NCBI GenBank assembly: GCA_001664505.1
Contig: CP011806.1
Coordinates: 4,512,149-4,546,331, forward strand
DNA from: Acidobacteria bacterium Mor1
Lineage (GTDB): Bacteria > Acidobacteriota > Polarisedimenticolia > Polarisedimenticolales > Polarisedimenticolaceae
Direction of reading: 5' to 3'
Length of the DNA stretch: 34,183 nt
In this document: in pieces, positions 1 to 34,183 of the stretch
How the letters are laid out: each line of letters starts with the position of its first letter
How positions within the stretch are numbered: position 1 is the stretch's first letter
Notes under the pieces: generated by a model
Database searches by the model: none
Seen by the model: the letters and a program-made list of their open reading frames with translations, nothing else
Told to the model about the DNA's origin: nothing
Program-made: the position numbers and the translations under genes

Positions 1-2
1 TC

Positions 3-473
3 GATCCCGGCGAAGAGTGCGACGACGCCAACAACGAAGACGGCGACGGCTGCTCCGCCGACTGCAAGGTCGAGATCATGGGCGACCAGGGCTGCGCCAA
101 GGGCTTCTGGAAGAACAACAAGGAAAAGTGGGAGGTCTACGCTCCCGAGGACCTGGTCGGCGACATCTTCCCCTCGACCAACACGGCCTGGCCGGATCTG
201 GCGGTGCTGACCCTGCGTGACGCCCTCCACATCCGTAGCTGCGACATCGTCGAGGAGATGGCGGTTGCCCAGCGTCTGCTGCGCCAGGCGGTTGCCGCGC
301 TGCTCAACGCCAGTCATAGCGGTGTGCTCTACGAGTACTCCGAGGCCGACGTGATCAGCCGGACCGACGACGCGCTGGCTTCGGGTGTCAAGAAGGACAT
401 GCGCCGCACGCGCAACGACTGGGTCAACGGGAACAACGAGGGCTGCCCCCTCGACGACAACCGCTGCAACTAG
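3..473 (+). CDS. C-terminal part of secreted Cys-rich protein (DUF4215/Myxo-Cys repeat plus GFWKN domain)
   Basis: The frame is open from the window edge, so the N terminus is missing. The first residues read DPGEECDDANNEDGDGC followed by a further Cys, the hallmark of the DUF4215/Myxococcus Cys-rich repeat, a calcium-binding-like module of large surface or secreted proteins. After it comes a domain starting GCAKGFWKNN and containing LLRQAVAALLNA and a terminal GCPL segment. GxWKNxP-type domains with LLRQ..AALLN recur at the C termini of secreted bacterial proteins of unknown role. There is no membrane anchor or PEP-CTERM-like tail; the protein ends in RCN. A strong intrinsic terminator follows the stop within 25 bases, so this is the last gene of its unit. 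The function of the whole protein cannot be told from this fragment, but an extracellular location is well supported. Confidence 0.85.
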   Translation, partial: DPGEECDDANNEDGDGCSADCKVEIMGDQGCAKGFWKNNKEKWEVYAPEDLVGDIFPSTNTAWPDLAVLTLRDALHIRSCDIVEEMAVAQRLLRQAVAALLNASHSGVLYEYSEADVISRTDDALASGVKKDMRRTRNDWVNGNNEGCPLDDNRCN

Positions 474-497
474 TCCAACCCGATCGCTGATTGCAAA

Positions 498-525
498 CCC
501 CCGGCCTTCGGGCCGGGGGTTTTTT
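498..525 (+). terminator. Intrinsic terminator with UUCG loop
   Basis: A perfect 9-bp GC stem (CCCCCGGCC / GGCCGGGGG) is closed by a TTCG tetraloop and followed at once by TTTTTT. It lies 25 bases after the stop codon at 473, a textbook rho-independent terminator. Confidence 0.96.
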
Positions 526-558
526 CATGCCTGCCCCGAGCTCCGATCGATTCGACGG

Positions 559-588
559 TTGACAGCGGCGCTGCGCGGGCCTTACGCT
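559..588 (+). promoter_or_regulatory. Putative sigma-70 promoter of the gene at 597
   Basis: A perfect TTGACA -35 hexamer (559-564) is followed after 18 bases by TACGCT (583-588), a weak -10. Transcription would begin near 595, at or next to the ATG at 597. No Shine-Dalgarno sequence precedes that ATG, so the mRNA may be leaderless. The -35 match is strong, the -10 is inferred. Confidence 0.5.
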
Positions 589-596
589 CGCCGTGA

Positions 597-1208
597 ATGA
601 AGAGCGTTCACCGCAAGGGGATCGTTTTCAGCCTGGCGATCGGGTTTGCCTTCTCGATCGTCTCCTCCTCCACGGCCACCTGCGATGTTCTGATTGCCGA
701 CGAGCGGGTCCAGCTCGCCGATCACGCCCTCGAGGTGCGCCTCGCCGAGGCCCGTCTGTCGGCCTTCGAGGATATCTACGCGTTGATCGACGGCCTCTGG
801 CAGCGTGAGGCGATCGAACGGATGGTCTGGTTGGAGGCGAAGTACGAACGGGATGCGGCCCGGGTGGCACTTGAGCGTGCCGGCCTCGTTCTGGAGCGCC
901 AGGAATTCCTGGTCGAACGACTGGCCGCTACCTGCCGCGGGGCGAAGGGATCCGCCGAGGCGCGCAGGGGCTATCGCGCGCTTCAATGCGCCCAGCTCGA
1001 ACGGGCGATCGCCGAGGCGGGAATCGACCTGGAATTTCAGCGGGAGTGGCTAGCCAGCGTTCAGCGTCTGCGCGAGGGCAGCGCCGCGACCGCCACGGCT
1101 CAGGACGTGATTCGCGCGCGGCTGGAGGTCTCGCTCTGTGAGATCCGGCTGGAGGACGCGCGCAAGAGACAGGCAAGCTGCAAGGAGAGCTCAGTCAGCA
1201 GGGAATAG
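597..1208 (+). CDS. Secreted alpha-helical protein of unknown function
   Basis: 203 residues. Residues 1-30 form a signal peptide (MKSVHRKG, a hydrophobic run, then SSSTATC); a Cys at about residue 29 could mark the mature end, but the lipobox is poor. The remainder is almost entirely charged helix rich in Ala, Glu, Arg and Leu, for example LAEARLSAFEDIYALIDGLW and VALERAGLVLERQEFLVERL, as in coiled coils or TolC-like periplasmic hairpins. It is about half the length of an outer-membrane efflux protein, so a TolC homologue is only a loose resemblance. The ATG lacks a Shine-Dalgarno sequence and sits about 8 bases after a putative -10. The gene is convergent with the operon ending at 1241. I do not recognise the family. 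Confidence 0.75.
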   Translation: MKSVHRKGIVFSLAIGFAFSIVSSSTATCDVLIADERVQLADHALEVRLAEARLSAFEDIYALIDGLWQREAIERMVWLEAKYERDAARVALERAGLVLERQEFLVERLAATCRGAKGSAEARRGYRALQCAQLERAIAEAGIDLEFQREWLASVQRLREGSAATATAQDVIRARLEVSLCEIRLEDARKRQASCKESSVSRE

Positions 1209-1240
1209 TGTTCTAAAGAAGGAGCCGCACTCTGTGAGAT

Positions 1241-2437
1241 TCAGGGACAAGCCGTCAGCACCTGCTCAACGCGACAGCGCAAACCGCTATCCACCGGCTG
1301 GGGCCGTTCCGTCGAAACGCCTGTTGGCGAGTCGAAGCGGCTTCCGTAAGAACCCTCCGCGGCCGCATTCGTGGGCACGACGAGGTAGTAGGTATCGCCG
1401 CTCGCGGGAGTGATGCGCTCGACGCGGTCGGACCCCGCATCGCCGCAACGAATCTGCTGATGGTCGTAGCTGCCGGCCTGCAGGGAGGCGATGGTCCCCT
1501 CGTAGATGCCGTAGTCGCCGGCGCCGCAGGAGCAGCTGTCCCCGAAACTGATGTCCAGATCGGTGCCCGCCCGGGCCACGCGAATCTGACGAGCCGGGTC
1601 CATCCCGTCAATGGCGCCGGGATTCGCCTCCAACGAGAGCCCGTCCACTTCGCTCTCGATCGGCCAGCCCGCCGCGAGCAGGTCGAGGTACTCGTCGAAG
1701 ATGCTGCCGTCCCAGGAGACGATCTCCCCCGGTAGCTGGGTCGCCGCGCCCAGGGTAGGAGACAGGTCCACCGGGATGTCCCAGGCGATGGCGGTCACGC
1801 CGGCGTCTCGGTCGACTCCGATCGGTCTTGAAGCGGTCGGAAATACGGTGCTCGATACCCGCAAATCGAGATCCACGGCGACGAAGCTCCAGTCGGCGCA
1901 GCCGCTCCCGCTCCGGGTGTAGCGCAACAGGGATCCGGGGCGGTAGATCGTGCCGCCGATCTCGACGTTCCCGTCGAGAGCCAGCAGCAGGTCGCCGTTG
2001 TCGTCACCCTCGAGGAAGAGCCCGTCGATGCCGGCCGACGAGGGGAGGGGTTGACTCAGCGAATCGCCACAAAAAAACAGGCTGTACTGGGTGCCGTCGA
2101 AACGCACCACATCCCGGGTCTCGACCGGGTCGGTCAAGCCGTTCCCCAGATCGGAGTTCTGGGCCACGGCCAGCAACCAGTGCGTGTCCGAAGTGCCCGG
2201 GGTCACGCAGGCATCCATCCGGTGGACCGCCCGTGCGGCCGGGTTCGCGGGAAACGACACCGCCACGGAGAATGCGGCACCGTCGTAGCGCGCGACCTCG
2301 CTCGGCAGCGCCTCGACACCTCCGGGGAGGTCGGTCGTCACGTCGGGAGAGACATAGACCGTCTGGGCCGCGGCGAGCGCGGGCAGCAGGCCGGCGAGAC
2401 AGAGCGCCGGCAGCCAGGTGCGATACCGTCCGATCAA
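1241..2437 (-). CDS. Secreted protein of unknown function, second gene of a two-gene operon
   Basis: 398 residues beginning with a signal peptide (RYRTWLPALCLAGLLPALAAA, cleaved after ALAAA before QTVYVSPD). The mature part is beta-rich, with repeated segments such as VARYDGAAFSVAV, VVRFDGTQYSLFF and IVSWDGSIFDEYL spaced along the chain. These suggest internally repeated strands resembling a beta-propeller. At least eight Cys residues, including SCSCGAG, suggest disulfides and an extracytoplasmic site. The start is a TTG whose first bases overlap the upstream stop (TTGA, 2434-2437), so translation is coupled to the beta-helix gene. No catalytic motif is visible. Confidence is high for a real secreted protein; the function is unknown. 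Confidence 0.85.
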   Translation of the reverse strand: MIGRYRTWLPALCLAGLLPALAAAQTVYVSPDVTTDLPGGVEALPSEVARYDGAAFSVAVSFPANPAARAVHRMDACVTPGTSDTHWLLAVAQNSDLGNGLTDPVETRDVVRFDGTQYSLFFCGDSLSQPLPSSAGIDGLFLEGDDNGDLLLALDGNVEIGGTIYRPGSLLRYTRSGSGCADWSFVAVDLDLRVSSTVFPTASRPIGVDRDAGVTAIAWDIPVDLSPTLGAATQLPGEIVSWDGSIFDEYLDLLAAGWPIESEVDGLSLEANPGAIDGMDPARQIRVARAGTDLDISFGDSCSCGAGDYGIYEGTIASLQAGSYDHQQIRCGDAGSDRVERITPASGDTYYLVVPTNAAAEGSYGSRFDSPTGVSTERPQPVDSGLRCRVEQVLTACP

Positions 2438-3510
2438 AGCGTGTTCGGCAGCCAGTTGTCGCCCTGCGAGGCGTTGGCCGAGGTGCCGAAGTCGTCGTCG
2501 CAGAAGTCGGCGGTGGCGGAGGGGTTGCAGTTGGCGCCCACTCCGGTGTTTCCGCGGGCGGTGTTGCGCCGGAAGATGTTGGCGTCGGCGGTGGAGCTGA
2601 AGCGCAGGCCCCAGGACCCGTTGCCGTTCAGCACGTTGCCCTCGACCTGGTTGCGGTCGCCGTCGATCAGCAGGCCTTCGTTGTCGGCGTTGCTGACGAC
2701 GTTCTCGCGAATGACGTTGTCGGCGCCGATGATCCGCAGGCCGACACCGCTCTGCACGTTGCGCACGGTGTTGCCCTCGACGGTCGCGCCGAAGGTGGCG
2801 CTCGTCATCAGGATTCCGGTGCCGCCGTCGACATCGACGATGGTGTTGCGCAGCAGGATCGGCGCGTTGACGCTGTCGATCACGATGCCCGCGTTGAACG
2901 GACCGCCGGCCAACTTCTCGCGGATGCTGTTGCCTTCGATGCGGACGCCGCCGCCGCCGAACACGCAGATCCCGTCGGAGACCCGGCGGAGCTGGTTGTT
3001 GACGATCACTCCCTGGGTGTTCTCGTTCTGACCGCCCTCGGCGGCGATGCCCACGCTCCCCGCGTCCTCGATGATCGAATCGACGATGCTGAACTGGTCG
3101 ACGTCGAACAGGTAGATCCCGCGGTCGCTGGTGCCGGTCACGGTCACCTGCTCGATGTTGACCCGGTCGGCGCCGTCGGTGTTGATCCCGATGGTGCCGC
3201 CGCTCAGCACGCCGTTACGGATCCGGGCCTCGGCGTCCAGGGCGATCTCGATCACCGTCGAGGCCGCGTCGCCGGTCACGGTCATGCCGTTGAGGTCCAG
3301 GTCGACGCCGGTGGCGTTGATCTGGAACACCGGGCCGGCCCCGGTCGCCGTCAGGTTGCGGGTGAGCACGTACTGCCCTGGAGTGTCCAGCACGATCGGC
3401 GTGGCGATCGGCGTGGCAAAGGGAATCGGGGTGCGCCCCTCTTCGGCCTGGAGGCCCAGCAAGGGCCACAGACAGAGGCAACCGATCAGCAAACGGGCAG
3501 AACGCGACAT
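2434..3510 (-). CDS. Secreted right-handed parallel beta-helix (NosD/pectin-lyase-like) protein
   Basis: 358 residues. A signal peptide (residues 1-22, RLLIGCLCLWPLLGLQA) is followed by many imperfect repeats of about 22 residues with the pattern I.xNxIxxxxxGIxxxG, for example ILLRNTIVDVDGGTGILM, NVIRENVVSNADNEGLLI and NQVEGNVLNGNGSWGLRF. This is the pattern of right-handed parallel beta-helices (NosD/Pbh1 families), which act as surface polysaccharide-binding or -processing folds or as structural stalks. No lyase or hydrolase catalytic residues can be assigned. The ATG has a GAGGAG Shine-Dalgarno site six bases upstream. The gene heads an operon with the overlapping gene at 1241-2437, so the two proteins may act together at the cell surface. 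A two-copy direct repeat lies just upstream. Confidence 0.9.
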   Translation of the reverse strand: MSRSARLLIGCLCLWPLLGLQAEEGRTPIPFATPIATPIVLDTPGQYVLTRNLTATGAGPVFQINATGVDLDLNGMTVTGDAASTVIEIALDAEARIRNGVLSGGTIGINTDGADRVNIEQVTVTGTSDRGIYLFDVDQFSIVDSIIEDAGSVGIAAEGGQNENTQGVIVNNQLRRVSDGICVFGGGGVRIEGNSIREKLAGGPFNAGIVIDSVNAPILLRNTIVDVDGGTGILMTSATFGATVEGNTVRNVQSGVGLRIIGADNVIRENVVSNADNEGLLIDGDRNQVEGNVLNGNGSWGLRFSSTADANIFRRNTARGNTGVGANCNPSATADFCDDDFGTSANASQGDNWLPNTL

Positions 3511-3527
3511 AGCGGGCTCCTCGGGAC

Positions 3528-3582
3528 GGATCTTTTACGGGGGCACAACCGGCCACCTGGATTATTACGGGGGAACGCAACC
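3528..3582 (-). repeat. Two-copy direct repeat upstream of the beta-helix gene
   Basis: Read on the minus strand, copy 1 (3582-3559) and copy 2 (3550-3528) both run GGTTG, two to four variable bases, CCCCCGTAA, a few bases, ATCC. They lie 18 to 72 bases upstream of the ATG at 3510, with centres about 31-32 bases apart, close to three helical turns. The spacing and position suggest a paired activator or repressor site or a duplicated promoter element. Confidence 0.55.
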
Positions 3583-3620
3583 CCGCACAAGCGCCGGCTG
3601 GCCGATCACCAAATAGATAT

Positions 3621-3640
3621 CCGGCCCGAAGGGGGGCCGG
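3621..3640 (-). terminator. Possible terminator hairpin after the gene at 3666
   Basis: CCGGCCC and GGGCCGG form a 7-bp stem with a 6-base loop, 25 bases past the stop of the minus-strand gene. Only a weak U-containing tail (AUAUCUAUUU) follows, so efficiency is doubtful. Confidence 0.42.
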
Positions 3641-3665
3641 AAAACCGTCCGGGACCCCGGCTGGG

Positions 3666-4046
3666 TCAGCCTCCGAGCTTCTTTCGGGCCTTCCGCACCT
3701 TCTTGGGGTCGGCCAGGGGCATGCAGCGAATCAGGTCCTCCCGGGCTTCGGCCCGGTGGAACTTGACCTCGGCGGTAGCCCCCGCGCCGCCGCCGAATCC
3801 GAGGGTGCGGCCCTTGAGCGCCTGCTGCCGGATCTCGAAGTACTCGAAATCGGCGGCGACGCAGACCGAGGCGATCTCCTCGTAGAGGGTTCGGAGCGCC
3901 TTGCCCTGGCCGCCCCAGCGGGTGGCCTTGCGGTGGGTCACCAGGAACTGGTCGTCGTCGAGACGCTGGAATTTGAGGCCGGCCAGGGCCGGCAGGCCGA
4001 GGGACAGGGCGATCAGGACGATCAGGATCCGGGTCGTGGTGCGCAT
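3666..4046 (-). CDS. Small secreted protein of unknown function
   Basis: 126 residues. Residues 1-22 are a clear signal peptide (RILIVLIALSLGLPALA). The mature part contains LYEEIASVCVAADFEYFEI, which loosely resembles the helix-then-strand segment of CC0125/CC1285-type small envelope proteins, but there is no lipobox here and the match is weak. A Gly-rich GFGGGAGAT stretch and a basic C terminus (DPKKVRKARKKLGG) follow. AAGGAG lies six bases before the ATG. It stands alone, 54 bases beyond the sigma-factor unit and on the same strand, so it may be read through from it. Confidence 0.75.
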   Translation of the reverse strand: MRTTTRILIVLIALSLGLPALAGLKFQRLDDDQFLVTHRKATRWGGQGKALRTLYEEIASVCVAADFEYFEIRQQALKGRTLGFGGGAGATAEVKFHRAEAREDLIRCMPLADPKKVRKARKKLGG

Positions 4047-4100
4047 CGCATTCTCCTTTGCGTGAACACCCGGATAAGCGCCAAGACCGCCCGGCCACCC

Positions 4101-4751
4101 TCAGGGGCAGCTCTCTCCGTTCGAGGCCTGATCCAGAAGAGCCCGCAGCTCGTCCCGGTACGGGATCAACTGGCGCTCGACCGCCCGCTGGTTGAGTTTC
4201 CACACCATGTAGCCGACCAGGGAGAAGATCACGACCGATCCGGCCAGCACGACGCCGATCGATGCCGCCGCAAGGGCGAGGGAGGTCTCCGCCACCGGCA
4301 CGGTCGCCGTCGTGGCCCAGACCGTCCCGCCGGCGGCCAGCGGCAGCACGTACCAGGACACGACCCTGCGCAGCAGCCGGATCTGGTCCTCGACACGGGA
4401 GATCTCCTGCTTCAACCGCGCGGTCAGCGGCAGGTCCTCGCGGGCTCCCCGGTTGCGGCGCTGCACCCGGTACATCTTCCACAACGCGAACACGACGCAA
4501 CCGGACGCGAACAGCGCACCGAGTTTGGGGATGATGCCGGGGGTCTGCCAGGAAACCCAGCCGAAGACGCCGATGACCAACGCGCCCGCGATGGCCTCGA
4601 CGGCATCCCGTCGCCGGATCGTGCGATCGAACCGTTCCGATTTGCGCTTCACGTTCATCAGGATCTCCTCCGTGTTCCAGGTATCGGCGTCCACTTCCTG
4701 GTCGCGCCAAAGCCGGGCGAGCTCATCGAAGTCGCGATCATCGGGAGTCAT
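4101..4751 (-). CDS. Four-helix membrane protein, probable partner (anti-sigma-like) of the ECF sigma factor
   Basis: 216 residues. The N-terminal 55 residues are soluble and charged (DRDFDELARLWRDQE), followed by four predicted transmembrane segments: AIAGALVIGVFGWVSW, LGALFASGCVVFALW, WYVLPLAAGGTVWATTA and IGVVLAGSVVIFSLVGYMVW. A cytoplasmic linker that could coil (LTARLKQEISRVEDQIRLL) separates pairs 1-2 and 3-4. The ATG lies inside the end of the sigma-factor gene (14-base overlap) with GGAGG eleven bases upstream, so the two are co-translated. Small membrane proteins coupled to ECF sigma genes are often anti-sigma factors, so I infer that role. The usual zinc HxxxCxxC anti-sigma motif is absent. 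Confidence 0.75.
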   Translation of the reverse strand: MTPDDRDFDELARLWRDQEVDADTWNTEEILMNVKRKSERFDRTIRRRDAVEAIAGALVIGVFGWVSWQTPGIIPKLGALFASGCVVFALWKMYRVQRRNRGAREDLPLTARLKQEISRVEDQIRLLRRVVSWYVLPLAAGGTVWATTATVPVAETSLALAAASIGVVLAGSVVIFSLVGYMVWKLNQRAVERQLIPYRDELRALLDQASNGESCP

Positions 4752-5268
4752 GGTCGACCTCCTGTTTCGCCAGACGGCGGCTCAACTTCGCGCGCAGCCG
4801 GTGCAGCCGGACGCCGATGTGGTTCTCGTTCATACCGGTGATCTCCGCGATCTCCCGGTAGGGCAGGTCTTCGAGATGGAGCGCGATCAGGGCTCGGTCC
4901 GGGGGTGGAAGCTCGGCGATCGCCTGGCGCAGCCGCTCCAGCCGGTCCTGATCGTCCAGGCGCTGACCGGGGTCGACCGCAGGGGGCGGCGTCGGCGCTC
5001 GAGCTTCCAGCTCTTCACGGCCCCGCTCCCGCCTCGACCGGCTGCGGCCGTGGAGCATCGCCACGTTGAGGGTCACCCGGAACAGCCAGGTGTCCTCGCC
5101 CGAGCGGCCGTCGAAGCCGGGGAGTGACCGCCACAGCTGGAGCAGGATCTCCGAGCGCAGGTCCTCCCGCTCGGCGGGATTTCGCGCCCACGAGCGCGCG
5201 AGACGGTCGATCCGCCCGCGGTTGCGCTCGATCAGCTCCAGGTAACGGCGTTCAATCTCACCGGACAA
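4738..5268 (-). CDS. ECF-type RNA polymerase sigma factor
   Basis: 176 residues from a TTG start at 5268, chosen because GGGAG lies seven bases upstream and the product then starts SGEIERRYLELIERN, as ECF factors do. Longer in-frame starts would run toward the divergent gene. Region 2 is seen in IDRLARSWARNPAEREDLRS and LLQLWRSLPGF, with the DTWLFRVTLNVA core-binding and -10-reading helix. Region 4 is seen in LRQAIAELPPPDRALIALHL and then LPYREIAEITGMNENHIGVR, a typical helix-turn-helix. A Pro-rich linker (APTPPPAVDPG) separates the regions. The downstream overlapping membrane protein probably controls it. Which genes it serves cannot be told from the sequence. Confidence 0.93.
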   Translation of the reverse strand: MSGEIERRYLELIERNRGRIDRLARSWARNPAEREDLRSEILLQLWRSLPGFDGRSGEDTWLFRVTLNVAMLHGRSRSRRERGREELEARAPTPPPAVDPGQRLDDQDRLERLRQAIAELPPPDRALIALHLEDLPYREIAEITGMNENHIGVRLHRLRAKLSRRLAKQEVDHDSR

Positions 5269-5389
5269 TTCACATCTCCCTCGAAGTACCGCTCGATGAG
5301 TTGCCGGAGGCCTCTTCGCCTTACACCCCGTGCTACCATTTTTTTCCAATTTCAGGGCCAAAACCCGTCAAACCTCGTGGAGTTCAGCC

Positions 5390-6547
5390 GTGTCCGAAAC
5401 CTCTCCGTCCGCCCTTACCGTCCTTCAGGAGCATGAACTGGTCCTCCAGCAGGAGGTGCGCCGTTTCGCCGACGAGCAGATCCGCCCGTTGGTCCACGAC
5501 GCCGACCAGCAGGCCAAGCTCCCCGAGGAGGCTCTGAAGGCTCTGTTCGAGATGGGGCTGATGGGCGTCGAGATTCCGGAAGAGCTGGGCGGCGCCGGTA
5601 TGGAGTTCTTCTCGGCGGCACTGGTCATCGAGGAGCTCGCCCGGGTCGACCCCGCCGTCGCGGTGGTCGCCGATGTGCAGAACACCCTGATCAACAACAT
5701 CCTGCTGCTCAAGGGGAACGACGCCCAGAAAAAGGAATGGTGTCCGCGGCTCGCCGAGAACACCGTCGGCGCCTTCGCGCTGTCCGAGGCCGACGCCGGT
5801 TCCGACGCCTTCGCGCTCAAGGCCCGGGCGGTCGCCGACGGCGACGACTACAAGATCAGCGGCAACAAGATGTGGATCACCAACGGCATCGAGGCCGGGC
5901 TCTACATCGTGTTCGCCAACATCGACCCCGACGCGGGCTACAAGGGCATCACCGCGTTCCTCGTCCCCCGGGACGCCGCGGGCCTGACCATCGGCAAGAA
6001 GGAAGACAAGCTCGGCATCCGCGCCTCGTCCACCGTGGAGCTGATCCTCGAGGATGTCCGGGTGCCCCGTAGCGCCATCATCGGCGAGCCGGGCAAGGGC
6101 TACAAGATCGCCATCGAGGCGCTCAACGAGGGCCGGATCGGCATCGGCGCCCAGATGGTCGGCCTGGCCCAGGGAGCGCTGGATGCCGCGGTGTCCTACG
6201 CCAAGGAACGCAAGCAGTTCGGCCGTTCGATCTCCGAGTTCCAGGGGGTGCAGTTCGCCCTGGCCGAGATGGCGATCGAGGTCGAGGCCGCGCGGCTGAT
6301 GGTCTACAACGCCTGCAGGCTGCGGGACGGGGGCAAGCCCTTCGTGCAGCAGGCGGCCATGGCCAAGTGGTTCACCGCCGAGGTGGCCGAACGGACCGCA
6401 AGCCGTGCCGTGGACCTGTTCGGAGGCTACGGCTTCTCCAAGGACTACCCGGTCGAGAAGTTTTACCGCGACGCCAAGATCGGCAAGATCTACGAGGGCA
6501 CGGCGTTCATGCAGCTCAACACCGTGGCCAAGAACCTGCTCAAGTAG
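5390..6547 (+). CDS. Acyl-CoA dehydrogenase (short/branched-chain type)
   Basis: 385 residues from a GTG at 5390, chosen because GGAG lies seven bases upstream and the length matches the family (about 380). It oxidises acyl-CoA to trans-2-enoyl-CoA with FAD, passing electrons to ETF. Family signatures are ALSEADAGSDAFALKARA (FAD/substrate), KMWITNGIEAGLYIVFA, RKQFGRSISEFQGVQFALAE and RDAKIGKIYEGTAFMQL. The catalytic base is Glu369 in YEGT, the position used by short- and medium-chain enzymes rather than by isovaleryl-type ones. It stands alone, divergent from the sigma factor and convergent with the UbiB-like gene (7-base gap). TACCAT at 5334-5339 preceded by TGC may be an extended -10. Substrate chain length cannot be fixed. 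Confidence 0.95.
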   Translation: MSETSPSALTVLQEHELVLQQEVRRFADEQIRPLVHDADQQAKLPEEALKALFEMGLMGVEIPEELGGAGMEFFSAALVIEELARVDPAVAVVADVQNTLINNILLLKGNDAQKKEWCPRLAENTVGAFALSEADAGSDAFALKARAVADGDDYKISGNKMWITNGIEAGLYIVFANIDPDAGYKGITAFLVPRDAAGLTIGKKEDKLGIRASSTVELILEDVRVPRSAIIGEPGKGYKIAIEALNEGRIGIGAQMVGLAQGALDAAVSYAKERKQFGRSISEFQGVQFALAEMAIEVEAARLMVYNACRLRDGGKPFVQQAAMAKWFTAEVAERTASRAVDLFGGYGFSKDYPVEKFYRDAKIGKIYEGTAFMQLNTVAKNLLK

Positions 6548-6554
6548 CGCCCGC

Positions 6555-7889
6555 TCAGGTAGAGGGAGTGCCGGCAGCCAACGCCCGGGAGGAGTACTCC
6601 CGGGCCAGGGCGTTCCACGGCCCCACCGCCTGCAGCTTGCACAGGTTGCCGAAGTGGCCGCTCAAGGTGCGGTCGATGAAGATGATGTCGCTGGGGAAGA
6701 CCGCGTCGGTGCTCTGGGACCAGTTGGCCATGCCCAGCTCGAACAGCCGTTCGTAGACCCCGGAATCGGGCACGAAGCGGTAGGGCGGCTCCTCGCGGAA
6801 CATCCGGCGGATGATCTCGAAGTAGGGATCGATCAGTTCCTGGCTGAACGTGCTGCCGTCCGCCTTGTACACGCCGAAGTCCTTGAGCGTTTGCGGCACG
6901 TCGTCGGGACGGTCTTCGAGCACGGTGCGCAGCAACCGCGCGTAGCCCTGGACCACCGCGAGATCCGGCTCCTTGATGCAGCCGTAGTCGTAGACGATCA
7001 CCCGCCCGTCTTCGAGAAACGCGAAGTTGGCGAAGTTCGGGTCGGCGTGCAGGAAGCGGTGCTCGAACAGGCCGCGGAACTCGAACTCGAACAGGTTGCG
7101 GCCCCAGCGATCCCGTAGCTCCTGGGGATACTTTTCGCTGCAGGCTTCCCGGGGCGGGATGCCCTTGACGAACTCCAGGGTCAGGATGCGATCGGTCGAG
7201 GCCTCTTCGACGACCTTGGGGATCACGATCTCCGGCACCGAGGCGTGGAGTTCGGTCATGCGGCGGATGTTGTCCGCCTCCCGCCGGTAGTCCAACTCTT
7301 CGAGTAGGCGGTCCCGCAGTTCCTGCCAGATCGGCTCGAACTCGATGTCGAAGAACATGGCGAACAACGACTTGCAGGCGGCCTTGAGGTTGGTCAGGTC
7401 CGAGCGGATTACGTGGTCGATGCCGGGATACTGGATCTTGACCGCGACGGCGCGACCGTCGCGCAACACCGCTCGATGCACCTGGCCGATCGAGGCCGCG
7501 GCGAATCCCTCATCGCTGATGTGGTGGAAGATCTTGTCGTGATCGGGGATCTGTCCCTCGATCTCGAAGCGCATCACCTCGGTGGGCACCCGTGGTGCCT
7601 CGCGCTGGAGCGCGCTGAGGATGTCGGCGACTTCGGGTGGGAGCAAGCCCTCGTGAAGGCTCAGCATCTGGCCGACCTTCATCGCGGCGCCCTTGAGTTC
7701 GCCGAGGGTCTCGACGACACGCACCGCGTTGCGCACCATCGCTTCCTGTTCCTTCTCGGAGCGGGTCTCGTCGGAGCGCACGTACTTGAGCAGCTTGTTG
7801 CCGAGCATCGAAACGCCGACCCGTCCGGCCAGGCTGCTCAGCTTGACCGCCCGGCTGAGCGCGGAGTCATCGATCGGTTTGGTCGCCAC
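6555..7889 (-). CDS. ABC1/UbiB-family (AarF-type) atypical kinase
   Basis: 444 residues from a GTG at 7889 with GAGGA six bases upstream. The UbiB/ADCK family has a protein-kinase-like fold with ATPase activity and supports isoprenoid-quinone or other lipid metabolism. Diagnostic motifs are all present: KVGQ (71-74, the KxGQ motif that blocks normal kinase access), the Ala-rich loop AAASIGQVHRA (130-140), the ion-pair Lys in VAVKIQYPG (151), ELDYRREADN, the catalytic-loop variant HADPNFANF and the metal motif YDYG (DFG-like). There is no C-terminal transmembrane pair as in UbiB itself, so this resembles the soluble ABC1 group. It follows the thioesterase by 20 bases in the same operon, pointing to a lipid or acyl-CoA role. 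Confidence 0.92.
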   Translation of the reverse strand: MATKPIDDSALSRAVKLSSLAGRVGVSMLGNKLLKYVRSDETRSEKEQEAMVRNAVRVVETLGELKGAAMKVGQMLSLHEGLLPPEVADILSALQREAPRVPTEVMRFEIEGQIPDHDKIFHHISDEGFAAASIGQVHRAVLRDGRAVAVKIQYPGIDHVIRSDLTNLKAACKSLFAMFFDIEFEPIWQELRDRLLEELDYRREADNIRRMTELHASVPEIVIPKVVEEASTDRILTLEFVKGIPPREACSEKYPQELRDRWGRNLFEFEFRGLFEHRFLHADPNFANFAFLEDGRVIVYDYGCIKEPDLAVVQGYARLLRTVLEDRPDDVPQTLKDFGVYKADGSTFSQELIDPYFEIIRRMFREEPPYRFVPDSGVYERLFELGMANWSQSTDAVFPSDIIFIDRTLSGHFGNLCKLQAVGPWNALAREYSSRALAAGTPST

Positions 7890-7909
7890 GAGATGTCCTC
7901 GTGACCATT

Positions 7910-8422
7910 CTAGGGCGTGGGGTCCACATCCGCCGGTGCTTCCCAGCGGTGGTACGCCGGGTGTCCCGGTTTGACCGCGACGAAACGTCCCTCGCAGGTC
8001 GCGGTGACCTGGTCTCCGGCGCGGATCTCGGCGGTGACGGTGACCTTGCTGCCCTCGTCGGCGATCGCCTCGGCGACCACGATCAACTCCCGGTCGGTCG
8101 GTGTCGGCCGTCGCATCTTGACGTGGAAGTCGGCGGTCACGGTGCAGGGCGGAATCTCGAGTCCGTCCCGCAGTTTCAGTTTCCAGCAGGCGGCCCAGTT
8201 GGAGTGGCAATCGAGCAGGGCACCGACGATGCCCCCGTTGAGCACCCCGTCAAAGGCCTCGTGGTGGGGCAGCGGCCGCCAGTGAGCCACCAGTCGTTCG
8301 GGTTTGTCGGGGTCGGGGAAGCTGCGGATCCGCAGGCCCTTCTCGTTGGCCGGGCCGCAGCCGAAGCAGGCGTTTTTCGGTGCGTACAGCTCCTGGATGC
8401 AGCGGGAATGGCGGTCGGACAC
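7910..8422 (-). CDS. PaaI-like hotdog-fold thioesterase
   Basis: 170 residues with a GTG start at 8422. It carries the N-terminal CFGCGPANEKGLRIRSF segment and the central HHEAFDGVLNGGIVGALLDC helix of PaaI/4HBT hotdog thioesterases. In these the Asn-Gly-Gly loop and the Asp on the long helix form the acyl-CoA thioester hydrolysis site. The later strand DFHVKMRRPTPTD closes the fold. It is the first gene of a two-gene unit with the ABC1 kinase. It is divergent from the TetR regulator across a 88-base region with a palindromic operator, so it is probably repressed by it. The acyl substrate is unknown; the neighbours suggest fatty acyl-CoA turnover. Confidence 0.9.
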   Translation of the reverse strand: MSDRHSRCIQELYAPKNACFGCGPANEKGLRIRSFPDPDKPERLVAHWRPLPHHEAFDGVLNGGIVGALLDCHSNWAACWKLKLRDGLEIPPCTVTADFHVKMRRPTPTDRELIVVAEAIADEGSKVTVTAEIRAGDQVTATCEGRFVAVKPGHPAYHRWEAPADVDPTP

Positions 8423-8475
8423 GGCGATTCTCCAGCTCGTCAGGCGGTTTCTCCGGCGCCGCCGGCAAAACGGCC

Positions 8476-8504
8476 TTGACGAAATAGAACGGTCGTACTA
8501 TTTT
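8476..8504 (+). promoter_or_regulatory. Promoter of the tetR-family gene
   Basis: TTGACG (8476-8481) and TATTTT (8499-8504) are separated by exactly 17 bases. Transcription would begin about 7 bases downstream, at 8511, the A of the ATG. There is no Shine-Dalgarno sequence, so a leaderless mRNA is likely. Confidence 0.65.
8482..8503. promoter_or_regulatory. TetR-type palindromic operator overlapping the tetR promoter
   Basis: A 22-base inverted repeat reads AAATAG, one base, ACG, two central bases, CGT, one base, CTATTT. Nine of eleven half-site positions are symmetric. It fills the spacer between the -35 and -10 hexamers and overlaps the -10, where a bound repressor would block polymerase. 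Its size and core (ACG/CGT) suit a TetR dimer pair, so autoregulation plus control of the divergent thioesterase unit is the natural reading. Confidence 0.8.
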
Positions 8505-8510
8505 CTCTGC

Positions 8511-9101
8511 ATGACCAAGGGAGAGGATACCAAGGCCGCGATCCTGCGCACCGCGCTGGAGCGGGCCAGCCGGGACGGTTTCCTGGGGCTCAGCCTGGGA
8601 AGCCTGGCCCAGGAGACCGGGCTCTCCAAGAGCGGCCTGTTCGCTCACTTCGGTTCCAAGGAGGATCTGCAGCTCCAGGTGCTCGACGCATCGGTCGAAG
8701 CCTTCGTCGAGCACGTGGTGGCCCCGGCCCTGCGCAAGCCCAGGGGGCTTCCCCGGGTGCGCGCCCTGTTCGACGGTTGGCTCGAGTGGAGCCAGGAGCT
8801 CTCAGGCGGCTGCGTCTTCCTGGCGATTGCCAGCGACCTGGACGACAAGTCCGGCCCGGTCAGGGACAAGCTGGTGGCTTATCAGCGGGACTGGAGCGAC
8901 AACCTGGCCATCGCCGCCTCGATCGCCGTCGCCGAAGGGCATTTTCGCGAGGACCTCGACACCCGGCAGTTCGCCCATGAGTTCAGCGGCGTCTACCTGG
9001 CCTATCACCACCATTCCCGTCTGATGCGCGATCCCGAGGCGGAGTCCCGGGCTCGAGCCGCCTTCGAAGGGCTGATCCAACGTTCCTCGGCTCGTTCCTG
9101 A
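8511..9101 (+). CDS. TetR/AcrR-family transcriptional regulator
   Basis: 196 residues from the ATG at 8511. The N-terminal helix-turn-helix is canonical: KAAILRTALERASRDGFLG, then LSLGSLAQETGLSKSGLFAH and FGSKEDLQLQVL. The C-terminal ligand domain is all-helical and ends in RAAFEGLIQRS. It probably represses its own promoter and the divergent thioesterase and kinase genes through the palindrome at 8482-8503, and the downstream hydrolase 40 bases away. The neighbours (thioesterase, alpha/beta hydrolase, acyl-CoA dehydrogenase nearby) make a fatty acid or acyl-CoA a plausible ligand, which is inference. The family assignment is firm. Confidence 0.95.
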   Translation: MTKGEDTKAAILRTALERASRDGFLGLSLGSLAQETGLSKSGLFAHFGSKEDLQLQVLDASVEAFVEHVVAPALRKPRGLPRVRALFDGWLEWSQELSGGCVFLAIASDLDDKSGPVRDKLVAYQRDWSDNLAIAASIAVAEGHFREDLDTRQFAHEFSGVYLAYHHHSRLMRDPEAESRARAAFEGLIQRSSARS

Positions 9102-9141
9102 GCCGGCGGCACCCTCTGCACTTTCCCAGGAGAACCCCATC

Positions 9142-10104
9142 ATGGCCTTCCAATCGATGAATCGAAAAAGCACGATCGGTCGTATTAATCCCGGCCTGCG
9201 CATGGCCATGGGAGCCATGGGCGCGCTCTCCAGGGTGGCGCCGGGCTTCGTGTCTCGCTGGTACGCCGATCGTTTCCTGACCACCACGCGCCACCGGGTG
9301 CCTCTGCGGGAGACCGAATGGGCTCTGGGCGCCGATCGGGTGTCGGTCCGCTCCGGCGGCAAGGAACTCCCCGGATGGTCCTGGGGCGAGGGTCCGGCGA
9401 TCCTGATGACTCACGGCTGGTCGGGGCGCGGGCTCCAGCTGGGCGCCTTCGCCGCCCCCCTGGCCGCCCAGGGATATCGCGTGATCACCTTCGATGCGCC
9501 GGGACACGGGACCTCGCCGGGCAAGCGCTCTTCGGTGGTCGAATTCGCCGATGCGATCGAGGCCTACGCCCGCGAGTTCGGCAACCCCGACGCAGTGATC
9601 GCCCACTCGCTGGGCACGGCCGCGGTGTCGTTGGCGCTGCGCCGCGGGCTCGAGGCCAAACGCCTGGTCTACATCGCGGCTCCCGAGGACGCCGGGGTCT
9701 ACATCCATCGCATTGCCGATCGCTTCGGGTTGCCTCCGGTCGTCGCCGACCGTGCGATGGAGCTGATCGAGCGTCGCTTCCGGATCTCCTGGAGCGACTT
9801 CGATTCCCGCAGCGTAGGCGGCAGCGCCGGGCTGCCGATGCTGCTGGTCCACGACCGGGACGACCATGAGGTCGAGATCGATCAGGCGCGCAGCCTGCGA
9901 CAGGCCTGGAGCGGGGCCCGGCTTCACGAAACGTCCGGCCTCGGTCATCGGCGCATTCTCCGCGACCCCGGTGTCGTCGAAGCGGTCTCGTCGTTCATCG
10001 GCGCGTCGCCAGTCGGCGGCCGCAGCGGCAACGAGAACGAAAGCGTAATCCCGACCGGGCCGGAAATCGTCGACAAGAGAGAAGGCGTGCTCCAGCGAGC
10101 CTGA
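9142..10104 (+). CDS. Alpha/beta hydrolase
   Basis: 320 residues, with AGGAG upstream of the ATG. The first 40 residues are basic and hydrophobic (GLRMAMGAMGALSRVAPGFV) and may associate with the membrane. The alpha/beta-hydrolase core follows: the oxyanion loop HGWSGRG (91-97), strand and turn VITFDAPGHGTSPG, a nucleophile elbow AHSLG with Ser156 (Ala replacing the usual first Gly), the acid LLVHDRDD with Asp241, and the His in SGLGHRRIL (His269). A full triad is therefore present. It is co-transcribed with tetR (40-base gap). An esterase, lipase or lactonase role on a lipid is likely, but the substrate is not evident. Confidence 0.9.
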   Translation: MAFQSMNRKSTIGRINPGLRMAMGAMGALSRVAPGFVSRWYADRFLTTTRHRVPLRETEWALGADRVSVRSGGKELPGWSWGEGPAILMTHGWSGRGLQLGAFAAPLAAQGYRVITFDAPGHGTSPGKRSSVVEFADAIEAYAREFGNPDAVIAHSLGTAAVSLALRRGLEAKRLVYIAAPEDAGVYIHRIADRFGLPPVVADRAMELIERRFRISWSDFDSRSVGGSAGLPMLLVHDRDDHEVEIDQARSLRQAWSGARLHETSGLGHRRILRDPGVVEAVSSFIGASPVGGRSGNENESVIPTGPEIVDKREGVLQRA

Positions 10105-10208
10105 CATCGCAGGCATAATCGGCTCCGATGAACAGTGGCAATTGCAGCGCGGCATCGCCTGCGTAGATTCAACCTGCCGCCGCTTCGGGCGGAATCGAGG
10201 AGCTGCTC

Positions 10209-10517
10209 ATGGAAGAACTCTCCATCCTGGCCGCCAAGCTACCGTGGGAGAAATCCCCCTCGGGCGATCTACAGCGCAAGGTGCTGCGGGTCGGTGCCGA
10301 CGGAAAGCCCAAGGTCGCACTGGTCCGGCTCGAGCCGGGGGTTCCCAGCGTGGCTCACGCCCACGAGCAGGCGGAGAATCACTACGTGCTGGAAGGGGAG
10401 TACGAGTCCCAGGGCGGGTCGTACCCCGCCGGCAGCTACCGGCTGATTCCGCCGAACAAGACCCACGGCCCGCTGCTCTCGAAAGAGGGAGCGACCCTGC
10501 TGGTCATCTGGGAGTAG
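10209..10517 (+). CDS. Small single-domain cupin protein
   Basis: 102 residues, ATG preceded by GAGGAG. The conserved cupin motif 1 is visible as PSVAHAHEQAENHYVLEGEY (G(X)5HXH(X)3-4E type: His-Ala-His, Glu, then His) and motif 2 as YPAGSYRLIPPNKTHGP. These supply the His/His/Glu/His metal ligands of the beta-barrel. The fold is that of small metal-binding cupins such as ChrR-like or isomerase-type proteins; the reaction is unknown. It lies 104 bases after the hydrolase, with a possible own -10 (CATAAT, 10114-10119), and converges with the response-regulator operon (3-base gap). Confidence 0.88.
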   Translation: MEELSILAAKLPWEKSPSGDLQRKVLRVGADGKPKVALVRLEPGVPSVAHAHEQAENHYVLEGEYESQGGSYPAGSYRLIPPNKTHGPLLSKEGATLLVIWE

Positions 10518-10520
10518 GCG

Positions 10521-11711
10521 TCAGGCTTCGCCGGCGTCGGCGGTCACCGCCGCCTCCGTCTCGGCCTCCTCGGCGTCCTCCGCCCCGGGCAGCTTGACCG
10601 AGACCGGTTCGACCACCCACCCCGGCTGGAACCGCTCCATCCGTTCGAGGAGTTCCGGGGTGACCTCGTAGCCTCGCGCGATCAGCAGCGCACCGGTCCG
10701 GGTCATCACGTCCCGGGTGAAGATCATCCCCTCGACCAACGAGGAGAGGCTGATCTCACGGGTTTCCTCGTCGGCCTCGCTGTCCCCTTCGTCTCCGCAG
10801 AGTTCGCTGAGGGCGTCGATGACCGCCGGGTCCATGTCGTCCCGTTGACGCAGGACGCTCAGGGCACTGGCCGCTCCGTGCCCCGCCCAGGTCAGCCGAT
10901 CCAGTTCGACCACCGAGCGCAGGACCCGAACCTGGTCACGCACGCCGGAGCTCGATCCGCCCAGGCAGCCGGTCAGGATCTGCTCGATCTCCTCCATCCG
11001 CGGGATGTCGCGGATGATCCGCTGGGCCACCTTGGGAATCCCCTCGACCTGCCGGGTTTCGTCCTCGGTCAGCGGATGACCTTCGTGATACTTCGCCGTC
11101 AGTTCCGGCGGCAGCGTGATCAGGCCCACGTGGAACAACAGCGCCGCGACCTCGACCTGCCAGCGATTCTCGAGCTGCATCGCGTCGGCGAGATCGCCGG
11201 CGAGTTGTTGCAGGCGCCCCGCTTTTCCGATGGCGGCGGGCTGGGTCAGCTCGACCAGGTTGACCAACGCCTTGATGCTGCCGCGCAGGGTGCTCTGCAG
11301 CAGCACCCGCTCGCTGCTGATCAGCCGGTGCTGTTCAATGGCGGCCTCGACGGCGGTCATCAGCGAGTCGCGAGGGCACGGCTTGGTGAGGAAACGGAAG
11401 ATCTGGCCCTGATTGACCGCCTGGATGGCCGCATCGAGTCCGGTTTGACCGGTCAGCAGCATGCGAACCGTATCGGGGTAGAGCTCGCGGACCTGGGTCA
11501 GGAAGGTCGCCCCGTCCATCCCGGGCATGCGCATGTCCGAGATGACCACCTCGAACGGCGGGTTGTGCTTCAGTTTGTCCAGCCCTTCGGGGGCGTTGAG
11601 CGCCGTGGTGACTTCACACCGGCGCCCCAGCTGGAAAGACATGCCCTCGAGGATGTTCTTCTCATCGTCGACGCAGAGGATCCGGGCCCGGGATTTCTTC
11701 TTCTTGCTCAC
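10521..11711 (-). CDS. Response regulator with degenerate HD-GYP output domain
   Basis: 396 residues from a GTG at 11711, overlapping the upstream stop by four bases. Residues 10-130 are a CheY-like receiver with acidic pair DDE (15-17), phospho-acceptor Asp59 in VVISDMRMPG and Lys110 in LTKPCP. A helical linker leads to an HD-GYP-like domain in which the metal motif is lost. LLFHVGLITLP (191-201) replaces the LLHDIGKIGIP consensus, so the Asp of the HD pair is Val195 and the Lys is Leu197. The HPLTEDE segment remains, and no GYP motif is found. It therefore probably cannot hydrolyse cyclic di-GMP. In Shewanella, HnoD is such an inactive HD-GYP protein in an H-NOX pathway, working by allosteric contact. 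A C-terminal segment beginning LSSLVEGMIFTRDVMTRTG and an acidic tail follow. Confidence 0.9.
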   Translation of the reverse strand: MSKKKKSRARILCVDDEKNILEGMSFQLGRRCEVTTALNAPEGLDKLKHNPPFEVVISDMRMPGMDGATFLTQVRELYPDTVRMLLTGQTGLDAAIQAVNQGQIFRFLTKPCPRDSLMTAVEAAIEQHRLISSERVLLQSTLRGSIKALVNLVELTQPAAIGKAGRLQQLAGDLADAMQLENRWQVEVAALLFHVGLITLPPELTAKYHEGHPLTEDETRQVEGIPKVAQRIIRDIPRMEEIEQILTGCLGGSSSGVRDQVRVLRSVVELDRLTWAGHGAASALSVLRQRDDMDPAVIDALSELCGDEGDSEADEETREISLSSLVEGMIFTRDVMTRTGALLIARGYEVTPELLERMERFQPGWVVEPVSVKLPGAEDAEEAETEAAVTADAGEA

Positions 11712-12901
11712 GATGCGGTCTCCGACGATGCGGCGCAGCGAACGGCGATCTCGGTCAGATCCTCTCGGTCCGCCTCGAGGTCGAGGTTCGCGAAAAACTC
11801 TTCCAGGTCACGGTCGGGTGTTTGTTCGACCACGTGATGGGCCAGGCGGTTGGCCACGTAGATCGCGCATTGCGGCTCGCTGAGCAGGCAGCTTTCCGGT
11901 GGGGTGTGATGCGCGGCGACGGTCTCGACCACCTCGGCGGGGAGCCCCCAGAGATGGAGCAGGAACCCGCCGACGTCGGCGTGGTCGACCCCCAGCACTT
12001 CCCGTTCCACCTGTTCCAACGGACGATCTCCCGCCTGGGCCAATACCTCGCGGTAGGCATCCTCGGCCCGGCAGGCCAGCAGCAGTTTGCCGCAGTCGTG
12101 GACCAACGCGGCGTTGACCACGTTCTCGGGATCGACGTCGCTGCCGACGATCTCCCGGGCGATGCCGGCGCAGAGCAAGCTGTGGCGGAAGAGGTCGTCC
12201 GCCGACAGGTCGGGAAGCTTCGCGCTGGGCTCGAACGCCCGGAACATGCCCAGGGTCAGGGACAGGTAGGCCAGGGACTCGACCCCGATATGGGCCACCG
12301 CGGACTCCAGCCGGACCACCGGCACCTGGGAACCGAAGTATGCCGAGTTCGCGATCTGCAGCACCTTGGTCGCCAATCCCATGTCCTGCCGCACGATCTC
12401 GGCCAGCACCGCCGCATCTCCGTCGATGCGCTGGACGGCGGCCACCAGCTTCTGGTGAATCGACGGGCGTGTCGGCAGCGAGTCCACAGCTCCGATCAAC
12501 TCGAGGATTCGCGGGTTGCCGATGCGTTCCGTCAACCCGATGACCGCTTCCAATGTTTCCCGCAACTTGTCGGCGGGGCAGGGCTTGGAGATGAAGCGAT
12601 GGGCCAGCGGCGTCAGTTTCAGCAGCTTCAGGTCGTCGACCTGGCCGGAGAGCGCGATCCGCGCGGTCGACGGGCTGTGCTTGCGCGCCGTATCGAGCAC
12701 GGCGACGCCGCTCCTGCCCGGCATCTGCACGTCGGTGACGACCACGTCGAAACGCCGGTTTTCGAGCAACTCGATCCCGGTGTCGCTGCCATGGGCGAAG
12801 GTCATGTCCCACACGCGCCGTTGACGCCTCAGGCGCAACTGCAGCCCGTCGAGGATCTCGCGTTCGTCATCGACGAACAGGATGGATTTCTTCTCCGGCA
12901 T
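11708..12901 (-). CDS. Response regulator with HDOD output domain
   Basis: 397 residues. The ATG at 12901 shares one base with the kinase stop (TGATG), so translation is coupled. The receiver shows DDE (11-13), phospho-acceptor Asp57 in VVVTDVQMPG and the Lys in ISKPCP. From about residue 150 comes an HDOD domain: LPTRPSIHQKLVAAVQ, IVRQDMGLATKVLQIANSAY, then AVAHIGVESLAYLSLTLGMF and a residual HD pair in ALVHDCGKLLLA. HDOD domains are HD-fold relatives usually without proven catalysis that act as protein-interaction or regulatory modules. The two receivers of this operon are related (both begin ILxVDDE.xILxG), suggesting duplication and output-domain swapping. It is presumably phosphorylated by the kinase upstream. 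Confidence 0.92.
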   Translation of the reverse strand: MPEKKSILFVDDEREILDGLQLRLRRQRRVWDMTFAHGSDTGIELLENRRFDVVVTDVQMPGRSGVAVLDTARKHSPSTARIALSGQVDDLKLLKLTPLAHRFISKPCPADKLRETLEAVIGLTERIGNPRILELIGAVDSLPTRPSIHQKLVAAVQRIDGDAAVLAEIVRQDMGLATKVLQIANSAYFGSQVPVVRLESAVAHIGVESLAYLSLTLGMFRAFEPSAKLPDLSADDLFRHSLLCAGIAREIVGSDVDPENVVNAALVHDCGKLLLACRAEDAYREVLAQAGDRPLEQVEREVLGVDHADVGGFLLHLWGLPAEVVETVAAHHTPPESCLLSEPQCAIYVANRLAHHVVEQTPDRDLEEFFANLDLEADREDLTEIAVRCAASSETAS

Positions 12902-14154
12902 CACGCGCTTCCCAACGGCAGTCGGATCGAAAAGGTGGTGCCCTGGCCGGGCTCCGACTGGAAGTCGAGTTTGCCCTGGTGGCGTTGCACGACGATGGAG
13001 CGGGCGATAGCAAGGCCCTGGCCCGTGCCCTTGCCCACGTCCTTGGTCGTGAAGAACGGCTCGAAGACCCGGTCCTTGATCTCCTCGGGAATTCCCGGCC
13101 CATCGTCGGCGATCTCGACGACCACATCCTCGCCGTCGACGAAGGTGCGGATATCGATCTGGCCGCGCTGACCCTCTTCCCGGTGCTCGCCGATGGCGTG
13201 TGCCGCGTTGACGATCAGGTTGAGCAGCACCTGGTTGATGTCGCTGATGAAGCAGTTCACTTCCGGAACCTCGCCGAGTTCGAGGGCGACGTCGGCGACG
13301 TACTTGTGCTCGCTGCTGGAGACCATCAGCGCGTTCTCGACGGCGCGGTTGAGGTCCGACGGTGTCATCTCCACCTGGCCCGGGTGCGAGAACTCCTTCA
13401 TCGCCGCCACGATCTGCGTGATGCGGCTCAGACCCTCGGTGACGCATTCGAACGCCTTGGGCACCCGTTCTTCGAGGAACTCGAGATCGGCGTCGTCGCA
13501 GGCTTCCCGGGCTTCCTCGACGGCGGCGGCGGGAGGTGCGCCCTTTTCCGCCGCCTCGATCAGGATGCCGCTCTTGTCGAGGACGGCCTGCAGATCTTGG
13601 TAGGCCTCCTGGAGGAAGTAGACGGCGTCGCCGATGAACTGCACCGGGTTGTTGATCTCGTGGGCGATTCCGGCGGCCAGCTCGCCGACTGCCTGCAGCT
13701 TCTGGTGATGGCGCAGTTCGACTTCCTGGCGTTTGCGGCCGCGTAGATCGACTCCGACGTAGATGCGCTCTCCGCCTTCGCCGACTTCGGAGGCGGTCAC
13801 CAGCACCGGGACCTCCGTCCCGCCGCGAGCGGTCCAGGTGGACTCGACCCCTTCGCCGCCGGCGTCGTCGGGAGCCGCGTCCGAGACGATCTCGGCCAGC
13901 GGTCGGTCGACGATCTCTTCAGCCGCGCACTCCAACAACCGGCAGGCGGCGGAATTGGTCAGCTGGATCGTGCCGTCTTCGGCGGTGAGCAGCATGGCGT
14001 TGGGCATCGCCTCGAGGACCGCGGACATGTAGTCATTGGCGACCCGCAGGTCCTTGTTGGCCAGGAACAGATCCCGGGTCTTGTCCTCGAGCATGCTCTC
14101 GAGTACCTCGACCTTGGAGAGCGCGCGTTTCAGCTTGCGTTCTTCGGCACTCAT
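12901..14154 (-). CDS. Soluble PAS-domain histidine kinase, probable H-NOX partner
   Basis: 417 residues, no transmembrane segment, so cytoplasmic. An N-terminal coiled coil (LKRALSKVEVLESMLEDKTR) precedes a PAS domain (MSAVLEAMPNAMLLTAEDGT onward). The HisKA H-box is AAGIAHEINNPVQFIGD, with the phosphorylated His after GIA, and the ATPase core has an N-box (QVLLNLIVNAAHAI), G1 (ADDGPGIPEE), F-box (FEPFFTTKD) and G2 (GKGTGQGLAIARSI). An acidic insertion with EKGAPPAAAVEEAREACDD lies between H-box and ATPase. The ATG at 14154 overlaps the H-NOX stop by four bases (ATGA), so the two are coupled. H-NOX proteins commonly inhibit an adjacent kinase when NO binds, and that is the likely regulation here. 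Confidence 0.94.
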   Translation of the reverse strand: MSAEERKLKRALSKVEVLESMLEDKTRDLFLANKDLRVANDYMSAVLEAMPNAMLLTAEDGTIQLTNSAACRLLECAAEEIVDRPLAEIVSDAAPDDAGGEGVESTWTARGGTEVPVLVTASEVGEGGERIYVGVDLRGRKRQEVELRHHQKLQAVGELAAGIAHEINNPVQFIGDAVYFLQEAYQDLQAVLDKSGILIEAAEKGAPPAAAVEEAREACDDADLEFLEERVPKAFECVTEGLSRITQIVAAMKEFSHPGQVEMTPSDLNRAVENALMVSSSEHKYVADVALELGEVPEVNCFISDINQVLLNLIVNAAHAIGEHREEGQRGQIDIRTFVDGEDVVVEIADDGPGIPEEIKDRVFEPFFTTKDVGKGTGQGLAIARSIVVQRHQGKLDFQSEPGQGTTFSIRLPLGSA

Positions 14155-14717
14155 GCAACGCCCTGGGCCTGCTCCTCGAAGCGCAGCGAGAACGAGCAGT
14201 GGTCGCTGCCGTGGTGCATGCAGGGCCCGTGTTCGTATTCGATCTTGGTGTCGTAGTGGTCGCCGGCACCCTCGATCAGCCCCTCGACGAACGCGCACAG
14301 CTTGCGGTTGGAGCGGTACTCGAGGATCAGGCGGTCCGGGCCCGTGTCTTCGTAGCGGAAGACCGGCGTGACTGCGCCGGGGTACATCTTGCGTACCTCG
14401 ACGTGGATCACGCTGTCGACCTGTTTGAGCAGCTCCTTGGCGCTCGGAATGTCCTCGACCAGCGGGCCCGCCTTGTCCATCAGGTGCGGGAGGCAGAATT
14501 TTCCGAACGCCCGGATGGCCTCGATCGCAGGCACCTCGAGCATCTCGCTGGCCTTGGTCACCAGGGTGAACAGATCGGCATCGGGGTAGGTCCCCGGCCC
14601 GACGAAAACGCCGTCGGAGGTCTCGAGGGAACAGGCGTCGACCAGCTTCCAGTAGGTCTCTTCCCCCCAGTTCTCGACCACGAACGCCTCAAACAGATTG
14701 AACACGACCCCTTTCAT
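14151..14717 (-). CDS. H-NOX (heme nitric oxide/oxygen-binding) sensor protein
   Basis: 188 residues from the ATG at 14717 with a strong GGAGGAGG site. It begins MKGVVFNLFEAFV, typical of bacterial H-NOX. The proximal heme ligand is His105 (VIHVEV, equivalent to the NLH motif) and the heme-propionate motif YxSxR is Y134-R-S136-N-R138. Residues Cys141, His163, Cys166 and Cys174 reproduce the spacing of the Shewanella oneidensis H-NOX zinc site (C139/H161/C164/C172), which is known to report thiol oxidation. The protein should therefore bind heme and NO and may also sense redox stress. It opens an operon with a kinase and two response regulators. It is divergent from pilT across 199 bases. Confidence 0.95.
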   Translation of the reverse strand: MKGVVFNLFEAFVVENWGEETYWKLVDACSLETSDGVFVGPGTYPDADLFTLVTKASEMLEVPAIEAIRAFGKFCLPHLMDKAGPLVEDIPSAKELLKQVDSVIHVEVRKMYPGAVTPVFRYEDTGPDRLILEYRSNRKLCAFVEGLIEGAGDHYDTKIEYEHGPCMHHGSDHCSFSLRFEEQAQGVA

Positions 14718-14916
14718 GACACCTCCTCCGGTAGTCGAGAGCAGCACACTTCGGCTGCGCACGTATCGACCGGGTTCGGCGCTTCTTTAGGCCACGGGGG
14801 GATTCCGGAGGGGCCCAGGCCGCTCAAAGCCCTGGACGGCATGGGGTTGCCCGCCGTATCAAGTGGAGATCCGGCCCCCGGCGGCCGGGCCGAGTTCGGG
14901 TTTGCAGGAGGTTTTC

Positions 14917-16008
14917 GTGGATATCCGGTCGCTTCTCGCTCGATTCGCCGATTCACGCTACGTCCAGGACGGAGTGCTCCGGCTGACGGATCTGCACCTC
15001 AAGGCGGGGCAGCCCCCGCGCTACCGCCTGGACGACGCCCTGGTCCGCCTCGAGGATGACCCTGTGCTGGATGCTGCCGCCCTCGAGGAGGCGATCCGGG
15101 AGTTCGTCGGCGGCGAACGGTTGAAGCAACTGGAGCAGGACCCCCGTAGCGATATCGATGTCGGCTACGGCGGCAGCGACGAGACCCGCCGGGACGGATT
15201 GAGCTTCCGGGTCAACGTCTTTCAGGACAGGGACGGCCCGGCGGTGGCGGTGCGGGTGCTCCCCGCCCGTGTACCCGAGGTCGAGCAGCTCGGCCTCGCC
15301 GCCGAGGTGGCCGAGCAGATCGTGTCCCAGCGGCATGGCTTGCTGGTGGTTACCGGGGTGACCGGAAGCGGCAAATCGACCACCGTGGCGTCGATCCTGC
15401 GGCGCATCGGCCGGGAGCGGCCGGTCCGGATCATCACCCTGGAGGATCCGATCGAGTACGTACTCGAGGGGGAGCAGGCGATGATCTCCCAGCGCGAACT
15501 CGGGACGCACATGGATACCTTCCATCAGGGTCTGCGCAGCGCACTGCGGGAAGACCCGGACATCATCTTCGTCGGCGAGATGCGGGACCGGGAGACCGCC
15601 GCGTTGGCGCTGACCGCCGCCGAGACCGGCCATCTGGTGCTCTCGACGATGCACACCCGGGACGCCAAGGGAGCGGTGACCCGTCTGGTCGATCTGTTCC
15701 CCAGCGAGCGTTCGCGAGAGATCGCCAGCCAGCTCTCCTTCGGGCTCAACTGGGTGCTGGCCCAGAAGCTGGTTCCCCGAGCCGGGGGCCAGGGGCGGGT
15801 TGCGGCGATCGAGGTGCTGAAAAACGTGCCGGCGATCGCCAACATGATCCGCAACGGACGATGGCATCAGATCTACGCCGGGATCGAAGGTCACCGGCGG
15901 GACGGGTTGATCACCCTGGAGCGCCGGCTGTTCGAGATGGTGGAGAAGGGGCTGATCCGCAGCGACGACGCCCGCGGTTTCGCCAACGATCCGGCGCAAC
16001 TGGTTTGA
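14917..16008 (+). CDS. pilT: PilT-type pilus retraction / secretion ATPase
   Basis: 363 residues from a GTG at 14917 with AGGAGG five bases upstream. A PilT-like N-terminal domain (TDLHLKAGQPPRYRLD) precedes the GspE/VirB11-type ATPase. Walker A is GVTGSGKST with Lys153, the Asp box RIITLEDPIEYV, atypical Walker B DPDIIFVGEMRD and the His box TGHLVLSTMHT. The C-terminal AIANMIRNG stands where PilT has AIRNLIRE, a partial match, so it could also be a PilT/PilU paralogue. The length fits (PilT about 345-370). PilT disassembles type IV pili for twitching and adhesion control. No other pilus gene is nearby. It is followed by a palindrome and T-run. Confidence 0.92.
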   Translation: MDIRSLLARFADSRYVQDGVLRLTDLHLKAGQPPRYRLDDALVRLEDDPVLDAAALEEAIREFVGGERLKQLEQDPRSDIDVGYGGSDETRRDGLSFRVNVFQDRDGPAVAVRVLPARVPEVEQLGLAAEVAEQIVSQRHGLLVVTGVTGSGKSTTVASILRRIGRERPVRIITLEDPIEYVLEGEQAMISQRELGTHMDTFHQGLRSALREDPDIIFVGEMRDRETAALALTAAETGHLVLSTMHTRDAKGAVTRLVDLFPSERSREIASQLSFGLNWVLAQKLVPRAGGQGRVAAIEVLKNVPAIANMIRNGRWHQIYAGIEGHRRDGLITLERRLFEMVEKGLIRSDDARGFANDPAQLV

Positions 16009-16085
16009 TTCACCGCGACAGCAGGTGTCCTCTGCGGTAGACGGTTGTGCGTCAGCCCGGCACGGACCTCCCGCCGATCCACCCG

Positions 16086-16101
16086 GTTTTCCGCGGAAAA
16101 C
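16086..16101. repeat. 16-bp perfect palindrome GTTTTCCGCGGAAAAC
   Basis: The sequence is exactly self-complementary and a five-T run follows at 16107-16111. It could serve as a weak terminator for pilT (6-bp stem, CGCG loop) or as a protein-binding site about 48 bases before the start point predicted from the sigma-54 promoter. Confidence 0.6.
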
Positions 16102-16115
16102 GGCCATTTTTGCGG

Positions 16116-16131
16116 TGGCCCGGCACTTGCA
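16116..16131 (+). promoter_or_regulatory. Sigma-54 (-24/-12) promoter
   Basis: TGGCCCGGCACTTGCA matches the consensus TGGCACG-N4-TTGCA with one mismatch. The invariant GG (16117-16118) and GC (16129-16130) are 12 bases apart as required. Transcription would start near 16142, 24 bases before the AGGAG of the next gene. This predicts RpoN-dependent, activator-driven expression of the gene at 16177. Confidence 0.72.
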
Positions 16132-16176
16132 GTTCAGTCAGGGTGCACATGGATTCTTGGAAGAAAGGAGAACGCC

Positions 16177-16479
16177 ATGGATGCCCGGAAGAACTTGGAA
16201 GCCCGGCACGATTCTCCGAGCTGGAAGTGCCGCAAGTGTCACGAACCTCTGATGCCGAAACTCTGCCGCGCCTGCAGCGGCCGCAGCCGCGTCGGCGCCC
16301 TCCGGCGTTCGGAGTGCGAGGCTTGCGAGGGTCAGGGGTTTCTCTGGCGCTGCCCGCAGACCGCCGCTCACCGTCACGATGAGCGGTCGGCGGTCTACGC
16401 CCGCCGCACCCAGTCTTCCAATCCGCTATCGGTTGCGCTCTACCTGGCGACCCACCCGATTCGCACGAACCGCAGTTGA
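16177..16479 (+). CDS. Small Cys-rich zinc-ribbon protein
   Basis: 100 residues from the ATG at 16177, with AGGAG six bases upstream. Four Cys pairs or near-pairs are seen: WKCRKCHEP, KLCRACSGRSR, SECEACEGQG and FLWRCP. The CxxCxG-like pairs (CRACSG, CEACEGQG) resemble half of a DnaJ-type zinc finger, so one or two zinc sites are likely. The C-terminal 40 residues are basic and show no domain (QSSNPLSVALYLATHPIRTN). A near-consensus sigma-54 promoter precedes it, and a stem-loop follows its stop. I do not recognise the family. A nucleic-acid or protein-binding regulatory role is possible, which is inference. Confidence 0.78.
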   Translation: MDARKNLEARHDSPSWKCRKCHEPLMPKLCRACSGRSRVGALRRSECEACEGQGFLWRCPQTAAHRHDERSAVYARRTQSSNPLSVALYLATHPIRTNRS

Positions 16480-16483
16480 GGCC

Positions 16484-16517
16484 GGCTGACCCGCGACCCT
16501 GGAGCCGCGGGTCAGCC
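16484..16517. terminator. Strong hairpin between convergent genes
   Basis: GGCTGACCCGCG (16484-16495) and CGCGGGTCAGCC (16506-16517) form a perfect 12-bp stem with a 10-base loop, placed between stops at 16479 and 16525. There is no T-run on either strand, but position and strength suggest a bidirectional transcription end. Confidence 0.6.
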
Positions 16518-16524
16518 CCTCGTC

Positions 16525-17163
16525 TCAGAAGCGGTAGCGCACGCCGACGGTCAGGTCGTACGCGGAGTACGACACGTCGCTGCTGGTGCTGTTGGTCGCG
16601 GCGGAACTGGTCAGCGAAGCATCCTCCGCCTCGACCAGCCGCAAGTCCGCCCGGAAGTCCCAGTTCTCGGCGATCCCGACGGCCAGGCCGGCGACGAACT
16701 GATAGCCGAGCACATCGTCATCGTCATCCAGAGCATCGAGCCCGGGTACGCCGAAGTTGGCGTAGTCGACTCCGATCTGTCCGACGCCGAGTCCGACATA
16801 GGGAGTGACCGAGGAGCCGGTCTCGAAGTCGTAGAAGACGTTGGCGAAGAGGGAGACGGAGTTGCCTTCGCCGAAGGAGCCGTCGATCGGCGCACCGCCG
16901 TCGAGCCGGTGCGTGTCCACATCGGCCTCACGCCGCGTCAGTTCACCCTCCACACGCCAGGCATTGCCGAAGTCGTAGCCCACGGCGATGCCGTAGGTGA
17001 AGGTGTTGTCGAAAGCCGTATCGATCCGGCTGGTGCCGAGCACGGCGAAGTTGGTGTCGTCGGTTTCGCCGGTTCCGGCAAACAGATCGATGTAGACGCC
17101 CTGGGCGGCGGCCGGCGAGGCCATGACCAGGAACAACGCGGCAACGCAGATCAAACGAGACAT
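16525..17163 (-). CDS. Outer-membrane beta-barrel protein (OmpA/Opacity-like)
   Basis: 212 residues from the second of two in-frame ATGs (17163), where the signal peptide begins properly (SRLICVAALFLVMASPAAAQ) and GGAG lies nine bases upstream. The mature part alternates strand-like segments with loops: GVYIDLFAGTGE, FTYGIAVGYDFGNAWRVEGE, SVSLFANVFYDF, VTPYVGLGVGQIGVDY and NWDFRADLRLVE. It ends in YDLTVGVRYRF, the terminal-Phe signature recognised by the BAM complex. This is an eight-stranded-barrel type common in Gram-negative bacteria, and the function is usually unknown. Long Asp-rich and Ser/Thr-rich loops (DALDDDDD, SSAATNSTSSD) face outside. It lies downstream of the fasciclin gene on the same strand. 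Confidence 0.88.
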   Translation of the reverse strand: MSRLICVAALFLVMASPAAAQGVYIDLFAGTGETDDTNFAVLGTSRIDTAFDNTFTYGIAVGYDFGNAWRVEGELTRREADVDTHRLDGGAPIDGSFGEGNSVSLFANVFYDFETGSSVTPYVGLGVGQIGVDYANFGVPGLDALDDDDDVLGYQFVAGLAVGIAENWDFRADLRLVEAEDASLTSSAATNSTSSDVSYSAYDLTVGVRYRF

Positions 17164-17202
17164 GAGAACGCTCTCCAATGAGTCTTGTAGGGGGAAAGGA
17201 GA

Positions 17203-17237
17203 GAGCCGGAGAGGGCTGGTCGCAGCCTCTCCGGCTC
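17203..17237 (-). terminator. Long intergenic hairpin between fasciclin and beta-barrel genes
   Basis: GAGCCGGAGAGG (17203-17214) pairs perfectly with CCTCTCCGGCTC (17226-17237), a 12-bp stem with an 11-base loop. It lies about 40 bases after the fasciclin stop and 40 before the next start on the same strand. The trailing CTCCTTTCCCCC is pyrimidine-rich but not a T-run, so it may be a terminator, attenuator or mRNA stabiliser. Confidence 0.55.
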
Positions 17238-17276
17238 CCTGCCACCGGGGGGAAGTGGCTTCGTATCGCGGGCGAA

Positions 17277-17762
17277 CTAGTTGGGCAGGATCACGGCGTC
17301 GATCACGTGGATCACGCCGTTCTTGGCGACGATGTCGGTCTGGACCACGTTGGCGTTGTCGACCTTGACGCCGTCGGCGGTGTCGATGCTGATCGACTGG
17401 CCCTGGACGGTCTTGGCGGAGTTGAGCTTGACCACGTCGCTGGCCATCACCTTCCCGGGGACCACGTGGTAGGTCAGGATCTTGGTCAGCGCTTCCTTGT
17501 CCTGGAGCAGCGAGTCCAGGGTGCCGGCCGGCAGCGCGGCGAAGGCATCGTCGGTCGGGGCGAAGACGGTGAACGGACCGTCTCCCTTGAGCACGTCCAC
17601 CAGACCGGCGGCCTGGACGGCGGCGACCAGGGTGCTGAAGCTGTCGGCACCGGCCGCGATATCGACGATGTCCGGCTGGGCCTTGTTTCCGGCGCTCAGG
17701 GGCAGGGCGAGCAGGGCGAGAACGGCCAGGGCGGCGATCGTCTTGAGACTTTTCTGCATCAT
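17277..17762 (-). CDS. Secreted fasciclin (FAS1)-domain protein
   Basis: 161 residues starting at tandem ATGs with AAGGAG upstream. A signal peptide ([20 protein letters not shown]) precedes one FAS1 domain of typical length (about 135 residues). Its H1 motif is [14 protein letters not shown] and its H2/YH region is [16 protein letters not shown], ending [17 protein letters not shown]1 domains mediate adhesion to proteins or polysaccharides, and single-domain secreted forms are widespread in environmental bacteria. No anchor is visible. It may be transcribed with the downstream beta-barrel gene, although a strong hairpin separates them. Confidence 0.96.
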
Positions 17763-17904
17763 TTTCGAAGCTCCTTCGAGGTCAAGTTCAGTAGCCGGGG
17801 GGTGTGTTGTCCGGCTTCTGTCTAGTCTTCGTCGAGCTTCAGGTGGCGGATTCAGCCCGCAGAGGTTTTTTGTCGAACCTGGTGTTCCGCTGGAAGCCCC
17901 GGCC

Positions 17905-19125
17905 CTACCGGGCGAAACGGAAGGCGCGGATGCCCTCGAGTTCCCGGACGTAGACCTCGTCTCCGGCGACGGCCAGATGACCCCAGGTCTCGTCTTTTGA
18001 GACTTCCCGCCGGGAGACGAGTTCCAGCTCGGCGGGGTTCGCCGCGATCAGCAGCAGTTCCCCTTCGGAGGTCAGCGCCAGTACCTGATTCCCGCGAACC
18101 ACCATGCTGACGTACTTGCCGAAAGACTCCGAGCTACGCCAGGTCTCCTTGCCGTTGCTCAGGTCGATGCAGGCCAGCCGGCCGTTACCCAGATGCATGT
18201 AGGCGTGGCCGTCGAGCACGACGGGCGACGACATGTAGGCGGCCGCCGGGAGGGTCCAGGCTTCACGCACCGAATCGGCGCCGATCTCATAGAAGAAAGA
18301 CTTCTGGCGGTAGGTGCTGGTGAACACGCCGCCGCCGTGAACCACCGGCGTGAGGATGTTCATTCCACGGAAACTCGGGACCGTGTGGGACCACAGCACC
18401 TTGCCGGTCGCCGGATCGAGTCCGTTCAGTTGCTGGCGGCCCTGAATCAGCAGGACTTCACGGTCACCCATCTTCGCCACGAACGGCGAGGAGAAGGCAC
18501 CCCGGGACATCATGTCGGTCTCGGCAGCCAGGCTGCGCCAACGCACATCGCCGCTCTCGGCGTCGAGGCTGACGACCGAATCGGCGGCCTGAACGATCAG
18601 AGCGCCGTCGAGCAGCATCGGCGACGAGGCGAAACCGAAGTCCGGGACCTTGGTTCCGAACTTCTCGGGGAAGTTCAACGTCCACTGCACCGCGCCGGTC
18701 TCCCCGTCCAGGGCGACCAGGACCTCCTGCATGTCGCCGACGAACAGCCGTTCGCCGTCGTAGGCCGGGGTGGCCCGCACCCAGTCGCCATTGGCCGCCG
18801 CGAAGAACGGCACCTTTCCCGAAGAGTCCCAGGCATGGCTCCACAGCTCCTCGCCGGACTTGCGGGCCAGAGCGCGGACCTGCACCGATTCGTCCTTGAG
18901 GGACTCGACCACGAAGACCCGGTCCCCGGCGACGATCGGGCCGGGGTAGCCCTTGCCCAGTTCCGCCGACCAAAGCGGCTGGAGGGTCTCGAGGTCCGCC
19001 GGCCAGGCCTCGCCCGAGGAGTGGCCGTCCCGGTCGGGACCGCGCCACTGGGGCCAGTCGGCGAAAACCGGGCCGGAGCCGAGCAAGATGGCAAGAACAA
19101 GCGTCAGGACGAAGATTCGGTTCAT
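17905..19125 (-). CDS. Secreted PQQ-type beta-propeller (WD40-like) protein
   Basis: 406 residues from the ATG at 19125, where GGAGGG stands four bases upstream and a signal peptide starts ([20 protein letters not shown]). The mature protein begins [12 protein letters not shown], the standard opening of PQQ-binding-like beta-propeller proteins. Repeats of the type [55 protein letters not shown] and [16 protein letters not shown] follow, each with AxDxxTGxxxW. These mark propeller blades (about seven). The dehydrogenase active-site motifs of true quinoproteins are not evident, so it is more likely a BamB-like or outer-sphere binding protein. It is monocistronic and divergent from the gene at 19274. 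Confidence 0.92.
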
Positions 19126-19273
19126 GGTTCCCTCCGATTTCACCCTAGCGGCGGCCGCAAGCCCTCGGGGGTGCGGCCGCGAGAATCGGAGTTACCATCG
19201 AATGGAACACAACGCTTTCCGACTCCGCACTTCAGGCCACGCTTCAGCATCCGGCCTACGGAGAATCAAGCCG

Positions 19274-20563
19274 ATGAATCGATATCTCTGCTGCTCTCGC
19301 GTCCTGTGTCTGATCGCCGTCCTGGTGCTTTCCTTCGGGGCTCCGCCCCGGGCCGAAGTTGCCGATTACCTGCCCGCGGAACCTCACGTTGCCGGGGTCT
19401 ACACCCTGGATCTGGCGGAACTCGCCGAGAAATGGGCCCAGCGTTTCGGCATGTTCGCTCAGCGGGGAGCCGAGGAGTTCGAGCAGGAGATGGCCCGGAT
19501 GGACGAGCAGGTCGGGATGTCTTTCCGCGACGACGTGTTGAGAGCCTTCGGCCCGGAGTTCGGCTTCTCTCTGGAATTTCCACCTTACGAGGAGTACCTC
19601 GCCGCCGAGTCCGGTGCGGCAGCGTCGACGGTGTTGTTCGAGTCCGGCGTGCTTGTCGCCGGCTACGACGATCTCGACCGGACGCTCCGCGCTCTGGGAG
19701 CTCTGGCAAAGCTGGGCAGCATGACCCTGACCCGCGAGGAGGAGCGTCTCGTTCTGAGTCCGGCGGAGCAGCAGGGCACGGGACCGACGCTCCACGGCCG
19801 GATCGTCCCCGGCTACATCCTGTTCTCGGGCTCTGCGGAGCGGATCGCCGCTGCCGCAGACGGATACGGTGAAGACGCCCGGTTGAACTCCGGCTCCGAT
19901 TTCCGCTTCGTCGCGAGTCAGATCGAGGGGGCGCCCGAAACGCTGACCTACGTGAACCTGCCTGAGATCCGCAACTGGATCGAAACCGGTGTCGGCGGTC
20001 GCGATGTGCTGGATTCCGACGAATACGCCGCCTACGCGGTCTGGTTGTCCGACGAGTGGATGGGGCACGGGGCGATCTTCGCCTCGTCGCGTGCCGGTGG
20101 GGGCGTGCGCAGCACGACCTTCGCCCCGGAACCGGTCGCCGGCCTGTTCTCCCCGCTCAACGGTTCGATGTCGATGATGTTCATGCCGCTGCTCTCGGGG
20201 GCGCGTGGGCTGTTGCCCACCCCCGCCGACGGCGAGCCAGACAGCTCCGACGTCTACTCTCATCTGATCGGAGTGAGTTCCTCACTGCAGGCCATCGCCG
20301 CCGAAGAGGGGAATCTTCCGGTCAGCGGAGGCTGGGCTCCGGCCGAGGGGGTGCTGGCCGGTTTTCCGCAGGTCGACACGGCGGATCTCGACGATCCCTG
20401 GGGCAACCCCTATTTGATCTCGTCGGACGGCGAGAAGTTCTGCATCGCGAGCACGGGCAAGGACGGGTCGCTGGACCGGTCCTGGGCCGCGGGTATCGAG
20501 GCGCAGGAAAGCGACGATGACTTCGTGATCTGTGACGGGAACCTGGTGCACTGGCCGCGGTAG
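19274..20563 (+). CDS. Secreted protein of unknown function with pseudopilin-like C-terminal tail
   Basis: 429 residues. The ATG at 19274 is chosen because a signal peptide starts there (RYLCCSRVLCLIAVLVLSFG, then APPRAEVADYLPAEPH). The body has repeated alpha/beta modules resembling DUF3352-type proteins (HVAGVYTLDLAELAEKWAQR, LTYVNLPEIRNWIETG). Near the C terminus lies DDPWGNPYLISSDGEKFCIA followed by STGKDGSLD. This closely resembles the DPWGNPY..SxGxDG region that ends GspG-type major pseudopilins, where it forms the calcium site, although no N-terminal prepilin peptide is present. No Shine-Dalgarno site is convincing; TACCAT at 19193-19198 may be a -10. Function unknown; extracytoplasmic. 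Confidence 0.8.
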   Translation: MNRYLCCSRVLCLIAVLVLSFGAPPRAEVADYLPAEPHVAGVYTLDLAELAEKWAQRFGMFAQRGAEEFEQEMARMDEQVGMSFRDDVLRAFGPEFGFSLEFPPYEEYLAAESGAAASTVLFESGVLVAGYDDLDRTLRALGALAKLGSMTLTREEERLVLSPAEQQGTGPTLHGRIVPGYILFSGSAERIAAAADGYGEDARLNSGSDFRFVASQIEGAPETLTYVNLPEIRNWIETGVGGRDVLDSDEYAAYAVWLSDEWMGHGAIFASSRAGGGVRSTTFAPEPVAGLFSPLNGSMSMMFMPLLSGARGLLPTPADGEPDSSDVYSHLIGVSSSLQAIAAEEGNLPVSGGWAPAEGVLAGFPQVDTADLDDPWGNPYLISSDGEKFCIASTGKDGSLDRSWAAGIEAQESDDDFVICDGNLVHWPR

Positions 20564-20578
20564 CCCGCGAGCCCCGGG

Positions 20579-21610
20579 TCAGTCGCGCCGCTCGCCCTCG
20601 TCCCGGCGACGTTCGGCGTCGAAGTCCATCGGGTCGTCTTCGAGATCGGACATGTTGCGCTTCGGCGGCGGCTGGAGCCGCAGGGTTTGAAGCTGTTCCC
20701 GCAGATGGCCGAGGTGCTCCATGTGCACCGCGTCGATCTCGTCGAGGACACTCTTGTAGGATCCGGCCGAGCGGCCGCCGACCAGGATCTGGGTCTCGTC
20801 CCCGAGAAGACGCCCGAGTCTCCGCAGTTCGCGGGGAAGCTGGGGATCGTCGGCGGGGAAGGCGACGCTGAGGGCGACCGCGACGGCGTTGCGCTTGCGC
20901 ACGGCCCCGGCGATTTCCTCGGCAGGAAGGTTCGGGCCCAGGTAGATCGTTCGCCAGCCCTCGGTGCGGGCGGTGGCGGCAATCAGCAGGCAGCCGAGCT
21001 CATGATGCTGATGGATCGGCGTGGTGACCACGATCCGCGGGACCGTCGGCCCCGGCGCGTAGGCCGGATGCAGCTCGTCGAGGAACGATCGCAGCACCAT
21101 GGTCGCCAGGTGCTCGTTGGCCGCGCGCAGTCGCCCGCTGGCACACTCGGCGCCGACGCGGCGCAGCATCGGGACCAGCAGCCGGTCGAGCAGATCGACG
21201 CGGCTGAACTCCATCGAGGCCAATTCGAAGTTTCGCTTGAGCCCGGTGCCGTCGAGTTCGCGGATCGCCTGGATGCAGGCTTCGATCCGGTCCTCGACCC
21301 GCAGATCGCGCTGGACCTCGCCGGGCCGGTCCTCGAGCACCGGCCGCTGGGTCCCGCTCTCCAGAAGTTGCCGCAATTCCTGGTCGGGCAGGGAGGCGAC
21401 CTGGCCGATCTGCCAGCCGGCCTCGGTGACCTCGCGCAGCAACAGCAGGCGGCGCACCTGGTCGTCTGAATACAGGCGTCGGTTGCCCGGCGTGCGCTCG
21501 GGCTCGACCACGTTGTAGCGCCGTTCCCAGGCCCGAATGACGTCCACTCGCAGCCCGGTTCGGCGGGCCACGACGGCAATCGGGTGACGGCTTGGACTCA
21601 CGTCAGACAT
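20579..21610 (-). CDS. MerR-family regulator with B12-binding-like domain (CarH/LitR-like)
   Basis: 343 residues from the ATG at 21610 (a GTG two codons earlier is also possible). The MerR helix-turn-helix is IAVVARRTGLRVDVIRAWER followed by RYNVVEPERTPGNRRLYSDD. A helical-bundle cap and a Rossmann-like cobalamin domain follow (RIVVTTPIHQHHELGCLLIA, then GWRTIYLGPNLPAEEI). In CarH photoreceptors the bundle carries Wx9EH and the Rossmann part ExHxxG. Here these read Cys156-x9-Glu166-His167 and Gln201-x-His203-x-x-Gly206. The lower His ligand is therefore kept, but the Trp that contacts the adenosyl group and the acidic residue are changed. Light- or B12-dependent gene control is inferred. It is divergent from a small membrane protein gene. 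Confidence 0.9.
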   Translation of the reverse strand: MSDVSPSRHPIAVVARRTGLRVDVIRAWERRYNVVEPERTPGNRRLYSDDQVRRLLLLREVTEAGWQIGQVASLPDQELRQLLESGTQRPVLEDRPGEVQRDLRVEDRIEACIQAIRELDGTGLKRNFELASMEFSRVDLLDRLLVPMLRRVGAECASGRLRAANEHLATMVLRSFLDELHPAYAPGPTVPRIVVTTPIHQHHELGCLLIAATARTEGWRTIYLGPNLPAEEIAGAVRKRNAVAVALSVAFPADDPQLPRELRRLGRLLGDETQILVGGRSAGSYKSVLDEIDAVHMEHLGHLREQLQTLRLQPPPKRNMSDLEDDPMDFDAERRRDEGERRD

Positions 21611-21736
21611 ATGCACACATACGGTAGCAACGGCTGCAAATCAGGCTCCTCCAGGTGGCGGGGGAAGGGCTCGAAAACCCGGATTCCGGGGCCGTTCTTG
21701 CCGACTCCCAACCCCGGAGCCATACTCGCTCCCACG

Positions 21737-22165
21737 ATGACGCGGCTGATGCAAGACCTGGCGCTGAAGGCGATTTGGGCGCCCCTGCTGGTTTTTTCGG
21801 TGCATATGGTGTTGTGGCAAGGCACCGATCTCTACGACCGGATCCCCCACGTCGACATTCCGCTGCACCTGTTCGGGGGATTGGCCATCGCCTACTTCTT
21901 CGCCGGTTGCCTCAACCTGGGGGCGGAGCGAGGCTGGGTCGATCAAGCCGCAGGCATGGTGCGGGGCCTGCTCCTGGTCGGGCTTTCCTGCGTGGCCGGC
22001 GTTCTGTGGGAGTACGGCGAGATGACCGTCTTCAAGGCCATCGGGGCGGATCTCCAGGTCAGCATCGCCGACACCCTGGTCGACATCCTGGTCGGTACCG
22101 CCGGAGGGGCGCTCTTCGCCCTCGCCGAGTGGATCTGGCGGCAGGCCTTCGCCGCCGGCCGCTAG
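21737..22165 (+). CDS. Small integral membrane protein with conserved His/Glu/Asp residues
   Basis: 142 residues from the ATG at 21737. About four transmembrane segments are predicted: IWAPLLVFSVHMVLW, IPLHLFGGLAIAYFFAGCLN, VRGLLLVGLSCVAGVLWEYG and TLVDILVGTAGGALFALAEW. Membrane-embedded polar residues in PLHLFGGLA, LWEYGEM and DTLVDILVGTAGG resemble the H..GG, WE..E and DT..D...G pattern of YjdF/DUF2238-type proteins, whose function is unknown. The gene is divergent from the MerR/B12 regulator (126 bases) and could be its target. It converges with the CBS gene (3-base gap). Confidence 0.8.
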   Translation: MTRLMQDLALKAIWAPLLVFSVHMVLWQGTDLYDRIPHVDIPLHLFGGLAIAYFFAGCLNLGAERGWVDQAAGMVRGLLLVGLSCVAGVLWEYGEMTVFKAIGADLQVSIADTLVDILVGTAGGALFALAEWIWRQAFAAGR

Positions 22166-22168
22166 CGG

Positions 22169-22573
22169 CTAGCCCTCGCCGGGCTCCAGCCTCTCTTCAC
22201 CGACCACCCGGCAGACGTCCAGCGACGAGACCATCCCCACGACCCGGTCCCGGTCGACGATCGGCAGGTGGTGGATGCGAAGCCGCCACATCATCCGGCA
22301 GAGGTCGCTGACCCGGGTCTCGGGAGAAGCGGAGATCGGCGGAGAGGTCATGATCTCGCCCACCGCCGTCGCCTGCCTCCCCGACTCTCCGGACTGGCTG
22401 GTGCCTCCCACCAGCAGATCTTCCTGACTTACGATCCCGACCAGCTTCCCGTCCGGGTCGACGACCGGCGCGCAGTGAACGCGGGCGTGCTGGAACAGGT
22501 CGCAGACCTCCTCGGCAGGGTCGGTGGGGTGCACGGTGAGCACCCGGGTGGCCATCATATCGGCGGCGGTCAC
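22169..22573 (-). CDS. Tandem CBS-domain protein
   Basis: 134 residues, a complete CBS pair and nothing else. CBS1: MMATRVLTVHPTDPAEEVCD and CAPVVDPDGKLVGIVSQEDL; CBS2: IMTSPPISASPETRVSDLC and HHLPIVDRDRVVGMVSSLDV. The terminal G-[IM]-V-S-x-x-D segments are the adenosine-nucleotide ribose-binding motif. Such stand-alone pairs bind AMP, ATP or related ligands and regulate partner proteins. The GTG start overlaps the egtB stop by four bases (GTGA), so it is translated from the same mRNA. Why a CBS sensor is coupled to ergothioneine synthesis is not obvious. Confidence 0.93.
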   Translation of the reverse strand: MTAADMMATRVLTVHPTDPAEEVCDLFQHARVHCAPVVDPDGKLVGIVSQEDLLVGGTSQSGESGRQATAVGEIMTSPPISASPETRVSDLCRMMWRLRIHHLPIVDRDRVVGMVSSLDVCRVVGEERLEPGEG

Positions 22574-23841
22574 CGTGGATCCTCGGCCAGTCGAATGCCG
22601 GTGAACTGCCAGCGCATCGAGGGGTAGAAGAAGTTGCGATAGCTGCGGCGCATGTGATCGTGGGAGGTCACGGCGGCGCCGCCCCGGCAGACGAACTGGT
22701 TACACATGAACTTGCCGTTGTACTCGCCGATCGCTCCGTCGGGGCGGGCGTAGCCGGGGTACGCGGTGTAAGGGCTGCGGGTCCACTCCCAGCAGTCGCC
22801 GAACAGCTGATGGCGTCCACCGCCGTCGGCCCCGTGAGGCAGCGGATGCAGGGCGCCGCTGTCGAGGAAGTTGCCGGCGAGCTCGATGTCCGAGGAGGCG
22901 TGTTCCCACTCTTGCTCCGTCGGCAGCCGCTTACCGCTCCAGGATGCGAAGGCGTCCGCCTCGAAGTAGCTGACGTGGCACACCGGAGCATCCGGGTTCA
23001 ACGGCTCCAGGCCGTGCAGGGTGAACTCGAACCAGGATCCGTCTCGCTCGACCCAGTAGAGCGGCGCCTTCCAACCCTCTTCCCGCACCGTGGCCCAGCC
23101 GTCGGCCAGCCAGTGGCGCGGGTCGCGGTAGGCGCCCGAACTCACGAACTCCAGGTACTCGCCGTTGGTCACCATGCGGGACGCGAGGCGATAGGCCTCG
23201 AGCCAGCTCTTGTGCCGCGGGCGTTCGTTGTCGAAACAGAAGTCTTCACCGGCATGCCCGACCTCGACCAACCCCCCTTCGAATTCGAGCGCCGGGTCCG
23301 CCTGGACGGAGGTCGCCGGCGAGTCCTCGGCAGGCCGATAGGCCGGGTAGAGCGGGTTGCAGGAGAAGACATGCTTGATGTCCATCAGCAGCAATTCCTG
23401 GTGCTGCTGCTCGTGGTTCAGTCCCAGGGTGATCAGTTCGGCCAACGCCGGATCGTCGCCGCGTTGTTCGAGCAGTCTTGCGACCGCCTCGTCCACGGCA
23501 TCCCTGTAGGCGAAGATCTCGCGCACGGTGGGACGGGTCAACATGCCGCGGCGCGGCCGGGGGAACTGCTCGCCCACCGCGTTGTAATAGGAGTTGAACA
23601 GGTACTCGTAGCGCTCGTCCACCGGGCGGTAACCCTCGGCGTGGGGGCGCAGCACGAAGGTCTCGAAGAACCAGGTCACGTGGGCCAGATGCCAGCGGGT
23701 CGGGCTGACGTCGGGCATCGACTGGACGACGAAATCTTCGGGTTCCAGCGGCTCGCAGAGACGGCGAGAAGTGTCGCGAATACGCTTGAAACGGTCGGCA
23801 AGGCGCACGTTTTGCGCTGCCTGCTGCTCGGTTGCCCGCAT
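22570..23841 (-). CDS. egtB: EgtB, iron-dependent ergothioneine sulfoxide synthase family
   Basis: 423 residues from the ATG at 23841 with AAGGTG six bases upstream. EgtB joins cysteine or gamma-glutamylcysteine to hercynine with O2. The N-terminal DinB-like domain supplies the iron triad: His51 in TRWHLAHVTWFFE and the pair His143/His147 in LNHEQQHQELLLMDIKH. The spacing matches the known H51/H134/H138 triad of mycobacterial EgtB. The C-terminal FGE-sulfatase-like domain shows FEGGLVEVGHAG, FDNERPRHKSWLEAYRLAS, CHVSYFEADAFASWSGKRLP and CRGGAAVTSHDHMRRSYRNF. No egtD lies next to it; the following gene is a CBS protein. The substrate thiol (Cys or gamma-Glu-Cys) cannot be decided, and OvoA-type activity is less likely because no methyltransferase domain is fused. 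Confidence 0.95.
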   Translation of the reverse strand: MRATEQQAAQNVRLADRFKRIRDTSRRLCEPLEPEDFVVQSMPDVSPTRWHLAHVTWFFETFVLRPHAEGYRPVDERYEYLFNSYYNAVGEQFPRPRRGMLTRPTVREIFAYRDAVDEAVARLLEQRGDDPALAELITLGLNHEQQHQELLLMDIKHVFSCNPLYPAYRPAEDSPATSVQADPALEFEGGLVEVGHAGEDFCFDNERPRHKSWLEAYRLASRMVTNGEYLEFVSSGAYRDPRHWLADGWATVREEGWKAPLYWVERDGSWFEFTLHGLEPLNPDAPVCHVSYFEADAFASWSGKRLPTEQEWEHASSDIELAGNFLDSGALHPLPHGADGGGRHQLFGDCWEWTRSPYTAYPGYARPDGAIGEYNGKFMCNQFVCRGGAAVTSHDHMRRSYRNFFYPSMRWQFTGIRLAEDPR

Positions 23842-23966
23842 GGGTGGCACCTTTTTACCGGGGTTCTGGTCGAGACGTGCGAAACCGCATTGTCTCATCC
23901 CTCCCGGAGCGAGTCCACCGGGCGCCCCCTACGCCCCGCCGCCAGCCGCTGGTGTAGACTTCCCGG

Positions 23967-24452
23967 GTGCGGACCCTTGCCGAAATCATGCGGGATACGT
24001 CGGTGCTGGAGATGGGGCCGCTGCCCGCTCCGCGCCTGGCGATTACCGCGACCCTGCACCAGGCCCTGCAGATGCTGGTTCGGGGACGTCGCGGCGCCGT
24101 GGTGCTGATCGACGGCCTGCGGCCTGTAGGGGTGTTCACCGAGCGGGACGTGGTCAACCGGCTTTCCGAGGATCTGCTGCGAAACCCCGAGCAGCGCCGG
24201 ATCACGCCGGTACGCGAGGTGATGAGTTTTCCGCCGGTCACGATCCGCCGCCAGCAGACCCTCGCCGAGGCGATGGAGATCATGGTCGAGCGGAGTTTCC
24301 GCCACCTGGTCCTGGTCGACCGGGAAGAGAACCTGCGGGGGATGATGACCAGCGGCGACGTGGTGCAGTTCGTTACCGATCTCTTTCCCGAAGAGACGGT
24401 CAACCTGCCCCCGCGCCTGCGCCAGCGATTCCAGACGCCGGAAGGGGCCTGA
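23967..24452 (+). CDS. Tandem CBS-domain protein, first of a pair
   Basis: 161 residues from a GTG at 23967. CBS1 covers ITATLHQALQMLVRGRRGAV with GVFTERDVVNRL, and CBS2 covers VREVMSFPPVTIRRQQTLAE with RHLVLVDREENLRGMMTSGD. The GVFTERD and GMMTSGD ends are nucleotide ribose motifs. It lies two bases before a second CBS gene, so the two proteins are likely co-produced and may form heteromeric modules. No Shine-Dalgarno site precedes the GTG, but TAGACT (23955-23960) lies seven bases upstream, so a leaderless start is possible. Confidence 0.9.
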   Translation: MRTLAEIMRDTSVLEMGPLPAPRLAITATLHQALQMLVRGRRGAVVLIDGLRPVGVFTERDVVNRLSEDLLRNPEQRRITPVREVMSFPPVTIRRQQTLAEAMEIMVERSFRHLVLVDREENLRGMMTSGDVVQFVTDLFPEETVNLPPRLRQRFQTPEGA

Positions 24453-24454
24453 GC

Positions 24455-24949
24455 ATGCGCTGCCCCGCCTGCGGCCACGACAACATCGCCGGGGTCGATC
24501 TGTGCGAGAGCTGCGGCATGGATCTGGCCGGTCTGGACGTCCACGGCAGCAGCTTCGACCCCGCCGACCCGCTCCTGACCCAGCCGATCTCCGGCGTGGC
24601 GCTCGAGGAGCCGCTGACCCGCCCGATGGACGCGACGGTGGCCGATGCCGTGCGTTTGATGCAGGAACGGAGCGAGGGCTGCGTGTTCGTGATGGATGGC
24701 GAGCGGCTGGCCGGAGTGCTGACCGAGCGGGATGTGACTCGGGTGATCTCCCGTGGTCTAGATCCTACGCGCACGAAGCTCGACCGGGCGATGACGCCCG
24801 AGCCGATGCGGTTGCGTGAGGAGGACCCGTTGGCCTGGGCGCTGCACCGCATGGGTGTCGACGGCTACCGCCACATTCCGGTGACCCGGGAAGGAGGCCT
24901 GCGCGGCGTCCTTTCGGCCCGCTCGGTGCTTCGCCGCCTGCTCGATTGA
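24455..24949 (+). CDS. Zinc-ribbon plus tandem CBS-domain protein
   Basis: 164 residues. The ATG at 24455 falls two bases after the preceding stop. Residues 1-22 are a zinc ribbon, MRCPACGHDNIAGVDLCESC, with CxxC-x(11-13)-CxxC spacing. A CBS pair follows: EEPLTRPMDATVADAVRLMQ with LAGVLTERDVTRV, then DRAMTPEPMRLREEDPLAWA with GLRGVLSARSVLRRLL. Ribbon-CBS fusions occur in archaea and some bacteria and are thought to bring nucleotide sensing to a protein or nucleic-acid partner. It forms a two-gene unit with the CBS gene upstream. The partner is unknown. Confidence 0.92.
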   Translation: MRCPACGHDNIAGVDLCESCGMDLAGLDVHGSSFDPADPLLTQPISGVALEEPLTRPMDATVADAVRLMQERSEGCVFVMDGERLAGVLTERDVTRVISRGLDPTRTKLDRAMTPEPMRLREEDPLAWALHRMGVDGYRHIPVTREGGLRGVLSARSVLRRLLD

Positions 24950-25048
24950 TCTTGCCTTACCCGGTCCGGTTCTGTTGCGGCGCCTTCGATTCGCCGCGCT
25001 GAGCCGACCATCTACCGATTGACTGTCCATGCACATGGAGGGGATGTG

Positions 25049-25447
25049 ATGAAGAAGACGATGTGGAAGTTCGTGACGATCAGTTGCCTCGTGGTTTGCT
25101 GTGCCTTCTTCGCCGGCTGCGGCGAGAAGGGTACGGCGGAAGAGGCCGGCAAGGCGATCGACGACGCGATGTCCGACGCCAAGGACGCCGCCAGCGATCT
25201 GGCCGACGATGCCAAGCAGACGGCCGGTGATCTGGCCGACGGTGCCAAGGAAACCGCCGGCGATCTGGCCGACGGCGCCAAGGAGGCCTACGACGACGTG
25301 AAGGACGGCGCCAAGGAAGCCTACGACGACGCCAAGCAGGCCGCGGGTGAACTGGCGGACGACGCCAAGAAGGCTGCCGGCGAGGTGAAGGACGGGGCCG
25401 AGCAGCTGGCCGACGACGCCAAGAAGAAGCTCGGCGACAAGGACTGA
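25049..25447 (+). CDS. Lipoprotein built of 11-residue amphipathic repeats (LEA/apolipoprotein-like)
   Basis: 132 residues from the ATG at 25049 with GGAGGGG five bases upstream. Residues 1-24 are a lipoprotein signal: basic MKKTMWK, a hydrophobic run and the lipobox FAGC with Cys24. From about residue 44 the chain is a series of 11-residue units: DLADDAKQTAG, DLADGAKETAG, DLADGAKEAYD, DVKDGAKEAYD, a 7-residue unit DAKQAAG, ELADDAKKAAG and EVKDGAEQLAD. The Ala/Asp/Lys composition and 11-residue period are those of group-3 LEA and apolipoprotein-like helices, which lie on membranes or protect on drying. It is anchored in the outer or inner membrane, the side depending on sorting rules unknown for this organism. 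A stress or membrane-stabilising role is inferred. Confidence 0.85.
   Translation: MKKTMWKFVTISCLVVCCAFFAGCGEKGTAEEAGKAIDDAMSDAKDAASDLADDAKQTAGDLADGAKETAGDLADGAKEAYDDVKDGAKEAYDDAKQAAGELADDAKKAAGEVKDGAEQLADDAKKKLGDKD
25196..25327 (+). repeat. Four 33-bp in-frame tandem repeats
   Basis: Four consecutive 33-base units encode residues 50-93 of the lipoprotein (DLADDAKQTAG and three variants). The core GCCGACG(A/G)(T/C)GCCAAG recurs with mostly third-base differences, so the array grew by duplication and has since diverged. Confidence 0.8.
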
Positions 25448-25480
25448 TTTCGGGGTCCGGCCCGGCGAGGACGACGCAGC

Positions 25481-26482
25481 ATGATCTACACATCGCTGGG
25501 CCGGACCGGCCTTCAGGTTTCGCGCATCTGTCTCGGCTGCATGACCTACGGGGATCCGGCGTGGCGTCCCTGGACCCTGGGCGAGGACGCAGCCCGGGAG
25601 CATTTCGTCCGGGCCCTCGAACTGGGCATCAACTTCTTCGACACCGCCGACATGTACTCCAACGGGGTGAGCGAGGAGCTCACCGGCAAGCTGCTGGCCG
25701 AGTTGGCTCCCCGAGACGACTACGTCCTGGCCAGCAAGGTCTACTTCCCGGTCGCCGAGGGGCCCAACCGCCGAGGCCTTTCGCGCAAACATGTGATCGC
25801 CGCCTGCGATGCGTCGTTGCGCCGGCTGGGTCACGACTACATCGACCTGTACCAGATTCACCGCTGGGACGAGGCGACCCCCGTCGAGGAGGCGCTCGAG
25901 GCGTTGGACTCGCTGGTCCGCGCCGGCAAGGTGCGCTACCTGGGAGCCAGCAGCATGGCCGCGTGGCAGTTCGCCCGAGCCCTGTTCACGGCCGGCGAGC
26001 GGGGTTGGCACCGCTTCGTCTCGATGCAGAACCACTACAACCTGATCTATCGCGAGGAGGAGCGGGAGATGATTCCGCTCTGCTCCGATCAGGGGGTCGG
26101 CGTATTGCCCTGGAGTCCGCTGGCCCGCGGACTCCTTACCGGAGCCCGCAGCCGCCGGGATCCCCGCCCCACCGAGCGGGCGCAGAACGACGAGTTCGCC
26201 GATCGCATGTACTACCGGGACGACGACTTCGATGTGGTCGAAGCGTTGGTCGAGGTTGCCGCGGCACGGGGCGCCAGGCCGGCCCAGGTGGCGCTGGCCT
26301 GGCTGCTCTCGGTCCCGGGCGTGGTGGCCCCGGTGGTGGGCACGACCAGGGCCCCGCACCTGGATGACGCGGCCGCCGCGGTCGGCATCGAGCTCGCGGC
26401 CGAGGAGATCGAGCGGCTGGAGGCTCCTTACCGAGTCCACCCCGTCCTGGGGCACGATCAGCCCGGCCACCGGCCCCGCTGA
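25481..26482 (+). CDS. Aldo/keto reductase
   Basis: 333 residues. The AKR barrel signatures are clear: [39 protein letters not shown] and [20 protein letters not shown]. The catalytic tetrad is Asp54, Tyr59, Lys86 (VLASKVYF) and His127 (LYQIHRWDE). The nucleotide loop is formed by [13 protein letters not shown] and [12 protein letters not shown]. It resembles the AKR11/YajO group, which uses NADPH to reduce aldehydes or ketones. The gene starts 33 bases after the lipoprotein stop, in the same direction, so they may be co-transcribed. The substrate is unknown. Confidence 0.94.
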
Positions 26483-26547
26483 GGCCGGTTCGGGAACTCA
26501 AGTCGTTGATCCCGTTCGGTTTAGTTCGGCAGGCCGCCCGCATCTTG

Positions 26548-26553
26548 TAGAAT
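26548..26553 (+). promoter_or_regulatory. Candidate -10 element of the glutamine synthetase promoter
   Basis: TAGAAT (26548-26553) differs from TATAAT at one position and lies about 185 bases before the glutamine synthetase start, but no good -35 is seen 17 bases upstream. The GC-rich leader after it contains a GCCGCA / TGCGGC hairpin (26568-26585). Confidence 0.4.
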
Positions 26554-26703
26554 CCCCCCCGTCGACGGCCGCAGTGGGGTGCGGCTGGAGTCGATCGAAG
26601 CCAGGGGTGGCCTTCGAGTCCCGGATCCGCCGTTCCCAAGCTCAAGCTGATCAGAACGCGAACCCGGTCGCCGTTCAGGCGAATCCTACCCATATTTGGA
26701 TCG

Positions 26704-26717
26704 CGGGAAGGTTCCCG
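26704..26717. promoter_or_regulatory. 14-bp inverted repeat just before the glutamine synthetase ribosome site
   Basis: CGGGAAGGTTCCCG forms a 6+6 inverted repeat with a 2-base centre, five bases before AGGAG (26722-26726). It may be an operator or an mRNA hairpin limiting initiation. Confidence 0.45.
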
Positions 26718-26738
26718 AGTCAGGAGATGGAACGAGCG

Positions 26739-28928
26739 ATGTCGAGCACTACCACCAAAGATGAAGCCCTTCGGTCTGCGACTTCGTGGATGGAGTCCGA
26801 GCACGATTCCGGACACGCCGGAGTCGACAGCTACTTCGGCAAGGACGTGTTCAGCCACAAGGTCATGCGTCAACGTCTGCCCAAGGACGTCTACAAGAAG
26901 CTGATGCAGACCATCGAGCACGGTGAGCCCCTCGATCGCGAGTTGGCCAACGTCGTCGCCGTGGTGATGAAGGACTGGGCCGTCGAGAACGGCGCCACCC
27001 ACTACACCCACTGGTTCCAACCGCTGACCGGCCTCACCGCCGAGAAGCACGACTCCCTGGTCGCTCCCGACGGCGAAGGGGGCATGGTCTACGCGCTCTC
27101 CGGCTCCGAGCTGTGTCAGGGCGAGCCCGATGCCTCCAGCTTCCCCTCGGGAGGCCTGCGCGCGACCTTCGAGGCCCGCGGCTACACCGCGTGGGACGCC
27201 ACGAGCCCGGCGTTCCTGCTCCGCGGTGAGAACAACGTCACCCTCTGTATCCCGACGGCGTTCGTCTCCTGGACCGGCGCCGCTCTCGACCAGAAGACCC
27301 CGCTGCTGCGTTCGATGGATGCGCTGGCCGCCCAGGCGGTGCGGGTGCTTCAACTTTTCGGTACCGACAAGGGGGTGACCCGCATCACCACCACCGTCGG
27401 CGCCGAGCAGGAATACTTCCTGGTCGACCGCAAGCTGTTCTTCGCCCGGCCCGACCTGGTCAACTGCGACCGCACCCTGTTCGGCACCAAGCCGCCCAAG
27501 GGACAGCAGCTCGACGACCACTACTTCGGTTCGATTCCGCGCCGGGTGCTGGCGTTCATGGCCGAGGCCGAGAAGGAAATGTACCGGGTCGGAATCCCGG
27601 TCAAGACCCGGCACAACGAGGTCGCTCCCGGCCAGTACGAGATCGCCCCGACCTTCGAGACCAGCAACGTCGCCTGCGACCACCAGATGGTGATCATGGA
27701 GACGATCAAGCGGGTCGCGCCCCGCTTCGGCATGCAGGCGATCCTCCACGAGAAGCCCTTCGCCGGACTCAACGGCTCGGGCAAGCACAACAACTGGTCG
27801 ATGTCGACCAACACCGGGGTCAACCTGCTCGACCCGCAGGACGAGACCCACACCAACATGCAGTTCATGGTGTTCCTCTGCGCGGTGATCCGCGCCGTGG
27901 ACATCCATGCCGACCTGCTGCGCGCCGCCATCGCCTCGGCGGGCAACGATCATCGTCTCGGAGCCAACGAGGCGCCGCCGGCGATCATCTCGATCTTCCT
28001 CGGCGACATGCTGACCGATCTGGTCGAGCAGCTCGAAGCCGGCGCGCCGACCCGCACCCTCAAGGGCGGCGAGATGGACTTGGGCGCTCTGAGCCTGCCG
28101 CAGATCCCGCGGGATTCCGGCGACCGCAACCGCACGTCCCCCTTCGCCTTCACCGGCAACAAATTCGAGTTCCGCGCCGTCGGCTCCTCGGCGACTTCCG
28201 CCTGGCCCAACACGGTGATGAACACCATCGTGGCCGAGTCGATCGACGTGATCGTCAGTCGCCTCGAGGCCGAGGTCGGCGACGACCGCTCGCCGGAAAA
28301 CCTCGAGAGCTGCGTGCGCAAGGTGCTGCAGCAGACGGTCAAGAACCACAAGCGGGTCATCTTCAACGGCGACGGCTACTCCGACGAGTGGCACAAGGAA
28401 GCCGAGGAGCGGGGCCTTCCCAACCTGCGCAGCACCGTCGACGCGCTGCCCAAGCTGGTCGACGCCAAGTCGATCGAGATGTTCGGCAAGTACAACGTGC
28501 TCAACGAGGACGAGGTGCGCAGCCGCGCCAACGCCTATCTCGAGAAGTACGCGCTGCAGATGCAGATCGAATCCGAGACGATGGCGGTGATCGGGCAGCA
28601 GATGATCCTGCCGGCGGCGACCGAGCACCAGCGGCGGCTGGCTTCGTCGCTCCAGGCGACCCAGGCTGCCGGCGTCGAGTCTGCCGGGCAGAAGGCGGAA
28701 CTCGAGAGCTTCGTCAAGCTCGTCGACAACTTCCGCTCTTCGGTAGAGGCTCTCGGGGCCGCCAACGAGCACGAGTCCGACGGAGAGCTCGCTCACGCCG
28801 AGTACATGAAGGAAACGGTCGAGCCGCTGATGGACAAGGTCCGTGAGTACGGCGACAAGCTCGAGACCCGGGTGGCCTCGGACCTCTGGCCGCTGCCTTC
28901 CTACCGGGAGCTGCTGTTCTTCAAGTAG
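26739..28928 (+). CDS. glnN: Type III glutamine synthetase (GSIII)
   Basis: 729 residues, the length of GSIII (about 700-730) rather than GSI (about 450-470). It makes glutamine from glutamate, ammonia and ATP. GSIII features include [20 protein letters not shown] near the N terminus, the beta-hairpin and active-site segment [33 protein letters not shown] (metal-binding Glu), [35 protein letters not shown] and the adenylation-lacking C-terminal helical extension ([20 protein letters not shown]). The ATG at 26739 is preferred because AGGAG lies 12 bases upstream; an ATG at 26727 directly abuts that site. It is a single-gene unit closed by a strong terminator. Confidence 0.97.
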
Positions 28929-28952
28929 CCCCCCGGCGACACCGGAAACAAC

Positions 28953-28983
28953 AAAGGGCGGACCCGCGGGTCCGCCCTTTTTC
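28953..28983. terminator. Bidirectional intrinsic terminator
   Basis: AAAGGGCGGACCC (28953-28965) pairs with GGGTCCGCCCTTT (28968-28980) as a 13-bp stem with a GC loop, followed by TTTC on the plus strand and TTTGTTGTTT on the minus strand. It serves the convergent glutamine synthetase and selenoprotein genes. Confidence 0.95.
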
Positions 28984-29007
28984 TTTCGTTGCGGTGTCGT
29001 GTGCCGG

Positions 29008-29625
29008 CTACTTGTTCATCGCCGCGGCTTCCGCCTTGGCCGTCGCGAGCAGCGCATCGGCATCGAGGCGCACCCGATAGTCCGGGTTGACGTAGCTGAA
29101 GCGGATCTTGCCGCCGGAGACCAGGAACACCGCCGGAACCGGCAGCATGCCGTGGTCTTCGCCGCTGGACTTGGCCAGGTCGATGCCGTAGCCGCGATAG
29201 ACCTCCTTGGTCTTGTCGTCCAGCTTGAAGGCGATCCCGAACCCCTGGGCCGCTTCCATCTTGGCGTCGGACATGAGGTCGAAGGCGATCTCGGTTTTGC
29301 CGAGGGTCTTCTTCAGTTCTTCCGGACGGTCGGGGCTGAGCGCCACGAGCCGGAACCCGAGTTCAACGAGTTGATCTTCGATCTTGGACAGTTGACCCAA
29401 CTGTCTGGTGCAGTACGGTCACCAACCGCCACGGTAGAAGATCAGGACCGCCGGGTCGTCCCCGGAGAGCTGGACGGTCTGGCCGTCCAGGGTCTGCACC
29501 GTGGCCTCGGGCACCGCGGAGCCGATCAGCAGGGGGCGGATCTCGCTCGCGCTCGCCGGCGCCGCGGCGTGTGCCGGCGCAAGGGCGAGTGCGAGGAGCG
29601 CCGCCGCGAGCAGCGTGCGTCTCAT
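29008..29625 (-). CDS. Selenocysteine-containing peroxiredoxin-like (AhpC/TSA, thioredoxin-fold) secreted protein
   Basis: 205 residues when the in-frame TGA at 29421-29419 is read as selenocysteine (U69). A signal peptide (RRTLLAAALLALALAPAHAA) precedes a thioredoxin-fold domain. Its active site is YRGGW-U69-P-Y-C72, where homologues have YRGGWCPYC, so Sec replaces the first (peroxidatic or attacking) Cys. The reading frame continues uninterrupted for 136 codons after the TGA with family-like sequence (LVALSPDRPEELKKTLGKTE, HGMLPVPAVFLVSGGKIRFS). A SECIS-like hairpin starts 13 bases after the TGA. The protein should be an exported thiol peroxidase or reductase. A nonsense mutation or sequencing error is the alternative, but conserved coding on both sides and the hairpin argue against it. 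Confidence 0.9.
29387..29405 (-). promoter_or_regulatory. Bacterial SECIS-like hairpin
   Basis: On the minus strand GACAGTTG GGT CAACTGTC forms a perfect 8-bp stem with a GGU apical loop. The loop begins 21 bases after the UGA at 29419, within the 16-37 range of bacterial SECIS elements, whose SelB contact is a G and U in the loop. The stem also codes for residues after the Sec, as required for bacterial SECIS. Confidence 0.8.
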
Positions 29626-29681
29626 CGTTCCTCCTCAGGATCGGGACAGAGCGCTCAGAGTATAGCGCCAGCCACACGGAC

Positions 29682-30356
29682 TCACTTCCCGCGCCGCGGA
29701 GAGCCCTTGCGGTCGATACCCCGGGGGCGCGAGAGGAACTGGAGTGACCGTTCCGAGGTGTCCGGGATGGTCCCGTCGAGCCGCCCGGCCAGCAGGTCCA
29801 GCCGGTCGTGCCCCCAGAAGAGTTCCCCCCGCCAGACGAAGGTCGGGACTCCGAAGGCGCCTGCGGCCAGGGCCTCGGTGGTGTGGGTGTGGAGCCTCGT
29901 CTTGATTTCCGGTGCTTGCAGCCGATCGGAGAGACCCTCGGCGTCTAGGCCCAGGGCCGCGATCACGTCGGCGATCACCGCCAGATCGGTCAGGTCTCGA
30001 CCCTCGGCCCAGGCTGCATCGGCGAGGGCGGCCGCCAGGGGCAGGGTTTCGGGCTCGTCGAGAAACAGGCAGACCGCCCGCAACGCTTCCAGGGAGCGGA
30101 AGGGATGCGCCGGAGGCCCCTGAAAGGGATAGCCCTCCCGGGCGGCGATGCGGCCGATATCGAAGAAGGTGTAGCGCCGCTTGGATTCGATCTCCGCCGG
30201 TCCGACCAGGCCGGTGGCGTCGAGCAGGGCCCCGTAGACCACCGGGCGGATGCGCCACTCCAGATCGTGGGCCCGGCCGAAGGGTTCGGCGGCCTTCAAG
30301 CCGAGCCAGGCGTAGGGAGAGATGACGTCGAAGTAGAGCGTGACCGGTTCGGGCAT
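29682..30356 (-). CDS. DsbA-fold oxidoreductase / 2-hydroxychromene-2-carboxylate isomerase-like protein
   Basis: 224 residues from the ATG at 30356, where GGAG stands six bases upstream. A start four codons earlier lacks one. It begins VTLYFDVISPYAWLGLKAAE, the mark of the HCCA isomerase/GST-kappa family of thioredoxin-fold proteins, with Ser (SPYAW) in place of a CxxC. The helical insert and the closing AAGAFGVPTFVWRGELFWGH, with a cis-Pro after GV, complete the fold. Members isomerise aromatic catabolites using glutathione or act as glutathione transferases. It is on the same strand as the selenoprotein gene (56-base gap), so the two may be co-expressed redox proteins. Confidence 0.93.
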   Translation of the reverse strand: MPEPVTLYFDVISPYAWLGLKAAEPFGRAHDLEWRIRPVVYGALLDATGLVGPAEIESKRRYTFFDIGRIAAREGYPFQGPPAHPFRSLEALRAVCLFLDEPETLPLAAALADAAWAEGRDLTDLAVIADVIAALGLDAEGLSDRLQAPEIKTRLHTHTTEALAAGAFGVPTFVWRGELFWGHDRLDLLAGRLDGTIPDTSERSLQFLSRPRGIDRKGSPRRGK

Positions 30357-30439
30357 GAGGGACTCCATCTGCCGGGGGCATCCATCGGGAATCGCATCTA
30401 TTCTACGGGGGTCCGTGCGACGTATTTCGAGGGAGCCAG

Positions 30440-31564
30440 ATGTCCGACGTACGAGCCGCCGAAACTCCGAGCGTTTCCCCTGCGCCGCCGCCGGTCGAGA
30501 AGAGCCGGTTCCCGACCTGGCTCAAGGTGCTGCTCGGTTGCGGCGTCGGCTGCGGCGTCCTGGTTTTCGCCGTGTTCCTGGCGGTGAGCTACGGCGCCTG
30601 GTGGCTGACCTCGGCCGGGAAGCAGATCGAGACCGGCGATATCGCCGTGGCGGGCACGACCAATGTCGTTCGGATCGAGGCCGAGGATGCCGACGGCGAC
30701 CTGGTGAACTTCCTGACGACCATGTTGCTCGACATCCAGACGGCCCAATCGGAAGCGGCCCAGGAGGGGCTCCCCGAATCGATGGCCTGGCTCGATTCAT
30801 TCCGTCAGATGCAGCAGAGCCAGGGAGCCCAGGGCCTCGCGATGTACGTCCCTAAGGAGGTCACCCTGGTGTTCGAGCCGGGTGACGACGGCTCGATGCA
30901 TACGGTTGCCGCGATCAACCTGCGGGCCTTTCCCAAGCTGATCCAGATGTTCGTTTCGCTCGCCGCATCCTCCGGCGATACGGCAATTCGTGAGGCCTCC
31001 TATCGGGATGTGGAGTACCAGGTGTTCGACGAGGAGGCATCCCTGGCCTTCCTCGGCGGCACGATGCTCTGGGCCGCCAGCGAGGACTCCATGCGCCTCG
31101 TGATCGACCGGGTTTCCGGCGAAGGGGCAGCGAGAGAGACAGAGGAGTCCTCGGCGTTGCTGGTCGCCGAGCCCGGAGAGTGGGAGATTCAGGGACGCTT
31201 CGACGCCGACGGGATTCGCCACCTGCGCAGTTTCAGCGAGTCCGACGAGGAAACGATGGTCGAAGACGTCGAGCTCGTCGCGGTGCAGTTCGGGATCGAC
31301 GTGACCTCGGCGGATAGCATCAACGGTTTCCTCTCCGGAGCCGGCGGTGACCTCGACAAGGTTGAGGAGGGCCTGACCCGGGCCTTTGAAGGCATGGTCG
31401 AGGACTGCTCCGACGTCGGCATGTCGTGTGAGTACGAGGTGCGCCGCGAATCGGACCGGGTGGTGGTCTCGTTCGAGCATTCGGGAATCCGTGAGGCGCT
31501 GCGTCGCGGCATCCGGGAGTCGATGGCTGCCGAGATCGAGGGCGCTTCCGGAGAGGCACCCTAG
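30440..31564 (+). CDS. Membrane-anchored protein of unknown function
   Basis: 374 residues with GGGAG upstream of the ATG. A Pro-rich cytoplasmic N terminus (SVSPAPPPVEKSRFP) leads to one transmembrane helix (WLKVLLGCGVGCGVLVFAVFLAVSYG, residues about 27-52), and the rest is extracytoplasmic. The outer part has repeated alpha/beta segments (PKEVTLVFEPGDDGSMHTVA, FLGGTMLWAASEDSMRLVID, RFDADGIRHLRSF) and an acidic bias. These resemble, in style, the DUF3352-like protein at 19274, but the two are not clearly homologous. Two Cys (DCSDVGMSCEYEV) may form a disulfide. It is divergent from the isomerase gene, and an HPt gene follows 106 bases later. Confidence 0.8.
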   Translation: MSDVRAAETPSVSPAPPPVEKSRFPTWLKVLLGCGVGCGVLVFAVFLAVSYGAWWLTSAGKQIETGDIAVAGTTNVVRIEAEDADGDLVNFLTTMLLDIQTAQSEAAQEGLPESMAWLDSFRQMQQSQGAQGLAMYVPKEVTLVFEPGDDGSMHTVAAINLRAFPKLIQMFVSLAASSGDTAIREASYRDVEYQVFDEEASLAFLGGTMLWAASEDSMRLVIDRVSGEGAARETEESSALLVAEPGEWEIQGRFDADGIRHLRSFSESDEETMVEDVELVAVQFGIDVTSADSINGFLSGAGGDLDKVEEGLTRAFEGMVEDCSDVGMSCEYEVRRESDRVVVSFEHSGIREALRRGIRESMAAEIEGASGEAP

Positions 31565-31670
31565 CCGATACGATTTCGCAATTCACTCAAGTCGGCCGGG
31601 CCGCGGCCGATCTCCTTCCAGCTTCGCGACTCCGGGTTGGGCCCGGGGTCCCAAAAGAGGTGCCGACGGA

Positions 31671-32024
31671 ATGAGTGATCGACCCACGTTCGACCAGGAA
31701 TTCGTACTGAACCAGACCGGTGGCGATCAGGAGTTGATGGGGGAGGTGTTGGCCCTCTTCCTCACCGAGACGCCTCGCATGCTGGAAGACGTGCGGGCCG
31801 CCGTGACCTCCGGGGACGCCGGGACCGTAGAGCGCACCGCGCATCGGCTGAAAGGATCGCTGGTGGCGATTGCCGCCCAGCCGGCTGCCGACGAGGCCCT
31901 CCGTCTCGAGACCCTGGGGCGCCAGGGAGAGGTGGCCAGCGCCTCCCAGGTGCTGAGTTGTCTCGAGCAGGAAATCGACCGGTTGATGCCGGAAATCCGC
32001 CAGGTGACCGGAGCCGGTTCCTAG
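31671..32024 (+). CDS. Orphan HPt (histidine phosphotransfer) protein
   Basis: 117 residues from the ATG at 31671 with AGAGGTG nine bases upstream. It is a lone four-helix HPt domain: FVLNQTGGDQELMGEVLALF, then the phosphorylated His58 in RTAHRLKGSLVAIAA and the closing helix ALRLETLGRQGEVASASQVL. HPt proteins relay phosphate from a hybrid kinase to a receiver. No hybrid kinase or receiver lies beside it, so its partners are elsewhere. The H-NOX receivers in this window could be tested, but nothing in the sequence links them. Confidence 0.93.
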   Translation: MSDRPTFDQEFVLNQTGGDQELMGEVLALFLTETPRMLEDVRAAVTSGDAGTVERTAHRLKGSLVAIAAQPAADEALRLETLGRQGEVASASQVLSCLEQEIDRLMPEIRQVTGAGS

Positions 32025-32289
32025 CACGAATCCCTTTCCCGATTCCCCGGGCCGGAACGGAGCAAACCATGCTCCGAGTTCGCCGTCCGGTGCAGTAACC
32101 CTTTTCGTGGTAACGATTTGTGGCGCCGATCCCCCCGGCGCCGCGCCGCCTTGCGCCCGCCTCCCGGCCCGCGGAATTCTTGCCCGCGTGGTACCATTCC
32201 AAGCCCGTTCGACATTCCGACCCGACAACACCCGAGAGGGCGTCCGACGCGACCGTTCCCTCCGGATCGACCCCACTAGGAGGCGACGC

Positions 32290-34183
32290 GTGCCCCAGTC
32301 GAAGACGAGCCTGGCCGAGTCCCACGGCATCAGCCGCGAGAGCATCGTCCGCGATTACCGCCTGGCATTTCAGAGCCGCCAGGCCAGCATCATCGGTCGG
32401 AAAGAGGTGTTCACCGGCAAGGCCAAGTTCGGCATCTTCGGGGACGGCAAGGAAATCGCCCAACTCGCCATGGCGCGGGCCTTCCGCAAGGGGGACTTCC
32501 GCTCGGGCTACTATCGCGACCAGACCTTCATGTTCGCCACGGGCATGACCAGCCTGGCCAACTTCTTCGCCCAGCTCTACGCCCATCCTGAACTCGAGCA
32601 CGACCCTTCGTCGTCGGGCCGTTCGATGACCGCCCACTTCGCCACGCGGATGCTCAACGAGGACGGCAGCTGGAAGCGCCTGCGAGATGAGTACAACTCG
32701 GCGTCGGACATCTCGCCGACCGGCTCCCAGATGCCGCGGCTGGTCGGGCTCGGCCTGGCCTCCCGGCTCTTCCGCGAGCTGGAGGGTCTCGAGGATTTCG
32801 AAGGCTTCTCGGACAACGGCAACGAGGTCGCCTTCGGCACCATCGGCAACGCGAGCTGCGCCGAGGGCATGTTCTGGGAAGCGATCAACGCCATCGGCGT
32901 GCTGCAGGCCCCGGTGGTCATGTCGGTCTGGGACGACGGCTACGGCATCTCGGTGCCCAACCACATCCAGGTGACCAAGGGCAACATCTCGGAGTTGCTG
33001 GCCGGGTTCCAGCGCAAGAAGGGCACCAACGGATACGACATCTACACCGTCAAGGCCTGGGACTACCCCGCGTTGGTCGAGACCTATCTCAACGCCGCCG
33101 AGACCGCCCGCAAGGAACATGTCCCGGCGATCATCCACGTGCTGGAGATGACCCAGCCGTCGGGGCACTCGACGTCGGGGAGCCACGAACGCTACAAGTC
33201 GAAGGAACGGCTCCAGTGGGAGAAGGACTTCGACGGCATCGCCAAGATGCGCGAGTGGATGATCTCCCAGAAGATCGCCACCGCCAAGGAACTCGACGCC
33301 TTCGATGCCGAGGACAAGCAGCACGTCCTCGACGTCAAGACCGAGGCCTGGGACGCGTTCCACACGCCGATCCGCGAAGAGCTGGATCAGGTGGTCGGGA
33401 TTCTCGACCAGCTGGCCTGGCGTTCGCCGCAGAAGGAAAAGCTCGAGGCGGTGCGGGACGCGGTCAAGCGCATCCCCACGCCGCTGCGCCGGGACATCAT
33501 GCATGCCGTGCAGGAAGCCCTGGTGCTGGTCCGCGATGAAGATCAGCCGGCCCGCAAGCAGTTGATCGACTGGAAGCACGAGCAGACGAAGATCAACAAG
33601 GCACGCTTCAGTTCCCACCTCTACATCGAGGGTCCGGCGTCGGCGCTCGAGATTCCGCCGGTGGCCGCCCAGGCCGGCGATGAAACCCTGCGGGGCTTCG
33701 AGGTGCTGAACCGCTGCTTCGACGAAGCGCTCGGCCGCCACCCGAACCTGGTGGTCTTCGGTGAGGACGTCGGCCAGTTAGGCGACGTCAACCAGGGCTT
33801 CTCGGGCATGCAGGAGAAGTACGGCGAGTTGCGGGTCAGCGATACCGGCATTCGCGAGACCACCATCGTGGGGCAGGGGATCGGCCTTGCCATGCGCGGC
33901 TTCCGGCCGTTGCTCGAGATCCAGTACCTGGACTACGTGCTCTACGCGCTGCAGATCATGTCCGACGACCTGTGCTCCCTGCACTACCGCACTCGTGGCG
34001 GGCAGAAGGCTCCGGTGATCATCCGCACCCGTGGCCATCGCCTTGAAGGCATCTGGCACGCCGGTTCGCCGATGGCGGGCATGCTCGGCCTGGTGCGCGG
34101 CATGTATGTCTGCGTGCCCCGCAACATGACCCAGGCCGCCGGCATGTACAACACGCTGCTGGCCTCCGACGACTCGGCGATCG
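32290..34183 (+). CDS. Thiamine-dependent 2-oxoacid dehydrogenase, fused E1 alpha/beta subunits (3' truncated by window end)
   Basis: 631 codons visible from a GTG at 32290 with AGGAGG six bases upstream, and the frame stays open to the window end. The N-terminal half is E1-alpha-like: RDYRLAFQSRQASIIGRKEV, GKEIAQLAMARAFRKGDFRS and the thiamine-diphosphate motif GNASCAEGMFWEAIN ending in WDDGYGIS. From about residue 465 an E1-beta half follows: NRCFDEALGRHPNLVVFGED, SDTGIRETTIVGQGIGLAMR and LEIQYLDYVLYALQ. Such fused E1 proteins occur in Bacteroidota and Acidobacteriota. They belong to the pyruvate or branched-chain 2-oxoacid dehydrogenase complex; the substrate is not fixed by sequence alone. 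It should feed acyl-CoA to the same metabolism as the acyl-CoA dehydrogenase. Confidence 0.93.
   Translation, partial: MPQSKTSLAESHGISRESIVRDYRLAFQSRQASIIGRKEVFTGKAKFGIFGDGKEIAQLAMARAFRKGDFRSGYYRDQTFMFATGMTSLANFFAQLYAHPELEHDPSSSGRSMTAHFATRMLNEDGSWKRLRDEYNSASDISPTGSQMPRLVGLGLASRLFRELEGLEDFEGFSDNGNEVAFGTIGNASCAEGMFWEAINAIGVLQAPVVMSVWDDGYGISVPNHIQVTKGNISELLAGFQRKKGTNGYDIYTVKAWDYPALVETYLNAAETARKEHVPAIIHVLEMTQPSGHSTSGSHERYKSKERLQWEKDFDGIAKMREWMISQKIATAKELDAFDAEDKQHVLDVKTEAWDAFHTPIREELDQVVGILDQLAWRSPQKEKLEAVRDAVKRIPTPLRRDIMHAVQEALVLVRDEDQPARKQLIDWKHEQTKINKARFSSHLYIEGPASALEIPPVAAQAGDETLRGFEVLNRCFDEALGRHPNLVVFGEDVGQLGDVNQGFSGMQEKYGELRVSDTGIRETTIVGQGIGLAMRGFRPLLEIQYLDYVLYALQIMSDDLCSLHYRTRGGQKAPVIIRTRGHRLEGIWHAGSPMAGMLGLVRGMYVCVPRNMTQAAGMYNTLLASDDSAI

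Follow-up and report, generated by a model that had tools for sequence, protein, structure and literature searches.

Strain Acidobacteria bacterium Mor1 carries, on the reverse strand of its chromosome, a redox protein gene whose reading frame is interrupted by an internal TGA. This raises the question whether the codon ends translation or is read as selenocysteine (Sec), and which kind of enzyme a Sec-containing product would be. The window analysed here is the whole stretch of 34,183 nucleotides (CP011806.1, positions 4,512,149 to 4,546,331), and all features with their coordinates are collected in Table 1.

Table 1 Features of the predicted selenoprotein gene, its surroundings and the Sec machinery. 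Positions refer to the window, except those marked "genome"
Feature	Position	Strand	Remarks
Predicted selenoprotein gene	29008–29625	−	205 codons including one UGA (Sec), ATG to TAG
Ribosome-binding site AGGAGG	29630–29635	−	ahead of ATG at 29625; from sequence
Probable signal peptide	29566–29625	−	residues 1–20, putative cleavage after AHA; by inspection
In-frame UGA, predicted Sec	29419–29421	−	residue 69 (WUPYC)
Codon of Cys72	29410–29412	−	second residue of the UxxC pair
Predicted SECIS hairpin	29387–29405	−	stem 29405–29398 with 29394–29387, loop GGU 29397–29395
AhpC-TSA/redoxin domain	residues 34–175		PF00578, 1.8e-22; PF08534, 1.3e-15
DsbA-superfamily gene (PF01323)	29682–30368	−	upstream, codirectional; TGA stop 56 bases before ATG
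Terminator-like hairpin	28953–28980	−, both strands	12 pairs, bidirectional
tRNA-Sec (selC)	genome 1275848–1275941		72.7 bits, above gathering score; ARAGORN: SeC, anticodon tca
selB	genome 1342028–1343863		330 bits, cut-off 242
selA	genome 1427034–1428410		516 bits
selD	genome 2910488–2911429		358 bits; one internal TGA

An internal TGA at the active-site codon

Translation with table 11 splits the frame into a head of 68 codons and a separate tail ORF, while the phase downstream of the TGA is unchanged through the TAG at 29010–29008. This confirmed the first-pass annotation, which had described two frames of the same phase split only by this TGA. If the TGA is read as U, a single protein of 205 residues results, with its sole U at residue 69 within the motif YRGGWUPYC (residues 64–72). 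The AhpC-TSA match covers both halves of the frame, so the TGA lies inside a single domain. Gene callers of the standard kind would truncate the product at residue 68 or place the start past the TGA. As a consequence the Mor1 gene and its orthologues are likely to be misannotated.

Alignment of homologues placed the TGA exactly at the first Cys of the family motif YRGGWCPYC, as had been proposed. Of 29 loci taken from a named genome collection, five have TGA at the Sec69 codon and the others TGC or TGT, and the Cys72 codon stays TGC in all TGA forms. Two of the five TGA records come from Thermoanaerobaculia/Acidobacteria, with 53 and 49% identity, and three, less closely related, from Poribacteria. 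Within the family of Mor1 the gene is present in four of six genomes, each time with one internal TGA (4/4), and in 297 genomes of the phylum 18 matches exceeded 140 bits, 17 of them with one internal TGA.

Alternatively, the gene could be a Prx-like gene of the Cys type that appears interrupted through a sequencing error or was truly disrupted by a nonsense mutation. A change of TGC or TGT to TGA needs one base only, and Cys is indeed present in most homologues outside Acidobacteriota. Nevertheless, the identical TGA recurs in many independent assemblies, the reading frame downstream of it is conserved, and a SECIS with compensatory change is confined to the TGA forms, which makes this explanation extremely improbable.

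The Mor1 genome (5.985 Mb, one contig) contains selA, selB, selC and selD, so that the complete set of genes predicted to lie elsewhere in the genome was recovered. The selD gene (G000:C1:2910488-2911429, L020) is a selenoprotein gene too, with its in-frame TGA at SCAGUASK and a hairpin GGCGCAG-GUG-CUGCGCC that begins about 26 bases past this TGA. Thus, at least two genes of the Mor1 genome require UGA to be read as Sec. In 21 of the 22 other genomes with Sec forms selA scored above the cut-off (all but G135, an assembly in 750 contigs), and tRNA-Sec exceeded the gathering score in 21 of these 22 as well (exception G039). Four genomes of one genus with Cys forms only (G169, G279, G077, G293) are without selA. 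The selA gene was also present in genomes of the same order that do not have the Prx-like gene; according to this, the Sec machinery is not maintained for the Prx-like gene alone.

A reading of the UGA as Trp, Cys or Gly, or leaky readthrough, in each case without selenium, would likewise keep the frame open. This is very improbable, since the codirectional neighbour upstream terminates at UGA as an ordinary stop codon, the Sec machinery of Mor1 is complete, the SECIS is linked to the TGA forms and the homologous residue is Cys and not Trp. For practical purposes, sequencing error, pseudogene formation and a recoded genome can be dismissed. The comparison, with selA, selB, selC and selD in the genome and the TGA kept in independent genomes, gives good support to a predicted Sec codon and hence to a selenium-containing redox protein. 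On these sequence data, Sec at residue 69 together with a UxxC redox pair is highly probable.

A putative SECIS hairpin downstream of the TGA

The predicted hairpin, GACAGTTG-GGT-CAACTGTC (29405–29387), starts 13 bases past the TGA and has eight Watson-Crick pairs, with the GGU loop bases at +22 to +24 after the UGA. A small apical loop containing G shortly 3′ of the UGA is what is expected of a bacterial selenoprotein gene. Position and pairing were thus correctly given in the first-pass annotation. The hairpin alone, however, is weak evidence for a SECIS, and it is the comparison across genomes that decides.

Single-sequence folding was rejected as proof of a SECIS, because the z-score of the Mor1 hairpin was −0.7 and those of single sequences ranged from −0.3 to −1.4. 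For codon sampling, synonymous codons were drawn for the same peptide and the pairs at the hairpin register were counted; seven or more pairs arose in about 10% of the draws and eight Watson-Crick pairs in 2%. An Rfam scan of the region returned a chance match only.

At least six pairs at the register were present in 26 of 29 Sec loci compared to 0 of 36 Cys loci (maximum two pairs), where the Sec loci include many close relatives (genus g89) and the counts overstate independence. Seventeen distinct sequences, Mor1 included, are a fairer basis. In this set standard pairs occupy 89% of cells, double-sided (compensatory) changes occur in five of the eight stem pairs, and the covariation score is 0.381 versus 0.164 ± 0.027 in shuffles. 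Shifting the partner strand by one to three bases left at most 51% paired. The hairpins read, for example, GACAGUUG-GGU-CAACUGUC in Mor1, GCAACUG-GGU-CAGUUGC in L022, GCAACUC-GGC-GAGUUGC in L048 and GCAGCUC-GGU-GAGCUGC in L057. A GGU or GGC loop is found at equal distance in Sec homologues of Acidobacteriota and Poribacteria, with three exceptions among the Sec forms: the loop has five bases in L054 and L083, and the hairpin is one base off in L056. The encoded peptide QLGQL itself tends toward a palindrome. Nevertheless, two Cys forms (L025, L034) encode QLG(E/Q)L and are without such a hairpin; thus the peptide does not account for the hairpin pattern. Conservation of the predicted hairpin across genomes exceeds chance.

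For the proposed mechanism, SelA and selenophosphate supplied by SelD would make Sec-tRNA-Sec. SelB carrying this tRNA would bind the GGU-loop hairpin 3′ of the UGA and Sec would be inserted at residue 69.

Active site and probable reaction

In phmmer comparisons with solved structures, the FSPVC motif of the Aeropyrum BCP (2cx3) aligned with its Ser on Sec69 and with its Cys, the peroxidatic one, on Cys72. In a thioredoxin-family protein (3hdc) UPYC aligned on CPYC. From both alignments Sec69 appears as a thioredoxin-type nucleophile at the Thr/Ser position of peroxiredoxins. The canonical peroxiredoxin motif PxxxT/SxxC is absent, as Sec69 fills the Ser/Thr position, and all homologues have Sec or Cys where the peroxidase motif has Thr/Ser, giving CxxC or UxxC. 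Besides this pair the homologue alignment contains no conserved Cys and none at +5, the resolving position of PrxQ. A structure model (pLDDT 89.4) has a strand at residues 59–63, followed by Sec69 and a helix at 70–80. The solved folds nearest to the model are Bcp4, ResA, BcpB and AhpE, that is, Bcp/PrxQ/AhpE types and ResA. The earlier label "peroxiredoxin-like" thus holds for the fold and the AhpC-TSA domain, but not for the active site, where Sec69 occupies a thioredoxin-type UxxC position and Cys72 the peroxidatic one.

The protein is more probably a thiol:disulfide oxidoreductase, which may also act as a peroxidase, than a peroxiredoxin of the usual type. The geometry of Sec69 and Cys72 moderately favours thiol:disulfide exchange as the main reaction. 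Sec might also be inserted into an enzyme that is chiefly a peroxidase, as the Pfam AhpC-TSA assignment, the top fold matches to Bcp/PrxQ/AhpE peroxidases and the alignment of Cys72 with the peroxidatic Cys of 2cx3 would suggest. The replacement of the peroxidase-motif Thr/Ser in all homologues and the absence of the PrxQ resolving Cys argue against it, and we consider a mainly peroxidatic role rather unlikely. For the thiol:disulfide oxidoreductase, a thioredoxin/peroxiredoxin fold is expected in which Sec69 starts the first active-site helix and Cys72 follows one turn further. The exported Sec69 would attack a disulfide or a peroxide, Cys72 would resolve the adduct to a Sec-Cys selenenylsulfide, and an extracytoplasmic reductant would regenerate the pair.

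Probable export, neighbouring genes and related families

The N-terminus MRRTLLAAALLALALAPAHA-AAP has, by eye, a hydrophobic core and an AxA motif and is without a lipobox Cys. Hydrophobic N-termini are also present in the f54 orthologues and in the other three orthologues of Mor1's family; the distant Poribacteria forms have none with the start codons assumed. The claim of a signal peptide is consistent with this typical N-terminus shared by close Sec orthologues, and export, as judged by inspection, is probable. Exported selenoproteins are known, among them formate dehydrogenases whose catalytic subunit is periplasmic. Listed Dsb-type selenoproteins are a further example (PMC13188914). With the Mor1 protein, Acidobacteriota gain a clean case, backed by comparison, in which selenium is probably used outside the cytoplasm, and Sec/Cys pairs of this family are suited to testing what an exported oxidoreductase gains from Sec.

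The upstream DsbA-like gene was not found beside the orthologues when their flanks were searched, and its product was rejected as a conserved functional partner because the neighbour is not conserved. On the other side, the terminator-like hairpin separates the selenoprotein gene from a convergent gene for a type III glutamine synthetase.

A 2005 report described UxxC selenoproteins of the Prx-like type (PMC1088965). In 2006 they were listed as "Prx-like thiol:disulfide oxidoreductase", with four selenoproteins of three families for Acidobacteria (PMC1794560). "Prx-like 1" was found 225 times in ocean samples (PMC2398784), and the family appears in a 2026 review table (PMC13188914). As judged from the published descriptions of the type sequences (e.g. 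WP_010940744.1), the Mor1 gene is a further member of these known selenoproteins: it shares the AhpC-TSA domain (PF00578), UxxC replacing TxxC/TxxU and a SECIS just downstream, and differs by its probable signal peptide and the YRGGWUPYC signature. Cys-type proteins annotated as "peroxiredoxin-like family protein" (YRGGWCPYC; Bacteroidota, Verrucomicrobiota, Paraglaciecola and others) are 36–53% identical over most of the length and have the same invariant residues, but their genes have TGC or TGT instead of TGA and no hairpin. SelL and SelL-related proteins (NF040769) resemble the Mor1 protein in the Prx-like fold and in Sec within a CxxC-type motif. The NF040769 match, however, reached 43.3 bits, far under the 120-bit cut-off, and the SelL motif is UxxU and not UxxC. 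Sec-peroxiredoxins (TxxU) and BCP/PrxQ share fold and AhpC-TSA domain, whereas the Mor1 protein has Sec at the Thr position and Cys at the peroxidatic position; it also lacks the resolving Cys of PrxQ.

A search of viral contigs found no relative of the Mor1 selenoprotein, and plasmid relatives are at most 41% identical and cover less than 80% of the protein. A mobile origin was rejected for these reasons. In a tree of 51 homologues the Sec/Cys label changes nine times, at least three changes being forced by well-supported branches; thus the exchange between Sec and Cys took place repeatedly. A literature search on selenoproteins in Thermoanaerobaculia found no paper in the library searched. 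It is conceivable, though we hold it only tentatively, that exported UxxC Prx-like proteins with repeated Sec/Cys exchange form a subfamily, mostly of selenium-using Acidobacteriota, and belong to an extracytoplasmic selenium-dependent redox pathway not previously described in this phylum.

Sec occurs in three groups of the wider family, namely that of Mor1, a WUP(Y/F)C group with QLGEL and an FRGxWUPYC group. Both the WUP(Y/F)C group (L047-L049, L057-L059), from Poribacteria and the phylum of Mor1, and the FRGxWUPYC group (L056, L083) share the site of the TGA and have hairpins resembling a SECIS. In L058 the Sec Prx-like domain opens an open frame of about 500 residues, perhaps a fusion. Elsewhere in the window, a reverse-strand gene (22570–23898) combines DinB_2 and FGE-sulfatase domains, the layout of an EgtB-type sulfoxide synthase, which points to ergothioneine-like redox biology.
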